A stretch of 64,000 nt of DNA, taken from Saprospiraceae bacterium. Its GTDB lineage: Bacteria > Bacteroidota > Bacteroidia > Chitinophagales > Saprospiraceae. Shown here piece after piece: positions 1-64,000 of this stretch; within the stretch, counting starts at the first letter, position 1; each line of letters opens with the position of its first letter. The notes beneath the pieces are model-generated. The model saw only the letters and a list, made by a program, of their open reading frames with translations. It did no database searches and was not told where the DNA came from. The position numbers were made by a program, and so were the translations under genes. The DNA lies in the NCBI GenBank assembly GCA_019638455.1, contig JAHBTU010000002.1, positions 1,460,501 through 1,524,500 of the forward strand, given 5' to 3'.

Positions 1-2341
1 TGATAAGGTATTCCTTTTCTCCCAAGTTGAACCTTATCGTGTCGAGTATGGTGGTGTCGTTGGGCGAGATGAGGTTGTTGGCAATCATCTCTGCCTTGTT
101 GACGGGGAGGACAAATTGTCGGGTCGGCAGGTGCGTATCGAAATCGCGTCCTCCTTGGGTAGGCAATTTGTGGTCTTCGCCAAGATACTTCAACACGTCC
201 GACAACAGCATCTCTCGTTCGCCGTTGGGGGCATAGAAAGGTGTTTGCACCCTTTTGTAACCCCGGATTTGCTCCTGCGGGATACTCATCTCGATGGCGG
301 GCGCGTCGTTCACCGCCCGGCGCAGCTGATTGATGTACCAGTCAACCGCGATAAGCGAAAGGTTCACCACGCGCACATCGGTTCGGATTCCTTCCACTTC
401 TTGGCAGTACCAAAGCGGGTAGGTGTCATTGTCGCCATAAGTGAAGATGATGGCGTTTTTGTCGCACGAATTGAGGAAGTTGCTCGCGTAGTCGCGGCTG
501 GCAAAGTGTTCGTGGCGGCTGTGGTCGTCCCAGTTTTGCGTCACCATGAGCAAGGGGGCGCTCAAAGCCACCAGCGTGGCTCCCACGCTTCCGATGGCTT
601 CCGAGAGCCGCAGGCGGGTGGTGAATAGCTCAAACAACGCCAGCACGCTCAGTCCAATCCAAATCGCGTAGGTAAAAAAGGAGCCAGCCAGCACATAATC
701 GCGTTCGCGGGGTTCGTTGGGCGGCTGGTTGGAATAGACGATGATGCCAATGCCCGTGATGATGAACAGCGCCATGATGGCCGCAAAATCGCGCGGGCTG
801 CGCTTGTAGTGGAAGAAAAGCCCTAAAAGGCCGAGCAGGAACGGAATAAAGTAATACTTGTTCCTTGCTTGGTTGTGTTTCTGGGCATCGGGCAATTCCT
901 TCTGATTGCCCAAGCGCATTTCATCAATGAAATCAATGCCCGATAGCCAGTTGCCCGAGCTGGGGTCCCACGAGAAAAAGCCTTGTTCGCCATTTTGGCG
1001 GCCAACAAAATTCCACATGAAATACCGTCCATACATCCAGCCCAGCTGGTATTTCCAGAAAAACTCGATGTTGTCGGCAAAAGTCGGTTCGCCCGTGGGT
1101 TTGTCAATCCATCGGCGGTAGAGCGCGGGCCGATTTTGCGAATAATCGCCCATGCGCGGGAAAAGGGTCTGACTGGCTGGGGGAAATTCGTAGTCCACCT
1201 TTTCATCCACCACCTCGTAGCGGTTGCCGACGCGCCCGTAGCGTTCTTTGGACTTGATGCCGATGGGCCGCGCATCGAAGTTCGGGCCGCGCAAGAGGGG
1301 GCGTTCGCCATATTGCTCCCGGTTGAGGTAGGGCAGCAGTCGCATGGGGTCGGAAGGGTCGTTCATGTTGATGGGAGGGTTAGCGTTGGCGCGTATGATG
1401 ACCATGCCGTATGAAAAATACGCAATGACCACCAAGCCAAGCCCCACCACCAAGCGTTGCAGCAGGCCGTTGCCTCTTTTCTCTGCCTGCCTGAGACCAA
1501 ACCAGATGGCTCCGCCAAATATCAGCAACACGGGTATGATGCCCGAATAGAACGGCAGGCCGAAACTATTCACCAAAAGTTTGTCGAAAAATGCCCAAAA
1601 TGCCGGAATACCTGCGATGATGAGTTTTTGAATGGCCACTATGAACACCACACCCACACCTGCTGCCACAAGCGTGCCCCACACCGTGGGTTTCTTTTCT
1701 TTTTTGAAATAATAAAACATGGCCAGCGCCGGGAACGTGAGCAAGCTCAGCAAGTGCACACCGATGGAAAGCGCCGTCGAGTAAAACGCGAACACCAGCC
1801 ATTTGTCCGACTCTGCCGTGTCGGGCAAGTTGTACCATTTCAAAGTGGCCCACAACGTCATGGCCGTGAAAAATGTGGACATGGCATACACCTCGCCTTC
1901 CACTGCCGAAAACCATATAGAAGTGGTGAACGCGGTGGTGAGGCCCGCCACCAAGCCCGCGCCCGCTACCGCGATGGCATGGCTGCCCTCAGGCTCGTGG
2001 CCCCGACCTTCCAAGGCCAATCGCGCGAGGATGGTCGTGCTCCAACAGACAAACATCGCCGTTGCAGCCGTGCAAAGCGCCGACATCAGGTTCACGGCGA
2101 AAGCAATATCGGCTGGATTGTTGGATAGGATTTCCGCAACCCATGTAAACAAGCGTCCCACAATCAGAAATACGGGTGCGCCGGGGGGGTGCACCACTTG
2201 AAGTTTGTATGCGCCCGAGATAAATTCGCCACAGTCCCACAGGCTACCTGTGCGTTCGGCTGCCATGCCCAATACGACGGCTGCGATGCCAAATACCAGC
2301 CAGCCTGCGATGTTGTTGAGTGTCTTGAAGGATAGGTTCAT
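1..2341 (-). CDS. DUF2723 multi-pass membrane protein (GT-C-like), 3' end cut by window edge
   Basis: The frame is open from an ATG at 2341 down to base 1, giving at least 780 residues without a stop. The N-terminus is hydrophobic, followed by the DUF2723 signature near residues 33-56 (SLWDCGEF, then VVHPPGAPVF), and by many membrane segments with short polar loops. A soluble-looking part follows (DNDTYPLWY, then YKRVQTPFYAPNGERE). DUF2723 proteins resemble GT-C glycosyltransferases; the human member TMEM260 is a protein O-mannosyltransferase. A role in lipid-linked sugar transfer to secreted proteins is therefore likely but inferred. A TAnnTTTG promoter lies about 65 bases upstream. The family is confident, the substrate unknown. 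Confidence 0.9.
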   Translation of the reverse strand, partial: MNLSFKTLNNIAGWLVFGIAAVVLGMAAERTGSLWDCGEFISGAYKLQVVHPPGAPVFLIVGRLFTWVAEILSNNPADIAFAVNLMSALCTAATAMFVCWSTTILARLALEGRGHEPEGSHAIAVAGAGLVAGLTTAFTTSIWFSAVEGEVYAMSTFFTAMTLWATLKWYNLPDTAESDKWLVFAFYSTALSIGVHLLSLLTFPALAMFYYFKKEKKPTVWGTLVAAGVGVVFIVAIQKLIIAGIPAFWAFFDKLLVNSFGLPFYSGIIPVLLIFGGAIWFGLRQAEKRGNGLLQRLVVGLGLVVIAYFSYGMVIIRANANPPINMNDPSDPMRLLPYLNREQYGERPLLRGPNFDARPIGIKSKERYGRVGNRYEVVDEKVDYEFPPASQTLFPRMGDYSQNRPALYRRWIDKPTGEPTFADNIEFFWKYQLGWMYGRYFMWNFVGRQNGEQGFFSWDPSSGNWLSGIDFIDEMRLGNQKELPDAQKHNQARNKYYFIPFLLGLLGLFFHYKRSPRDFAAIMALFIITGIGIIVYSNQPPNEPRERDYVLAGSFFTYAIWIGLSVLALFELFTTRLRLSEAIGSVGATLVALSAPLLMVTQNWDDHSRHEHFASRDYASNFLNSCDKNAIIFTYGDNDTYPLWYCQEVEGIRTDVRVVNLSLIAVDWYINQLRRAVNDAPAIEMSIPQEQIRGYKRVQTPFYAPNGEREMLLSDVLKYLGEDHKLPTQGGRDFDTHLPTRQFVLPVNKAEMIANNLISPNDTTILDTIRFNLGEKEYLI

Positions 2342-2403
2342 GTTTTCGTGTGTTTTATTGCCTTCGTCCGCCTTACACAAGGCTTCGGCGACAAAAAGAA
2401 GCG

Positions 2404-2432
2404 CAAAACTAAAAAAGTCCGCCCATCCCCAA
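2404..2432 (-). promoter_or_regulatory. Bacteroidota-type promoter for the DUF2723 gene
   Basis: On the minus strand TTG (2432-2430), an 18-base spacer and TAGTTTTG (2411-2404) match the Bacteroidota pattern TTTG-N19-TAnnTTTG. It sits about 65 bases before the ATG at 2341. Confidence 0.5.
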
Positions 2433-2462
2433 GTTATTTCGTCGTTACTGCATGCAAGTCAT

Positions 2463-3506
2463 CTATTTTTTACCCAACTGCAAAGACATGCCGAGCGAAA
2501 TCGCCCGCACCCGTGTGTCGTTTAGCCCGAATGTGTGTCTCACATACATGATGGGTTGCCATTTTTCCAGAAAAGAAACACGATACGACACACCCGCCAA
2601 AACACCTCGCTCCCTGTCAATGTCCTGTCGAGGGTCGGCAAACGTTGCGTTGGAAAAGGGGCTGGCCCTGTCGCCGCGATAGCTTCTTTGCTGCGCAAGG
2701 TCGAAGTAGAAACCAGTTGACAACGCCAAACGCTGTTTTTTATCGAGGAACACTTCGGGCACGAGCGCAAAAGAGGTGTTGAAATAATCATACACCCCAT
2801 GACGTGCGTAGCCGCCCTGCTCGGTGACAAAACGAGCTTGCACGCCGACTTGACGTCGGGCCACCCATAATTCAAAAAAAAGGCGCAGCGGTGTTTCTCG
2901 AAAAAGCAGTCCGGCTGAAAAAGCGATTTCCTGCCCCGGCAATCTTTGATGGGAGCTTTCGGTGAAGGCCACATTTTGCAATGCGAGAAATTCATGGGGC
3001 GAGCGATTGCCCGCAAACGTGCTCAGATTGGCACCTGCCGAAACCCTGAGCAGTATCTTCATGGGTAGCTGCTTGCGGCGAAAATCCACCTCCAATCCGT
3101 CGGCGCGAAAAGTAGCGTAGCTGCTGCCATGAAAAATCCAAGCTAGCTGCTGCGGCGTACCTCCTGGATTTTCATTTTGCCAGAAAATCTCATCGCCGCC
3201 AAGACGAGCAAGGCGAAAGACTTGTTCCTGACCATTGCCAATAGAATCGGCGCGAAGTGTCATGGACATCGCGCCTTCAAAGCTTGCAACGGTGGCCCGG
3301 CTTTGTTCAATCGTATCGCCGCACAGTATGGTAAAAGTTTGGTTTTCAAACGTGTTTTCGCCCGAATAGGTCCAAACCGAGTAGCAAGCGGCCGTGCGCC
3401 CCGATTGATACCAGATACCTTCAAGGTTTTTCAGTTCGGGAGCCAACTGTGCCGGGAGGGTGAGTGAGGGAAGGAGGCAAAGAGCCAAAAACGATAGTGA
3501 TTTCAT
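2463..3506 (-). CDS. Secreted protein: lipocalin-like N-terminal domain plus outer-membrane beta-barrel
   Basis: The 347-residue protein starts with a signal peptide (MKSLSFLALCLLPSLTLPAQ). Residues 22-145 look like a DUF6265-type lipocalin fold (LKNLEGIWYQ, then DSIGNGQEQVFRL, then EIFWQNENPGG). From about residue 150 the sequence alternates like an outer-membrane barrel of the PorT/OmpW kind, with DLAQQRSY and RERGVLAGVSYRVSF strands and a final strand ISLGMSLQLGKK. The combination suggests an outer-membrane protein with an extra small-ligand-like domain. No substrate can be named. It lies in the same direction as the DUF2723 gene, 121 bases upstream of it. Confidence 0.75.
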   Translation of the reverse strand: MKSLSFLALCLLPSLTLPAQLAPELKNLEGIWYQSGRTAACYSVWTYSGENTFENQTFTILCGDTIEQSRATVASFEGAMSMTLRADSIGNGQEQVFRLARLGGDEIFWQNENPGGTPQQLAWIFHGSSYATFRADGLEVDFRRKQLPMKILLRVSAGANLSTFAGNRSPHEFLALQNVAFTESSHQRLPGQEIAFSAGLLFRETPLRLFFELWVARRQVGVQARFVTEQGGYARHGVYDYFNTSFALVPEVFLDKKQRLALSTGFYFDLAQQRSYRGDRASPFSNATFADPRQDIDRERGVLAGVSYRVSFLEKWQPIMYVRHTFGLNDTRVRAISLGMSLQLGKK

Positions 3507-3585
3507 GCGAGAAAGCGGTTTGGTTCAACTTTCTCAATATCACGAGCTACAGGGCGCTTTCGTTGGGTGCTGGTTGAAAAAGGGT

Positions 3586-4833
3586 CTAAACAGTCAAAGC
3601 AGGCAGATAAGTCAAAATGGCTGAGTTGCGTTCTTGAAAAAGGTCATTGGCAACGCGGTGCAAATCAGCGGGTGTCACGGCGAGGTAAATGTCAACTTCT
3701 TCATTCATCAGCTCTGCCCGGTCAAGGATTTCGTAAAAAGCAAGGTTTTGGGCTTTGTTGAGCACACTCGTTTCTGAAAACACAACCGTGCTTTCAAAAC
3801 GGTGTTGGATTTTTTCCAACTCGCGCTGCTCGATAGGGTGTGTTTTCAGCAGTGTCAATTCTTCCCATATTGCGGCCAATGCCTCATCGGGTGTCACACC
3901 TACCGACGGGCGACCCTCGATGACCATCAAGCCGGGGTCAATGTTGCCCGTGATGTATGCGTCTATTTGGGAAAACAACTGGCGCTCTTTCAGTAGGCGG
4001 CGATATAGCCTCGACGATTGCCCTTGCGCCAATACGTCCGACAGCAAATCAACCGCATAAAAATCCGGGTGGAGCCGAGCAGGGGTGCGAAAGGCAAGGA
4101 AAACAGCCGGCACGGGCACGTTGGAGGAACGTACTTCTCTACGGCGTGGGACTTCTTGCGGAGGTTCGGGCACCAACTGATGGCTGGCGGCAGGGCCGGG
4201 CGGAATCGCCGCAAACCATTTTTCGGCCAGTTGGAAAGCCTCGCCCGCCCGCACGTTGCCGGCGATGGACAGCACGGCGTTGTTCGGTGTGTACCATTGT
4301 TTGAAAAACGAGCGGACATCGTTGAGCTCCGCTTTTTCCACATGCTCGGGCACGAGGCCAATGACTGGCCACCGATACGGATGCTCGCGATACATGAGCT
4401 CGGAGAGGTGGTGCCACGCATCGCCATAGGGTTCGTTGAGACAGGTTTCTTTAAACTCCTCGACCACGACCTTGCGTTGCACATCCAAAGCTTTTTTGGA
4501 GATATTGAGCGCCAACATTCGGTCGCTTTCGAGCCATAGGGCAGTCTCCAGGTTTTCGGCGGGCATTATTTCGTAGAAGGTCGTGTAATCATTGGTAGTA
4601 TAGGCATTGTTTTCGCCACCTGCACGCTGGAGTGGGTCGTCGAAATCGGGCACGTTTCTGCTGCCAGCAAACATAAGGTGCTCAAATAGGTGAGCAAAGC
4701 CTGTTTTGTCGGCTTGCTCGTCGCGCGACCCCACATAGTAGGTGACATTGACGGCTACAAGTGGCGTGGAAGTGTCCTCATGAACAAGGACACGGAGGCC
4801 GTTGGGGAGTATCTGGCGAGTGAAATGTACCAT
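3586..4833 (-). CDS. M16 family zinc metallopeptidase (insulinase-like)
   Basis: The 415-residue protein has the inverted zinc motif HLFEH (H48, E51, H52) in the context TGFAHLFEHLMFAGSRN. A downstream acidic cluster (VVVEEFKE, near residue 128) supplies the likely third zinc ligand. The second half has the usual inactive M16_C domain with GNVRAGEAFQLAEKWF and LLSDVLAQGQSSRLYRRL. Length fits a single-subunit M16B peptidase. No signal peptide is evident. Many Bacteroidota encode two M16 genes side by side, but here only one is present, so it may act alone or as a homodimer. Processing of peptides is likely; the target is unknown. Confidence 0.9.
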   Translation of the reverse strand: MVHFTRQILPNGLRVLVHEDTSTPLVAVNVTYYVGSRDEQADKTGFAHLFEHLMFAGSRNVPDFDDPLQRAGGENNAYTTNDYTTFYEIMPAENLETALWLESDRMLALNISKKALDVQRKVVVEEFKETCLNEPYGDAWHHLSELMYREHPYRWPVIGLVPEHVEKAELNDVRSFFKQWYTPNNAVLSIAGNVRAGEAFQLAEKWFAAIPPGPAASHQLVPEPPQEVPRRREVRSSNVPVPAVFLAFRTPARLHPDFYAVDLLSDVLAQGQSSRLYRRLLKERQLFSQIDAYITGNIDPGLMVIEGRPSVGVTPDEALAAIWEELTLLKTHPIEQRELEKIQHRFESTVVFSETSVLNKAQNLAFYEILDRAELMNEEVDIYLAVTPADLHRVANDLFQERNSAILTYLPALTV

Positions 4834-4865
4834 GTGGTTATTTGTCTTTCTTCTCTTGTGCTGTT

Positions 4866-5043
4866 AAGCCCAGATTAAAGAGGATTTGAACCTGTCCGTT
4901 GGCGAGGCAGGGATAGCCTTGATTGATTTGTATGACTTTCAAAGAATTGCGAGCGTCGTTCGTTCAAAACCACCTTGTCAGACCCTGCACTCAGGGGCTT
5001 GCCCTGCCAAGTGAAGCGGACGGGGCTGATTTGCGTTGACTAT
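4866..5043 (+). repeat. Dispersed repeat R1, copy A (about 178 bp)
   Basis: This stretch begins CCCAGATTAAAGAGGATTTG and ends GCGTTGACTAT. It matches the reverse complement of 56195-56374 over its whole length with scattered changes, and of 55832-55955 with a central gap. Its first 26 bases also form both arms of the hairpin at 31300-31370. It fills most of the 361-base gap between the M16 and TerC genes; the remaining 5044-5194 shows nothing recognisable. Confidence 0.8.
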
Positions 5044-5194
5044 CGTTGGCCTCTATTGGTTGAATGGTTTGGGGCTGCAAGTTGCACAGGGTTGCGAGGA
5101 TTTCCAATTGTGTGAAGTACTTGTATGGCGCTCTATTTGAGCGGGCATGACGCACCAACTGCGAGGAAAGCCACTAGGCAAATCAGTCAATTTT

Positions 5195-6265
5195 TCAGGA
5201 GAAAGACCGCCTATTTTGCGAAGGATGACCGGGATGATGCGCCCGAGGTTCTAGCGAAGGATTTTGTCTTAATCTTGGTTTTTGCTCATAATACAAGGGG
5301 GACAAGGCGTATCTGTCCTGCAAAATCAAGTTGTCGCGAAAAGTCGGACGAAGCATGGGGCCATTTTTCCAGTGAACATTGGCTCGTTGGCGCTCATCCA
5401 ACGGGCCGTCTTCCTCCAAATTGTTGGTGGCTGCTGGCCCAAGCTGGTCAATGGGGCTTGATGCCACACCCATGCCGTTGCTTGCGGTGTCGCTTTTCGG
5501 CTTGATGCTGGCTGGCCAGCCAAACAACCGTGAAGTGATGATGGGCACAAAGAAAAACCCAGCCGTCACTACGGATACAAAGAGATCGAACATCTCGCCT
5601 TCAAGCAGCATGACCATCCAATGGCCAGCAAAGAAGTGGCCCGGAAGTGACAAAAACAATTTAAGCCCCAGTATGCCAATGACGATAAAGGCACTTACCT
5701 CAAGGAACGGATAGCGCTCCAAAAGTTTCACGAACCATTGGGCCACAAAACGCATGGCGAGAATCCCGATGAACACGCCTATGCATATTAGCCAGATATT
5801 GTTGGTGAAAGCTACTGCCGCGAATACGTTATCGAGCGAAAACGCCAAGTCCATGATTTCCACCGCAATCACAGTCGCCCAAAACTGGCCAAAAAGACCT
5901 GTGGAAATTTTGTAAAACCATTTTTCCTCTTTCACCAGCACGTCGTCATCATGCTGCGGAGTGGCTTTCGTGCGGAAATAATTGTAGGCGAGAAATATCA
6001 AATAAAGCCCTCCCAATGGCTTGAGCCACCATATTTGTATGAGCCATGCCGCGAAAATGAGGCACAAGCCACGAAAAACGTAGGCACCGATGATGCCGTA
6101 GCGCAATGCCTTGGCGCGTTGGTGCTGGGGCAGGTCCATGACCATCGTGGCCAACACGGCGGCGTTGTCAACAGACAGGAGGCTTTCAATGATGATGAGG
6201 TTCAGTATGATAATCAGCGCGTTATCCCAATCAGCGCCGAGTATTTGCGACAGTAGTTCAGTCAT
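5195..6265 (-). CDS. TerC/YkoY family integral membrane protein
   Basis: The 356-residue protein has about seven membrane helices and the two family signatures ESLLSVDNAAVLATMV (residues 28-43) and MDLAFSLDNVFAAVAF (about 136-151), whose acidic residues sit inside helices. TerC relatives act in metal (notably Mn) export and tellurite resistance. From about residue 285 the chain turns into a polar, Pro/Arg-rich tail (DERQRANVHW to HPSQNRRSFS) not normal for the family. The gene start MTELLSQIL fits a TerC N-terminus. No metal-responsive riboswitch was seen upstream. Confidence 0.85.
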   Translation of the reverse strand: MTELLSQILGADWDNALIIILNLIIIESLLSVDNAAVLATMVMDLPQHQRAKALRYGIIGAYVFRGLCLIFAAWLIQIWWLKPLGGLYLIFLAYNYFRTKATPQHDDDVLVKEEKWFYKISTGLFGQFWATVIAVEIMDLAFSLDNVFAAVAFTNNIWLICIGVFIGILAMRFVAQWFVKLLERYPFLEVSAFIVIGILGLKLFLSLPGHFFAGHWMVMLLEGEMFDLFVSVVTAGFFFVPIITSRLFGWPASIKPKSDTASNGMGVASSPIDQLGPAATNNLEEDGPLDERQRANVHWKNGPMLRPTFRDNLILQDRYALSPLYYEQKPRLRQNPSLEPRAHHPGHPSQNRRSFS

Positions 6266-6454
6266 GTCAGGTCAATTCCGTTTGAAGGATTAGCATAACA
6301 GTTTTCAGAGCGTGTTGGGACGAGGAAGGTCGCATTTAGCCTCTTGAAAGTTGCAAAAATGACAATTTAAAGACATTTTCACAAACCAAGCAGGCGGTTG
6401 GCGCTCCCCTGAAGGCGAAGGCCAAACGCCTGCAAATTTCTTACCAATTCTAAC

Positions 6455-6970
6455 TTATTTTCGCTCTTGCGCTTGTTGCAACAGCGTCTCGGAATCTTTG
6501 AACAGCTGTTCCAGCTCTCGTTGGAGGGCTTCCTTGCGTCGTTGTTGGTCAGCCTCTTTGTCTGCCTTGGCTTTTTCGGCCTTAGGGTCGGCGCGTATGC
6601 CCTTTTTCGGAGAGGGGGCGGCGGAGAGTTCCCTTTCTCCCTGCTCGATGCTGTCCAACTCGGCCTTGAGCGAGGCTTTTCGCTGCTCCAACTCGTCAAG
6701 GCGTTTCAGGAGATTGGCATCGAGATATTGGGCCTGTTTGCGCACGGCTTGGTAGGCACCGCCCAATTTTTCCAAAGCCGTGTCGTACTTGCCCGCGTCA
6801 TACTTCTGCTTCTCCGACTTGACCAAATGGCTCACGGACACGACGACATCTTTCAGTTGCCCAAAAATCTTGCGCGACTGCTCTTTTTCTTCATTAGTGC
6901 CAAAGAAAAAGTTGTAGATAAGGATGCCCGCCACGAGCATCATGCCGATTTTGAGAATGAAACGAATCAT
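6455..6970 (-). CDS. Small membrane-anchored coiled-coil protein, function unknown
   Basis: I start at 6970 (MIRFILKIGMMLVAGILIYN), where a membrane helix begins at residue 3; an open stretch upstream has no such signal. The 171-residue protein has one N-terminal transmembrane helix (about 4-22) and then almost only charged helix: SVSHLVKSEKQKYDAGKYDTA and, from residue 75, long Glu/Lys/Arg heptads with a PSPKKGIRADPKAEKAKADK linker. It is probably tethered to the inner membrane with the coiled coil on one side. No family was recognised. Confidence 0.7.
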   Translation of the reverse strand: MIRFILKIGMMLVAGILIYNFFFGTNEEKEQSRKIFGQLKDVVVSVSHLVKSEKQKYDAGKYDTALEKLGGAYQAVRKQAQYLDANLLKRLDELEQRKASLKAELDSIEQGERELSAAPSPKKGIRADPKAEKAKADKEADQQRRKEALQRELEQLFKDSETLLQQAQERK

Positions 6971-7129
6971 GGCTTGTTTGTTTTGTCTGATAATTTTGGC
7001 AAACCTACACGAAAAAGTCCATTCGCAGAGAGGCAAAATGTGCGCGTGTTTCATCTGTGAGTCCCGCTTCCCCCGGAATAAGTCTTGACGAATAGTTGGG
7101 GCTTCATTTCTCATCAAAAGTTTTCACAT

Positions 7130-7489
7130 TCCCGGTACGAGATGATTGATAACGGCCTCACGACTTTCGCTGAAAATCCTGAGCCAGTACGCTCTGACTG
7201 TCACGCTTGGAGCGCCTCTCCAGTGTACGAATTTCTCTCGACCGTTTGTGGAATCAATCCCGGTTCGCCGGGGTTTGAGACGGTGCGCATCGAGCCGTTT
7301 TTGGGCGAGTTGGAGTTGGCCAAAGGTCAGATGCCGCATCCAAAAGGCATTGTCAAAGTGAATTTGCAAAAAAACTCGACCGGGGGACTGTCAGCGGAAA
7401 TCGAGCTGCCGGAAGGACTGGACGGCACTTTTCATTGGAAAGGGAAAGTGGTGGCGCTCAGAAGTGGGGCGCAGCGAATGGAGATGTGA
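7130..7489 (+). pseudogene. C-terminal remnant of a GH78 alpha-L-rhamnosidase
   Basis: The frame carries the end of a GH78-type catalytic domain: GLTTFAENPEPVRSDCHAWS, then FLSTVCGINPGSPGFETVRI, then a C-terminal beta domain (EPFLGELELAKGQMPHPKG). An in-frame stop lies at 7079-7081, so the several hundred residues that normally precede this part are missing. The remnant ends just before the tandem array at 7512-7770 and faces the GH65-like gene. It is best read as the leftover of a deletion in a plant-polysaccharide utilisation locus. Confidence 0.75.
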
Positions 7490-7511
7490 GGATGCGAATA
7501 AACCTGCCACC

Positions 7512-7770
7512 AAAGTAACGCCAACTTTTAGTTGGCCGCCAACCGGAAGGTTGGCGTTACTTTGCCGCGTCGCCAACCGGAAGGTTGGCGTTACTTTGCC
7601 GCGTCGCCAACCGGAAGGTTGGCGTTACTTTGCCGCGTCGCCAACCGGAAGGTTGGCGTTACTTTGCCGTGTCGCCAACCGGAAGGTTGGCGTTACTTTG
7701 CCGTGTCGCCAACCGGAAGGTTGGCGTTACTTTGCCGCGTCGCCAACCGGAAGGTTGGCGTTACTTTGCC
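7512..7770. repeat. Seven tandem 34-bp units, each with a perfect hairpin
   Basis: The core GCCAACCGGAAGGTTGGC starts at 7538, 7572, 7606, 7640, 7674, 7708 and 7742, always 34 bases apart. Each core is a 7-bp stem (GCCAACC/GGTTGGC) around GGAA, followed by GTTACTTTGCCGYGTC. Units differ only at one C/T site. At 7512-7526 a partial unit lies in opposite orientation. The last unit supplies the final codons and TAA stop of the GH65-like gene (stop at 7761-7763). Because 34 is not a multiple of 3, frames rotate through it, so open frames across it are not genes. Confidence 0.95.
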
Positions 7771-9818
7771 GTGAATGTCTTCCGCTCCACCCCAATTCCC
7801 GTCATCGTCAGCGATTTCCAGCCCAGCGGAAGTTTGGTTTTCAACTGCACGATACCTTGTGGCGTGATGTCCAAACCGCCAAAACCCATGAGCGTCGCTT
7901 GCAAAAAACCACCCGCTCCGGTGGCAAAATAGGGGTTCGTGCCGCCGGCCGTCTCAGCCAGCACGCCAAATGGCGGCACCTCGTTGGGCTTGTAACTTTT
8001 CACCCAGAGCGCGTGGGCGCGCTTGGAGTCGCCCGCCCGTGAGGCTAACACCGAAAGAATAGCGTGGCCCATCGCCGGGCCGTCGGGCGCCATGCGCGGC
8101 TCGTAGTAATCAAGGTCTTTTTTGATTTGTGCTGGGTCGGTGACGACTTTGAGCGGATAGGCCAGTAGGTTCACATCGGCCTGTTTGATGTTCACGCCGT
8201 CGTAGGTTGCGTTTTCGCGAGTGGTGCCGTCGGGGAATTTCAGAATCGGGATATTCGCCGCTACTTGGAGCCAGTCGGGGTCGGGCGAAAGGCCGAGTTC
8301 TTTGGCCGCGTCGGTTGCATAGGCCAGCACGGTTTTGGCCATGCCATTGGTGAATGCGTTGTTGTCAATGTTCTCCTCCCACTCGTTTGCCCCGATGACG
8401 TTGTTGATGTCGTATCTGCCGGGGCCGTTGCGCTCCACGCGGCTGGCCCAAAATTCGGCGGAGGCTTGGAGGAGCGGCCAACCGCGCTCGCGGAGCCAAG
8501 TTTTGTCTTTCGTCACCAGATAATACTGCCACGCCGCCCACGCCACACAGCCCGTGATGTGCTGTTGGAACGGCCCCGTCAAAGCCCACACGGGGGTTTC
8601 CTCTTGGCCGGTAGTGGTGCTTTCCCAGGGGTACATCGCGCCTTTGTAGCCGTGCGAAAAGGCGTTTTGCTTGGCCTGTTCGAGCAGTTGGAAGCGGAAT
8701 TCGAGCAACGACTTGGCGATTTCGGGGTGCAAGAGCAGCAAAGGTGGGTACATCCAAAGTTCTGTGTCCCAAAAAACGTGGCCGTTGTAGCCCAAGCCCG
8801 AAAGCCCCATCGGCGATAGGCTCAAGGCAGTGCCTTCGCGGGCGAAGGAGTAGAGGTGATACATCGCCGAATGCACATCGCGGGTGGCCGCCACATCGCC
8901 CTCGATGGTGATGTCGGAAGCCCAGAGTTTTTCCCATTCGGCCACATGGCGGCGTTGCAGGCGGTCGGTTTTTTCCAAAGCGGCATAAATCGTGAGGCGT
9001 TCGGCCTCGTTGTGCGCGTCGGGCACATGGGCGCTGGAGATGACCGTGCCGACCACCGCAAAGCGGTATTTCTCTCCTGCTTTCAGTTTTTTGGAAAATT
9101 TCAGCAGGTGCATGTTATAGTCCCAGTCCTCGTGAATCAAGTCGGGTTCGGAGCCGTGTTTTTCTTCAAAAATAAAACTCGTCGAGGCCGCTACGGTGTA
9201 TTTACCGCTAGGGCTTTTTGCCACCGAAGTCAAAAGCGGAATCAAAACGTGCGGGCGGTCAATCTCCGAGTAAAAATTCCGCACATCCTGCAAGATGTCC
9301 GGCGCTTCGATGACCGACGCGGGCGTGATGGTCACGTCTTTTTTGGCTGTTACTTCCACGATGGAAAGAGCGCAGTAAGGAAGATGACGCAGCGCCATAA
9401 CTTTATGGCTCACAGAAACTCGGTCACCCACATCGAAACTTGTCGTCAGCGCCGCGCCGCGCATATCGAGCGTTTGCTTGTATTGAGAAATGTCGTTTCG
9501 GGTCACTCTCCGCCCGTCCAAATCGAGGTTCATGTTCATAAAATTGAACCCTTTTAGAATGTTCGAGACACGCCCGCGCCCGTAGTTGTCATAAGCGCCA
9601 TTGAGCACCACGTCCTTCACGCGCATCGGCTCTGGCGACGACACGAGGCCAATCATGCCGTTGGCGACGGTGATGCCATAGTAGTTGGCCGGGTCAATGT
9701 TGTCGGCGACGATATGCCAGGCATCGGTAGCGCCAGCGCCAAGGCCGGGGTCGGATTGGCTAATGAGAAATGACGAATGAGAAATGATGAAGCCAAGAGC
9801 TACGATTGCTTTTTTCAT
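7761..9818 (-). CDS. Secreted GH65-like glycoside hydrolase/phosphorylase
   Basis: Starting at 9818 (MKKAIVALGFIISHSSFLIS) gives a signal peptide; an in-frame ATG four codons earlier is less typical. The mature protein (about 685 residues) has an N-terminal beta-sandwich and a long (alpha/alpha)6 barrel. The motif GHVFWDTELWMYPPLLLLHP and the acid site GANEWEENIDNNAFTNG (E479) match family GH65, and resemble the glucosidase branch (human ATHL1/PGGHG) more than the bacterial maltose phosphorylases. It may cleave an alpha-glucosyl linkage in the periplasm or outside. It faces a GH78 remnant, and its stop codon lies in the tandem array. Confidence 0.8.
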   Translation of the reverse strand: MKKAIVALGFIISHSSFLISQSDPGLGAGATDAWHIVADNIDPANYYGITVANGMIGLVSSPEPMRVKDVVLNGAYDNYGRGRVSNILKGFNFMNMNLDLDGRRVTRNDISQYKQTLDMRGAALTTSFDVGDRVSVSHKVMALRHLPYCALSIVEVTAKKDVTITPASVIEAPDILQDVRNFYSEIDRPHVLIPLLTSVAKSPSGKYTVAASTSFIFEEKHGSEPDLIHEDWDYNMHLLKFSKKLKAGEKYRFAVVGTVISSAHVPDAHNEAERLTIYAALEKTDRLQRRHVAEWEKLWASDITIEGDVAATRDVHSAMYHLYSFAREGTALSLSPMGLSGLGYNGHVFWDTELWMYPPLLLLHPEIAKSLLEFRFQLLEQAKQNAFSHGYKGAMYPWESTTTGQEETPVWALTGPFQQHITGCVAWAAWQYYLVTKDKTWLRERGWPLLQASAEFWASRVERNGPGRYDINNVIGANEWEENIDNNAFTNGMAKTVLAYATDAAKELGLSPDPDWLQVAANIPILKFPDGTTRENATYDGVNIKQADVNLLAYPLKVVTDPAQIKKDLDYYEPRMAPDGPAMGHAILSVLASRAGDSKRAHALWVKSYKPNEVPPFGVLAETAGGTNPYFATGAGGFLQATLMGFGGLDITPQGIVQLKTKLPLGWKSLTMTGIGVERKTFTAK

Positions 9819-9931
9819 GGATGCTTGCATTTTGTGGCGGGAAAAATAGGGAGAACATGATAAACGTGTAGTTTGTGCTACTGACTTATCTTGCAGCCGC
9901 GATTTTTGCTTAAAATCAATGTCCTTGTCGG

Positions 9932-10182
9932 GGGGGGCATTTCAAATGGTCGCTTTTGTACGCCGTAACGCTGTTCCGGCATATCATGAGTCATCCCGAA
10001 TTTTTGCCCCAGCGGGTAGGGGGTGGGGTTGACACGAGCGGATAAGTTTTTACAAACCTTTTTCATATTTCGCCCCGCTAGGGCAGTTGGAAGGCTTGAT
10101 TTTTAGCAAAATAGTGAGCCAAAATCTGTTTTTTCAAAATTCGGGATGACTCATGTTGCTTGCGACAATGTGAAACACCCCC
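9932..10182. repeat. Inverted-repeat element R4, copy 1 (MITE-like), with another palindrome inside
   Basis: Left end GCATTTCAAATGGTCGC (to 9953) and right end GCGACAATGTGAAAC (from 10162) are imperfect inverted repeats (about 17 of 21). Bases 9932-9983 match 56123-56173 closely, including TGTACGCC and TTCCGGCATA. The interior differs completely from that copy. The 9819-10232 gap holds only this element and the palindrome 9985-10155, so the small open frame reading from 10146 is discounted. Confidence 0.7.
9985..10155. repeat. 171-bp palindromic element with perfect 20-bp ends, nested in R4
   Basis: CATGAGTCATCCCGAATTTT at 9985-10004 is repeated exactly in reverse complement at 10136-10155. 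Inside, GCCCCAGCGGG and CCCCGCTAGGGC also face each other. It interrupts the R4 element just after TTCCGGCATAT. Confidence 0.85.
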
Positions 10183-10232
10183 TTCTTCTCGGCAGTTTGG
10201 GTGAAAAATCCATAAAAGCGAATAAATGCTCC

Positions 10233-10706
10233 ATGACGAACAATCAGAGCCAGCCCGGCTTTCTTCAATCGCTCAAAATTCTCTTTTTTGGCCTGTTGGT
10301 GGGCCAAATCGCCATTTTTGTCATCTTATGGTTTCTGGTGCCTCCGAATGGTCGGCCCGGCATTTACCAAGAGCCCTTTGACATGGCGCTCGTCGTGGCG
10401 TGGCTCGCCTTGCAAGCCTCCGCGTACTTCCTGATTCCCAAACGGGTAGAGGCCGCCCGCTCTCTGACGGTTTTTTCAGAAAAAATCTCGGCCTACCGCG
10501 CCGCACAGGTGGCACGCTTCGCGCTCATGGAATCGGCAGTGCTGATTTGTTTGGTCGGCTACTTCTTCGTCTCCGCGAATTATGTGCTGCTCGCCTTGGC
10601 AGCGGTGGGCATTGGCTTGTTCATCTTGCAGTTGCCCACGCGGGAAAAAATCATTCACGAATTGGATTTGCCGCCCTATGAGGAAAGAAAGTTGGATGAA
10701 GCGTAG
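10233..10706 (+). CDS. Four-helix membrane protein, unknown function
   Basis: I take the start at 10233 (MTNNQSQPGFLQSLK) because the frame upstream runs into the R4 repeat. The 157-residue product has four predicted membrane helices, around residues 15-37, 53-70, 90-112 and 117-135, and ends in a polar tail (PTREKIIHELDLPPYEERKL). No domain was recognised. The gene is convergent with the metal-efflux operon, 65 bases away. Confidence 0.6.
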   Translation: MTNNQSQPGFLQSLKILFFGLLVGQIAIFVILWFLVPPNGRPGIYQEPFDMALVVAWLALQASAYFLIPKRVEAARSLTVFSEKISAYRAAQVARFALMESAVLICLVGYFFVSANYVLLALAAVGIGLFILQLPTREKIIHELDLPPYEERKLDEA

Positions 10707-10771
10707 TAGGCGCTTCAAACACGGAGATGCAGCGTACGCAGATGCAGCATCTCCGTGCCGAAAAACGCCCA

Positions 10772-11965
10772 TTAGTGCCCCTCCTCCTCTGCGAACTCTT
10801 CCACTTTGCCTTGCGACCACACGAAATAAGCACCGCGTCGTACCACTTTTGCGTGGGCGGGCAGCGGTGTTTCAGGCTCAAAAGCGGTGAAGCCATTCGT
10901 CGTGCCGAGGGATTTCACTTTCACGGCCTCGAAAGTCGCGGCGCCCTCTTTTTCGTTTTCCAAAATCAAGATAAACTCTTCAAGCCCTTCGCGCACGATA
11001 GCATGGGAGGGCAGGGCAGGCAAAGCGACAGGCGCTTCGAGCGCGAGTTTCGCGTCGAGGTAGAGGCCATCCGCTAGCGACGGTTGGGCGGGGGCTTCGA
11101 GTCGGGCATGGACACGGAGAGCGTTTTTGGCAGGGTCGAGCACGCGGTCAATGCTGAAAACAGTGGCTTGGAGGGCTTTGCCCGCTCCGCCTGCCAAAAA
11201 GATGTCTGCTTTTTGACCGGGTTTTATTTTCAAAATATCTTTTTCAAAAACAAACAAATCGGCGTGCAGGGCGGAAAAATCGGCCACTTCGCAAATGGGC
11301 GTGCCGGACTGAACGGCGCTCCCTGTGCTGGTGTGTATGGCCGTCACCGTACCATTCAAAGGCGCGACGATGCGTAGCTCGGTGCGCACGTTGGCAGGCG
11401 ACAGTTGCTCGGCATCAATGCCGTAGAGGCGGAGTTTGGCGGCCAGCAATTGGTCCGTCGTGGTAGCGGCCCGAAGCTCGGCTTCTGCCTTTTGGAAATT
11501 TTTGGCAGCGGTGGCCTCGTCGTTTTGCAGCGTTCGGTAGCGGTCGAACTCTATTTGCAAAAAAGCCAATCGGTCGCGGTTTTCGAGATATTGCTGCTGC
11601 AAATCCACCAAGTCAGGCTTGCGCAAGGTGGCCAGCAGGTCTCCTTTGCGCACCGACTGGTTTAGCCTGACCTTCAAGTCGCCCAAAAAACCATCTGCTG
11701 GGGCGCTCACCACCGCGCGGTTTTCGGGGTGGATGCGCAACTCGCCGGTGAGGGGCAAGGTAGTGCTGACGTGGCGAGTTTCCACGGTCTCCCAAGCGAT
11801 GTCGGCGAGTTGGATTTGCTGGGCGGAAAGGTGAATGAGCGTCGTTGTCGGTTGTTCCTCGACCGACCGCTGGTGCGCAGTGGTATGTTGTTCGGTTGTA
11901 TGGCTGTTTTTGCAGGATACGAGCAACAGCAAAATGATTGACGCGAGAGCAATTTTATTTTTCAT
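10772..11965 (-). CDS. RND efflux periplasmic adaptor lipoprotein (CusB/HlyD family)
   Basis: The start at 11965 gives a lipoprotein signal (MKNKIALASIILLLLVSCKN, Cys 19). The 397-residue protein has the adaptor layout: beta-barrel/lipoyl halves (LPLTGELRIHPENRAVVSAP, then GFLGDLKVRLNQSVRKGDLL) around an alpha-hairpin (LVDLQQQYLENRDRLAFLQIEFDRYRTL region), then RIVAPLNGTVTAIHTSTGSA and a membrane-proximal domain. It would link the pump to the outer-membrane channel. It is the third gene of the operon running from 16942 to 10772, 39 bases after the pump gene. Confidence 0.9.
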   Translation of the reverse strand: MKNKIALASIILLLLVSCKNSHTTEQHTTAHQRSVEEQPTTTLIHLSAQQIQLADIAWETVETRHVSTTLPLTGELRIHPENRAVVSAPADGFLGDLKVRLNQSVRKGDLLATLRKPDLVDLQQQYLENRDRLAFLQIEFDRYRTLQNDEATAAKNFQKAEAELRAATTTDQLLAAKLRLYGIDAEQLSPANVRTELRIVAPLNGTVTAIHTSTGSAVQSGTPICEVADFSALHADLFVFEKDILKIKPGQKADIFLAGGAGKALQATVFSIDRVLDPAKNALRVHARLEAPAQPSLADGLYLDAKLALEAPVALPALPSHAIVREGLEEFILILENEKEGAATFEAVKVKSLGTTNGFTAFEPETPLPAHAKVVRRGAYFVWSQGKVEEFAEEEGH

Positions 11966-12004
11966 GTTGTTGATTTTGAACAAAGTGGTTTGAAAATGTT
12001 GAAC

Positions 12005-15000
12005 TTACGGCAGCAGCATCTCGATTTCCAGAAGTGTCCGGTTGAGCATGTTCAGGTTGTCCAAGTATTCCATTTCGAGCCGCATGGCGCGGTCGGCGGA
12101 CTGCACGAAGGTGGTGAAATCCGATTCCCCCAGTTCGTAGCGGCGGAAAGCGGTGCGGCGCAGTTCGGTTGCCAGATTACGGCCTTCCGATTCCCAGTAT
12201 TGAAGCAGGATGTCGTATTTTTCTATCTCGTGCAGCAGGTGCGCCAGTTCCATTTGACCATTCAACACGGTGGCCTCGTATTGAGCGCGCGCCGCGTCGG
12301 CCTGCGCTGCTGCTGCGTCGGCACGCGCTCGCAGGCCTTTTTGCGCCAGTGGCACCCGCAGGCCCACCGCCCAACCGGGATAAATCAAGTCATTGGCGAG
12401 GTATTGTATGTTGGCCCCCGCTGTGACGACGGGGCCGCGCTTGGCCTTTTCCTGCTCGGTGAGCGATTCGGCGACCGCGGCCTTGGCCGCCATCAGCTGC
12501 GATATGGCTCCGATGCGCACCCGTGCAGTGTCGGCCAGCCCAAACTCGCGGCGGCGGAAAGGCTCCACCACTGGGATAAGCGGTTCGTTAAGGCCGAGCA
12601 GCTGTCCCAACACCTGCTGGTCGAAGGCGGTCTCGTGGCCGATGGTCTCCAATTCAAGCCGGATGCGGGCGGCTTGGTCGCGGGCGGCCAAGCGTTCGTC
12701 CTGCGCCGATTCGCCATTCAGGAAGCGACTTTCGGCGATGCGCGATGTTTTTTGATAAAGACTGTCGAGCGCCGTGAGGCGTGTGCGCCTTTCCTGCAAA
12801 TAACTCAGGTGTTGGAATATCTCGCGCACCTCGCGGGTCAATTGGTGTTGTGTCAGGTTTTTCTCTGCCTCAAAGACTCGTTGTTGCCGCTCATAGACAC
12901 TGCGTTGTGCGCGGGTTTGCCTGCCCGATGGGAATACTTGATTGATGCCAATGGCAGAAGTGCCAAACATGCCATAATCGGGGTCGGCGGCGATATTGTG
13001 GTAAATTTCGGAAGGCTCCCAAACGCGGGAAGCCCCGGTTTTCAGAATATCGGTGCTGCGGACAAGTGCGTTGGAGGCGCGAATGGCCGGGTGCGATTCG
13101 GTCACTATTTTCAAGGCATCCGCTTCGGTCACTGTTTTTTGAGCAAGCGCAGGCTGGACAAACAAAAAGATGATAGCCAGCGACTTGACCATTTTCGTTG
13201 TCGTGCCTGAGCCGCCCATGCCCCGTTTTTTCGCACCAAAAAACATCGCGTACAAAACGGGCAACACAATCAAGGTCAGCAGCGTGCTCGTCGCCAAACC
13301 GCCGATGACCACCGTCGCTAAAGGCCTTTGCACCTCCGCGCCCGCGCCAGACGAAAGTGCCATTGGCAAGAAGCCTAAGGAAGCCACCGCCGCAGTCATC
13401 AGCACCGGACGCAAGCGTACCGACGCGCCTTGCACCACGCGCTCTTGGGCCTTGTGCTCGCCGTCGCTGCCGTTGTTGGCGCTGCTGTCGTCTTCGTCCC
13501 CGCCAACAACTTCGCCTTCCTCTTTTTCCAACTCGTTGAAATACGAAATCAGCACGATGCCGTTGAGCACGGCCACCCCAAACAATGCGATGAACCCTAC
13601 CCCTGCCGAGATGGAAAACGGCATATCGCGCAGCCACAGGGCAAACACGCCACCAATCGCCGACATCGGGATGGCCGTGAAAATCAGCAGGCTTTCTTTC
13701 AAGGAATGGAAGGCAAAATACAACAAGGCGAGAATGAGCGCCAGTGCCACCGGTACGGCGACGGCCAGACGAGATTTGGCCGCCTCCAAATGCTCAAACT
13801 GCCCGCCATAAGTGACAAAATAGCCTGCTGGCAATTTCAGCCGCGCCCGCAAAGTAGCTTGTATTTCCTCGATGACGGTCTGCACGTCCCTGCCGCGCAC
13901 ATTCGCTCCCACCACGATGCGGCGTTGGGCGTTGTCGCGGCTGATTTGGGCGGCTCCGAGGCGAAACTCGACTTGTGCCACCTCACCGAGCGGCACGAGC
14001 TGCCCGTGCGTGGTGGCGATGGGCAGCTCGTGCACATCGGCCAAACTGCGGCGACGCGAGGTGTCGAGCCGCACCACGAGGTCGAAACGGCGACCCTCGT
14101 CGAACACGGTGCCAGCCACCTCGCCCGCAAAAGCGGTGCGCAAAGCGGCATTGACATCGCGTACCTGAAGACCGTATCGGGCCAACCGTTGGTAGTCGTA
14201 CACGACGGCGATTTGTGGCAACCCTTCCACTTGTTCCACCTTCAAATCGGCCACACCCTCCACCTCGTGGATGAGGTGGCTGATGCGTTCGCCGGCAGCG
14301 GCAAGGGTATCCATGTCGGGGCCAAAAATCTTGATGGCGACATCGGAGCGCACGCCAGTCATCATTTCGTCGAACCTCATTTTGATAGGCTGGGTGAACT
14401 CGTAGGCCATGCCCGGCACCTCCTTCACCTTTTCAGAAATCATTTCCACCAATTCCGCTTTCGATGTTGTTTTGGTCCAAAACTGTTTGTCTTTCAATAA
14501 GATGATATTGTCGGCTGTTTCAGGGGCCATAGGGTCGGTGGGAATTTCCGCTGTGCCGATTTTTGAAATCACCTGTTCGACCTCGTCGGGGAAATTTTCC
14601 AAAATCACCTTCTGCGCGAGCTCGTGGCTGCGCATGGTTTGGGTGAGCGAGGTGCCGGGTTTGCAAAAACCGTGCATCAGTATGTCGCCCTCGTCGAGCG
14701 TGGGCAGGAACTCGCCGCCGAGCCGCAGGAACACCGCGAGCGCCACGGCGAACAAGCCTACCGTCAACCCCACCACGAGCCGCGGCGCTTTCAATGCGCC
14801 TTTTAGTACAGGCAGGTAGCGGTTGCGAATGACATCCATCAGCCGGTCGGCGAAGGTGGGGCGCAGATTGATTTTTTTGCTCAAAAACAACGACGACGCG
14901 ACGGGGACGTAGGTGAGCGACAGCAGCAGCGCCCCGATGAGGGCGTAAGAAACCGTGAGCGCCATCGGCTTGAACATTTTGCCCTCGATGCCTTCGAGCG

Positions 15001-16426
15001 ACAATATGGGCAAATAAACGATGAGGATGATGACCACGCCAAATACCGAGGAACGGACGATGCGATGGGCAGCGGTTTTGACCCCTTCGTTCATCTCAGC
15101 TGTGGTGAGGCGACGGCTTGAAATCGCCGCCTCGCTTTCGGCTGGAACAGTTTCTCGTGCATATTTATGCAAATAATGCAGCGTGGCCTCGACGATGATG
15201 ACCGCTCCATCCACGATGAGGCCAAAATCAATTGCGCCGAGCGACATGAGGTTGGCCGTGAGGCCAGTCGCCTGCATCATCGTGATGGCAAACAGCATGG
15301 ACAGCGGAATGACCGACGCGATGATGAATCCCGCCCGCCAGTTGCCCACCAGTAACACCAGCACGAACACGACGATGAGCGCCCCTTCCACCAAGTTGGT
15401 GCGCACGGTGGCCACGGTGCGCTGCACGAAGTTTTCGCGGTCGAGGAAGGGAGTGATGCGGATGCCCTCGGGCAGTCCCGGCTCTACTTCCGCCAATCGG
15501 GTCTTCACCCGGTGAATGACCTCGGCTGCGTTTTCGCCCTTGAGCATCATCACGATGCCGAGCACGATTTCGCCTGTGCCATTGTGGCTCACCGCGCCGT
15601 AGCGCAGCGCATGGCCGAGCCGCACATCGGCAATGTCGCCTACCCGAAGCGGCACGCCCCCTTGTGCGTGCACGACGATTTGCCGCAAATCGTCCAAGTT
15701 TTTCGCCAAGCCTTCGCTGCGGATGAAGTAGGCTGAGGCGTTTTGTTCGATGTAGCCTCCTCCGGTGTTCTCATTGGCGTTTTGCAACGCCTGATACACC
15801 TCGCCGATGCTGACCCCGGCGGCACGCAGTCGTTCGGGGGTGATGGCGACCTCATATTGTTGCAAGTAGCCGCCAAAACTGTTGATTTCCACCACACCGG
15901 GTATGCCGGCCAATTGGCGCTTGAGCATCCAGTCTTGGATGTTGCGAAGTTCCATGGCCGAGTATCGCCCCTCATAACCGGGTTTGGGTTCCACGCGGTA
16001 GTGCAGTATTTCGCCCAAGCCCGTAGAGATGGGGGCCAATTCGGGCTTGCCCGCGCCTGCGGGTATCTGGTCGGCGATGCTTTGCAGTTTTTCATGGAGC
16101 AAAGTGCGGGCGCGATAGGTGTCCATATTTTCCCTGAAAACCACCGTGATGACGCTCAATCCAAAACGCGAGATGGAGCGCAGCTCAATGACGCCGGGCA
16201 GGTTGCGCACCGCCGCCTCGATGGGGGCCGTCACATATTGCTCCACCTCTTGGGTCGCCAAAGTGGGGCACACGGTCAGCACCTGAGCTTGGTTGTTCGT
16301 GATGTCCGGCACGGCATCTATCGGGAGGCGGGTGAAGGAAAAGATGCCCGCGACGACGAGTGCCAACACCCCTAACCCTACCAATACCTTGTTGTGTAGC
16401 GAGAATGATATGATTTTTTGAAACAT
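12005..16426 (-). CDS. czcA: CzcA-type heavy-metal RND pump fused to a TolC-like outer-membrane channel
   Basis: A single 1473-residue frame. Residues 1-1060 are a CzcA/CusA pump: N-terminal helix, RLPIDAVPDITNNQAQVLT, and the metal-relay signature DFGLIVDGAVIIVE at 400-413 (D400, D406, E413), the Co/Zn/Cd type. After a GAKKRGMGGSGTTTK linker a hydrophobic segment starts at M1079 (KSLAIIFLFVQPALAQ), followed to the end by a TolC-like domain (ESHPAIRASNAL, SGRQTRAQRSVYERQQRVFEA, ERRTRLTALDSLY). No stop separates the parts. This fusion is known in Bacteroidota. The extra helix would carry the TolC part to the periplasm. Exports divalent metal with the adjoining adaptor. Confidence 0.93.
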   Translation of the reverse strand: MFQKIISFSLHNKVLVGLGVLALVVAGIFSFTRLPIDAVPDITNNQAQVLTVCPTLATQEVEQYVTAPIEAAVRNLPGVIELRSISRFGLSVITVVFRENMDTYRARTLLHEKLQSIADQIPAGAGKPELAPISTGLGEILHYRVEPKPGYEGRYSAMELRNIQDWMLKRQLAGIPGVVEINSFGGYLQQYEVAITPERLRAAGVSIGEVYQALQNANENTGGGYIEQNASAYFIRSEGLAKNLDDLRQIVVHAQGGVPLRVGDIADVRLGHALRYGAVSHNGTGEIVLGIVMMLKGENAAEVIHRVKTRLAEVEPGLPEGIRITPFLDRENFVQRTVATVRTNLVEGALIVVFVLVLLVGNWRAGFIIASVIPLSMLFAITMMQATGLTANLMSLGAIDFGLIVDGAVIIVEATLHYLHKYARETVPAESEAAISSRRLTTAEMNEGVKTAAHRIVRSSVFGVVIILIVYLPILSLEGIEGKMFKPMALTVSYALIGALLLSLTYVPVASSLFLSKKINLRPTFADRLMDVIRNRYLPVLKGALKAPRLVVGLTVGLFAVALAVFLRLGGEFLPTLDEGDILMHGFCKPGTSLTQTMRSHELAQKVILENFPDEVEQVISKIGTAEIPTDPMAPETADNIILLKDKQFWTKTTSKAELVEMISEKVKEVPGMAYEFTQPIKMRFDEMMTGVRSDVAIKIFGPDMDTLAAAGERISHLIHEVEGVADLKVEQVEGLPQIAVVYDYQRLARYGLQVRDVNAALRTAFAGEVAGTVFDEGRRFDLVVRLDTSRRRSLADVHELPIATTHGQLVPLGEVAQVEFRLGAAQISRDNAQRRIVVGANVRGRDVQTVIEEIQATLRARLKLPAGYFVTYGGQFEHLEAAKSRLAVAVPVALALILALLYFAFHSLKESLLIFTAIPMSAIGGVFALWLRDMPFSISAGVGFIALFGVAVLNGIVLISYFNELEKEEGEVVGGDEDDSSANNGSDGEHKAQERVVQGASVRLRPVLMTAAVASLGFLPMALSSGAGAEVQRPLATVVIGGLATSTLLTLIVLPVLYAMFFGAKKRGMGGSGTTTKMVKSLAIIFLFVQPALAQKTVTEADALKIVTESHPAIRASNALVRSTDILKTGASRVWEPSEIYHNIAADPDYGMFGTSAIGINQVFPSGRQTRAQRSVYERQQRVFEAEKNLTQHQLTREVREIFQHLSYLQERRTRLTALDSLYQKTSRIAESRFLNGESAQDERLAARDQAARIRLELETIGHETAFDQQVLGQLLGLNEPLIPVVEPFRRREFGLADTARVRIGAISQLMAAKAAVAESLTEQEKAKRGPVVTAGANIQYLANDLIYPGWAVGLRVPLAQKGLRARADAAAAQADAARAQYEATVLNGQMELAHLLHEIEKYDILLQYWESEGRNLATELRRTAFRRYELGESDFTTFVQSADRAMRLEMEYLDNLNMLNRTLLEIEMLLP

Positions 16427-16503
16427 AGTCCGTTGGTGAATCCCGAAACTTCGGGACGAGTTGTGCCCATTAGCGAATGTGCCAATTGGTCAATGATGCG
16501 GAT

Positions 16504-16532
16504 GTCTGCAAAACCTTTGGAGGTTCGCAGAC
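16504..16532. repeat. Small hairpin between His-rich gene and pump gene
   Basis: GTCTGC (16504-16509) and GCAGAC (16527-16532) enclose AAAACC...GGTT, a stem of about ten pairs, with GTGTTTTTG on the plus-strand side. It would end plus-strand transcription, but no plus-strand gene lies there, so it may be a REP-like palindrome. Confidence 0.4.
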
Positions 16533-16567
16533 GTGTTTTTGAAAAAATAAAAAAGGTGAAAACGGGA

Positions 16568-16942
16568 CTACGCTATGGGTGGGCGGAACAGGCCGGATGC
16601 ATAATCGTCGGTCGCCAACACCTTGTGGTGCAGTGGCAGGCCAGTGCGTTCGGTCAAGGGCGCGGGCGCGACCAGCTCAATAATGGGAGACTGGGGCAAC
16701 ACGGACTCTGCCAATGCGTGGTGCGAGCAGTGTAAGGGCAGGTGTTCGTGACTGCGGTCGTCGTGTTTGTGGGAATTGTCCAGATAGTGGAGCCAGAGGA
16801 AATGGGCGAATGAGAGGCCGGGGGCTTCCGACTGATGTTCGTGAAAATGCCCGATGAGCGAAGGCATCCGCGCCAGTTCGGCCAGCAGGTTGTGGCCGGT
16901 GGCGAATTGCAGGATGAGAACCCAGACGAGGATGCGCTTCAT
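16568..16942 (-). CDS. Small His-rich periplasmic protein of the metal-efflux operon
   Basis: The start at 16942 gives a signal sequence (MKRILVWVLILQFATGHNLL). The 124-residue protein is rich in histidine clusters: HFHEHQSE, HKHDDRSHEHLPLHCSHH and LPLHHK, plus a single Cys in the HCSHH motif. Such clusters bind Zn, Co or Cu. It is the first gene of an operon with the CzcA-TolC fusion (142 bases downstream) and the adaptor, so a periplasmic metal-binding or sensing role is likely (inference). No named family was recognised. Confidence 0.7.
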   Translation of the reverse strand: MKRILVWVLILQFATGHNLLAELARMPSLIGHFHEHQSEAPGLSFAHFLWLHYLDNSHKHDDRSHEHLPLHCSHHALAESVLPQSPIIELVAPAPLTERTGLPLHHKVLATDDYASGLFRPPIA

Positions 16943-17158
16943 GACGGGGGCGAAGGTAGGTTTTTTTTGGAAACGGAAGATACGGGGAGATATTGGGGCG
17001 CTGCGTTTGCGAAATCTCAAAGGTTTCTTAAACGTGTAGGACGAAGATAGCGCCCATACGCTGGAGCGGTAGATGGGTGGTTTTTACCACAGGGTACACC
17101 AATTCGTTTTGCAAACCGTCTTTTTTTCGTCGAGACCCCACTTTTTTTGTTCAAAAAG

Positions 17159-17187
17159 TTGCAAATAGCATTTGCATCGTACATTTA
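17159..17187 (+). promoter_or_regulatory. Possible promoter of the histone-like gene
   Basis: TTG (17159-17161), 18 bases, then TACATTTA (17180-17187) is one base from TAnnTTTG. It lies about 34 bases before the ATG. Confidence 0.35.
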
Positions 17188-17220
17188 CCGCCTCAATTGT
17201 TCACCATTCCCAACTTTATT

Positions 17221-17409
17221 ATGAGCAAAATTTTTGAAACCATCAAGCAAAAACTGGCTGAAGCCGAAGCAGATGTCTCGAAGTTTTATGGCGGCAACAA
17301 CGCTGCGGGTGGCCGAGTCAGGAAAGCGATGCAGGAACTGAAAAACCTGGCGACGGAACTCCGCAAAGATGTGCTGGAGGTCAAAAACAGCAGAAAGACG
17401 TCCAAATAA
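17221..17409 (+). CDS. Histone H1-like DNA-binding protein
   Basis: A 62-residue protein. The core VSKFYGGNNAAGGRVRKAMQ, then ELKNLATELRKDVLEVKNSR, is the signature of the short histone H1-like proteins common in Bacteroidota, which are helical, basic and thought to coat DNA. I start at 17221 because the family begins a few residues before the amphipathic helix and the frame upstream is not protein-like. A perfect 10-bp terminator follows 24 bases after the stop, so it is a single-gene unit. Confidence 0.88.
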   Translation: MSKIFETIKQKLAEAEADVSKFYGGNNAAGGRVRKAMQELKNLATELRKDVLEVKNSRKTSK

Positions 17410-17433
17410 CCGCTAAGCCTAAACTCTGTTGCG

Positions 17434-17479
17434 CACCTGCAAATGCCGGTCCTTTTTGCCGACTTTGCAGGTGTTTTTA
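17434..17479 (+). terminator. Rho-independent terminator after the histone-like gene
   Basis: CACCTGCAAA (17434-17443) and TTTGCAGGTG (17464-17473) form a perfect 10-bp stem followed by TTTTTA. It overlaps an upstream extension of the next open frame, which argues that the CoA-transferase starts at 17494. Confidence 0.85.
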
Positions 17480-17493
17480 TTTGCTCACCTGCC

Positions 17494-18774
17494 ATGCAAT
17501 ACGTCACTGCCGAACAAGCCCTTCAAGTCATACAGTCCGGCCACCGGGTTTTTGTGCACGGGAGCGCCTGCACCCCGCTTTTTTTGTTGAGAAAATTGGC
17601 CGAACAAGCCCCTCGCCTGCGCGATGTGGAATTGGTTTCCATCAGTCTTTACGGTGACGTGGAGCTCGACAAGCCGAAATATCGCCCGCACTTTCACTTC
17701 AACTCGCTCTTCGTGTCGGCCAGCATCCGCCAAGCGGTGCAAGAGGGCCGCGCCGACTATGTGCCGGTTTTTTTGAGCGAAATACCCGAACTTTTCAAGC
17801 GCGACATCCTGCCGCTCGACGTGGCCTTGGTGCAGGTGTCCGAACCCGACCGACACGGCTATTGCTCGCTCGGCACATCGGTGGACATTGGGCGCTCGGC
17901 GGTGAACACCGCCAAATATGTGGTGGCGCAGGTAAACCCCCAAGTGCCGCGCACCCACGGCGATGGCTTGATTCATGTAAGCAGCTTCAACGCGATGGTG
18001 TTTCAGGAAGAGCCGCTCCAAGAGGCGCGTTTTGGCAGCGATATCGGGGAGGCAGAGATGAAAATCGGGCATTTGGTGGCCGAATTGATTGACGACCGCA
18101 GCACCCTCCAATTGGGCATCGGCACCATCCCCGATGCGGTGCTGCAATGCCTGCACAACCACAAAGACCTCGGCGTGCACACTGAGATGTTTTCCGACGG
18201 CATCATCGAATTGGTGGAAAAAGGCATCGTCAACAACCGCCACAAAAACATTCACCCCAACAAAACGGTGACTGCTTTTGCGCTCGGCTCGCGGCGGCTC
18301 TACGATTTTGTGGACGACAACCCCTCGGTGGTTTTTCTTGATATTGACTATGTGAATGAGCCTTACATCATCCGCCGCAACGCAAAAGTGATTGCCATCA
18401 ATAGCGCCATAGAGGTGGATTTGACTGGGCAGGTTTGTGCCGATTCCATCGGCACTTATCAATACTCGGGCGTGGGGGGGCAGATGGATTTTATGCGCGG
18501 GGCGGCCATGTCGGAGGGCGGCAAGCCCATCATCGCGCTCACCGCCCGCACGGCCAAAGGCATTCCGCGCATTGTGCCGATGTTGAAACCCGGCGCTGGC
18601 GTGGTGACCACTCGGGCGCACGTTCACTATGTCGTCACCGAGTACGGGGTGGCTTATTTGTTTGGAAAAAACCTGCGACAACGCGCCAAGGCACTCATTG
18701 ACATCGCGCATCCCGACGACCGGGAAATGTTGGAAAAGGCGTGTGTGGAGCGGTTCAAGGCGTTTTCGGAATGA
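17494..18774 (+). CDS. Acetyl-CoA hydrolase/transferase family (4-hydroxybutyrate CoA-transferase-like)
   Basis: The 426-residue protein is a family I CoA-transferase. It has VHGSACTPLFLLRKL near the start, the CoA-binding GIGTIPDAVLQCL, the catalytic-Glu motif HTEMFSDG (E231), which forms the glutamyl-CoA thioester, and VGGQMDFMRGAAMSEGGKP near the C-terminus. Such enzymes move CoA between acetate and succinate, 4-hydroxybutyrate or butyrate; the acceptor cannot be fixed from sequence. Start chosen at MQYVTAEQALQ, after the terminator. It overlaps the convergent permease gene by 20 bases. Confidence 0.88.
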   Translation: MQYVTAEQALQVIQSGHRVFVHGSACTPLFLLRKLAEQAPRLRDVELVSISLYGDVELDKPKYRPHFHFNSLFVSASIRQAVQEGRADYVPVFLSEIPELFKRDILPLDVALVQVSEPDRHGYCSLGTSVDIGRSAVNTAKYVVAQVNPQVPRTHGDGLIHVSSFNAMVFQEEPLQEARFGSDIGEAEMKIGHLVAELIDDRSTLQLGIGTIPDAVLQCLHNHKDLGVHTEMFSDGIIELVEKGIVNNRHKNIHPNKTVTAFALGSRRLYDFVDDNPSVVFLDIDYVNEPYIIRRNAKVIAINSAIEVDLTGQVCADSIGTYQYSGVGGQMDFMRGAAMSEGGKPIIALTARTAKGIPRIVPMLKPGAGVVTTRAHVHYVVTEYGVAYLFGKNLRQRAKALIDIAHPDDREMLEKACVERFKAFSE

Positions 18775-19786
18775 CGGGTTTGTCAAACTCCTTTTGATAA
18801 ATGCGCAGCAGCAGGATGAAGAGCGCAATCAGAATCGGACCAAAAATAAACCCGATGAAGCCAAACAATTTCAGCCCGACAATGACCCCGAACAACGTGA
18901 TGATGGGATGAACGTGGCCTATCTTTTTCAGCAGCCACATCCGCGCCAGATTGTCCACCGAACCGACCACGATGAAGCCATAGAGGAAAATCACCAATGC
19001 TTTGAACTCCATGCCCTCTGCCAACAGGATGAGCGACAGGGGGATATAGGCCAGCGCCACGCCCAGCACAGGCAACATACCCGCCACAAAGGTGATGGCA
19101 AACCACAACCACGGGTTCTCCACGCCCATCAGCCCATACACGATGACTGCCGCAAAACCCTGCACCAAACCCATGAGTGGGATGCCCAGCGCATTGGCCC
19201 ACACCATGTCGTTGAGCTGGGTGCGGACGTAATCCCGGTTTTCATCCTTGAGCGGCAGCCAGTTGAAAAACGAACGTTCCATCCGCTCGCTCTCCGTCAG
19301 CATGAACCACACGATGAAGTAGGCGGCCAGCAACAGCCCCAAGCCGCCGAGCGTCGCGTTCACGATGCGCTGCGCCTCGGTCATGCCCCAACCGGCCACG
19401 TTGTTGATGTTGTCGGGTGTCAGCAAGTCAATGCCGAAGCGGGCTTCCAATTTGCGCAGGATGTCGCTGGCGTTCTGAATCAGTTGCTCAGAATTCATCA
19501 ACAGGGCAATCAGGCGCTTTTCGAGCATCCCGAAAATCCAATAAGAGGGAAAAAGAAGTATCAGAAACGAGGTGAGGAGGAGGGCTGCCACCGCTGCTTT
19601 TTTTCGCCATTTCCATTTTTCCGTCAGAAACACCAACGGCCCCCGCAACAGGACATACAAGGTGTAGGCACCCAGCAGCGCCGGAAGGAAAAAGCGGAGA
19701 TTCCAGAACAGCACCCCAAAAATGACCGCGATGAGCAGCAGCAGCAGCGATTGGCGGACTTGGATGCCGGGTATCTGATTCGTCAT
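18755..19786 (-). CDS. AI-2E family (PerM-like) transporter
   Basis: Start at 19786 (MTNQIPGIQVRQSLLLLLI), just after a terminator, giving 343 residues. It shows paired N-terminal helices, a central soluble part (LMNSEQLIQNASDILRKLEA), then the conserved half NALGIPLMGLVQGFAAVIVY, FVAGMLPVLGVALAYIPLSL, VDNLARMWLLKKIGHVHPII and GFIGFIFGPILIALFI. The last motif is the family hallmark. Members export small molecules or, in some bacteria, Na+; the name does not prove AI-2 transport. Confidence 0.88.
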   Translation of the reverse strand: MTNQIPGIQVRQSLLLLLIAVIFGVLFWNLRFFLPALLGAYTLYVLLRGPLVFLTEKWKWRKKAAVAALLLTSFLILLFPSYWIFGMLEKRLIALLMNSEQLIQNASDILRKLEARFGIDLLTPDNINNVAGWGMTEAQRIVNATLGGLGLLLAAYFIVWFMLTESERMERSFFNWLPLKDENRDYVRTQLNDMVWANALGIPLMGLVQGFAAVIVYGLMGVENPWLWFAITFVAGMLPVLGVALAYIPLSLILLAEGMEFKALVIFLYGFIVVGSVDNLARMWLLKKIGHVHPIITLFGVIVGLKLFGFIGFIFGPILIALFILLLRIYQKEFDKPVIPKTP

Positions 19787-19794
19787 GGTCGTAA

Positions 19795-19824
19795 GAAAAC
19801 AGGCCACCCGAAGCGAGCGGCCTG
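19795..19824 (-). terminator. Terminator after hsp20
   Basis: On the minus strand CAGGCC (19824-19819) pairs with GGCCTG (19805-19800), followed by TTTT. It lies between the Hsp20 stop and the permease start. Confidence 0.55.
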
Positions 19825-19851
19825 CTGACAGCAAAATTACCCACTATACTT

Positions 19852-20286
19852 TTACTTCACCGCTATTTGGGTGGCGGTTTTTTCCTCTGTTTTTTTCTTC
19901 GGCAACACCACCTTCAATACCCCGTCGGCATATTCGGCAGAGATGTCGTCGCTTTTCACATTGTCGGGTAGGGTGAATGAGCGGCTGAACGAGCTGTAGC
20001 GATATTCCTGCCGCGTGTACTTTTCGTCCTTGTCTTCCTTTTCCTCTTTCGATTCGCCGGAGATGGTGAGGTAGCCGCCTTGCACTTCCAATTTGAAGTC
20101 CTCTTTTTTGAAGCCGGGAGCGGCCACTTTCAGCTTGAAAGCGTTTTTGCTTTCCGTCACGTTCACCGCGGGCACCGACACGCCCTTGATGGCGGGCCAG
20201 CGGCCGTTGTCGTCGAAAATGTCATCCATCCAACTTGAAATCGAGGGGAAAAAACTGGTTTCTGGGTTCCATTTAATGAGTGACAT
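19852..20286 (-). CDS. Hsp20/alpha-crystallin small heat-shock protein
   Basis: Start at 20286 (MSLIKWNPETSFFPSISSWM), fixed by a near-perfect Shine-Dalgarno. The 144-residue protein has an N-terminal arm, the alpha-crystallin domain (FKLKVAAPGFKKEDFKLEVQ, then GYLTISGES, then SSFSRSFTLPDNVKSDDISA with YADGVLKVVLPKK) and a lysine-rich tail. It would hold unfolding proteins in the cytoplasm as an oligomer. The tail lacks a clear I-x-I motif, apart from TQIAVK. Single-gene unit with its own terminator. Confidence 0.93.
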   Translation of the reverse strand: MSLIKWNPETSFFPSISSWMDDIFDDNGRWPAIKGVSVPAVNVTESKNAFKLKVAAPGFKKEDFKLEVQGGYLTISGESKEEKEDKDEKYTRQEYRYSSFSRSFTLPDNVKSDDISAEYADGVLKVVLPKKKTEEKTATQIAVK

Positions 20287-20299
20287 AATGACCTCCTTT
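20287..20299 (-). promoter_or_regulatory. Strong Shine-Dalgarno of hsp20
   Basis: AAAGGAGGTCATT directly precedes the ATG at 20286, with AGGAGG five bases away. Such a full anti-16S match is rare among the genes here and decides the start. Confidence 0.8.
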
Positions 20300-20569
20300 T
20301 GTTTTGTGATTTGGATAAAACCCGTGAGTGGAAATCCATCACAAATATCGGGGCCGCCCATCGCCAGCGGCAATGATTTCCAATAGGCGCGGCGTTGATT
20401 TTGCTCACCGCACTTTGTGTTTCGTCAAGATTTTTTCAGCCAACTCAACACGCCACACTTTTCGCCAATCTTGGACACCCGCCACAAGAAGACTTCCCGC
20501 GTATGGAGGCTTTGGGCTACCTTCACCCACCCAATTTTTCGGTTCACCAAAATTCAACCTGCTACCGCC

Positions 20570-22657
20570 ATGCACAAATTGTTCGCCATCGCGTTTGTCT
20601 TTTTCACCACGGCTTCTTGGCTTTTGGCCCAGCCCAAAATTCAACTTCAAAATGTCGCCACGGGCTTTTCCCGCCCAGTGGACATCGCGCATTGCGGCGA
20701 CAGCCGCTTGTTTGTGGTGGAGCAGGCGGGCAAAATTTGGATACTCGACAGCCTTGGCAACCGCCTGCCAGAGGTGTTTCTCGACATTCAGACACGGGTG
20801 CGTTCCAACGGCAACGAACAGGGCTTGCTTGGATTGGCCTTCCCGCCCGACTACGCCACGTCGGGCTATTTTTTTGTCAACTACACGCGCCAAACGGATG
20901 GGGCGACCCGTGTCTCGCGCTTCACCCGCGACGCACTCGACCCCAACAAGGCCGACCCTAACAGCGAATTGTTCGTGCTGACCCAAAGCCAGCCTTTTGC
21001 CAACCATAACGGGGGGTGCATCAAATTCGGCCCCGATGGCTACCTCTACATCGCGCTCGGCGACGGCGGCTCTGGCGGCGACCCGCAGAACAATGGCCAG
21101 AAAAAAAACTCATGGCTCGGAAAAATCCTGCGCATTGACGTGAGCAACAGCAATGCGAGCCAGCCCTACACCGTGCCTGCCGACAATCCCTTCGTGGGCG
21201 ACGCGACCTACCTGCCGGAAATCTGGTCGCTGGGCTGGCGCAATCCGTGGCGCTTTTCGTTCGACCGGCTCACGGGCGAAATGTGGATAGCCGACGTGGG
21301 GCAAGGCGCTCGCGAGGAGATTGATTTTGAACCTGCCAACACACCGGGACGAAACTACGGCTGGCGATGCTACGAGGGTAACGCGACCTACAACACGAGC
21401 GGCTGCTTGGGAGCGAGCAACTACACACCGCCGGTATTCGACTACACGCACGGCGGGGGCAACGGTTGTTCGGTGACGGGCGGCTTTGTCTATCGCGGCT
21501 CGAAGTACCCGGATTTGTATGGTTGCTATGTGTTTGCTGACTATTGCAGCGGGCGATGGTGGTACACGCGCCGCAACCCGAACGGGACGTTCAGCACTTC
21601 GGTGCTGGCCAATTTTTCCACCTATCAGTACAGCAGCTTTGGGGAGGACAAGGATGGTGAATTGTATGTGACGCTGCTTGGTTCGGGCAACATACAAAGA
21701 GTGCGGGAGCTGTGCTCGCCGTTCCAAATAGAATTGACAAACATCATAAGCCCTGTGTGCGCCCAATCTTTTAGCGGCCTGTTGGCAGTAGGCGCAAGCG
21801 GAGGAGCCAACCCTATTACTTACGCATGGTCGAATGGCACCACGGAGTCTGCCGCTGTTTACCTCAACCCCGGCACTTACACCGTTGCGGTGACGGATGG
21901 CAACGGCTGTGTGCGGCGCGACACTTTTGCAATCGAGCAGACGGGGCCGGATGTGCCTGTTTTGGCCGCAGCCGACACGGTGCTGTGCCCCGGTCAGTCC
22001 ATCGAGCTGACGGCTTCCAACCTGACAGTGCCCAACATCTTACACTGGTATCTCGACGGGGCGCTTTTCACCACGACCACTTCCTCCGAAAGTAGTTTTT
22101 CGCTGTCTGTCACGCAGCCGGGCATCTATGCCGTTTTGGTGGTGGATACTGTTTGTGCCCCCTATTCCAGCGATATCGAGATAACGGAGGAGACAATTCT
22201 CCCTCCGTTTGTAGGGCAGTTGGGCGACACGGTGGTGGCATCCGCCCCATGCGAGCAATGGCTGCTCGACGGCCAGCCCATTCCGGGTGCCTCAGGCAAT
22301 ACCTATATTGCCCAGGCATCGGGATTCTACGAATGTTTGTTCACCTCGCCCAATGGCTGCGTTTACACGCCCGGTTATCAGGTGACGGTCAGCGCGTCGT
22401 TCCCACCCGATGTGCGTCATTTTTCGCTGGCTCCCAACCCAACGAAGGATGAGGTGGTGTTGACGTTGGAGTTGGAACGCCACGAGACCATCACGCTCTT
22501 TTTGAGCGACGTGGGGCAAAAGGTGGTGTATAACCAATCGCGTCAAGGTCAAAAACTGACATTGCCCATTGACCTAAGGTCGCTTCCCACTGGGACGTAT
22601 TTCCTTACGATTCAAACGGGTGCGGGACGTTTGGTGAGAAGGGTGGTGAAGAATTGA
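20570..22657 (+). CDS. Secreted PQQ-type sugar dehydrogenase-like protein with T9SS sorting domain
   Basis: The start at 20570 gives a signal peptide (MHKLFAIAFVFFTTASWLLA). Residues 22-390 form a glucose/sorbosone dehydrogenase beta-propeller: GFSRPVDIAHCGDSRLFVVE, RSNGNEQGLLGLAFPPDYAT, HNGGCIKFGPDGYLYIALGD, LGWRNPWRFSFDRLTGEMWI. An SprB-like repeat follows (YAWSNGTTESAAVYLNPGTY), then Ig-like strands, and a T9SS type A domain (LAPNPTKDEVVLTLELE to LVRRVVKN). It is likely exported to the cell surface and may oxidise sugars with PQQ; cofactor and substrate are inferred from family. Total 695 residues. Confidence 0.9.
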   Translation: MHKLFAIAFVFFTTASWLLAQPKIQLQNVATGFSRPVDIAHCGDSRLFVVEQAGKIWILDSLGNRLPEVFLDIQTRVRSNGNEQGLLGLAFPPDYATSGYFFVNYTRQTDGATRVSRFTRDALDPNKADPNSELFVLTQSQPFANHNGGCIKFGPDGYLYIALGDGGSGGDPQNNGQKKNSWLGKILRIDVSNSNASQPYTVPADNPFVGDATYLPEIWSLGWRNPWRFSFDRLTGEMWIADVGQGAREEIDFEPANTPGRNYGWRCYEGNATYNTSGCLGASNYTPPVFDYTHGGGNGCSVTGGFVYRGSKYPDLYGCYVFADYCSGRWWYTRRNPNGTFSTSVLANFSTYQYSSFGEDKDGELYVTLLGSGNIQRVRELCSPFQIELTNIISPVCAQSFSGLLAVGASGGANPITYAWSNGTTESAAVYLNPGTYTVAVTDGNGCVRRDTFAIEQTGPDVPVLAAADTVLCPGQSIELTASNLTVPNILHWYLDGALFTTTTSSESSFSLSVTQPGIYAVLVVDTVCAPYSSDIEITEETILPPFVGQLGDTVVASAPCEQWLLDGQPIPGASGNTYIAQASGFYECLFTSPNGCVYTPGYQVTVSASFPPDVRHFSLAPNPTKDEVVLTLELERHETITLFLSDVGQKVVYNQSRQGQKLTLPIDLRSLPTGTYFLTIQTGAGRLVRRVVKN

Positions 22658-22743
22658 GGAAGGTTGGGGAGTGTCGAGTCTTTTTTTAAACACAGGGGCA
22701 CGGAGAACACGGAATCTACTTAGAATCACACTCTCAGTCGCTG

Positions 22744-24369
22744 TCAGGCTTTTTCCAACACTTTTGGCGCTGCGTTGAGAATTTCCGTCTTGGCTTGGTC
22801 GGCGTATTTCTCAAAGTTTTTCACGAATTCTTCCGCCAATTGGTTGGCTTTCTTGTCGTATTCGCTTTTGCTTGCCCATGTGTTGCGCGGGTTGAGGATT
22901 TCGGATGGCACATTCGGGCAGGAGGTGGGCATCATCATGCCGAATATCTCGTGCTTTTCGTAGTGCACGCCATCGAGGTATCCATTCAGCGCCGCTGTTA
23001 TCATGGCGCGGGTGTAGGCGAGTTTGATGCGGTTGCCCTCGCCATAAGCGCCGCCGCTCCAGCCGGTGTTGATGAGCCAGACTTTGGCTTTGCTTTTGCG
23101 CAATTTTTTACCCAAAAGGTCGGCGTACTTGGCGGGGTGGAGGGGCAGGAACGGGGCACCAAAACAAGCGGAGAAGGTTGACTTGGGTTCTTTCACGCCT
23201 ACCTCTGTGCCTGCCACGCGAGCCGTGTAGCCACTGATGAAGTAGTACATGGCCTGTTCTGGCGTGAGGCGGGAGATGGGGGGGAGGATGCCATAAGCGT
23301 CGCAAGTAAGGAAGAAGATGTTTTTGGGGTCGCCTTCGGCACGGCTCGGGCTGACGGCATTCTCTATGTGGTGGATGGGGTAGGAGACGCGCGTATTCTC
23401 CGTGATGGTTCGGTCGGCATAATCCACTTTGCGAGTTCCCTCGAAGAATTTGACATTTTCAAGGATTGCCCCATGACGGATGGCGCGGTAGATATCGGGT
23501 TCTTTTTCTTCGGTGAGGTCAATTGTTTTGGCATAGCAGCCGCCCTCGAAGTTGAACACTTCGCCGTCGGCCCAGGCGTGTTCGTCGTCACCGATGAGTG
23601 GGCGGTTGGGGTCGGCGCTGAGGGTCGTCTTGCCGGTGCCGGAGAGGCCGAAGAAGAGTGCTATGTCGCCGTCAAGGCCAACGTTGGCGGAGCAGTGCAT
23701 GGGCAGGGCGTTTTTGGCGCGGGTGGGCAGCACAAAGTTGATGACGGAGAAAATGCCTTTTTTGATTTCGCCCGTGTAGCCTGTGCCACCGATGAGCAGG
23801 CGGCGTTTTTTCACGTTCACGATGGCGAAATTGTGTTTGCGGGTGCCGTCGCGTTCGGGGTGAGCCTTGAAGCCGGGCACGCAGAGCACCGTCCAGCGGG
23901 GGTCGAAAGTGGTGAGTTCCGAGCGGTCGGGGCGCAGGAACATATTGTTGGCGAATTGGTTGCTCCAGGGGTACTCCGTGATGACTCGGATGGGCAGGTG
24001 GTAGTCGGGATTGGCGCTTGCGTTGGCACGCACATCGCGCACATATATTTCTTTCTTTTTGAGATAGTTGCAGCAGCGGCGCCAGAGCGCGTCGAACTTG
24101 CGGCTGTCGAAGGGTAGGTTGACTTTGCCCCAGTTGACCTTGTTGGCGGTGATGCTGTCTTTCACGATGAAGCGGTCGTCGGGCGAGCGGCCGGTGAATT
24201 CGCCGGTGTAGATGACGAGGGCGCCGCTATCGGCCAGTTGGCCCATTCCCTTGCATATTGCGTGTTCGACGAGTTCTTCGGGAGAGAGATTCCAATAGGC
24301 CGCCTTGATGTTTTTGAGGCCGAGTTCTTCCAAGTTGGCTAATGGGTTTTTAAGTCCAAGTTCTTGCAT
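22744..24369 (-). CDS. pckA: Phosphoenolpyruvate carboxykinase (ATP)
   Basis: The 541-residue protein matches ATP-dependent PEPCK over full length. It shows YTGEFTGRSPDDRFIVKD near the N-terminus, the kinase P-loop GLSGTGKTTLS (K247) and following ADPNRPLIGDDEHAW, the ENTRVSYPIHHI motif, and TAYLIN-type end (KVWLINTGWSGGAYGEGNRI, the substrate and PEPCK signature region). It interconverts oxaloacetate + ATP and PEP + ADP + CO2, the first step of gluconeogenesis. Start MQELGLKNPLANLEELGL is natural for Bacteroidota. A good -7 box lies upstream. Confidence 0.97.
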   Translation of the reverse strand: MQELGLKNPLANLEELGLKNIKAAYWNLSPEELVEHAICKGMGQLADSGALVIYTGEFTGRSPDDRFIVKDSITANKVNWGKVNLPFDSRKFDALWRRCCNYLKKKEIYVRDVRANASANPDYHLPIRVITEYPWSNQFANNMFLRPDRSELTTFDPRWTVLCVPGFKAHPERDGTRKHNFAIVNVKKRRLLIGGTGYTGEIKKGIFSVINFVLPTRAKNALPMHCSANVGLDGDIALFFGLSGTGKTTLSADPNRPLIGDDEHAWADGEVFNFEGGCYAKTIDLTEEKEPDIYRAIRHGAILENVKFFEGTRKVDYADRTITENTRVSYPIHHIENAVSPSRAEGDPKNIFFLTCDAYGILPPISRLTPEQAMYYFISGYTARVAGTEVGVKEPKSTFSACFGAPFLPLHPAKYADLLGKKLRKSKAKVWLINTGWSGGAYGEGNRIKLAYTRAMITAALNGYLDGVHYEKHEIFGMMMPTSCPNVPSEILNPRNTWASKSEYDKKANQLAEEFVKNFEKYADQAKTEILNAAPKVLEKA

Positions 24370-24479
24370 AAAATGTTAGTTTTAAACTGGTTAGGCAATA
24401 AGGCCGACAACGCAGCCGCCATGGTTTGCGCCGTTGGTGCAGGGGAAGAAGAAAAGAGGTGGTGGTCGCAAACGGCAGG

Positions 24480-24487
24480 CAAAAGTA
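24480..24487 (-). promoter_or_regulatory. -7 promoter box for pckA
   Basis: TACTTTTG on the minus strand, a perfect TAnnTTTG, about 110 bases before the pckA ATG. No clear -33 TTTG was found. Confidence 0.4.
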
Positions 24488-24549
24488 AGACAGGTCGCTT
24501 TGATTCGGATGCGGCAGGCGGAATTTTAGATTTTTTCAAAACCGCCGTG

Positions 24550-27357
24550 TCAAAATTGGAGCGCCGACATATCGCCTGTGGCGAGCAGGCTGGCCCAAAA
24601 AGCTGGGTGTTGCCTTGATTCGTTTGTCGGGTTGGCCAAAAAAGCAAGTTTGGCCTGTTGCAACGCGATGTCCTTCGTCAGGCCGTCTTTGATGTGGAGG
24701 AAGAAGATGTCCACCAACGCAGGTGAGGAGGCTCCGTGCAGTTCCCAGATGCTCATGAGGGTGGCGGGTACGCCTGCCGAGGTGAGGGCGCGGGTGATGC
24801 TATACACGCCTTCTCCCTTGTGCAGTTTTCCGTATCCGGAGTAGCAAGCGTTGAGCACTGCGAGGTCGGCGGGCAGATAAGTGCGTTGCAGCTTGTTGGT
24901 GTATAGCACGTTGTAGTCCGAGCTGTCTTTTTGCGGATTGCCGAAGATGAGGCGCGACAATTCGGGGTATTCCTCGTTGGCAAATCCGTGCATGGCAAAT
25001 AAGAGGATGCGGCATAGGGGCGCGATGTTGAAAAACTGTGTTTCGTTGGCCTCGTCCCCGATGAAGGCCTCGCCACCAAACCGCGCCTTCGCGGTCTTCA
25101 CCAGTTCTTCCATGCCCGAGATGGTGTTGAGCAGGCTATCGGTCTGGGGGTCGCGTGTGCCCGTCTTGTACGTCGGTGCAAACCCTACGCAAGGGGTTCG
25201 CTTTATTTGGCCATGTTCGCGAGTGTTGTGCTGTTGGCGCTCGAGCACTGTGGCCGAGTAAGCATAGCTGATGCTGTAGTCTTTTATCAGGTAGGGCAAG
25301 TTGGCCCAATCCGCTGTTGATTTTTTGCGGAGCAATATCTCAAAAGGCAAAAATGCCAACACATCGTCGGGTGCCACCACCAGCGACTTGACGTGCGGGC
25401 CAATGTGCGGCTCCATGGGTGCCACCAGCAATTGATACAAATCGGCGGCGGTGTTTTTGAGCCAACGATTGTGCTCGTCCGCCACTCTGCGATTGTTTTT
25501 GTATTTGAAATAGTTGGCCAAGCGAGCAATGAAGCCTTGCATGATGGAGTCGCGAAAACCGGGCGGCAGCGCGGATTTTTCCCATTGGAGCGCGCCTTTG
25601 GCATCCACCAAAAAGATGTAGGCCGTGCTGTCCGTGAGGAAATAGTTGAGCAGGGCTTGGTCGGGGCGGAGGAGGGCGGCGGCTTGGGTGGCTTCGAGAG
25701 GCTTCACCTCTCTTAAGAGATTTTCATAGCCGGGTATCTCTTTGGCGAGGCGGCTGCGGAATACCTCTTGTTGGTTTTTGAGTTGGCCCCATGCGTCGTT
25801 CAATCGTTGGAGCTTCGCGGCTTCTTCCTCACTTATTTCTTTTTGGGCTGTTAGTTCATCTATTTGGCGCTTGTGCCATTCCGTTTTGATGCGCAGTTCA
25901 TATTCAAGTTGGCGAATGCTGTCGGGCAATTGATACGACGTTCTTGCCACCCGCATCGTTTTCAAGAGTAGGTTGTTCCGGGTCAGTTCGCTCAGAAGAA
26001 AAGCCCGCTGGGCATAATTGGGCGCATGGGTGTGCTCATAAAGCCCCCAAGCCAAATCCATCGCCACGTTCGTGCGGGGGCGACTGTTTTCGAGCGAACG
26101 CAGGGAGGAGGACTCGTAGAGATGGCTTTCCAAAAGCTTGGTTTCCACCAAAGGAACAAGCTCATAGCATTGCAATGCCTCTTCTGGTTTGTCGAGTGCC
26201 ATAAAGGCTTGGGCTTTGCCCAACTGAACTTTGTAAAGGATATTCTCCGCTTTGAATTTGCGACCATCATCGGACGATTTGCTTGCCACCGACTGAATGA
26301 TTTCAAAGGCGGATTGGAAAGAGGCTATCGCTTCTTCGTATCTCCCGCAATTGAGCAGAACGTCGCCTTTCTCTTTGTAAAAAAAAGCCAGCTGTCGTTT
26401 CGGGGTTCCACTATACCCATGAGCAACGGCGATGGCTTTATCGTACCAATCTATTGCACCCTCACAATTGCCTTTGCCATTGGCGATGAGCGCGTAATTT
26501 TCGCAAATGCCATATTGGAATTGTGGCAACTTTCTTTTTACGCCACTATCCGAAGAAACACCAATTTGCGATTCTACCTCTTTATTTGCCGCAGAGGCTT
26601 CATTGTGCCTTCCTTTTTTCACCAAACATTCCACTAAAGTCAATTTCACAAAAACCAGGTCTTCCTCCGACATCCCTTGACGTGCCAAGCCCTCGCGCAA
26701 CAACTGTTCTGCTTTGTCAAGGCTGTCAATACCCATGTAAAACCCTGCAACATCACTGTATTTAGCGACTTTCGGAGCATTGTATGTGTGGCTATATTCC
26801 AAGCCTTCCTCAAAAAGTCTTTTTGCGCTGTCAAAGTCTTCCAAGCGGACGAAGTTGTTTCCATGCTGAAAGAACAAAAACCCGGCGATCGCATCCTCGC
26901 GTCCGTTGAGATTGGATATGAATATGTCGTAGGCATTCATCAGAGCCGTTTTCCCCCTTACAAAGTCCTCGATGTGTTCTTTGCAAATGAAAAACTCTTC
27001 CAAAAAAAGCCCGCATAGGCTCCGATAATCATAAAAACTCATTGGTTGGGGCCATGCCCTCACTTTTGCCGAGCAGGAATCCAATACTTCCAGCGCTTTG
27101 TATGGCTCCTTGTCTTTCAGGCAGATTATTCTGGCCATCTGTGTTTGTGATTGAACCCAATAAGCCAACAACCCTGTTCGCATGGATTCTTTCTCTATCA
27201 TTCTTAAAGTATCAAGAGCACGGTCGTAATTTTTGCTATTTCTTAATTCCGTGTAACTTTTAAAGAGTTGCGCTATCCGCAATGAATCTTGGTTCTGCCC
27301 AATCATTTGATTGGGCAGAACCAAGGCAAGCAAAAAGAAAATGACTCGGAAAAGCAT
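24550..27357 (-). CDS. Secreted TPR protein with C-terminal CHAT (caspase-like) domain
   Basis: The 935-residue protein has a signal peptide (MLFRVIFFLLALVLPNQMIG), then about ten TPR-like helix pairs (residues 25-430, e.g. EEGLEYSHTYNAPKVAKYSD, YDKAIAVAHGYSGTPKRQLA), a charged coiled-coil linker (QLEYELRIKTEWHKRQIDEL), and a CHAT domain from about 600. The catalytic pair is present: His in FAMHGFANEEYPELSRLIF (H790) and Cys in LAVLNACYSGYGK (C838). CHAT proteins are Cys proteases of the separase/gasdermin-activating clan. It lies downstream of a tail-anchored secreted protein and next to a sigma-factor locus. Confidence 0.88.
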   Translation of the reverse strand: MLFRVIFFLLALVLPNQMIGQNQDSLRIAQLFKSYTELRNSKNYDRALDTLRMIEKESMRTGLLAYWVQSQTQMARIICLKDKEPYKALEVLDSCSAKVRAWPQPMSFYDYRSLCGLFLEEFFICKEHIEDFVRGKTALMNAYDIFISNLNGREDAIAGFLFFQHGNNFVRLEDFDSAKRLFEEGLEYSHTYNAPKVAKYSDVAGFYMGIDSLDKAEQLLREGLARQGMSEEDLVFVKLTLVECLVKKGRHNEASAANKEVESQIGVSSDSGVKRKLPQFQYGICENYALIANGKGNCEGAIDWYDKAIAVAHGYSGTPKRQLAFFYKEKGDVLLNCGRYEEAIASFQSAFEIIQSVASKSSDDGRKFKAENILYKVQLGKAQAFMALDKPEEALQCYELVPLVETKLLESHLYESSSLRSLENSRPRTNVAMDLAWGLYEHTHAPNYAQRAFLLSELTRNNLLLKTMRVARTSYQLPDSIRQLEYELRIKTEWHKRQIDELTAQKEISEEEAAKLQRLNDAWGQLKNQQEVFRSRLAKEIPGYENLLREVKPLEATQAAALLRPDQALLNYFLTDSTAYIFLVDAKGALQWEKSALPPGFRDSIMQGFIARLANYFKYKNNRRVADEHNRWLKNTAADLYQLLVAPMEPHIGPHVKSLVVAPDDVLAFLPFEILLRKKSTADWANLPYLIKDYSISYAYSATVLERQQHNTREHGQIKRTPCVGFAPTYKTGTRDPQTDSLLNTISGMEELVKTAKARFGGEAFIGDEANETQFFNIAPLCRILLFAMHGFANEEYPELSRLIFGNPQKDSSDYNVLYTNKLQRTYLPADLAVLNACYSGYGKLHKGEGVYSITRALTSAGVPATLMSIWELHGASSPALVDIFFLHIKDGLTKDIALQQAKLAFLANPTNESRQHPAFWASLLATGDMSALQF

Positions 27358-27533
27358 AACACGAAGGGGGCTTTTAGTGAGACGGGCTAAAAAACGCCAG
27401 ATAACTTCTATCCGATTAACAACTCAAATGGGCGTATTTTATGTCTCTTGGGATGTTTTAATTGATGCTTCAGGAATGAAAACAGCCCACAAGCCCCTTG
27501 ACCCCCGTTCCGTCATCGCCGAGTTTAGCCCCA

Positions 27534-29240
27534 TTATCTTCTTCTGTATAGGAGCCACAACACCCATATCAGCAGCAATAGGATGATGATGGAAAGTGCC
27601 AAGATGATGTATATGGCGCAACAGCAGTTGTCTTTGGCAAGTACCTCACCACAGTTGTAGCCCATGAGAGGATTCACCGTTCTACCAGTCAGCGCGTAGT
27701 TTTTCCGACAGTCTTGAACCCCCGTCTCCTTAAAAGTCACACACAGTTCCAACCCCTTGCCTTCGGCCAATTTTTGTACACCGGCCCAATTGGTTTCCAC
27801 CGTGAAATACTTGTTGACACAGGTTTCAACTTGCTCCTTCAGACCACTATTTTCAGGAAGAGGCACGCCATCCAAAAACTCATCCCACCGATACGACCAA
27901 ACATCCCCGACAGCACTTATAGAAGCAGGGGGAAGAGAAACTAGCTTATCCGTGTTGTCAAACACAGGTTTGCTTATGAATCCCGTATGGTCAATAATGT
28001 CAACCCTGAACGAATCCGTGTGCATATATCCTTCATTGCAAACTTCCATTTTGATACGCACTTTGTAGCGATTGTTGCCAAGCGGGCATATCTGCTCAAT
28101 AGTCAATCCGTTAGGGTCAATAGCAGCCACCATAGATACATCGGCGGAAGAAATCCCCCTGATGAACTTGCCGCCTCCAAACGATAGATTGTTTGTGCCG
28201 AAATAGGATTGCACATCGCTGGCCAGTTGTGCGGCCACGGATGATGGCATACTGCCATCTTGTGCCATGTTGCTGCCACCAATAGCCAACGACAAGTAGT
28301 GCCCAATCGGAAGTGTCGTGTCGCCATTTGTTATCCATGTAGGGTCCCACATGGTTCTCAACGCGGGGAATATGCGAAATTCGTCAAACTGATTTTGTGC
28401 CACCGACCTAAATGCGGCCCTTTTGCCAGTAAAGTCATATTTGTCCTTGCCTCCTGCAAAAGCACTCACAGGCACGGGAACGACGATAAAGTTATTGAAA
28501 CGCCGGGCAAGGAATGACCTCAAGCCATTGTCAATGTGAGCTGGAAGACTGCTGATAGGATACTCCACAAAGCTCAACCCTGAGGGATAGTAGTTGGGCA
28601 AATGGACAAAATGTAGTGAATCATGGATGGTTCTTGATCCATAATTGCCATTTAGGTCCTTCACACTATTGTAGAAGAAGTAAACGGTATCAATCCTGTC
28701 ATCCTCGCTTCGCCCCGACACGGCAAAAACCGTTGGGTAGTGTGGGCGATTGCGCTCGTGATTGAAAATGTCCATGCTGACAGCGTTGAAAATTCTACGA
28801 TGAAAGCTGTCCGCACTGGTCGGCGGCAAGGTTGGCGATGGCAAATCAAATGACCTGAACAAATCGGGTGGCGGGTCGGTGTTGCTTTTCTTCTCCACCA
28901 ATATCACGCCCGGGCCGATGGGGCCAGAGTCGGAGCGATACCGATACCCCAGGTTGTAAGTACTCACATCGCCCAAAGAATCGCTATCGGGAAAGTAGCG
29001 CATATTGCCGTCGCCCAGCATCCAAAAGGCCTTGTATCGAGCGCCAGGGTTGAGGTTCAAAGTGCCTGCTGTGCCAATGACATCGTAGAGTAGATAATTG
29101 CTGGGCACCAACGGAACGCCCGTGGAAGATGCGCAGCTCGTGATGTCGAAATTGACACTCACGCAAGGCTGCGCAGCCAAGCCAAACAATAATAGGAAGA
29201 AAAAAAGGATGGTGGCAAAAAATCTGCGAATAGCTTTCAT
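27534..29240 (-). CDS. Secreted protein with C-terminal membrane anchor, unknown family
   Basis: The 568-residue protein has a signal peptide (MKAIRRFFATILFFFLLLFG) and a C-terminal single helix (IYIILALSIIILLLLIWVLW) right after a CCC cluster and before YRRR. The helix with a basic stop-transfer end places the large part in the periplasm or outside. The body contains beta-rich segments (YKAFWMLGDGNMRYFPDSDS, IGPGVILVEKKSNTDPPPDL, DVWSYRWDEFLDGVPLPENS) but I recognise no domain. It is in the same direction as, and 176 bases before, the CHAT gene, and divergent from the sigma factor. Confidence 0.7.
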   Translation of the reverse strand: MKAIRRFFATILFFFLLLFGLAAQPCVSVNFDITSCASSTGVPLVPSNYLLYDVIGTAGTLNLNPGARYKAFWMLGDGNMRYFPDSDSLGDVSTYNLGYRYRSDSGPIGPGVILVEKKSNTDPPPDLFRSFDLPSPTLPPTSADSFHRRIFNAVSMDIFNHERNRPHYPTVFAVSGRSEDDRIDTVYFFYNSVKDLNGNYGSRTIHDSLHFVHLPNYYPSGLSFVEYPISSLPAHIDNGLRSFLARRFNNFIVVPVPVSAFAGGKDKYDFTGKRAAFRSVAQNQFDEFRIFPALRTMWDPTWITNGDTTLPIGHYLSLAIGGSNMAQDGSMPSSVAAQLASDVQSYFGTNNLSFGGGKFIRGISSADVSMVAAIDPNGLTIEQICPLGNNRYKVRIKMEVCNEGYMHTDSFRVDIIDHTGFISKPVFDNTDKLVSLPPASISAVGDVWSYRWDEFLDGVPLPENSGLKEQVETCVNKYFTVETNWAGVQKLAEGKGLELCVTFKETGVQDCRKNYALTGRTVNPLMGYNCGEVLAKDNCCCAIYIILALSIIILLLLIWVLWLLYRRR

Positions 29241-29392
29241 TTCAAAAATTTTTTTTGGTGAATAAATGTGCCGAGCGGCAAAAATGTGAACAATTTGAAA
29301 TCAGGTGCGAAAAAAACGTTGTTCCCGCCGATTTTTTGTCATTACCTGTTAACATTTTTTTTCGAGGCCACATTAACCGACAAACAACATCC

Positions 29393-29400
29393 TACTTTTG
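29393..29400 (+). promoter_or_regulatory. -7 promoter box for the sigma-factor gene
   Basis: TACTTTTG matches TAnnTTTG exactly and lies 51 bases before the ATG at 29451. A -33 TTTG is not obvious. Confidence 0.4.
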
Positions 29401-29450
29401 CCCCCATTGCAACCGCCTCGGTAATCAAAACCGGTTGACAATCAACAAGC

Positions 29451-30158
29451 ATGGATGTATCTCGAGATAGCACTGGCGATGACGGCTTCCGTCGCCGGGT
29501 CGAGCAGATGTTAGAGCAGGAGTATGCCTCTTGCCGGAAAAAGTTCATTGGCTGGGCCGCCGGATGGGTGAAAATCAACACGGGCAAACGCCTCGACGAG
29601 CACGAACTCGTGGACTTGTACCACGATGTCATTCACATCATGCTGCGCAAAATCGCACTTGGCACCATGACTGAGCTAACCGTGGCGCCCTCGACTTACT
29701 TAATCGCCATCGGGAAGTTTTACATTCCTGCCTGGATGCGCCGGCGCAACCGCACCGATTTACCCGGCGATGAGCAACTTCCCCGCAACGAAGGCGCCGA
29801 ACCCAGCCCTGAGGACAAAACAATGCTCGCCGAATTGTGGGAAGAGATAGAGGCACTCGACGAACCGGGCCGAACGATTCTCTATCTGACGTTCAAACTC
29901 GGCTTGAGCAGCAAGGAAATCGCCGAACTTATGGGGTATGCCGGAGAAGATGTGGTGCGCCAACTTCGCTATCGCGCCATGAAAGAACTGCGATTCTGGC
30001 ACCAAGTCAATCAAATGAAACAACCATGCCGCACCCTTGTCGTGCTGTCAAAAAAACATCGCCTGAGCGACGAAGCAATAGCCCAAAAAATGAACCTCCC
30101 AAACGCCGAAGAAGCCCGGCGCCTTCGAGAGGAATGTATGAAAAACATAAAAAAGTAG
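29451..30158 (+). CDS. RNA polymerase sigma factor, ECF-like sigma-70
   Basis: The 235-residue protein has a sigma region-2-like helix set (LVDLYHDVIHIMLRKIALGT, residues 52-71, with LTVAPSTYLIAIGKFYIPAW) and a region 4 helix-turn-helix (LDEPGRTILYLTFKLGLSSK, then EIAELMGYAGEDVVRQLRYR). A second HTH-like stretch follows (KHRLSDEAIAQKMNLPNAEE), extending the usual ECF length by about 60 residues. The next gene codes for a membrane protein with an N-terminal anti-sigma-like domain, so it is probably the cognate partner. It is divergent from the CHAT pair with a 210-base shared region. Confidence 0.85.
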   Translation: MDVSRDSTGDDGFRRRVEQMLEQEYASCRKKFIGWAAGWVKINTGKRLDEHELVDLYHDVIHIMLRKIALGTMTELTVAPSTYLIAIGKFYIPAWMRRRNRTDLPGDEQLPRNEGAEPSPEDKTMLAELWEEIEALDEPGRTILYLTFKLGLSSKEIAELMGYAGEDVVRQLRYRAMKELRFWHQVNQMKQPCRTLVVLSKKHRLSDEAIAQKMNLPNAEEARRLREECMKNIKK

Positions 30159-30273
30159 CCCTTTTAATCCAACCTTCCAATGCTTACTAACGTACTAAAA
30201 AACACCGTAAACCCACATTCGCTTCAACTCCGACCGACTTAACCCGCGTTCGGTTGGAACAAAACCCTGTATC

Positions 30274-31242
30274 ATGGAAAATAGATACGAACACTTGTTG
30301 GAGGCGTATTTCGCCAATACGCTCAACGAAGCAGAAAAACAAGAAATAAAAATACTGCTCGCCACCGATACCGAATTTGCCGCCGAGTTCGCTTGGCAAC
30401 AATCTCTGGCGCGGAGCATACGCACACAAACCGCAAAAGACCCCTTCGACCAAAAACTCAAAGAACTGGAGCGCCGATTTCGATTCAGAAGACTGATTCT
30501 GCAAATCACCGCCATCGCCGCATCCATTGCTCTCATTATCTTCGCCTACCTGTCCATCACCCCCGTCGCAGAGCCAAACAAAGAACAGGTTTTGCAAAAT
30601 CAGCAAGAAGGGATGGGAAAAGCCGAAGAACCGTCCAGCCAGCCTGCCCCTAACACTACGCCTGACCCTGAAGCAAACCAAGCGGAAGAGCAGGCCGAAA
30701 AGGAACGGCAGCAGGCAGAGCGGATGATGCAACAACAACGCGAGCAGCAACTCGAAAATGCCCGACGGAATTCCGCTTTTCAACAGACAGTAGTGGCCAA
30801 TTTTGAATACTTCGGCAATGAATCGGAGTACAACACCGCTGGCAGCGCATCGGACAGCAAGCAATTGGCGCTCATTGCCTTTGCCATTTACAATGACATC
30901 CTCAAAGGAGAAGACAAGCACAAGGAAGCCGTAGCGGCCTTCAAAAAATTAGTGGCAGTCTCCCCCGACAACTCGGAATTCCAATTCTACTACGGCATGG
31001 TGCTGCTCGGCAACAAACAATACAAGGATGCTGTCGCTCCCTTCGACAAGGTGTCGAGAGATGACAACACCGACGCAAATTATCAAACAAACGCCTTTTA
31101 CTACCTCGGCATGGCCCATGCTGGCGCTGGCGAATACTCGAAGGCACGCGCCGCTTTTCAGAAGTATCTTGACATGGGGGGCGCAAACAAGCGTTTCGGC
31201 AAAAAGGCAAGCATGATGATAGAGCAGCTGCCCAATGAATAG
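30274..31242 (+). CDS. Membrane protein with anti-sigma-like N-terminus and TPR domain
   Basis: The 322-residue protein has a cytoplasmic N-terminal helix domain (residues 1-70, YFANTLNEAEKQEIKILLAT, LKELERRFRF) like the zinc-free anti-sigma factors of Bacteroidota, one membrane helix (about 73-94), a Glu/Gln-rich linker (EEQAEKERQQAERMMQQQRE), then a TPR domain (FKKLVAVSPDNSEFQFYYGM, YFLGMAHAGAGEYSKARAAF). It would bind the sigma factor and expose TPRs to the periplasm. Partnership with the adjacent sigma factor is inferred. Confidence 0.75.
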   Translation: MENRYEHLLEAYFANTLNEAEKQEIKILLATDTEFAAEFAWQQSLARSIRTQTAKDPFDQKLKELERRFRFRRLILQITAIAASIALIIFAYLSITPVAEPNKEQVLQNQQEGMGKAEEPSSQPAPNTTPDPEANQAEEQAEKERQQAERMMQQQREQQLENARRNSAFQQTVVANFEYFGNESEYNTAGSASDSKQLALIAFAIYNDILKGEDKHKEAVAAFKKLVAVSPDNSEFQFYYGMVLLGNKQYKDAVAPFDKVSRDDNTDANYQTNAFYYLGMAHAGAGEYSKARAAFQKYLDMGGANKRFGKKASMMIEQLPNE

Positions 31243-31299
31243 CTCACTATGGTCGAATGATTCGATTGCCGACGATTGGGCCGAACGGGGTTCGATTGA

Positions 31300-31370
31300 T
31301 ACCCAGATTAAAGAGGATTTGAACCCGCCTCTTGCCAACCGGCAGGTTCAAATCCTCTTTAATCTGGGTA
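31300..31370. repeat. Perfect 26-bp hairpin made of two R1 ends
   Basis: TACCCAGATTAAAGAGGATT and six more bases (31300-31325) recur exactly in reverse complement at 31345-31370 around a 19-base loop. Both arms equal the R1 end at 4869 and the R1 ends at 55930-55955 and 56350-56374. It lies 57 bases after the TPR gene stop and may act as a terminator. Confidence 0.85.
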
Positions 31371-31438
31371 TACCATTCCGCACGCCCCCTCGGAAAACCA
31401 TTCCGGTTTACATTTACGGCTACAGTTGTTGTGAAAAT

Positions 31439-31537
31439 TTAGCCGCTCGCGTCGCCAAGTTTTGGCCATGACCACAATCGCAATCTGAGGGGCATCAATC
31501 ATGGTGAACTGACAAATCCTAGCGAATCAAGGTATAA
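31439..31537 (+). repeat. Dispersed repeat R2, copy 1
   Basis: Shares GTCGCCAAGTTTTGG near its start and AATCAAGGTATAA at its end with 49188-49294 and 53874-53984. It lacks an internal stretch present in those two. Confidence 0.75.
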
Positions 31538-31565
31538 ATTTTTACCAATTGCTATTTGCGGCAAT

Positions 31566-31600
31566 AAAAAAAGCCTTCCCGAGGGGTATCGGAAAGGCTT
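31566..31600 (-). terminator. Minus-strand terminator at end of candidate ncRNA
   Basis: On the minus strand AAGCCTTTCCGA (31600-31589) pairs with TCGGGAAGGCTT (31582-31571) with one wobble, followed by TTTTTTT. No protein gene on this strand lies within the preceding 300 bases. Confidence 0.75.
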
Positions 31601-31895
31601 GAGTCACAAAATGGCATGGGATGTTTTCAATGGTCGCGCGTCGTACTCGCCGAGGAAGCCAAACTGAGGCAATTCCGACTTCCCGGCGAGCATCAACGTT
31701 CGAGGTGTGTTTCCAAATGATAAGAAGGAGTGTTTCGCATTTGGTCAGGGCTTTAGCCGTCTTTGTGGAGTTACACAGGGTGAACTACCAATCGCGGGTC
31801 TATTAGCCGCTAATGTTTCATTCCTTTTTCGTGGGGTTACTGAGCATTTATATCTCAAGCCGCGACTTCGTGAACAACTCATTTCGTTTTTTTTT
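31566..31895 (-). ncRNA. Candidate structured non-coding RNA, unassigned
   Basis: The stretch between the LOG-gene terminator (31906-31946) and the terminator at 31566-31600 is a separate minus-strand transcription unit of about 300 bases. It has no believable reading frame but strong local structure: CTCGCCGGGAAG pairs with CTTCCTCGGCGAG (12 pairs, one bulge) and CCAAATG pairs with CATTTGG. It lacks the RNase P GAGGAAAGTCC motif and the tmRNA 5' end and tag. I cannot assign a family. Coordinates of the 5' end are uncertain. Confidence 0.45.
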
Positions 31896-31905
31896 TGAAA
31901 AAAAT

Positions 31906-31946
31906 AAAAAAGGCCGCGAGGGAATGTTCCCAATGCGGCCTTTTTT
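31906..31946. terminator. Bidirectional terminator after the LOG gene
   Basis: AAAAAAGGCCGC (31906-31917) and GCGGCC plus TTTTTT (31935-31946) form a strong stem with A/T runs on both sides. It lies 30 bases past the LOG stop on the minus strand. Confidence 0.8.
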
Positions 31947-31975
31947 GTTGAAAATCAAGGCGTTGAACCAAATTT

Positions 31976-32734
31976 TTACAGCTCAAAATTCGGCGAAAGC
32001 TCCTCGATGTTTTTTTCGTAAAAACGATTGATGTATTGTGTCACCTCCTCCGGGTCGTCGGTGATGAGGAAGAGGTCGAGGTCTTCGGCGTTGATGTTGT
32101 GGTGGCGTTCGAGCATCACTTCCACCATCCAGTTTCTCAGCCCTTCCCAAAATTCCTTGCCGACGAGCACAATTGGCACCGGCGATATTTTTTTCGTTTG
32201 CACCAGCGTCAGCACCTCGAAGAGCTCGTCCAATGTGCCAAACCCGCCGGGCATCACCACGAACCCTTGCGCGTATTTGACAAACATCACCTTGCGCACA
32301 AAGAAGTAGCGGTGCTTGAGGTTTTTGTCCGGTGCGATAAAAGTGTTGTGGTTTTGCTCGAACGGCAGGTCAATGTTCAGCCCGACGGAGGGGCCGCCTT
32401 TCATCCACGCCCCCTTGTTGCCAGCCTCCATGATGCCCGGGCCGCCGCCAGTGATAATGCCATAGCCCTCCTCTGTCAGGCGAGCGGCCACTCTCACCGC
32501 CAGTTCGTAATAAGGCGTGCCGGGTTTGGTGCGTGCCGAGCCAAATATCGAGATGCAGGGGCCGATTTTGTTGAGCGTCTCGAAGCCGTCCACAAACTCG
32601 GCCATGACTTTGAACATCGTCCAGGCGTTTTCGCCGCGCATACTTTTCCATTCTTTCATGACGCGGGCAGGGGGCTGGCCGTTTTCCGGCGATTTCAAGG
32701 CAATGCCATTCGCTTCTTTTTCGTGATTATCCAT
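31976..32734 (-). CDS. LOG family (TIGR00730) nucleotide phosphoribohydrolase
   Basis: The 252-residue protein has the Rossmann-fold LOG family motifs: SIFGSARTKPGTPYYE, ITGGGPGIMEAGNKGAW, and the catalytic nucleotide-binding site PGGFGTLDE followed by LFEVLTLVQTKKISP. LOG enzymes release ribose 5-phosphate from 5'-nucleoside monophosphates, first seen with cytokinin riboside phosphates; here the substrate is probably AMP or a modified nucleotide. An N-terminal extension of about 35 polar residues precedes the domain. It has its own terminator and a second hairpin upstream of its start. Confidence 0.93.
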   Translation of the reverse strand: MDNHEKEANGIALKSPENGQPPARVMKEWKSMRGENAWTMFKVMAEFVDGFETLNKIGPCISIFGSARTKPGTPYYELAVRVAARLTEEGYGIITGGGPGIMEAGNKGAWMKGGPSVGLNIDLPFEQNHNTFIAPDKNLKHRYFFVRKVMFVKYAQGFVVMPGGFGTLDELFEVLTLVQTKKISPVPIVLVGKEFWEGLRNWMVEVMLERHHNINAEDLDLFLITDDPEEVTQYINRFYEKNIEELSPNFEL

Positions 32735-32758
32735 AATACACAGTATTAAAAGGTGAGG

Positions 32759-32793
32759 ATAAAAAAGCCTTCCCGAACGAGTCGGAAAGGCTC
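32759..32793 (-). terminator. Terminator-like hairpin upstream of the LOG gene
   Basis: AGCCTTTCCGA and TCGGGAAGGCT (minus strand) with a following TTTTTT closely copy the hairpin at 31566-31600. It lies just before the LOG ATG at 32734, so it would act on a leader transcript as an attenuator or end another small RNA. Confidence 0.55.
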
Positions 32794-32913
32794 TTTCAAA
32801 TTTGTTTGCGCAAAGTTTTGTTCAAATAATCGAAATTATCAACCATTTGCCCGAAAAAACTTGACCCATGCCCCCAAATGACTGACCATCTTATTTTTTG
32901 ACAACTACTTGGG

Positions 32914-33008
32914 CAGGGGCAGCGCCCCGGAATGTGTTTCGGGGCCATGCCCCTCCATGTTCGATTTTGCCCACGAATTTCTATAAATCTTTCGGGGCGC
33001 TGCCCCTG
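32914..33008. repeat. 95-bp palindrome with 16-bp perfect arms
   Basis: CAGGGGCAGCGCCCCG at 32914-32929 recurs exactly in reverse complement at 32993-33008; GGGGCCATGCCCC sits inside. The 438-base gap 32735-33172 holds this, the hairpin at 32759 and, just before aroE, the direct motif AATCCTGT repeated three times (33072-33118). Confidence 0.85.
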
Positions 33009-33172
33009 TCTTGGTATTCACCTTTTTTGACAGAATTGATATGATTTACAAGCCATTGAAAATGAAACCCCAATCCTGTAAATCCTGTCAAAAACTTTCT
33101 TCCGACAAATCCTGTCAGTCGTTTGGAAGCATTAACCCACCACAAACACGATTTTTGCCTCCAAAAAACGCA

Positions 33173-33949
33173 ATGCGCCGCTTTGGACTTATTGGCTACC
33201 CGCTCGGACATTCTTTTTCAAAAAAATACTTCACGGAAAAATTCGCCCGCGAAGGCATCACAGATGCCACCTACAACCTGTTCCCGTTGGAGCATATCGC
33301 CGACCTGCCCGAGCTGTTGCATCAATATCCCGACCTGCGTGGCCTCAACGTGACCATCCCGCACAAAGAAACCGTCGTTCCTTTGCTCGATGAACTGGAC
33401 GAAAGCGCTCGAGCGGTCGGCGCGGTGAACTGTGTCAAAATCGAGCCTCGGCGTTGCAAGGGCTTCAATACCGATGTAGTTGGCTTTGAGGCCTCCCTGC
33501 TAAGCGGACCCGGCGCTCGATTTGTGGCGCGGGCAATGACGGTGGGCGGCAAGGAGGCGCAAGCGTTGATTCTGGGGAAAGGCGGAGCGGCAAAAGCCGT
33601 CGCCCACGTCTTGAAAAAACTCGGCATCGCCTACAAATTCGCATCGCGCAGCCCCGTCAGCGACGACCAAATCTCCTACGAAACCCTCTGCCTTCCGCCT
33701 TCCACCTTCCGCCCTCTACCCCCTCTCATCATCAACACCACCCCGCTCGGAATGGCCCCCAATGTGGATGCTTGCCCCGATTTGCCGTATGAGCGACTGA
33801 CACCCGAACATTTCGTGTACGACCTGATATACAATCCTGCCGAAACGCTACTTTTGCAGCGAGCCAAAGCGCAAGGCTGTTCCATCCAAAACGGTCTGGA
33901 AATGTTGCACTTGCAGGCCGAGGCCGCTTGGAGTATTTGGAGCCGTTGA
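33173..33949 (+). CDS. aroE: Shikimate dehydrogenase
   Basis: Start at 33173 (MRRFGLIGYPLGHSFSKKYF), because the shikimate-binding motif GYPLGHSFS begins a few residues in; upstream frame is repeat-like. The 258-residue protein has NVTIPHKE with the catalytic Lys, GAVNC, GFNTDVVGFE, the NADP loop LGKGGAAKAVAHVLKKLGI (a G-rich variant), NTTPLGM and VYDLIYNPAETLLL. It reduces 3-dehydroshikimate with NADPH in aromatic amino-acid synthesis. A stretch FRPLPP and LRSPSTF-like insertion around 176-182 (LPPSTFRPLPP) is low in complexity. Confidence 0.95.
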   Translation: MRRFGLIGYPLGHSFSKKYFTEKFAREGITDATYNLFPLEHIADLPELLHQYPDLRGLNVTIPHKETVVPLLDELDESARAVGAVNCVKIEPRRCKGFNTDVVGFEASLLSGPGARFVARAMTVGGKEAQALILGKGGAAKAVAHVLKKLGIAYKFASRSPVSDDQISYETLCLPPSTFRPLPPLIINTTPLGMAPNVDACPDLPYERLTPEHFVYDLIYNPAETLLLQRAKAQGCSIQNGLEMLHLQAEAAWSIWSR

Positions 33950-34027
33950 GATTGTTGGAACGGTTGTGGATTACATCTTGCCAACGAGCTTAACCGATTC
34001 AGGGCCATCAGCCAATTCAACCATTTT

Positions 34028-35200
34028 ATGCCCACAGTTGATTTTTCGAATACCGAAATTGCCTTCTCCCACCTCACCAACCGCGAGCTGAAAAAAACGG
34101 CTTGGTTGTTCCGCATGATGAGCAAACCCTGGCTCGTGAAACACGGCTCCAAACTCGCGCTTTGGGCCGTGACCAATCGCTTGCCTTTCGCGGAAACCAT
34201 CGTGAAAAACACGGTATTTCAGCAGTTCGTGGGGGGCACCACGCTGCTTGGCTGTCAGCCCAACATTGACCGTTTGGCAGCGCACAACACGTTGACCATA
34301 TTGGACTACGGCGCGGAAGCGAAGGAAACGGAGCTCGATTTCAACCATACCATGAACGAGAACATCCGCGCCATTGACTTTGCTAGTCGCTCCAAACACA
34401 TCCCGGTGGTGAGTACCAAAGTGACGGGACTGGCGCGATTCCACCTGCTTGAAAAAGTACAGCATCGGCCCACCCTCACCCGCGAGGAGCTGAGCGAATA
34501 TCGCAACGTGCTCAAACGCCTCGATGCCGTGTGCTACCAAGCCTCGCTCAAAGGCGTGGCCGTCTATATTGACGCGGAAGAAAGCTGGATTCAGGACACG
34601 ATAGACCACCTCGTGTGGCTGATGATGAAACGATACAACAAGAAGCGCGTGGTCGTGTACAACACCTTCCAGATGTACCGCAAAGACCGCCTGCAATTTC
34701 TCATCGAAAGCTACGACCGCGCCCAAAAGGCTGGCTTCATGCTCGGCGCAAAACTCGTGCGCGGCGCATACATGGAAAAAGAAGCCTTTTACGCCGCCGC
34801 CTACGGCTACGAAAATCCCATCAACCCCGACAAAGAAGCCACCGACGACCACTACAACACCGCGCTGCGATTCTGCCTCGACCACTTGGACACCATGGCT
34901 TTTTGCAATGCCAGCCACAACGCCAACAGCGCCCTGCTTCAAGTGGAACTCATGGACAAAAAACGCATCCCGCACGACCACCCAAACATCATGTTCAGCC
35001 AACTATTTGGCATGAGCGACAACCTGACCTTCAACCTCGCCGCCGCCGGATTCAGGGTGGCCAAATACCTCCCTTACGGTCAGGTACGCGAGGTCATCCC
35101 TTATCTCATCCGAAGGGCGCAAGAAAACACCTCCGTCACCGGCGATGCGGGCCGCGAGTTGGCACTTGTGCAGCAAGAGGTGAAAAGAAGGGGCTTGTGA
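34028..35200 (+). CDS. Proline dehydrogenase
   Basis: The 390-residue protein has the PRODH TIM barrel with its conserved strands: VYIDAEESWIQDTIDHLVWL, VVVYNTFQMYRKDRLQFL, GAKLVRGAYMEKEAF, and the FAD/proline site YLPYGQVREVIPYLIRRAQE followed by NTSVTGD. It oxidises proline to pyrroline-5-carboxylate with FAD, passing electrons to quinone. It is a free-standing PRODH, not fused to the P5C dehydrogenase as in PutA. It starts 78 bases after aroE. Confidence 0.93.
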   Translation: MPTVDFSNTEIAFSHLTNRELKKTAWLFRMMSKPWLVKHGSKLALWAVTNRLPFAETIVKNTVFQQFVGGTTLLGCQPNIDRLAAHNTLTILDYGAEAKETELDFNHTMNENIRAIDFASRSKHIPVVSTKVTGLARFHLLEKVQHRPTLTREELSEYRNVLKRLDAVCYQASLKGVAVYIDAEESWIQDTIDHLVWLMMKRYNKKRVVVYNTFQMYRKDRLQFLIESYDRAQKAGFMLGAKLVRGAYMEKEAFYAAAYGYENPINPDKEATDDHYNTALRFCLDHLDTMAFCNASHNANSALLQVELMDKKRIPHDHPNIMFSQLFGMSDNLTFNLAAAGFRVAKYLPYGQVREVIPYLIRRAQENTSVTGDAGRELALVQQEVKRRGL

Positions 35201-35230
35201 CGACACCCAAAAGGCACTTACCTTGTGCCC

Positions 35231-35926
35231 ATGAAATCCGGCATCAAGCTCCTCTACGTCGAAGACGAGCCGTTTTTGGGCAAAATCGTCAAAGAAAGCC
35301 TCGAAAGTCGCGGCTTTGAAGTGCTGATGGTGGCCGATGGCGCCAAAGTGCTCACCGCTTTGGGGCAGTTCCAGCCAGATATTTGTGTGCTCGACGTGAT
35401 GTTGCCCAACCGCGACGGTTTCTCGCTGGCAGCAGAAATGCGCCGCACTCGCCCCGCCCTGCCCATCGTGTTCGTCACTGCCAAAACCCAAACCGAGGAT
35501 GTGCTGCAAGGCTTCGCCGCCGGCGGCAACGACTACCTGCGCAAACCATTCAGCATGGAGGAACTCATCGTCCGGCTCCACAATTTGCTCGCGCTCACCC
35601 ACGGGCGCCCCACCCACACCGACCCAAACGAGGCGAGCAAAATAGGCCAATACGAGTTCTTGCCCCTCAAATACGAACTGCGCAAAGGCGACCATATCCG
35701 CAAACTCAGCGCCCGAGAAGCCGACTTGCTCAAAATGCTGGTGGAACACCGCAACTTCACCGTTGCCCGCAAAGACATTCTCTTGCGGCTGTGGGGCGAC
35801 GACAATTTCTTCAACTCGCGCAACCTTGACGTGTATATCACCAAACTCCGCGACTTTCTGCGCGACGACCCTTCCATCGAAATCATCACCATCAAAGGTG
35901 TGGGATATCATTTTGTGGCGGGGTGA
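35231..35926 (+). CDS. OmpR/PhoB-type response regulator (orphan)
   Basis: The 231-residue protein has a receiver domain (LLYVEDEP with the acidic pocket, phosphorylated D55 in VLDVMLPNRDG, TAK with K104 region) and a C-terminal winged helix (READLLKMLVEHRNFTVARK, then LRLWGDDNFFNSRNLDVYIT). I use ATG at 35231; a GTG two codons upstream is possible. No histidine kinase is next to it. It follows proline dehydrogenase by 30 bases, so they may be cotranscribed. Confidence 0.93.
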   Translation: MKSGIKLLYVEDEPFLGKIVKESLESRGFEVLMVADGAKVLTALGQFQPDICVLDVMLPNRDGFSLAAEMRRTRPALPIVFVTAKTQTEDVLQGFAAGGNDYLRKPFSMEELIVRLHNLLALTHGRPTHTDPNEASKIGQYEFLPLKYELRKGDHIRKLSAREADLLKMLVEHRNFTVARKDILLRLWGDDNFFNSRNLDVYITKLRDFLRDDPSIEIITIKGVGYHFVAG

Positions 35927-35966
35927 AAGAGCGGGAGGCTCGTAGGCAGCGTTATTGCCCACATTA

Positions 35967-36066
35967 CTGGACATTGTTTTTGTGCGACAAAGGCACAAAG
36001 TGCGGCAAATCAATGCGTATTTTGCTTTGCGTCTTTGTGATTTCGTGGCAAATTTGAAATGTCCAG
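35967..36066 (+). repeat. Dispersed repeat R3, copy 1 (100 bp)
   Basis: Bounded by CTGGACATT and AATGTCCAG inverted ends, it matches the reverse complement of 55731-55831 throughout, including GGCAAATCAATG and TATTTTGCTTTGCGTCTT. The rest of the 533-base gap 35927-36459 shows nothing I can recognise. Confidence 0.8.
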
Positions 36067-36459
36067 TAGTGTGGTTATTGCCTCTGATAGCTTTCAGATG
36101 CTGTGTTTGTTGGGCCCCCACGAAATTATTTCACCTTGCCATTTCTGGCACAAACCCAGCAAACGGAGGCGTTTCAAGATTCTCCGGTGGCTTTTGGGAA
36201 ATAAGCGGTAGTAGGCATGGTATGCCACTACATTCCCCAATGTTAAATTTTTCGCGCCCCCTTGCTTCTCACCGTCGGCTTGCCGACATTTGCAAGGGTG
36301 TTGCGTCTTCGAGCGTGCGCACGGGCGCGATGCCGGGCAGGCCTGCTCTCCTACCTTTAATCTTTTTCCTTACTGTGGCATTGGTTCTTGTGAAAAGTTG
36401 GCCAGTCGCGGACGCGACTGGGCATGGCTCTCATTTGTTCATCAAAAACTTTCTTCGAC

Positions 36460-37738
36460 ATGAAAAAGACAGTAAAAATCGCCTCTTTGACAACAATCCT
36501 GCCTGCTGGCAGAGATTCCAATTGTGAAAATCATGTACCTTGTGTCGCGGGGGACATAGCCCCGCCAGCCGCCCAAGAACGTAAGTTGTGGGCTATACAT
36601 ACCCTTTTCTTCATCCTCTTTGGCCTATTTATAGGCATCGTGCCGGGCAAGGTTGTTGGGCAGTGTGCGCCAGCGATTCCGTGCGTACAAAACATCAATG
36701 ACTATCAGTGCATCACGTTTGGAACGTCACCGAGTTTGGTATCGAGTGGCAAATTGTTGCCATATCCGGGTAGCGCCTCAACTCAGCCACAGAAACTCAT
36801 CGTCGCAAGCTACATTGAGTTCACTGATGCCTACGAGTTCGCGCCGGGCACAGAAATCGTCATGTTGCCCAATGCTCTGCTTTGGATTCGCAACGATGTT
36901 CGATTTCTTGGGCAGGCGACCATAAGAGGATGCGGCGGCTCGTGGTATGGGATCCAGACGGATGCTAATGGCCATATCAGCATATACAACAGCACCATTT
37001 CCAACTCGTGCGAGGGCATTATCTTGGAAAGTGGCGCAAAGGGACAAATCGTCGGCAATACTTTCATGGATAATTTTACTTGCATTCAAGCAGAAGGCTC
37101 AGTCATATTGTATAGCGAAGGAATTGCACACAACATCTTCGATGGGACTATAAACACGAACTCTGGTTGCAGCCAACTAACTCCAGCCGCTATTAGGTTG
37201 ATAAATGTCCCACATATTACAATAGGCGACTTGACTCAAACCGGGAACCCAAATCGGATTATTGGATATGCATCTGGTATCAGAGCCAATAACTCCAACG
37301 TTGATGTGGTCAACACCACTTTTGCTGAAAAACCTACTGGAGGAGGAGCTATCTTTCTTCGGGGTACGAGTGGGGTATTTACTGCCAGCGTCACTGGTTT
37401 AGGGTCAGATGCATCCAGTCCATTGTTTTTGGATAATTACTCTGGCGGCATTGATGCCCGCAACTACAATCTTTCCGTAAAGGATGCCTCCTTCAAAGGT
37501 GTAGATTGGGGAGTACAACTTTTTAACAGCACTTTACCCACTACGCTAAATCTCTCTAACAACTTGATTGAGAATTACCACAGGTACGCTGTTTGGGTGA
37601 CCCAATCATCTCTTGGGGCAGCAGATATCACCAAAAATGAAACTTGGGACAACAGCAGTTCCCCAGAAGGTGAAAGAGCATGGATAAGATGGTCGAACAC
37701 TCCGATAAGCAGTCCAACAAGGCGTGCCTTCATTCATA
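36460..37738 (+). pseudogene. 5' part of secreted beta-helix protein, split by IS630 insertion
   Basis: Start at 36460 (MKKTVKIASLTTILPAG), with a hydrophobic signal segment after residue 45 (LWAIHTLFFILFGLFIGIVP). The body is a right-handed parallel beta-helix with repeating short strands: SNSCEGIILESGAKGQIVGN, AIRLINVPHITIGDLTQTGN, GIDARNYNLSVKDASFKG. The element at 37739-41701 cuts the codon after ATT CAT. Joined to 41704 it reads RAFIH-NNRFHDDAK with no frame loss, total 972 residues. The disrupted frame runs on only into the IS end. Confidence 0.9.
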
Positions 37739-37908
37739 TAGCCCCGTGCATTTTTAAAGGAACAAAGAGCGTATCTTTGCTTCATTTTGAGCATGAAAAA
37801 ACGTTTAAGTTCAGTTTCGTATGAAGGGATGCGCCTGCGAGCGGTAGAGATGTTCCGTTCAGGTAAGAACCGCCAAGACATCATGTCCAGTTTGGGGATA
37901 CCCAAATC

Positions 37909-38679
37909 GGTAGTGTCATTTTGGGGGTGATTTGGTATTTTTGCGTCAAACTTTATGAAATGGTATTAGATGTAAAATGCTGCCATAAATGTGGCTCTGA
38001 ACACATTGTGAAAAACGGGTCGAACGCATCAGGCAATCCGAAGTACAAATGCAAGGCTTGCGGCTTCGGCGGGGTGTTTCAAACGCTTCGGAAAAGCGAG
38101 GAATTTAAAGAAATGGTCGTCAGGGCGGCCCAAGAACGCAGTTCGTCACGGGGTCTTGCCAGAACCTTTGGCATCAGTCACCAAACGGCTCTGAGGTGGA
38201 TAAAAAAAAAGCGCAGTCCCTTCCCGACATCGTGACCACGTTGCTTCCGGCCAAGAAAAAAGACGTTCTCGAACTGGATGAATTATGGTCTTTTGTCTAT
38301 TGCAAAGACTTTAAACGCTGGGTTTGGATAGCACTTTGCCGCAGAACACGTCAAATTGTCTCTTTTTTCATCGGCGACCGAAGCGAACAATCTTGTCGGC
38401 GGTTTTGGGAACTGATTCCGCCTGAATATCGAAAATGCCGAACGTTCAGCGATTTTTGGGAGGCATACGCCGCGGTTATTGATACAGGCAAACACAAGAT
38501 GGTGGGAAAAGAATCCGGGGAAACTTCTCATGTGGAACGCTGGAACAACACCCTTCGCCAGAGAATTTGTCGATTCGTCAGAAAAACGCTATCCTTTTCA
38601 AAATCCGATGAAATGCACGAACTGTACCTCCATTTGTTCGTCTACAACTACAACATATCACTCATAAAATGACACTACC
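37909..38679 (+). mobile_element. IS1-family copy 1 (771 bp)
   Basis: Terminal repeats GGTAGTGTCATTTT and its complement AAAATGACACTACC. Identical in length (771) and in translated products to copy 3, 2103 bases apart. Confidence 0.92.
37960..38672 (+). CDS. IS1-family transposase (InsA/InsB by -1 frameshift)
   Basis: Two overlapping frames are joined at nine consecutive A (38202-38210). The upstream frame (MVLDVKCCHKCGSEHIVKNG, then YKCKACGFGGVFQT, ISHQTALRWIKKK) has a zinc-finger CxxC pair and HTH like InsA. The downstream frame (VDKKKAQSLPDIVTTLLPAK, then LDELWSFV with catalytic D, and AVIDTGKHKMVGKESGETSH, then VERWNNTLRQRICRFVRKTL) resembles InsB. A -1 slip, as known for IS1, would give a protein of about 236 residues. 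Confidence 0.9.
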
Positions 38680-38754
38680 AGGTAAGTCATCATGTTTTCG
38701 AGGGACAATCCAAAGGACAATTTTCTTTGCCCCTCAATCGCTCTTTGTAAAGCA

Positions 38755-39184
38755 ATGAAGAAAAAATCTACGCTCTTCCTGCTCCCATGCGCCGCTGTTT
38801 GCATTTTTCTTTCCGCTCCCAATCCGGTTTTCGGGCAGTCGGTTCAATCCATTGATTCATTGCAGCAGATTCAGGAAGTTGTCGTGCAAGGTTATTTGTC
38901 GCGGCAGCCCCTGTTGCAAACGCCGGCATCCATTGGCATTGTCAATAACGAACAATTGAATCAACGCGCTGCTCATTCGTTGGTACCTGCGTTGAACCTG
39001 ATACCCGGCGTGCGGATGGAGGAGCGGTCTCCGGGCAGTTACCGCTTGTCCATTCGCGGGAGCCTTTTGCGCTCTCCCTTTGGTGTGCGCAACGTGAAGG
39101 TGTATATGGATGAATTTCCTTTGACCGACGCAGGTGGCAACACCTACCTCAATTTGCTCGATGCCAACGCGATTGAACGCATTG
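38755..39184 (+). pseudogene. 5' fragment of a TonB-dependent outer-membrane receptor
   Basis: The frame has a signal peptide (MKKKSTLFLLPCAAVCIFLS), a TonB-box-like IQEVVVQGY and a plug domain (GIVNNEQLNQRAAHSLVPAL, PGVRMEERSPGSYRLSIRGS, GVRNVKVYMDEFPLTDAGGN, DANAIERIG). It ends abruptly at the IS1 copy 2 boundary, where the receptor would normally run for another 500 or more residues. Nothing after copy 2 continues it. Only about 143 residues remain, so the barrel is missing. Confidence 0.85.
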
Positions 39185-39955
39185 GGTAGTGTCATTTTAT
39201 GAGTGATACGTTGTAGTTGAAAATGAACAAGTGCAAATAGAGTTCATGCATTTCATCGCTCTTTGAGAAAGAGAGGGTTTTTCTGACAAAGCGACATATC
39301 CGCTGGCGCAGGGTATTGTTCCATCGTTCGACATGGGATGTTTCGCCCGACTCCTTGCCGACTAATTGATGCTTGCCCGTATCAATGACCTTGGAGTAGG
39401 TCTCCCAAAAGTCGCTGAACGACCTGCATTTTCGATATTTTTTGGGGATCAAGTTCCAAAAACTACGGCAGGTTTTCTCGCTTCTGTCTCCGATAAAAAA
39501 AGAAACGATTTGCCTCGTCCGTCTACAAAGCGCTATCCAAACCCATCGTTTTTGTGCTTTTTCATACACAAAAGACCACAGTTCGTCCAGTTCAAGCGCA
39601 TCATTCTTCTTGGCTGGGAGCAAGGTGGTCACGATGTCAGGCAGGGATTGGGCTTTTTTTAATCCACCTAAGGGCAGTTTGGTGGCTGATGCCAAAGGTT
39701 CTGGCAAGCCCCCGTGACGAACTGCGTTCTTGAGCCGCCTTGACGACCAATTCTTTGAACTCCTCGCTTTTACGAACCGTTTGGAAGACCCCGCCAAAAC
39801 CACATGCCTTGCATTTGTACTTGGGGTTTCCCGAACTATTCGAACCATTTTTGACGATGTGCTCGGAGCCGCATTTGTGACAGCATTTATGTTCTGTTAC
39901 CATGACAAAAAAATTTGACACAAAGATATTGAACCACCCAATTAATTACACTACC
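39185..39955 (-). mobile_element. IS1-family copy 2, diverged and reversed (771 bp)
   Basis: Ends GGTAGTGTCATTTTAT and ATTACACTACC; its right end differs from the other copies. Flanks (ACGCATTG and CAACTTTT) show no duplication, so an adjacent deletion probably followed insertion and removed the rest of the receptor gene. Confidence 0.88.
39192..39903 (-). pseudogene. IS1-family transposase of copy 2, probably inactive
   Basis: The frames are those of copies 1 and 3 with scattered substitutions (e.g. NDALELDELWSFVYEKAQKR, FIFNYNVSLIK), so the element is an older relative. At the slip site only seven A are present (39654-39660 on the plus strand as T). From InsA a -1 slip no longer enters InsB; +1 or -2 would be needed. 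DDE residues look intact (LDELWSF, SHVERWNN). Confidence 0.75.
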
Positions 39956-40011
39956 CAACTTTTTTCATAATCGGAAATGTTTTTGGTGAATGAAATGTGA
40001 GTAAAATGCCG

Positions 40012-40782
40012 GGTAGTGTCATTTTGGGGGTGATTTGGTATTTTTGCGTCAAACTTTATGAAATGGTATTAGATGTAAAATGCTGCCATAAATGTGGCTC
40101 TGAACACATTGTGAAAAACGGGTCGAACGCATCAGGCAATCCGAAGTACAAATGCAAGGCTTGCGGCTTCGGCGGGGTGTTTCAAACGCTTCGGAAAAGC
40201 GAGGAATTTAAAGAAATGGTCGTCAGGGCGGCCCAAGAACGCAGTTCGTCACGGGGTCTTGCCAGAACCTTTGGCATCAGTCACCAAACGGCTCTGAGGT
40301 GGATAAAAAAAAAGCGCAGTCCCTTCCCGACATCGTGACCACGTTGCTTCCGGCCAAGAAAAAAGACGTTCTCGAACTGGATGAATTATGGTCTTTTGTC
40401 TATTGCAAAGACTTTAAACGCTGGGTTTGGATAGCACTTTGCCGCAGAACACGTCAAATTGTCTCTTTTTTCATCGGCGACCGAAGCGAACAATCTTGTC
40501 GGCGGTTTTGGGAACTGATTCCGCCTGAATATCGAAAATGCCGAACGTTCAGCGATTTTTGGGAGGCATACGCCGCGGTTATTGATACAGGCAAACACAA
40601 GATGGTGGGAAAAGAATCCGGGGAAACTTCTCATGTGGAACGCTGGAACAACACCCTTCGCCAGAGAATTTGTCGATTCGTCAGAAAAACGCTATCCTTT
40701 TCAAAATCCGATGAAATGCACGAACTGTACCTCCATTTGTTCGTCTACAACTACAACATATCACTCATAAAATGACACTACC
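40012..40782 (+). mobile_element. IS1-family copy 3 (771 bp), identical to copy 1
   Basis: Same ends and length as copy 1. It forms the right border of the composite, next to the 8-bp duplication CCCAAATC at 40783-40790. Confidence 0.92.
40063..40775 (+). CDS. IS1-family transposase of copy 3
   Basis: Same frames as copy 1, with nine A at 40305-40313 for the -1 slip. The translations are identical to those of copy 1, so the duplication is recent or kept alike by gene conversion. Confidence 0.9.
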
Positions 40783-41703
40783 CCCAAATCAACGTTGTCA
40801 CGATGGCTTGCGCGATACGATGCAGACAATCCTGCTTGGTACAAGAGCCTTCCGCCGGGCGGAACCCAGAGCAAATTAGGAACCGAAGACCTGCGGCGCC
40901 TGGTGGAAGAATTGAACAAGGGTTGTACAGCGCAGGGATTTGAAGGGGAAATATGGACGCGGGGTCGCGTTGGTGTTGTGATTGAGCGACTTTTTGGGGT
41001 AAAGTATGACCCATCCCATGTGGGGCGGTTGCTGAAAAAGGTCGGATGGTCGCTGCAACGGCCTTCCAAACAGGCTCGCCAGCGTTCGGAAGAGCGGGTG
41101 CAGAAGTGGTATGCAGAGGACATAGGTCGCATTAAAAAAAAGTGAAGCGGAAAACCGCGTATTGTTTCATGCCGATGAGTGTGGGGTTTGCTTGCTGCCC
41201 TTTTGCGCCAAAACTTGGGCCCCCAAGGGCCAGACTCCGGTGCTTCAAGAATTCAAAAGCCGCGAGCATCTGAATCTGTTCGGCATGATTTCAACCCGGG
41301 GTGATTTGTGCTGGCAAATCCAACGCCTCCCTTTCAAGGCTGAAGATTTTGAGGAGTTTTTCACTTGGTTGAGCACCGAAGAACTGACGAACACCAAAAT
41401 GCTGGTCGTATGGGATGGTGCTTCAATTCATAAGGGTCAGCCGGTAAAAGATTTTTTGCAACACAACCCCGGTATAATACACCTCGAAGCACTACCACCT
41501 TATTGCCCACAACTAAATGCCATAGAATTACTTTGGGATTACCTCAAGTGCCACAAACTCAAAAACCGGATTTTTCTCAATTTGGACGATTTGCAAACTG
41601 CCGTAGAATATGCACTTCACGAAATCGCTGATGACCCCGAACTCATCCGCTCTTTTTTCACTAAATCATCCGTCTCGTTCCTTTAAATATGCACGGGGCT
41701 ATA

Positions 41704-43343
41704 ACAACAGGTTCCATGACGATGCCAAGACAAGCCCTGACCCTGTCTTCGTGCAATACCAATCTTACGGTGCTTGGATAACAGGACCTACCCGCATCAC
41801 ATTGCAAAAAAACAAGTTTTTCCAAAACTACGAGACCGATATCCGGCATGAATTCAAAGGCATTTGGCTTACTGGCTCACCGTCCAATGTCTTGGACAAA
41901 AATGACTTTGTAGGCAATTACGGCCCAATGAATATTACAAACAGCGGCGGCTACGCTTACAGAGGGATTCATGTAGACAACTCAAACTCCAACAAACTGT
42001 CGTGCAACACGAGCACAAATCTGAATCAAGGCTTCTTTTTCAACGGCCCGGCTTGCGACCACACCAACTTCCGCAGCAACACAATGACCGACAACTTGGA
42101 AGGGTTGTATTTGTCGCCCGGCAGCATCATCGGTGTTCAAAGCGAAAAAATGAACACTTGGCCGGGCAGCGGGGCGCTCGAAGCGCATTTTGATGGAATG
42201 CCGGAGCAGGGTCTGATGTTTATGTCTCAATTCAGAATCAACACTTCCAATCAAAATTCTCCACTTTGGGCAAGCCCGAGGGTTCCAGCAAACAACTGGT
42301 TTGTACCCTCTGGTAACGAGCCGCCTATAGGGGTCCCGTTGTCGGAGACCTGCTTCGAGGAAATAAACGAAGACCCGCCCGGCTCAGAGGCGAACGCAAG
42401 GGCGATAGCCGGTACTTTTGAGGACTACAAGGGTTATCCAGCATCGGGATGGGAGGCGCGATTGGATGCTTTTGCCGTACTGGCCGCACATCCCGAACTC
42501 CGGCCCGAGAACAGCCCGGAAGCGCAGTTTTACAACACCCACGATACGGGCAACACAGGCAAACTCCAGCGGGCAAGGGATGCTTGGGACAACATCACTG
42601 TATTCACTGCCTCGTTCGAGAGCAGCTGGAATGCCAACCAAGCAGATATAGCGGCAAAGCTCGGAGAGATAAGAGCACAAACCCAACTGATGCAGGAAGC
42701 CGAAACAGAATCCGAACAGCAACAAATCGCGCAAACGTTGGGAACGCTGCAATCAGAACTGACCACGCTGCAACAAACTAACCAGAGCCTTTCCGAGCAA
42801 TATAAATCTGATGTGGCAGATCGAGCGAACCAATTGGCCGCCGATTTGGACAACGTAAATACAACGGACGTCTGGGAACAAAATCTGAAAACTGTGCTGG
42901 TTTTGTCGGCAGAAAAACTGTTGTCTGGCAACACCGAATGGACGACTACTCAATACAATTCCCTAAAATCTATCGCCGACCAGTGTCGGCACGAAGGCGG
43001 CATCGGGGTAGTCATGGCGCGTGTTGCAATTGAAGAATTTGACTACGATGACGAGGCTATGTGTCCCGGTGCCGGGCTGCCGCGCAGCAGCGATGCTGCA
43101 CGTTTGGGCGCATTGGTCGCGCCAAACCCTGCTTCGGACTTTTGCCGATTGACCTTTGAACAACCTGTGAACGGTTCATTGCGCGTGTACAATTTTCAAG
43201 GGCAGGTAGTCCGCAATGTGCGATTTGCGGAAGCCTCCTATTTCGAACTTGACACACGAAACTTGTCAAGCGGCCTCTATGGCATCGAGGTGCGAACCAA
43301 ACAAGGCTTGCGATACGCTGGCAAACTGAGCATCGTCCGTTGA
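41704..43343 (+). pseudogene. 3' part of secreted beta-helix protein with T9SS domain
   Basis: Continues the 36460 gene in frame. It carries the last beta-helix turns (YRGIHVDNSNSNKLSCNTST, NTMTDNLEGLYLSPGS), a long helical stretch (residues IAAKLGEIRAQTQLMQEAET, then QQIAQTLGTLQSELTTLQQT) that looks like a coiled coil, and a T9SS type A domain (LGALVAPNPASDFCRLTFEQ to LRYAGKLSIVR). As the gene is split it cannot be made whole unless the insertion is lost. Confidence 0.9.
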
Positions 43344-43362
43344 TTTTCATCGCTCTCTCATG

Positions 43363-43404
43363 GGGCAACCGCAGGCGCACGGGCGGTTGCCCTTTCACTT
43401 TTGC
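43363..43404 (+). terminator. Terminator after the beta-helix gene
   Basis: GGGCAACCGC (43363-43372) pairs perfectly with GCGGTTGCCC (43383-43392), followed by TTTCACTTTTG. Confidence 0.7.
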
Positions 43405-43433
43405 CTTTTTCCGCTATTTTAAAGATTTCCGCT

Positions 43434-44888
43434 ATGCTGCACAACCGATACTTTTTTGTTGCGACATTCTTCATCCTTCCACTGCTCTGCCTTGCTCAAA
43501 AACACGACAACGTCTGGATGTGGGGCTATAATAACATCACTAGCAATCCCCTTTTTGGAGGGGCGAACATGGATTTTTCTTTCACACCTCCTCATATTTA
43601 TCCTCAAAAGAAAAAAATTGATTTGGGTTTTTACTGCGGTGTGTGCAGCGATTCCTCCGGCCACTTGGCTTTTTACACCAACGGCATCTCCATCCGCGAC
43701 ACCACGCACAACCGGATGCTCAATGGCGACACCCTCAACCCGGGGCCAATCTGGCTGGATTGGCAAAACGACTCTTACCCCAACGGCCCTTTTTGCTTTG
43801 CCCTGCCCGCGCCGGGGAAGCACGACCAATATTATTTCTTCCATGTAGGGTCTGCAATCACCACGTTGTTCATCACCACGCCATTTTACTATACCATTAT
43901 AGACATGAACGGCAATAACGGGCTGGGCGCGGTGACGAAAAAAAATCAATTGCTGCTGCCCTGGGGCATAAATTTGATTGCCCCGGTAGCGGTTAAACAC
44001 GGCAACGGGCGCGATTGGTGGGTCATCATTGGTGAACTTTCGACCCCAAAAATCTACACTTTTCTGCTTGACCCTGAGGGCGTACACGGCCCTTTTGAGA
44101 CCGAAATGGCATTTGATTTTCCCGGTACGGAATATCAATCGGTCAACGCCATGTCGCCCGACGGGCGCACATACATCCGTTGCGACGGGCTCAACGGGCT
44201 GCACATTTACGACTTCGACCGCTGTAGCGGCACGTTCGGCAATCTGCGCGTATTGCCTTTTGGCGACGAAGATTTTTTTGGGTTTGCGACCGTGTTCGCA
44301 CCTGATTCGAGGCATTTGTACGTCTCCTCTTGGGAAACCGTGACCGTGCTCGACTTGGACGCGCCCGATATCAGCGCCTCCTTCGATACACTTGCATACT
44401 TTGACGGAAAAGCCTCTCCGTTCGAGCCTTTTCTGACGGGATTTTGGAATCCTAATCTTGCCCCAGATGGCAAAATTTATTATGCTACTACCAATGGTAC
44501 CTTGTCCATGCATATTATCCACCAGCCCAACTTGCCGGGCCACAGCGCCGATGTGGAACAGCACGGGTTGGACTTGCCAAAATTCAACAGTGGCACCATG
44601 TGCCTTTTCCCCAACTACCGCCTCGGCGAGTGGGAAGGCTCGCCTTGCGACACCCTGAACGGCCAAAAACCGGGGGATGGATTTGAAAAGACGGCTTATC
44701 ATCCATCAAAGCAAATCAGGAAGGACGACTATGTGGTGCTACCACCTATTGCTGGCAAGGCCCGGCAAGGCGACAGGCCAAAAACGTCGCGGCCGCGCAT
44801 GGCGGAAATTGCCTTGCGGCAGTTGGAGGAACAAAAAAAAGAAAGGGAAGCATTGGACAAAGAAGAGCCAAAGGAAGATAGGCAATAA
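43434..44888 (+). CDS. Secreted beta-propeller-like protein, paralog 1 (no T9SS domain)
   Basis: Start at 43434 gives a signal peptide (MLHNRYFFVATFFILPLLCL). The 484-residue product reads as a WD40/PD40-like propeller with repeated blades: HDNVWMWGYNNITS, GHLAFYTNGISI, KHGNGRDWWVIIGEL, SPDGRTYIRCDGLNGLHIYD, FDRCSGTFGNLRVL, PDSRHLYVSSWETVTVLDLD, and PNYRLGEWEGSPCDTLNG. The C-terminus is a charged Lys/Glu tail (LRQLEEQKKEREALDKEEPK), not a sorting domain. The same motifs occur in the next gene, 22 bases on, so this is a tandem duplication. Confidence 0.8.
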   Translation: MLHNRYFFVATFFILPLLCLAQKHDNVWMWGYNNITSNPLFGGANMDFSFTPPHIYPQKKKIDLGFYCGVCSDSSGHLAFYTNGISIRDTTHNRMLNGDTLNPGPIWLDWQNDSYPNGPFCFALPAPGKHDQYYFFHVGSAITTLFITTPFYYTIIDMNGNNGLGAVTKKNQLLLPWGINLIAPVAVKHGNGRDWWVIIGELSTPKIYTFLLDPEGVHGPFETEMAFDFPGTEYQSVNAMSPDGRTYIRCDGLNGLHIYDFDRCSGTFGNLRVLPFGDEDFFGFATVFAPDSRHLYVSSWETVTVLDLDAPDISASFDTLAYFDGKASPFEPFLTGFWNPNLAPDGKIYYATTNGTLSMHIIHQPNLPGHSADVEQHGLDLPKFNSGTMCLFPNYRLGEWEGSPCDTLNGQKPGDGFEKTAYHPSKQIRKDDYVVLPPIAGKARQGDRPKTSRPRMAEIALRQLEEQKKEREALDKEEPKEDRQ

Positions 44889-44910
44889 TGACACAAAACA
44901 ACACATAACG

Positions 44911-46425
44911 ATGACACGACTTTTCACTCTGTCTCTCGCCGCCTTGCTATCAAGTCAGGTTCTGCTGGGTCAGGCACACGACCGCGTGTGGCTCACAGGT
45001 TACAATGAATTTCCAGGTGTGGCTGGATACGGCCACGCTCAAATTCTTTTTCAAGGTGATTCTGTTTTGGTTGAACCAACCTATTTAGCGTTCAACTTCG
45101 AAAGCACAGTCGCGGTCATGTCCGATGCCAACGGCAATGTGCTTTTTTACACCAACGGCTGCGAGGTAGCCAATCGCAACCATCAACTAATGCCCAATGG
45201 GGCAGGGCTGAATCCGGGCGACATTAATGATTTGGTGTGTCCATGGAAAGGCTACATCTTGCCGCAAGGTGCCATGGTGCTTCCTGACCCAGGAGACACC
45301 AACCGCTATTTCCTGCTTCACATGGGCGCTTCGTATGACCCAGTCCGCAAAATAAAATTGGGACCGCTTTACTATTCTGTTGTAGGCATGACACTACAAA
45401 ATGGGTTGGGCGATGTGATTTCCAAGAACAATGTCATGTTTGACGGAGATATGGGTTCTTTCAACGCTGTCCGGCATGGCAACGGGCGCGACTGGTGGAT
45501 TATCGTGCCAGCCTTCAGCAACAAGTCTTGGCATGCCTTTATCCTATCGCCAGAGGGAATCGTGCAACATACCTCCAGCAATATGGCGCTCGAACTGCCT
45601 AACTGTGAAAAACACATGGGTACCAATATCTCACCAAACGGGGATAAAGTCGCCAACTGGGGGGATTGCAAAGTCACAATCTTGGATTTTGACCGCTGCT
45701 TGGGTTTATTTGACAACCTGTTAGAACTCCCAGCCCCAACCCATTGGATTCCCGGCGGTGGGGTAGCGTTTTCGCCTACGGGCCGTTACCTGTACGCGAC
45801 TTCCCAAAACGTGCTTTTTCGCGCCGACCTCGAGGCGGCATCACCGAAGCTCGACACCATGCGCTATTCTTATGACCCCTTCAATCAAAGTCCATATTAT
45901 GTGCCGGGCAACACGTTCCATTATTTGGTCAATGGTGCAAAAGGGGCAATCTATGGGAATATCCCATCGCGGGCAAGGCATTTGCACGCTCTAAATGAAC
46001 CGGATGGCTTGACCATTGACAGCATTAATTTCCATGCGAAAGCAATCAATCTCCCCGTGCCTGGGGTGCGTACGCTGCCTCATCTCCCCAATTACCGCCT
46101 CTACGACCTGCCCGGCAGCCCCTGCGACACGCTGGGCATCAACGGCCCCACTACAAGCGCCCCCGCGCCACCCGCCCCCGACCCGCTGCACCTCCAGCCC
46201 AACCCCGCCACCGACGAGGTGCTCGTCAGCCTCCACCAGCCGATGGAGGGTCGCTGGCAGCTGGTGGCGCCATCGGGTCAGGTGGTGCGCGCTGGTCTCT
46301 GGCCCGCGGCGCAGACCACGCAGCGCATTGACGTCAGCCACCTCGGCGCCGGGGTGTACTTCTTCCGGTTCGTGGCCGAATCGGGGCGAGTGGTGAGCAC
46401 GCGGAAGGTGGTCGTGGCGCGGTGA
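44911..46425 (+). CDS. Secreted beta-propeller-like protein, paralog 2, with T9SS domain
   Basis: Start at 44911 (MTRLFTLSLAALLSSQVLLG) right after the first paralog. The 504-residue protein shows HDRVWLTGYNEFPG, VLFYTNGCEVANRN, RHGNGRDWWIIVPAF, FDRCLGLFDNLLEL and PNYRLYDLPGSPCDTLGING in the same order. After a Pro/Ala linker a type A sorting domain follows (LHLQPNPATDEVLVSLHQPM to VVSTRKVVVAR). Probably surface-exposed. Ligand unknown. Confidence 0.85.
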   Translation: MTRLFTLSLAALLSSQVLLGQAHDRVWLTGYNEFPGVAGYGHAQILFQGDSVLVEPTYLAFNFESTVAVMSDANGNVLFYTNGCEVANRNHQLMPNGAGLNPGDINDLVCPWKGYILPQGAMVLPDPGDTNRYFLLHMGASYDPVRKIKLGPLYYSVVGMTLQNGLGDVISKNNVMFDGDMGSFNAVRHGNGRDWWIIVPAFSNKSWHAFILSPEGIVQHTSSNMALELPNCEKHMGTNISPNGDKVANWGDCKVTILDFDRCLGLFDNLLELPAPTHWIPGGGVAFSPTGRYLYATSQNVLFRADLEAASPKLDTMRYSYDPFNQSPYYVPGNTFHYLVNGAKGAIYGNIPSRARHLHALNEPDGLTIDSINFHAKAINLPVPGVRTLPHLPNYRLYDLPGSPCDTLGINGPTTSAPAPPAPDPLHLQPNPATDEVLVSLHQPMEGRWQLVAPSGQVVRAGLWPAAQTTQRIDVSHLGAGVYFFRFVAESGRVVSTRKVVVAR

Positions 46426-46731
46426 GGAGGGGGATTGACGATTGCACGAGTGACGATTGCAAGATTGTTGATGGGTCGAGCGCGGCATCGAGGTTCGGTG
46501 CTGCCCCCGGCACATCTAAAATTGGCAATCATGTAATCGGCAATCTTTGTTGCTACTGTTGGCGTCCCCGCCAACAAAGACTGCAATTCACAGAGAACAC
46601 TCGTACGGACATCCTGCGAGAGCAGATGTTTCGTGTACCCTCGTCGAAAAACACCCCATTTGTTAAGCTCCACATCTTATGTTTGCATAGTCTGCAAATC
46701 TCACCACATTTCTTCACCAACACCGAAAGCA

Positions 46732-48837
46732 ATGCGCATAGCCTCCCTGCCACTTATTTTCTCCCTGTTTTTTGCACTCCCGATTTTTGCCCAAACCGAC
46801 TATTCCGGCAACTGGAAGGGTGTCATAGAACTGCCGGGCATGAACCTCGAAATCGCCATTGACCTCAAAAAAGAAGGCGGCCAATGGGTGGGCGACCTCG
46901 ACATTCCAGTTCAACAGGTCAAAGACATGGCGCTGGCCGATTTGAAAATAGAAGGGCGCAACATGAGCTTCAAACTGCCCGAAGTACCGAGCAACGCCTC
47001 GTTTTCGGGCAGTTTTGATGAAAAAGGCGAGCGTTTGGAAGGCACTTTCACCCAGTCGGGTATGTCGTTCCCGATGAAACTCGCTCGCGCCAGCGCCGCC
47101 GAGAAAGCCGTCGAGGAAAAACGCTTGCAAGACGCCATAGCCACGCTGCGGCATTTGGCCGACTCGCTGCGCGAAAAACGAATGGTGCCGGGCTTGGGCT
47201 TCGGCATGGTGAAAGACGGCAAGGTATTGCTCGCGGAGGGCTACGGCTACCGGGATTTGGAAAAAAAATTGCCCGCGACGGCCAACACGCAATTCGCCAT
47301 CGGCTCCAGCACGAAAGCGTTCACAGCGGCGGGTCTTGCTGTTTTGGCCGACAAGGGCCAGTTGGAATGGGAAAAGCCCATCATTCACTATTTGCCCGAT
47401 TTCAAACTGCACGACGAGCTCGCTACCCGCGAAATGAGCGCCGTGGACCTGCTGAGTCACCGCTCTGGCCTGCCGCGCCACGATTTTATGTGGTATGGCT
47501 CGGCATTTTCCAGAAAAGAAATCTACGACAGGCTCCGCCACTTGCCGCCCAACAAAAGCCTGCGCACCACTTGGCAATACAACAACCTGATGTTCATGGC
47601 CGCAGGCGTGCTGACCGAGCGCATCTCGGGCAGCACTTGGGAGCAGTTTGTGAGTACCCATATATTCCAGCCGCTTGGCATGAGCAATTCCAACTTTTCG
47701 GTGAAAGATATGACCGCTTCGAAGGATGCCGCACTCGGCTACCGCACCAAAGCTCGCAAGGAAAACATCCGCATGGACTATCGCAACATTGATGCAGTAG
47801 GCCCGGCCGGCAGCATCAATTCCAGCGTGAACGATATGCTGAAATGGGTTCAGTTTCACCTCGACGAAGGCAAAGCGGGCGGCAAACAGGTGCTGAGCGC
47901 CGCCGAAATCGCCCGGTTGCGGCTACCCGTCATGCTGATGAACGAATCCGGCACGGAAAAAACGCCTGAAATCACCGACTACACCTACGGCTTAGGCTGG
48001 TTCATCTATCGTTACAAGGGCTTGCGCGTGGTGGAGCATGGCGGCAACATTGACGGTTTTTCGGCACTCGTGTTCATGGTGCCGGAAAAGGAGTTTGGTC
48101 TGGTCATCCTCACCAATCAAAACGCTTCTGGGGCACCCACCTTGTTGGCTCGATACGCCACCGACCTTGTGCTCGGACTCGCGCCCACCGATTGGTATGC
48201 CCGCATCTATGCCGAGGGCGACAAACAAGAAGCGGAAAAAAAAGACGACAAAAAACCCGAGCCCAAACGGGTGGCAGGCACGCAGCCAAGTCATTCGTTG
48301 AGCGAATACGCGGGGGAGTACGAGCATGCGGGCTATGGCATCATCGAGGTGAAACACGATGAAAAGGGGCTTCGCATGAAGTTCAACAGTTTCTCCTTGG
48401 CACTCGAACACTGGCACTACGACGTGTTCAGCGCCAAAGACGAGGATTTGGAAATGACCGTGATGCTCAATTTTCAGACTGACCAAAACGGCAACATCTA
48501 CCAACTCACCACCAGCACCGACCCGCTCGTGGATGATATGGCATTCAAAAAAACACCGCCACGCCGACTTTCCGACCCTGTTTTTTTGCAACGCCTCACA
48601 GGCAAATACATATTGGAAGAAGGAGATACGCCCATCACATTCGAATTGCGCAACAAAACCCTTTACCTGAAAATACCGGGTCAGCAGGAATACACGCTTG
48701 AGCCGTTTCAAGGCACCGAGTTCAAACTCAAAGGGCTGAACGGGTATAGCGTTGTGTTTGAACTTGATGGAAAAGACAACACGACGAGCGCTTCATTTGT
48801 GCAGCCGAATGGTGTGTTCAAGGCAAGGCGAGAGTAG
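46732..48837 (+). CDS. Secreted serine hydrolase of the beta-lactamase/class C family
   Basis: Start at 46732 gives a signal peptide (MRIASLPLIFSLFFALPIFA). The 701-residue protein has an N-terminal beta-domain (YSGNWKGVIELPGMNLEIAI), a serine-hydrolase domain with SxxK in FAIGSSTKAFTAAGLAVLAD, YxN in YNNLMFMAAGVL and HGG in VVEHGGNIDGFSALVFMV, and a C-terminal DUF3471-like beta domain (YAGEYEHAGYGIIEVKHDEK). Such enzymes hydrolyse peptides or esters in the periplasm; beta-lactam resistance is not implied. A Lys/Glu linker separates the domains. Confidence 0.9.
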   Translation: MRIASLPLIFSLFFALPIFAQTDYSGNWKGVIELPGMNLEIAIDLKKEGGQWVGDLDIPVQQVKDMALADLKIEGRNMSFKLPEVPSNASFSGSFDEKGERLEGTFTQSGMSFPMKLARASAAEKAVEEKRLQDAIATLRHLADSLREKRMVPGLGFGMVKDGKVLLAEGYGYRDLEKKLPATANTQFAIGSSTKAFTAAGLAVLADKGQLEWEKPIIHYLPDFKLHDELATREMSAVDLLSHRSGLPRHDFMWYGSAFSRKEIYDRLRHLPPNKSLRTTWQYNNLMFMAAGVLTERISGSTWEQFVSTHIFQPLGMSNSNFSVKDMTASKDAALGYRTKARKENIRMDYRNIDAVGPAGSINSSVNDMLKWVQFHLDEGKAGGKQVLSAAEIARLRLPVMLMNESGTEKTPEITDYTYGLGWFIYRYKGLRVVEHGGNIDGFSALVFMVPEKEFGLVILTNQNASGAPTLLARYATDLVLGLAPTDWYARIYAEGDKQEAEKKDDKKPEPKRVAGTQPSHSLSEYAGEYEHAGYGIIEVKHDEKGLRMKFNSFSLALEHWHYDVFSAKDEDLEMTVMLNFQTDQNGNIYQLTTSTDPLVDDMAFKKTPPRRLSDPVFLQRLTGKYILEEGDTPITFELRNKTLYLKIPGQQEYTLEPFQGTEFKLKGLNGYSVVFELDGKDNTTSASFVQPNGVFKARRE

Positions 48838-49054
48838 TATCGGCATGGGTGCTTTTCGCCATGCGCGGGTCTTACGACACGACCCCTCACTATCGTATTT
48901 TCGTTTTTCGCCGTGCGCGGGTTCTCGCCGCGCGCGGCGAAATCTCGAAACTCGCGTTAAACAGTATGCCCTTTGAAAACCATCCATGCTCTCCTTTGTA
49001 CGCGAAGTGGTATAAAAAAACCGGAAAAAAGTTATCTTCGCGCCAACTCGCCTT

Positions 49055-49171
49055 AGTACATTGTAAATTAAATCTGCCACAAAGACGCGAAGGCACAAAG
49101 GTTTATCAGTCAATTTCTTAGAGTCTTTGCGCCTTTGTGGCAAAATCAAGATATTTATTTTACATTGTACT
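49055..49171. repeat. Palindromic intergenic element
   Basis: AGTACATTGTAAA and TTTACATTGTACT bracket CCACAAAGACGCGAAG and CTTTGCGCCTTTGTGG, which face each other. The last pair shares wording with the middle of R3. The stretch before it, 48838-49054, shows only GC-rich half-palindromes and no gene. Confidence 0.65.
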
Positions 49172-49187
49172 TAGTACGTCGGTGGTA

Positions 49188-49294
49188 TTACACCTCGTGC
49201 CGCCAAGTTTTGGGCATGGCCAAAAGCGCAATCTGCTCAAAATCAGGGGCATCAATCAAGTTCATCTGATAAATCCTATCGAATCAAGGTATAA
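49188..49294 (+). repeat. Dispersed repeat R2, copy 2
   Basis: Runs from TTACACCTCGTGCCGCCAAG to GAATCAAGGTATAA, matching 53874-53984 and 31439-31537. End bases TTACACC and GGTATAA are near inverted repeats. Confidence 0.8.
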
Positions 49295-49321
49295 AAGCGC
49301 AACCTCTCTCGAAACCCAGCT

Positions 49322-49444
49322 ATTCTCGGTTTGTAAGAGGTGTCATCTTTTGAGGAACGAAAAAGGTGACATCTCGGCCTGTTTTTGAGATGTCACCCCT
49401 CCATGCTTCCGGGATGACACCTCAGAACCCGACAAAGCGAGAAT
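49322..49444. other. Long nested stem structure upstream of the TPR lipoprotein gene
   Basis: ATTCTCG...TTTGT...AGGTGTCATC (49322-49347) pairs with GATGACACCT...ACAAA...CGAGAAT (49413-49444); inside, GGTGACATCTC (49365-49375) pairs with GAGATGTCACC (49387-49397). About 33 pairs in all. It ends about 160 bases before the next gene start. It could be a leader RNA or a mobile palindrome. Confidence 0.6.
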
Positions 49445-49605
49445 CGCTGCTCGAAACCTCGGGATTAGCACGATTTATCCCTAGATTTTGGGATTTTCCA
49501 ATTATCACATTGTGCTTGCCGCTCAAAAAGCCCCCCATATAGACTGCCCCCTCCCGCCTGACACTTACGTCTAACCATTTTTTTCAAATACTAAATCTGT
49601 AAGTC

Positions 49606-51339
49606 ATGCGAACAGTCTATCTTTTTCTCGCTCCTTTTCTGTTGGCAGCACTCTGCGCTTGCCAAACCAAAAAGGCCCAAAATCCTACCCCTGCCACCAC
49701 GAGTACCATCAGCTTCTGCGCTCCCAAAAACGTCATCCTCGATACCGAACCTGCCTCTGACGGCTCGCTTTCGCCCCTGTTTTGGGGGCTGACCGACCAC
49801 TTCACCTACCCCGTCACCACGAAGTCGAAACAAGCACAGAAGTATTTTGACCAAGGACTGATGCTTTCCTACGGCTTCAACCACGCCGAAGCGCACCGCT
49901 CTTTCCGCGAGGCCGCTCGCCTCGACCCCGATTGCGCGATGGCCTATTGGGGGCAGGCTTATGTGCTTGGCCCCAATTACAACGCGGGCATGGACCCCAC
50001 CACCCTGCCCGCTGCGCTCGAAGCCGTGGAGCAAGCGCGTGTCCGAATGCACACCTGCACGCCCAAAGAGCAGTTCCTGATTCAGACCATTGCCAAACGC
50101 TACCCAAAATCGCAAGACGAGGATGCCCAACCCTACTACCAAGCCTACGCCGACGCGCTCAAATCGGGTTTCCAACAATACCCCGACGACCTCGACCTCG
50201 CAGCCATGACCGCCGAGGCGCTCATGGATATGCACCCCTGGGACTTGTGGGAGAAAAACGGCCAACCCAAGCCCTGGACACCCGAAATTGTCCAAATCAT
50301 CGAGGGCATTTTGGCCAAAAACCCGCGTCACCCGCAAGCCGTTCACCTCTACATCCACGCGACGGAGGCCAGTGGCAACCCCGAAAAGGCGATTCCTTAC
50401 GCCAAAACACTGGAACGCCTCGTGCCCGGCTCCGGCCACTTGGTACACATGCCCTCACATACCTACATCAACACGGGACATTACCATGAGGGTACTTTGG
50501 CCAACGAACGCGCCGTGAAAATTGACAGCCTCTATGTGGAAACCTGCCACGAGGGAGGTGTTTACCCATTGGTTTATTACCCACACAACTGGCACTTTCT
50601 CGCAGCCTGCGCCGCGCTCGAAGGACGGGGCCGCCGCGCCCTCGAAGCCAGTCGCTACATGGCCAACCACGTCGTGGACCAAGAGGCCATGCACGACCTC
50701 AGCATGGCAACGCTCCAGCACTATTACACCATCCCGTGGTACATCATGGTCAAATTCGCAATGTGGGACGACATCTTGCAGGAAAAACAACCTGACCCGT
50801 CATTGCCCCTGCCGACTGCTATTTGGAACTACGCACGGGGCATGGCCCTTGCCAACAAAGGCAATTTTACGGATGCCGAGGCCACCTTGCGCATCGTGCA
50901 AACGCTCGAAAACGACACCACGATTGCCCAAATAACCATTTGGGACATCAACCAAGCATCTGACCTCGTGCGCATTGCCGCACTCGTGCTGGAAGGCGAA
51001 ATCTCTTTCAGAAAAGGGAACCTGACCAAGGCCATCGAACTACTTAAAAAAGCGGTGGACGTGGAAGACCAACTCAACTACAACGAGCCGCCCGATTGGT
51101 TCTTCTCCGTACGCCATCCATTGGGACACGTCCTGTTGAAAGCAGCCAAATACAGGGAAGCCGAAGCGGTGTATCGCAAGGATTTGGAGGAGTACAAGGA
51201 AAATGGTTGGGCGCTCATCGGGCTTTATCACAGCCTCAAAAACCAACCCGGCAAATCCGCTGAGGCGGCCAAAGTGTTGGCGCGCTATAAAAAAGCGTGG
51301 CAATGGGCTGATGCGAAACTGGATTCCTCGGTTTTGTAA
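49606..51339 (+). CDS. TPR lipoprotein, unknown function
   Basis: The 577-residue protein starts with a lipoprotein signal (MRTVYLFLAPFLLAALCACQ; Cys 19). TPR-like helix pairs follow, e.g. AQKYFDQGLMLSYGFNHAEA, HRSFREAARLDPDCAMAYWG, EILAKNPRHPQAVHLYIHAT and HMPSHTYINTGHYHEGTLAN. The HLVHMPSHTYI...H pattern, with conserved His, is often seen in this group of large bacterial TPR proteins. It would sit in the periplasm, anchored to a membrane. Function is not known. Confidence 0.85.
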   Translation: MRTVYLFLAPFLLAALCACQTKKAQNPTPATTSTISFCAPKNVILDTEPASDGSLSPLFWGLTDHFTYPVTTKSKQAQKYFDQGLMLSYGFNHAEAHRSFREAARLDPDCAMAYWGQAYVLGPNYNAGMDPTTLPAALEAVEQARVRMHTCTPKEQFLIQTIAKRYPKSQDEDAQPYYQAYADALKSGFQQYPDDLDLAAMTAEALMDMHPWDLWEKNGQPKPWTPEIVQIIEGILAKNPRHPQAVHLYIHATEASGNPEKAIPYAKTLERLVPGSGHLVHMPSHTYINTGHYHEGTLANERAVKIDSLYVETCHEGGVYPLVYYPHNWHFLAACAALEGRGRRALEASRYMANHVVDQEAMHDLSMATLQHYYTIPWYIMVKFAMWDDILQEKQPDPSLPLPTAIWNYARGMALANKGNFTDAEATLRIVQTLENDTTIAQITIWDINQASDLVRIAALVLEGEISFRKGNLTKAIELLKKAVDVEDQLNYNEPPDWFFSVRHPLGHVLLKAAKYREAEAVYRKDLEEYKENGWALIGLYHSLKNQPGKSAEAAKVLARYKKAWQWADAKLDSSVL

Positions 51340-51350
51340 GGTTTGCGGGC

Positions 51351-51389
51351 GACGGGCTGGCGCGAAACGAAGGCTCACGCCAGCCCGTC
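51351..51389. terminator. Strong hairpin between convergent genes
   Basis: GACGGGCTGGCG (51351-51362) pairs perfectly with CGCCAGCCCGTC (51378-51389). No T-tract follows on either side, so its terminator role is uncertain. Confidence 0.4.
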
Positions 51390-51404
51390 AAACATCCGTC
51401 AGCA

Positions 51405-53744
51405 TCATCCCCTTTTCACCATCAGCCGCTTTTCAGCGACTCCCTTATCCGTTTGGATGCGCAAGGTGTAGATGCCTTCTTGCCATTGGCCGACTTGGAG
51501 GCGCGTCGTGCGTTCGCCTGAGGGCTGCATCGAGTGGAGCACTTGGCCGAGTGTGTTGATGGCATCAATCCTTTCCACTTTTAGCTCGCCCGTCACGAGC
51601 AGCGCCACATCGGAAGCAGGATTGGGGTACACCTGAACCTGTTCGCTCAAATTGGAAGTAGTGGAAGTGGTGGATTCGAGCAGTTTTATCCAAACCGTGT
51701 CCTGCACGAGCGGCGCAGCTAATTGTCGCGGATTGCCATACGCATCTATGGCGCGGATTCCTTTGACCGGGACGGTGAACGGAACAACGCCCTTGTCCGC
51801 TCGTTCGATAATATCAATAATAATGATGAAATCCGACGAGAAGGTAAGTTTTGCAACCCGCCCAAATCCGTTGACCCCCTGCCCCGCAGTGGTGCGGGAA
51901 ATGCCCAAATCGAGCTGCCGACGGTTAAAATTGTCTTTGTGGAAAAAAAGCGTCTGGAAGCTGGGGCCTAAGAGGTCTTCCGCATAAAAAGTCTCAGGGT
52001 CGTGATTCACATACTCTGGATATTGCAACGCAAAAGCCAACCCGTACAAGTCAAGAGCAGGGTTGGAAGAACTGCCCACCAGCACATCTGCCTTGATTTC
52101 CAGAGGCGATGAACTGTTCGGGTTGACATAAATAGTATCGGCGGAAAATTTGACTCTTACTTTGGGCGCGGCAGGAACCCACGCGACCGTATTGGTGTCA
52201 ATAGGCACATAATGTTGCTGCACCGGCCCGATGTCCGAACTGTTCACAAGGCCATTCCCATCGCAATCCAAATGTTTGAAGTTCACGCCAGTAGCGACCG
52301 ATTGCTGCCAGTTAGGGGCAAATTGAGGGAGCCAAGCAGTCGTGGCGTTGGGGCGTGGCGCACCCACCGACGAATAGCCCAACCCAATGTTGAGCACATC
52401 ATAGACATTAGCTCTTTTGTCTCCATTGGCATCTCCCGGCATCACATAGTCAGTCGTGTTGGGGAGATTGTCGCACACCATGTAATAACTGTCTGTCACC
52501 AGCAACTGAGTGGCCGACGATACACAGCTATTGTTTTTCCAAACCGTCAGATTGGTTCGGTAGATGCCGCCGTAGGGAAAATGATGCACTACCGAATCCC
52601 ATTGTGAGGATTCCCAAATCGGGCTGCCATCACCAAAATCGAGTTGGGCAAACGAGTAATCGCCCGACGATAGATTGCTGAACCGATAGGTGTAACCCTG
52701 CTCCGGGTTGCCACTGACCAATTCCACTTTCATATCGGCCACGCAACTTCCCGTGCTGGCACCGCATTGACCTGCCCACCAGGCGGAAACGCCCGCCGCC
52801 ATAGCCTCACACTCATTGCCATAGGTATTCCCGTCGCAGCCACAAACCGGGGCGAACAACGACGGACAAAATCCCGCCGGGTTCACCATGTTTGGATTAA
52901 CGCAAGCTGGGTCGGCCACCGTGACCCGTTGGCAACGTGTGGTGGTGCAGCTGCCATCGCTCAAACTATCATACACCTCATATTGGGCACATATCAGGTA
53001 CGTCCCGTTAGAAGGGATGGGAAAACTAAAGTTAGGGGTTTGCGCTAAAACTTGATTGGACTTGCTTTCATACCATTGCACCGAAGTCAGGGTGCCTGCC
53101 GAAGTGCTCAATGGGTATATTTTGCCGTAAATCAGTTCTCCAACTGCTGTCACATGCACATCATAGTCGCACCAGTTGGGGTTTTGTTCGCTCACCTCGA
53201 TATTTTTGCAGGCTTTCACCTCGCAACCCAGCGCATCGGACACGGTCAGGCAAACCGAAAAATTGCCCTCTTGGGGGAAGGTGTGTTGCACCGTCTTGCC
53301 AACCGCCTCCGCGCCGTCGCCGAACTCCCAACGACAGGTCTGCATCGAAGCATCATACACATGCGCCTCAAAAAGATAACTATAAGCATTGAGTTCGCTA
53401 ATGGCGTAGCCAAATTTTGCTTGACAGGGCAATGTGTCTGAAACACAGGTGAGCGCCACGATTTCCAACCCGTCGGATGAGCAGCCAATGGGCAGCAATG
53501 TTGGTTCGGCGCTGAACCGAATCGTTTGGCCCACTTGAAGGGCATCCGTGCCAGCCACCGCTTTCAGGATATTGCCATTGTCGAGGTCAATAATTTTGAG
53601 ACCACAATCAGGCGTGGCGTTGGCTACCCAGCCAATACGTTCGCATTGGGCGAGCGCCCCACTACTGCTCGCCAGTAAAATAACGACGGCAGCGAGTAGC
53701 GTTTTCCAAGCAGAAAGCATCGAGAAGTAGAAGTTACTACGCAT
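51405..53744 (-). CDS. Secreted multi-domain protein: PKD, Kazal, dockerin and T9SS sorting domain
   Basis: Start at 53744 ([20 protein letters not shown]), with a signal peptide ending ASSSGALAQ. The 779-residue protein has a PKD domain ([20 protein letters not shown]), a Kazal-type Cys domain ([20 protein letters not shown]), a second PKD-like domain ([20 protein letters not shown]), dockerin/EF-hand-like Ca loops ([20 protein letters not shown] and [15 protein letters not shown]), a cohesin-like beta part ([14 protein letters not shown]...), and a T9SS type A domain ([20 protein letters not shown]). Such mixtures occur on the surface of gliding or polymer-degrading Bacteroidota. Confidence 0.9.
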
Positions 53745-53873
53745 ACTTTGAGCGATGATGGACTTGCTACGGAGGGTCAACGAGCAAAAAAATCTTCATG
53801 GCACCCTCACCGCGACAAGTCTAATGTTCACAAGACAGACAAAACAAACGATAAGTTGGGACTAATTGAAATT

Positions 53874-53984
53874 TTACACCCCGCGCCGCCAAGTTTTAAG
53901 CATGATTGATTAAAAGCACAATCTGTTCAAAATCAGGTAAATCAATCATGGCCATCTGACAAAGGCCAGCAAATCAGGGTATAA
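53874..53984 (+). repeat. Dispersed repeat R2, copy 3
   Basis: Runs from TTACACCCCGCGCCGCCAAG to AAATCAGGGTATAA, matching 49188-49294. Apart from it, 53745-54211 shows nothing I can recognise. Confidence 0.75.
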
Positions 53985-54211
53985 CGGAACAAAGGTTCGG
54001 CTTAGCAAGCGCAAATCCAAAGACATTTTACATAACTTGCCGGAAAAAAAATTGTTCGTATTTTTGCTTAAAATTTTGATTTTCATTGTTTTAAGACATC
54101 CGTTTTGAATCCGTTTTCCCCAGCCCTCTTGTCATGTTGTTCCGCTGAAGGCTGAAAAGAATGTTGCATGACATGGCGGGGCTGTGGGCTTCCCATCAAC
54201 CTGTCGCCGCC

Positions 54212-55666
54212 ATGTTCAGCGAAAAATTAATTTCACTGCTTCAGACCTTCTCCAAATACGAGCTCAACCGCTTTCGGAAGTTCTTGCTGTCGCCATACCT
54301 GAACGACCAAGAAGACCTTACCCGCTTGTTCGACGTGGTGAACGAAGCCTTGCGCAAAGACGAGTATGCGCTCGCAAAACTTGACAAGCAAAAAGTCTGG
54401 AAGTCGCTTTACCCCACTCAGTCGTTCGACGATGCACATCTGCGGCGTTTGGCCTCTGACCTGAACCAAATGGCCCTTCGCTTTATGGTGGAAGAGCACA
54501 GAAACCAAAATGCCCTATCTGAAGCATTGGAATTGCAGAAAGTACTGGAAAAGCCGGACCTGAGCAAACATCTGAATGGGGTGGAACGACGCATAGAACG
54601 ATTATTGGCACATAGTGAAGGCAAATCGAGCGATTATTATTTTGCGCAATTCCAGCTGCACTGGAACATCTTTAGTCGTGCATCCAAAGTGGTAGCTACG
54701 ACCGGATATGCTGAAAAATTATCTTCCGCCGATTTTTTCCTTGAATGTTATTATCTGGCCCAAAAGCTAAAGCTGTACATCGCTTGGCTTCTGTACAGAG
54801 GTTTTCGGGTTACTGAACACGAAGTGCCCGTGATGCCCGGATTTTGGGAGTATTTGCAGGACAAGCGTTTTGCCGACATCCCTTTGATTCGCATCTACCG
54901 AAAAGTTATATTGTGCTTTGTGGAATCAGAGCAAGAAATACATTTTCAAGAGATGCTTAAAGACTTGCAACAATTTGCCAATGAAATAACAAAAAGCGAT
55001 TTGCGCGAATGTTATTATATGGCGCAGAATTATGCCGCCCTAAAAATCAATCAAGGCAAGACCGAGTACTACCGGAAAGTATTCGATATATTCAACAATA
55101 TGATGGAACAAGAAATTCTTGTGGAAAACAGGCAGCTGCCAGAGGCTGTTTTCAAGAATGTCATCACAGTCAGCTTAGGCGTAGGCGAATATGAATGGAC
55201 CGAACAGTTTATTCAAAGATATTCCGAATTTCTACCTGTCAACATTCGTGAGAATGCCAGAATGTTCAATCTGGCTTACCTGTATTTTTATCAAAAAAAT
55301 TATGACAAAGCGATAGAATACCTTCGTGATGTGGAATATAACGACGTAGTCTATGCACTCGGAGCAAAGTCCATCTTATTGCGTACTTATTATGAGCGCG
55401 GAGAGATGCTGGCCTTGGACTCCCTTATGGATAGTTTTAGAAATTACTTGCGCCGCAATAAAGTCATTTCTAAGAACCTGAAACGCGAGTACAATAATTT
55501 TATCTATTTGGTAAAAAAACTGACCACGATAACTCCACAAGACAAAAAATCTATTGCCAGTTTGCGTCGTCAAATCAGTGAGACATCTTACTCAATGCCC
55601 AAGAACTGGCTTCTAAAAAAAATTGCAGAAATTGAGGAAAATCAAAAATCAAGAGGAACAGGGTAA
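54212..55666 (+). CDS. Helical cytoplasmic protein, unknown function
   Basis: Start at 54212 (MFSEKLISLLQTFSKYELNR) because the frame upstream is poor in protein-like residues. The 484-residue protein is almost all alpha-helix, with no signal peptide or membrane segment. Recurrent helices such as LYFYQKNYDKAIEYLRDVEY and ESEQEIHFQEMLKDLQQFAN look like TPR repeats. I recognise no named family. It follows repeat R2. Confidence 0.7.
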   Translation: MFSEKLISLLQTFSKYELNRFRKFLLSPYLNDQEDLTRLFDVVNEALRKDEYALAKLDKQKVWKSLYPTQSFDDAHLRRLASDLNQMALRFMVEEHRNQNALSEALELQKVLEKPDLSKHLNGVERRIERLLAHSEGKSSDYYFAQFQLHWNIFSRASKVVATTGYAEKLSSADFFLECYYLAQKLKLYIAWLLYRGFRVTEHEVPVMPGFWEYLQDKRFADIPLIRIYRKVILCFVESEQEIHFQEMLKDLQQFANEITKSDLRECYYMAQNYAALKINQGKTEYYRKVFDIFNNMMEQEILVENRQLPEAVFKNVITVSLGVGEYEWTEQFIQRYSEFLPVNIRENARMFNLAYLYFYQKNYDKAIEYLRDVEYNDVVYALGAKSILLRTYYERGEMLALDSLMDSFRNYLRRNKVISKNLKREYNNFIYLVKKLTTITPQDKKSIASLRRQISETSYSMPKNWLLKKIAEIEENQKSRGTG

Positions 55667-55730
55667 TTTGTAATCAATGGTTCGTGAAGAATTTGAATTG
55701 CATGGTCAATTGATAGCCATAATCAGACTG

Positions 55731-55831
55731 CTGGACATTTTCAAATTTGCCACGAAGACGCAAAGCAAAATACTCATTGATTTGCCACATTTTGTGCCTT
55801 TGTGTCTTTGCAGCACAATAATAATGTCCAG
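55731..55831 (-). repeat. Dispersed repeat R3, copy 2
   Basis: Begins CTGGACATTTTCAAATTTGC and ends AATAATGTCCAG; reverse complement of 35967-36066 with about 85% agreement by eye. It directly abuts R1 copy B. Confidence 0.8.
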
Positions 55832-55955
55832 TATAGTCAACGCGAAGTGGTTTTGAGCGAACGGCGCTCGCAATCCTCTGAAAATCATGCAAATCAATCA
55901 AGGAAATCACTGCCTTGCCAACCGGCAGGTTCAAATCCTCTTTAATCTGGGTATA
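55832..55955 (-). repeat. Dispersed repeat R1, copy B (internally deleted)
   Basis: TATAGTCAACGCG to CTGGGTATA; lacks about 55 bases of the middle (the GTCAGACCCTG stretch) found in copies A and C. It abuts R3 at 55831. Confidence 0.8.
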
Positions 55956-56122
55956 GTGTGAGCCATAATTCACTTATTTTTTTGCAGGTTTCTATATTTC
56001 CCAACTGTGCATAAAAATATCAACGCTCACTCCAACTACGTCACGAGTACCTTCAAGGTGTTGAAATTCAAAAAATTAAGTCATTTTGTCAATACTCAAA
56101 TTCTTCACGCACCATTGATAAT

Positions 56123-56398
56123 GGGTGCATTTCAAATGGTCGCTTATGTACGCCGGAACACTTTTCCGGCATAAATCGGAACAGTGTTCCGATTTATAGT
56201 CAACGCAAATCAGCCCCGTCCGCTTTGCTTAGCCGGGCAAGCCCCTGAGTACAGGGTCTGACAAGGTGGTTTTGAACGAACGGTGCTCGCAATCCTTTGA
56301 AAATCATGCAAATCAATCAAGGAGATCCCTGCCTTGCCAACGGGCAGATTCAAATCCTCTTTAATCTGGGTATACTTGCGACAATTTGAAACGCACCC
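56123..56398. repeat. Inverted-repeat element R4, copy 2 (276 bp)
   Basis: Ends TGCATTTCAAATGGTCGC (to 56143) and GCGACAATTTGAAACGCA (from 56378) pair at about 19 of 21 positions. Its left 50 bases match 9932-9983. Its inside is the perfect palindrome AAATCGGAAC/GTTCCGATTT (56173-56196 region) and R1 copy C, so R1 sits within R4. The 740-base gap 55667-56407 is made of R3, R1 and R4. Confidence 0.75.
56195..56374 (-). repeat. Dispersed repeat R1, copy C (180 bp), nested in R4
   Basis: TATAGTCAACGCAAATC to CTGGGTATA, the reverse complement of 4866-5043 over its whole length. Confidence 0.85.
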
Positions 56399-56407
56399 TT
56401 TGTAACC

Positions 56408-57538
56408 ATGCAAAATCGCGATGTCAACAAATTGAAAAAACATCTACTCATTTTATTGGTCATAGGCAGATTTGCCGCCACCGCCCAACCTCTATCTCTC
56501 GAAACCGCCCTCTACGCCGGAGCCGTCTGGCGACACACACCCAAACTCACCACACAAACTGGCGAGACGCTTTGGGGCCAAGAAATCGGCTTTCGACTTC
56601 AGACGACCGGCCGACACGACTGGCAGGCGTGGCAACGCTATCCCGTCTGGGGGGTATCTCTGCTGCATTTTCGGCTGGGCGATGGCTCGCATGGCGACGG
56701 TTGGGGCCTGCTACCCCACTTGTCGGTACCCGTCGTCCGTGCTGGGGCATTCGCGGCGTTTTTCCGATTGGGCACGGGGCTGGCTTGGGTCTCGAACCCC
56801 TATGATTATTTTGACAACCCGGGGCAAAACGCGCTTGGAGGGCATTGGAACAATGTCACCCAGTTCCGCTTGGGCGCGGAATGGCGCTTGGGCGACCATC
56901 TGTGCCTCAACACTGGGGCAAGCCTCACGCACTTCTCCAACGGCGGCACCAACTTGCCCAACTTTGGCATCAACATACCCGCAGGCTATGCTGGGCTGGC
57001 TTGGTCGCCAAGGCCTATTCGCAGAACGGACTTTCTCCCCGCCAACAGCGACAAACGCTCTCAACGTCGCTTTGGCGGACTGCTGCAAACAGCCTTGGCC
57101 ATGCTCGAATACGGCGTGTTCGACGGCCCCAAATACCCGGTGTGGGCCGGAGCGGCGGCTGGCTACTTCCATTTCAACCAAGTGAACCGGCTCCATTTGG
57201 GGGTTGACTACGAGTTCAATCGCGCAATTTACGAGTTTGGCCTTCAATCCGCCGATTTCGGGAACAAGGCAGAAGCCAAGAAAGGGGCCACGAGGCTGGC
57301 AGTGTATGTGGCGGATGAGTTTTTGTTTGGCAACATGGGGGTGCAATTGCAAATGGGCCTCTATGTGGGCCGTGAGATAAGCCAGTATGTGTTGTCGCGC
57401 CAATACAGCAAGCTCACCGTGCGGGCCTATCTTCCCGCCTTGTTCACTACCTCTTTGCGGCCACATTTCGGCATCACCATGAAGGCGCACCAAACGACAG
57501 CGGAATATATCTCGCTGAATCTGGGATTGGTGCTTTGA
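56408..57538 (+). CDS. Acyloxyacyl hydrolase / lipid A 3-O-deacylase-like barrel (PagL-like)
   Basis: The 376-residue protein has a signal-like N-terminus (LKKHLLILLVIGRFAATAQP) and an outer-membrane barrel pattern. The PagL catalytic motif is present in LTHFSNGGTNLPNFGINIPA, with H175 and S177 in the HxSN form. PagL-type enzymes cut 3-O-acyl chains from lipid A in the outer membrane. The C-terminal half (from about 245) is a second run of barrel strands, making it longer than classic PagL (about 190). It is immediately upstream of Wzz- and ligase-like genes. Confidence 0.8.
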   Translation: MQNRDVNKLKKHLLILLVIGRFAATAQPLSLETALYAGAVWRHTPKLTTQTGETLWGQEIGFRLQTTGRHDWQAWQRYPVWGVSLLHFRLGDGSHGDGWGLLPHLSVPVVRAGAFAAFFRLGTGLAWVSNPYDYFDNPGQNALGGHWNNVTQFRLGAEWRLGDHLCLNTGASLTHFSNGGTNLPNFGINIPAGYAGLAWSPRPIRRTDFLPANSDKRSQRRFGGLLQTALAMLEYGVFDGPKYPVWAGAAAGYFHFNQVNRLHLGVDYEFNRAIYEFGLQSADFGNKAEAKKGATRLAVYVADEFLFGNMGVQLQMGLYVGREISQYVLSRQYSKLTVRAYLPALFTTSLRPHFGITMKAHQTTAEYISLNLGLVL

Positions 57539-57696
57539 CAAGGCGCATTGCGACGCTCGTAGTTTTTCTACTTTTGCGCCGATTTTGGGGCAGCGCGAGC
57601 ACTCTGCGCAGCGTTCCCCCGACGAGGCCAGCCCGCACAACCATCGCACAACAAAAACGGCACGAGCGAAGCAGCCTCTACGCAACCATCACAAAC

Positions 57697-58821
57697 ATGA
57701 ACAACCGCGACAACCTCCTCGGCGTTTTCCAGACGATGTACCGATGGAGAAAAACTATTCGGAACGTCTGTCTCATCGCGCTCGTCGGCAGCATTGCCCT
57801 CTCCCTGACGCTCAAAAACTATTTTCAAGCCAGCACTATTTTTTACCCTGCCAGTCCCGAACTGGCCAGCCCGGAACAAATTTTCGGCGCGACGGGGCAG
57901 GTGATGCGATATTTTGGCAACGACCACGACCTCGACCGCATCCATGAAATAGCCAACAGCAGCGAGCTGGTGGATTACATGGTGCATCGTTTTCGGCTCT
58001 ACGAGGTGTATGGCCTCGACTCCACTTCCCTGAAAGGACGCGCCAAGGTGCGTGAATACTTCCGCAGCCTTTATGTGGCGCAGAAAAACAAAAATGACGC
58101 TATCGAAATCAGCGTGGAAGACACTGACCCGCAACGCGCCGCCGAAATGGCCAACGCAGCCCGCGACAAAGTGAACGAAATCGCTCAGCGTCTCATCAAA
58201 AGCAGCCAATCGCGGCTGTTGGCAGCCTTCGAGGAAAACATCAAAAACAAAACTGCCGAATTGGAGGTGTTGAGCGATAGCCTGCGCGGATTGCAGGCTC
58301 AATACGGCATCTACTACGGCTCGGAACAGGGCGAGCAACTCGCCGCGCAACTGCTCGCCGCCGAAGCGGAAATCACCCGGGGCCGCGCACGCCTCGAGGT
58401 CTTGAGCAACAATCCGCACATACCCCGCGACACGGTGGAGTACATAAAAGCCAATCTTCGTGCATACGAACGCGAGCGCCAAAATCTTTTGGCAACCGGG
58501 CAAGGCAACGTCACCATCAAGGGGTTCAACGAGGGCTTGCCAAAAGTGGCCGTGATGACAGACCTGCACTTCCAAGCCCGCAAGCAGCTTAGTTTCGACC
58601 TCGAACGCTACAATCAGATTAGAGCCACGTTCAACACCGATATTCCTGCCGTGCAAATCGTGGAAGTGGCCGAGCCGCCGTTGCTCAAAAGCCGCCCCAA
58701 GCGCAGCGTGATTGTGCTTGCATCGGTCGTGGCGGCGTTTTTGTTTGCCGTGCTGGGGGTGCTTGTCGCCGAGGCGTACCGCGATTTTAACTGGAAAGAC
58801 ATCGCGCGCAGCGACGCTTGA
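57697..58821 (+). CDS. Wzz-like chain-length determinant protein
   Basis: Start at 57697 (MNNRDNLLGVFQTMYRWRKT), where the first helix soon follows (VCLIALVGSIALSLTL). The 374-residue protein has the Wzz/PCP arrangement: a membrane helix near 22-40, a long periplasmic coiled coil (IKSSQSRLLAAFEENIKNKT, then ELEVLSDSLRGLQAQYGIYY), and a second helix at the end (SVIVLASVVAAFLFAVLGVL), preceded by PPLLKSRPKRS. It likely controls polysaccharide chain length or export. Confidence 0.85.
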   Translation: MNNRDNLLGVFQTMYRWRKTIRNVCLIALVGSIALSLTLKNYFQASTIFYPASPELASPEQIFGATGQVMRYFGNDHDLDRIHEIANSSELVDYMVHRFRLYEVYGLDSTSLKGRAKVREYFRSLYVAQKNKNDAIEISVEDTDPQRAAEMANAARDKVNEIAQRLIKSSQSRLLAAFEENIKNKTAELEVLSDSLRGLQAQYGIYYGSEQGEQLAAQLLAAEAEITRGRARLEVLSNNPHIPRDTVEYIKANLRAYERERQNLLATGQGNVTIKGFNEGLPKVAVMTDLHFQARKQLSFDLERYNQIRATFNTDIPAVQIVEVAEPPLLKSRPKRSVIVLASVVAAFLFAVLGVLVAEAYRDFNWKDIARSDA

Positions 58822-58918
58822 TGGGGCGGCAAAAGCACCTCGTTTTTCAGAGCGCCACACGCGCTGATTGACTCTCCAATAATCCAAAACAACCCGCACA
58901 GATATTCTTTCAACGACG

Positions 58919-60394
58919 ATGTTACGCCGCCTGCATTCCATCTTGGCAGTACCCGACGACCACCCGCAGGGGGGGCTATTGTCGGTGTATTTGCTGACGA
59001 TGGTCGGCGCGGTGTTCGGGGGTATTTATCTGGGGATGCCCGCGTTGATGGCGATTCCGGCTGTGGTGGCAGTGGTGTGGTTGTCCGCGATGGACATTCG
59101 GAAAACCTTCTTGCTGATGCTGGTCAGCATTCCGCTTTCCATGGAGTTGGATTTGCCGGGCGGGTTTGCCACCGATTTGCCTTCCGAGCAATTCATGTGG
59201 CTGCTGACACTGGTGGGGAGCGGCTGGTTTTTGCGCAACTGGCGCACCATTGACACCCAGTTTTTGCGCCACCCCATCACGCTGGCACTATTGGCTCATC
59301 TGGCTTGGATTGTCATCACGACCATCACTTCGCAGCACTTTTATATTTCTTTCAAATACCTGCTTGCGAAAGTGTGGTATCTCATCGTGCTCTATTTCCT
59401 CGCTGCCCGTTTTTTGCAAGAAGAGCGCGATTTTAAAAACCTGCTTTGGTGTTTTTTCCTGCCGCTTCTTTTCGCCGTCCTGACGGTCATCGTCCGTCAT
59501 GCAGCGCGGGGCTTCAGTTTTGAAGAGGTCGGCTATGTGATGGGGCCGTTTTTTCGCAATCACGTCATGTATGCCTGTCTGCTGGCGGTTTTTCTTCCTT
59601 TCGTGTGGTATGGCGCCTATTGGTATCGGCGCTGGTCGGGGAGGTGGTTGTTGCTGGTGTTGGGCATTTTGGTGTTGTTGGTGGGTATCAACTTTGCCTA
59701 CACCCGCGCCGCCTATGTGGCGCTCGTGGGGGCCATTGGCATTTATTGGGTCGTGCGCTATCGGCTGTTAAAGGCTGCTTTGGTGGCTGTGGCGTTAGGG
59801 GTGGTGATGTTTGTCGGGTTCGTCGGCACGCGCGACAATTGGCTCCAATTCACCCCCAACTATGAGCGCACCGTGACCCACAAACGGTTCGACCGCCTGT
59901 TGGATGCCACCATCAAGTTGGAAGACATTTCCACCATGGAGCGCGTGTATCGGTGGGTAGCTGCTTCCTACATGATGCAAGAGCGGCCTTACACGGGATT
60001 TGGCCCCGCCACTTTTTATACTTTTTACAAAAACTACACCGTCACGAGTTTCAAAACTTATGTGAGCGACAACCCCGAACGCTCTGGCATACACAATTAC
60101 TTCCTCATGGTGGCGGTGGAACAAGGGTTGCCGGGGTTGGTCATTTTTCTGCTTTTCTGCGTCATCGTCATGCTCAAAGGTGAGCGCATCTACCACCGAA
60201 CGAAAGAAGCGTGGAAGAGGCGTGTCCTGCTCGCCTCGTTGCTTTGTTTCATGCTGACGCTCCTGCTGATGCTGATGAACGACCTGCTGGAGACCGACAA
60301 AATCGGCGCGTTGTTTTTTATGTCCACCGCCATTTTGGTCAATATGGACCTGCAAAGCCGCGACAACAAGACCCTCTCCTCTGCTTCCACCTGA
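58919..60394 (+). CDS. O-antigen ligase / polymerase family (Wzy_C) membrane protein
   Basis: The 491-residue protein has about 11-12 membrane helices and a periplasmic loop typical of the family before the end: RVYRWVAASYMMQERPYTGF, then GPATFYTFYKNYTV, and HNYFLMVAVEQGLPGLVIFL. Conserved residues (R in RVYRWV, H in HNYFL) match WaaL/Wzy_C. It would join or polymerise surface polysaccharide units. It follows the Wzz-like gene by 97 bases. Confidence 0.88.
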   Translation: MLRRLHSILAVPDDHPQGGLLSVYLLTMVGAVFGGIYLGMPALMAIPAVVAVVWLSAMDIRKTFLLMLVSIPLSMELDLPGGFATDLPSEQFMWLLTLVGSGWFLRNWRTIDTQFLRHPITLALLAHLAWIVITTITSQHFYISFKYLLAKVWYLIVLYFLAARFLQEERDFKNLLWCFFLPLLFAVLTVIVRHAARGFSFEEVGYVMGPFFRNHVMYACLLAVFLPFVWYGAYWYRRWSGRWLLLVLGILVLLVGINFAYTRAAYVALVGAIGIYWVVRYRLLKAALVAVALGVVMFVGFVGTRDNWLQFTPNYERTVTHKRFDRLLDATIKLEDISTMERVYRWVAASYMMQERPYTGFGPATFYTFYKNYTVTSFKTYVSDNPERSGIHNYFLMVAVEQGLPGLVIFLLFCVIVMLKGERIYHRTKEAWKRRVLLASLLCFMLTLLLMLMNDLLETDKIGALFFMSTAILVNMDLQSRDNKTLSSAST

Positions 60395-60417
60395 TTGGAG
60401 TCCCTTTAACTCCTTTT

Positions 60418-60999
60418 TCAAGCCCTATCACATTTTTCAATCGCCGAACAATTGTCCAGCACGATGTTGCCTCTGTATTTGAACATGGTGCCGGGGCCGT
60501 ACCATGCTTCGAGCGTGATGAAGCGCATTTCGCGGGTGGGCACGAACTGGAAGGGATAACGGCGCCAATCGTTGTGGTCAATCAGCGGCGACGAGGCCAG
60601 CAACATTTCCTTTTTGCCCCGCGTGGAGCTGCCCCATATCCGCAATCTGACCGGATGGTTGTAGCCCACATATTTGGGCACATGAGCCAGATAGATGGAA
60701 AAGGTGTAGCACACCCCGCCTTGAAGCGCCTCCGAAAGTCCCTGCGAGATGTCCTCGCTTGTGCCGTCGCGGCGCGTCACCAACCCCACACAGGTTTTGC
60801 CATCTTGTGCCGCGAATTGTATATCCCAAGCCCCCGGAAGAATATCGGGTGTGCTGTCGGGCGTGTCGGAGTGCCAGCCTTTGGGCAGTTTGGAGCGCCC
60901 CGGTTTGTCGTCTTCAAAAGATGGGTTGCGAATGGGGATTTTCTGGCTCGGCTGCCCCCAACACACGATAGCAAACAACAAAAATGCGAGGTACTTCAT
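60418..60999 (-). CDS. Secreted protein with CBM-like jelly-roll domain
   Basis: The 193-residue protein starts with a signal peptide (MKYLAFLLFAIVCWGQP). Then the N-terminal motif IRNPSFEDDKPGRSKLPKGW is like the NPSFE...GW start of carbohydrate-binding-type beta-sandwiches, and later SIYLAHVPKYVGYNHPVRLR and FITLEAWYGPGTMFKYRGNI complete it. It may bind carbohydrate or simply be a surface beta domain. It is convergent with the ligase gene and divergent from FtsX. Confidence 0.65.
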   Translation of the reverse strand: MKYLAFLLFAIVCWGQPSQKIPIRNPSFEDDKPGRSKLPKGWHSDTPDSTPDILPGAWDIQFAAQDGKTCVGLVTRRDGTSEDISQGLSEALQGGVCYTFSIYLAHVPKYVGYNHPVRLRIWGSSTRGKKEMLLASSPLIDHNDWRRYPFQFVPTREMRFITLEAWYGPGTMFKYRGNIVLDNCSAIEKCDRA

Positions 61000-61081
61000 G
61001 TTTTGGTATGGTTTAGGTAAGTTGAATGTAAAGGGTAAAAACTACTTTTGCCGCGATTTCAACGACCCAAGTACTACAACG

Positions 61082-61936
61082 ATGCCACGCGCCAGACCTA
61101 CCTACCTTTACGCCATCATCAGCGTTGCGCTGGTGCTCTACATTCTCGGTTTTTTTGCGCTGACTGCATTGCACGGGCGCAAGTTAGTGACCTTGTTCAA
61201 AGAAAAAGTGGATGTGTGGCTGGAATTTAAACCGGACACACCGCAATCGGAAGTGCCGCGCCTTATTGCCTCCATCCGTCAGCAACCTTTTGTGAAAACC
61301 GAAACGGTCACTTTCATCACCCGCGACCAAGCTGTGGCGGATATGAAACGGGAGCTTGGCGAGAACAGCCTGTTGGAAGACAACCCCGAGCTGCTCCGCG
61401 ATGTGATTCGATTCAACGTCCGCGCCGATTTTTTGAACAGCGACAGCCTTGCTGCATGGCGGGAGGCGCTCAAAGCGGATTCTTTCGTGGCCGACCTTTA
61501 CATAGAAGCTGCCAATGTCGGAAATGTGGGCAGAAACATTCAAAATCTTGGATTGATAGCATTAGGGCTTGGAATTTTGCTCATCTTTGCCGCCGTTACG
61601 CTCATTCACAACACCATCCGACTGGCGCTCTATTCCAACCGTTTTCTGATAAAAAATCAAGAACTGGTGGGCGCGTCCTGGGCTTTTATCAGCCGTCCGT
61701 ATATCCGCAAAGGCATAGCAAACGGCATGGTCAGCGCGGGGATTGCCATTGCGGCGCTGGTTGCTTCCCTGTGGTGGCTCTATTCCATGATGCCGGAGCT
61801 TCGGTATTTGCAAGACCTGAACGGCATTCTGGCAATGTTTGTCGGGCTAATCTTGCTGGGAGTGTTGATTTCTGGCATGAGCACTTTTTTTGTTGTCAAC
61901 AAATTCCTGCGTATGCGGGTGGACGATTTATACTGA
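61082..61936 (+). CDS. ftsX: Cell division protein FtsX
   Basis: Start at 61082 (MPRARPTYLYAIISVALVLY). The 284-residue protein has FtsX topology: an N-terminal helix, the extracellular loop domain (LVTLFKEKVDVWLEFKPDTP, then TFITRDQAVADMKRELGENS), and three C-terminal helices with the conserved inner-membrane part FAAVTLIHNTIRLALYSNRF and ELVGASWAFISRPYIRKGIA. With FtsE it controls peptidoglycan hydrolases at division. ftsE is not in this window. It runs directly into the DUF3098 gene. Confidence 0.95.
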   Translation: MPRARPTYLYAIISVALVLYILGFFALTALHGRKLVTLFKEKVDVWLEFKPDTPQSEVPRLIASIRQQPFVKTETVTFITRDQAVADMKRELGENSLLEDNPELLRDVIRFNVRADFLNSDSLAAWREALKADSFVADLYIEAANVGNVGRNIQNLGLIALGLGILLIFAAVTLIHNTIRLALYSNRFLIKNQELVGASWAFISRPYIRKGIANGMVSAGIAIAALVASLWWLYSMMPELRYLQDLNGILAMFVGLILLGVLISGMSTFFVVNKFLRMRVDDLY

Positions 61937-61938
61937 AA

Positions 61939-62319
61939 ATGGCAAAACAACAACAGCGGCCTCAACCCCGCCCTCAACAACAGCAAGCAAAAAGAACTGC
62001 GCCAACCCCCACACGCCGCAAGGAGAAACGCGACAATATCTTCACGGCAGGCAGTCGCGAGTTCATCTTTGGCCGTCAAAACTTCATCCTTTTTGGCATT
62101 GGGTTCGCTCTCATCATGGCGGGCCTCATCGCCATGACGGGAGGGTCCATGCCCGACCCGAAGGTGTGGGAGCCTGAACGCATTTACAGCTTCCGCCGCG
62201 TCACCTTGGCCCCTATCCTCATGGTGGCGGGTTTTATCACAATCATCTTTGGTATTTTCAAAAAAACTGATTCCTCGGCAATGCCCTCCGTGCCGCAAGA
62301 ACCTTCACAATCGGCATGA
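61939..62319 (+). CDS. DUF3098 membrane protein
   Basis: The 126-residue protein begins two bases after the FtsX stop codon. A Gln/Pro/Arg-rich cytoplasmic N-terminus precedes [20 protein letters not shown], then the conserved [20 protein letters not shown] and a second helix ([17 protein letters not shown]), the DUF3098 pattern. The family is found between ftsX and uppP in Bacteroidota. Function unknown; the position suggests envelope or division work. It overlaps uppP by 4 bases. Confidence 0.88.
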
Positions 62320-63128
62320 ATCTTCTCCACGCCATCATCCTCGGCATCATTGAGGGACTGACGGAATTTTTGCCCGTGTCATCCACCGGGCATATCATCA
62401 TCGGCTCCACCGTCATGGGTATAGCGAGTCACCCATTTGTCAAAGTGTTCACCGTAGCCATACAATTTGGCACCATACTATCGGTGGTGGTGCTTTATTG
62501 GCGGCGCTTTTTTCAGAATTTTCAATTCTATCTGCGTCTTTTGGTGGCGTTCATGCCTGCCGCGGTATTTGGGCTTTTGTTCAAAAAATACATTGACGCG
62601 CTCCTCGAAAACATCGTGGTGGTAGCCGTCGCGCTCATCGCTGGCGGTGTGGTGTTTTTATTCATTGACGATTATTTTCGCCGGCGCAGTCGGCGCAACA
62701 CCTCCACGGACGACATCTCGCTTTCAAAGGCGCTGCGCATTGGCCTGTTTCAAGTTGTTTCGATGGTGCCCGGCGTGAGCCGCTCGGCAGCCACCATCAT
62801 CGGCGGGCTTACACAGGGGCTTTCTCCCAAAACAGCGGCGGAGTTTTCGTTTTTTCTCGCAGTGCCTACCATGTTCGCCGCCACCTGCAAATCGCTCTGG
62901 GACTACTCAAAAGAAGGCGGCTCGTTCTCTCAACACGACCTCATACTGTTGGCAGTGGGCAACGTGGTCGGGTTCGTCGTGGCTATGATTGCGATAAGAG
63001 CCTTCATCGGCTATCTCACCAAACACGGGTTCAAAGTATTTGGCTACTACCGCATCATAGTGGGCACTATCATCCTCCTTTTGTGGATGACAGGCTACTT
63101 TGAAGGCGTGGATGTGGGTAGTTTTTAG
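62316..63128 (+). CDS. uppP: Undecaprenyl-diphosphate phosphatase
   Basis: The 270-residue protein matches UppP/Bac[18 protein letters not shown] near the N-terminus (catalytic Glu/Ser/His) and [20 protein letters not shown] in the middle (Arg-rich phosphate site), with about 8 helices. It recycles the lipid carrier for peptidoglycan and polysaccharide. Start ATGA overlaps the DUF3098 stop, showing translational coupling. Confidence 0.96.
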
Positions 63129-63447
63129 TGCCGCCCATCACCGCGCTTCATCGAAGTGCCATTGTGCCAAAATTTTGCATTTGCCCGAACAGCGTCACAC
63201 AGACGCGGAGTATCTTTGTTTTATTCGCTTTCCCGCCCGATTCGGCACATTGCCTCAACCTCCATAACTTTATTCAGGTAATTGTTAGAAAATCAATAAA
63301 ATGACGGGCATTGTCACTTGAAAGGCATAAAAAGAATTTCGCAAATGCCGTACTTCGCCCAATCAAATTGCCCCGTTTGCGCCCCATTTCCCGCCTTTTT
63401 TTCTTCCAACACCGATTTTTTCACTTTTCTAAATGCAACAGCTGCTT
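63129..63447. other. Intergenic gap of 319 bases
   Basis: Contains one TATCTTTG (63211-63218) fitting TAnnTTTG but without a -33 box at the right distance, some 230 bases before the next start. No gene or repeat was seen. Confidence 0.5.
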
Positions 63448-64000
63448 ATGAAACAATTTCTGCTCATCGTTCTTTTTCTTTTCCTCTATGGCGGAGTGAG
63501 GCTAAGTGCACAGTTTGGGGGCGCTTGCCCACCGGGGCAAGTGCAGAGCGCCCCTTTCTGCCAATCGGCTTGCGTTGCGTGCGATTTTGCCAATGGGTTT
63601 GAAGACAACACCTTCCTTCCCTTAGGCGCGCCGATAGACTTGAATTGCGCCAACGGCGGTAGCATCACCTTAAACAACCCCCGCTGGTATGCATTCATAG
63701 CTGGGCAATTGTCCCCCTTTATTCCGGTTTCGCTCAATATCAAGGCACTTCAGTGCCAAGGTGCCAGCACTTTGGAGGTGGCGATTATGGATGCTTGTCC
63801 CGGCGGTGGCTCTGGCCCACCTCCGACGGCTTTGGCTTGCGCCACGATTGACGCTGGCAACAGCAACATCACGGTGTCAGGCCTCACGCCCGGTCAAATC
63901 TACTACCTCGTTGTTGACGCCAATGGTTCACAGTGCAAGTTCACGGTGCAAGTGGCGCAAGGCGACCTCGCTCCCCCGCCCTTGGGCCCCCTCGGCAGCA
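63448..64000 (+). CDS. Secreted Cys-containing protein, 3' end cut by window edge
   Basis: The open frame from 63448 (MKQFLLIVLFLFLYGGVRLS) to the window end has 184 residues. An ATG five codons upstream is also possible. After the signal peptide come Cys-rich turns (GGACPPGQVQSAPFCQSACV) and beta-rich text (NNPRWYAFIAGQLSPFIPVS, CATIDAGNSNITVSGLTPGQ, IYYLVVDANGSQCKFTVQVA), like the N-terminal domains of large surface adhesin or PKD proteins of this group. The visible part has no catalytic motif. Confidence 0.75.
   Translation, partial: MKQFLLIVLFLFLYGGVRLSAQFGGACPPGQVQSAPFCQSACVACDFANGFEDNTFLPLGAPIDLNCANGGSITLNNPRWYAFIAGQLSPFIPVSLNIKALQCQGASTLEVAIMDACPGGGSGPPPTALACATIDAGNSNITVSGLTPGQIYYLVVDANGSQCKFTVQVAQGDLAPPPLGPLGS

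Follow-up and report, generated by a model that had tools for sequence, protein, structure and literature searches.

A type IX-secreted beta-helix gene interrupted by an IS630-family element that carries an IS1-bounded unit with a copied TonB receptor fragment

The window analysed here is a 64,000-nucleotide stretch of a Saprospiraceae genome (C2:1460501-1524500, where C2 is one of the 7 contigs of a 5.77 Mb assembly). Within it, a beta-helix gene is interrupted by an IS630-family element whose transposase gene is itself split by a unit bounded by two IS1 copies, and the interior of this unit holds a piece of a TonB receptor gene, a distinct IS1-family element and a short stretch of about 55 bp. 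The proline dehydrogenase gene assigns the organism to an uncultured branch of the Saprospiraceae, with 88% identity to its best relatives. Each layer of the predicted nest was compared with an independent empty site. In window positions the features are:

36460..37738, + strand: interrupted beta-helix gene, 5' part (joined frame, alignment of relatives)
37737..37738, no strand: TA target duplication of IS630, left copy (joined gene, TA at sister copies)
37739..41701, + strand: IS630-family element including its insert, 1081 bp without it (inverted repeats, 24 intact copies, HTH_33 and DDE_3)
37901..37908, no strand: CCCAAATC, target duplication of the IS1-bounded unit, left (flank comparison, intact IS630 site)
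37909..38679, + strand: IS1a, IS1 family, 771 bp, one of 50 identical full copies in the genome (DDE_Tnp_IS1)
38680..39184, + strand: 5' piece copied from a TonB receptor gene, together with the AGGTAAGT junction upstream of it (Plug domain; equals donor C2:577851-578354)
39185..39955, - strand: IS1b, distinct IS1-family element present in 4 identical copies genome-wide, without a target duplication at this site (IS1 domain, copy comparison)
39957..40011, no strand: about 55 bp with a 52-bp core unique in the genome (sequence searches)
40012..40782, + strand: IS1c, identical to IS1a (sequence identity over 771 bp)
40783..40790, no strand: CCCAAATC, target duplication of the IS1-bounded unit, right (flank comparison, intact IS630 site)
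41702..41703, no strand: TA target duplication of IS630, right copy (joined gene, TA at sister copies)
41704..43343, + strand: interrupted beta-helix gene, 3' part with type IX secretion sorting domain (Beta_helix, Por_Secre_tail)

The original prediction held that taking out 37739-41701 with one TA would restore the frame of the outer gene. Joining 36460-37738 to 41704-43343 and translating the product gives 972 residues with no internal stops, reading RAFIH-NNRF across the join. Uninterrupted frames of 934, 945 and 990 residues are present in three genomes of the same genus, and the alignments to all three are gap-free at the join, with identities of 48/47, 41/47 and 37/44% for the N- and C-terminal halves of the joined protein; a fourth, more distant relative likewise spans the join. 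The open frame and the clean homology across the join in genus relatives thus bear the predicted restoration out. The 3' part contains Por_Secre_tail (PF18962, 1.9e-08) and Beta_helix (PF13229, 2.8e-08) domains, so that the protein combines the C-terminal sorting domain and beta-helix repeats of type IX-secreted beta-helix proteins of Bacteroidota. It differs from these proteins, which are intact at 934-990 residues in the genus relatives, in being interrupted after residue 426, counted from ATG 36460. The true start may lie later than this ATG, up to about 150 bp downstream, because homology begins only 30-52 residues past it. At present the 5' frame comprises 466 residues, terminates within IS630 and has no sorting domain, and the 3' frame begins within IS630 and has no signal region. 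On the strength of this anatomy, with the sorting domain missing from one fragment and the signal region from the other, the interrupted gene is most likely a null allele. We considered phase variation via precise excision and set it aside, as no sign at the locus points to it.

The interrupting element has the TA duplication, terminal inverted repeats (27 bp, 96%, 37737-37763 and 41677-41703) and HTH and DDE_3 transposase of the IS630 family. The two domains (HTH_33, PF13592, 6e-17; DDE_3, PF13358, 5e-27) lie in two frames with an A8 run at their meeting point, in the window copy as in the 2 others examined, and one TA is retained in the joined beta-helix gene. There are 25 copies in the genome; the other 24 are 1081 bp long and uninterrupted, are without exception flanked by TA and differ from the window copy by 1-6 bases, and the window element departs from its family only in being interrupted. 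A second excision had been predicted, of 37909-40782 with one CCCAAATC, and it was likewise confirmed. Without this segment (37901-40782 in all) the element returns to the 1081 bp of the 24 uninterrupted copies and the frame reads PKS-TLSRW, at a site equal to that in the intact copies, which have GATACCCAAATCAACG at the split point and the translation PKSTLSRW. The IS630 copies vary at element positions 30, 69, 131, 237, 291 and 978, and the variants are mixed between copies (positions 30 and 291 occur in each of their four combinations), a pattern that suggests recombination or gene conversion among them.

The segment that splits the IS630 transposase gene has the structure of a composite transposon: its bounding copies, IS1a and IS1c, show no difference over 771 bp and share one direction, and the 8-bp duplication CCCAAATC lies outside the pair, with none around either copy alone. 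These features are shared with Tn9-type IS1 composites and the IS1 family at large, as are the DDE_Tnp_IS1 domain (PF03400, 2.8e-23 and 1.9e-23), the 771-bp length, the terminal inverted repeats and the two frames overlapping at an A-run, where a putative programmed frameshift would join them. Unlike Tn9-type composites, the window unit contains no selectable cargo; all it carries is a piece of a broken gene and another element of IS1 type. It is found as one copy in the genome. The IS1a type itself has 51 matching left ends in the genome and 50 copies that are full and identical, of which 42 have target duplications of at least 7 bp; simple copies show the expected duplications of 8-9 bp, at 42/50 for the IS1a type and 2/4 for the IS1b type. 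The IS1 expansion looks specific to this species, because the 41 other genomes of the genus that we sampled contain only partial or diverged relatives. Independently of the nesting, the sequences fit an IS1 wave later than the spread of IS630, because the 50 full IS1 copies are identical while the IS630 copies vary by a few bases.

The TonB piece has a donor in the same genome. It is identical at 504/504 positions to C2:577851-578354, part of a locus (C2:577851-579126) that lies on the same contig 0.92 Mb from the window site, where an IS1 flanked on both sides by AGGTAAGT stands in front of a TonB receptor gene. The interior of the window unit contains the donor's AGGTAAGT junction between IS1 and TonB gene, and the TonB piece was therefore copied together with the donor IS1. 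The donor gene continues past GAACGCATTG into AAATACTC with no IS1b; in the window the piece ends at GAACGCATTG, IS1b follows, and the donor's continuation (GAAATACTC...) is missing. IS1b and the 55 bp are both absent from the donor as it stands, and the IS1 downstream of it has the opposite direction, so the present unit did not arise from the current donor by a single copying step. A simple inversion between IS1 copies at the donor and at the window site was rejected, because the donor IS1 retains AGGTAAGT on both sides. The donor TonB gene is also broken further along by another IS1 (C2:576489-577259, duplication CCATGTAG), and neither TonB copy is therefore whole.

DNA from the upstream side of the same donor is found on another contig. 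At C5:252012-253380, 598 bp of this side and one IS1 form a unit with CATTACAA on both flanks; its left end is an IS1-type terminus, and its first 69 bp recur elsewhere in the genome. Read from this anatomy, IS1 moved flanking DNA at C5 using a foreign end. Since the C5 unit has its own duplication, the IS1 of this genome moves DNA that flanks it, which supports the composite reading of the window unit. We speculate, and hold it to be doubtful, that the IS1 transposase pairs one IS1 end with the terminus of another IS1-type element, so that pieces of host genes left a single donor locus in both directions, 598 bp to C5 with its own duplication and 504 bp to the window. If true, this would be a natural record of gene-fragment shuffling driven by IS1.

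IS1b was the point at which the original prediction failed. It had described the TonB fragment as cut by a third, reversed IS1, yet IS1b is a separate element that shares 78% identity with IS1a and recurs in identical form at three other places in the genome; comparison of both its flanks in the window revealed no target duplication, and the TonB gene does not resume beyond it. The 52-bp core on its far side has no match in its own genome, in the 41 other genomes of the genus or in IMG/VR. Pairwise matching of flanks across every IS1 copy that lacks a target duplication gave no partner for IS1b or for AAATGCCG beside IS1c; the same pairing recovered the CCCAAATC pair of the window unit and the AGGTAAGT link to C5:252610. 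An A-rich flank match of 7/8 from this pairing was taken as chance. Adjacent deletions that leave no direct repeats are documented for IS1 and Tn9 (PMC9330008), and IS1b resembles them in that one flank is replaced and direct repeats are absent. It differs from the documented cases (PMC9330008) in that the deletion is deduced from its flanks.

Altogether, we favor a history in which an IS630-family element entered the gene, an IS1 unit with a scrap of TonB gene then entered IS630, IS1b made an adjacent deletion and a null allele was left behind, and we regard this account as a whole as very probably correct. As read from the empty sites, a 1081-bp IS630-family element inserted at a TA and inactivated the type IX-secreted beta-helix gene, and its transposase gene was later split by a unit of two identical IS1 copies in the same direction, with an 8-bp duplication; the unit's cargo, by its identity to the donor, is a 504-bp scrap of TonB receptor gene copied with its neighbouring IS1 from the same contig. 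The unit most likely moved as an IS1 composite transposon. IS1b would most likely have terminated the TonB piece through an adjacent deletion, which would account both for the lack of a duplication and for the foreign 55 bp beyond the element. The four-layer nest that had been predicted, and its claim of a directly readable order, accordingly stand in part. The order from gene to IS630 to IS1-bounded unit is established at the level of sequence because empty sites exist both in the orthologues and in the sister IS630 copies, and the outer layers hold with it. The innermost layer does not stand as described, and the order of the inner events, including the arrival of IS1b relative to the entry of the unit into IS630, is not readable, because IS1b has no duplication, the donor has no IS1b and the ~55 bp have no counterpart elsewhere in the genome or in the genus genomes sampled. 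If insertion is assumed to be uniform, about 49 IS1 insertions into a genome with 25 IS630 copies give 0.23 expected nestings of IS1 in IS630, with a probability of about 0.2 for at least one. One IS1 among 25 IS630 copies is thus unsurprising, and the joins themselves are far beyond chance.

Other histories place the inner events differently. The one originally proposed has a TonB-bearing composite enter IS630 and a third IS1 then insert in the ordinary way into the TonB fragment, for four nested insertions in readable order. That the very terminus of IS1b abuts the TonB piece is what such an insertion would leave, but an 8-bp duplication would be expected as well and is absent, and what lies beyond IS1b is not the donor's TonB continuation. 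The simple form is thus contradicted and an added later deletion is needed, which makes this history improbable. Better placed, though still rather unlikely, is a course without composite transposition, in which a lone IS1 entered IS630 and a circle bearing IS1, or a fragment of incoming DNA, later brought in the interior through homologous recombination. If an IS1 circle recombined into one resident IS1, the resulting structure would be equal: the same outer duplications would be left, the IS1 copies are identical, and the interior mixes donor DNA with DNA that matched none of the sequences searched. However, no direct sign of a circle was seen, and DNA of the same donor reached C5 by transposing as a unit that has a duplication of its own.

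A mis-assembly of repeats, affecting the interior or the entire nest, is also conceivable, as fifty identical 771-bp repeats are hazardous to assemble and the 52-bp core recurs nowhere else in the genome. We nevertheless judge it highly improbable, since the TA and CCCAAATC duplications match at the outer borders, 42/50 full IS1 copies have duplications of at least 7 bp, and the assembly has 7 contigs for 5.77 Mb.

The elements and events are all of known sorts and involve no new mechanism, and the nest is an ordinary outcome in a genome rich in jumping genes; our literature search on nested insertion sequences returned no specific match. The locus offers a well-ordered case of gene loss through stacked mobile elements in which the source of the captured fragment has been located within the genome itself. 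With this donor locus and its second export to C5, the copying of flanking DNA by IS1 can be put to the test in an uncultured lineage of the Saprospiraceae.

Elsewhere in the genome, a second nested insertion is found at C3:904302-904727, where one IS1 lies within another; the left ends are 389 bp apart and the outer copy measures 1160 bp. Dense clusters with IS630 copies among the IS1 elements are seen at C2:122700-133300 (6 IS1 in about 9 kb) and, near a contig end, at C1:1552-1590 kb (8 IS1 in about 35 kb). Three intergenic stretches of the window (55679-56374, 35952-36078 and 4869-5043) are 85-96% alike to stretches around the C5 unit and are possibly small dispersed repeats.
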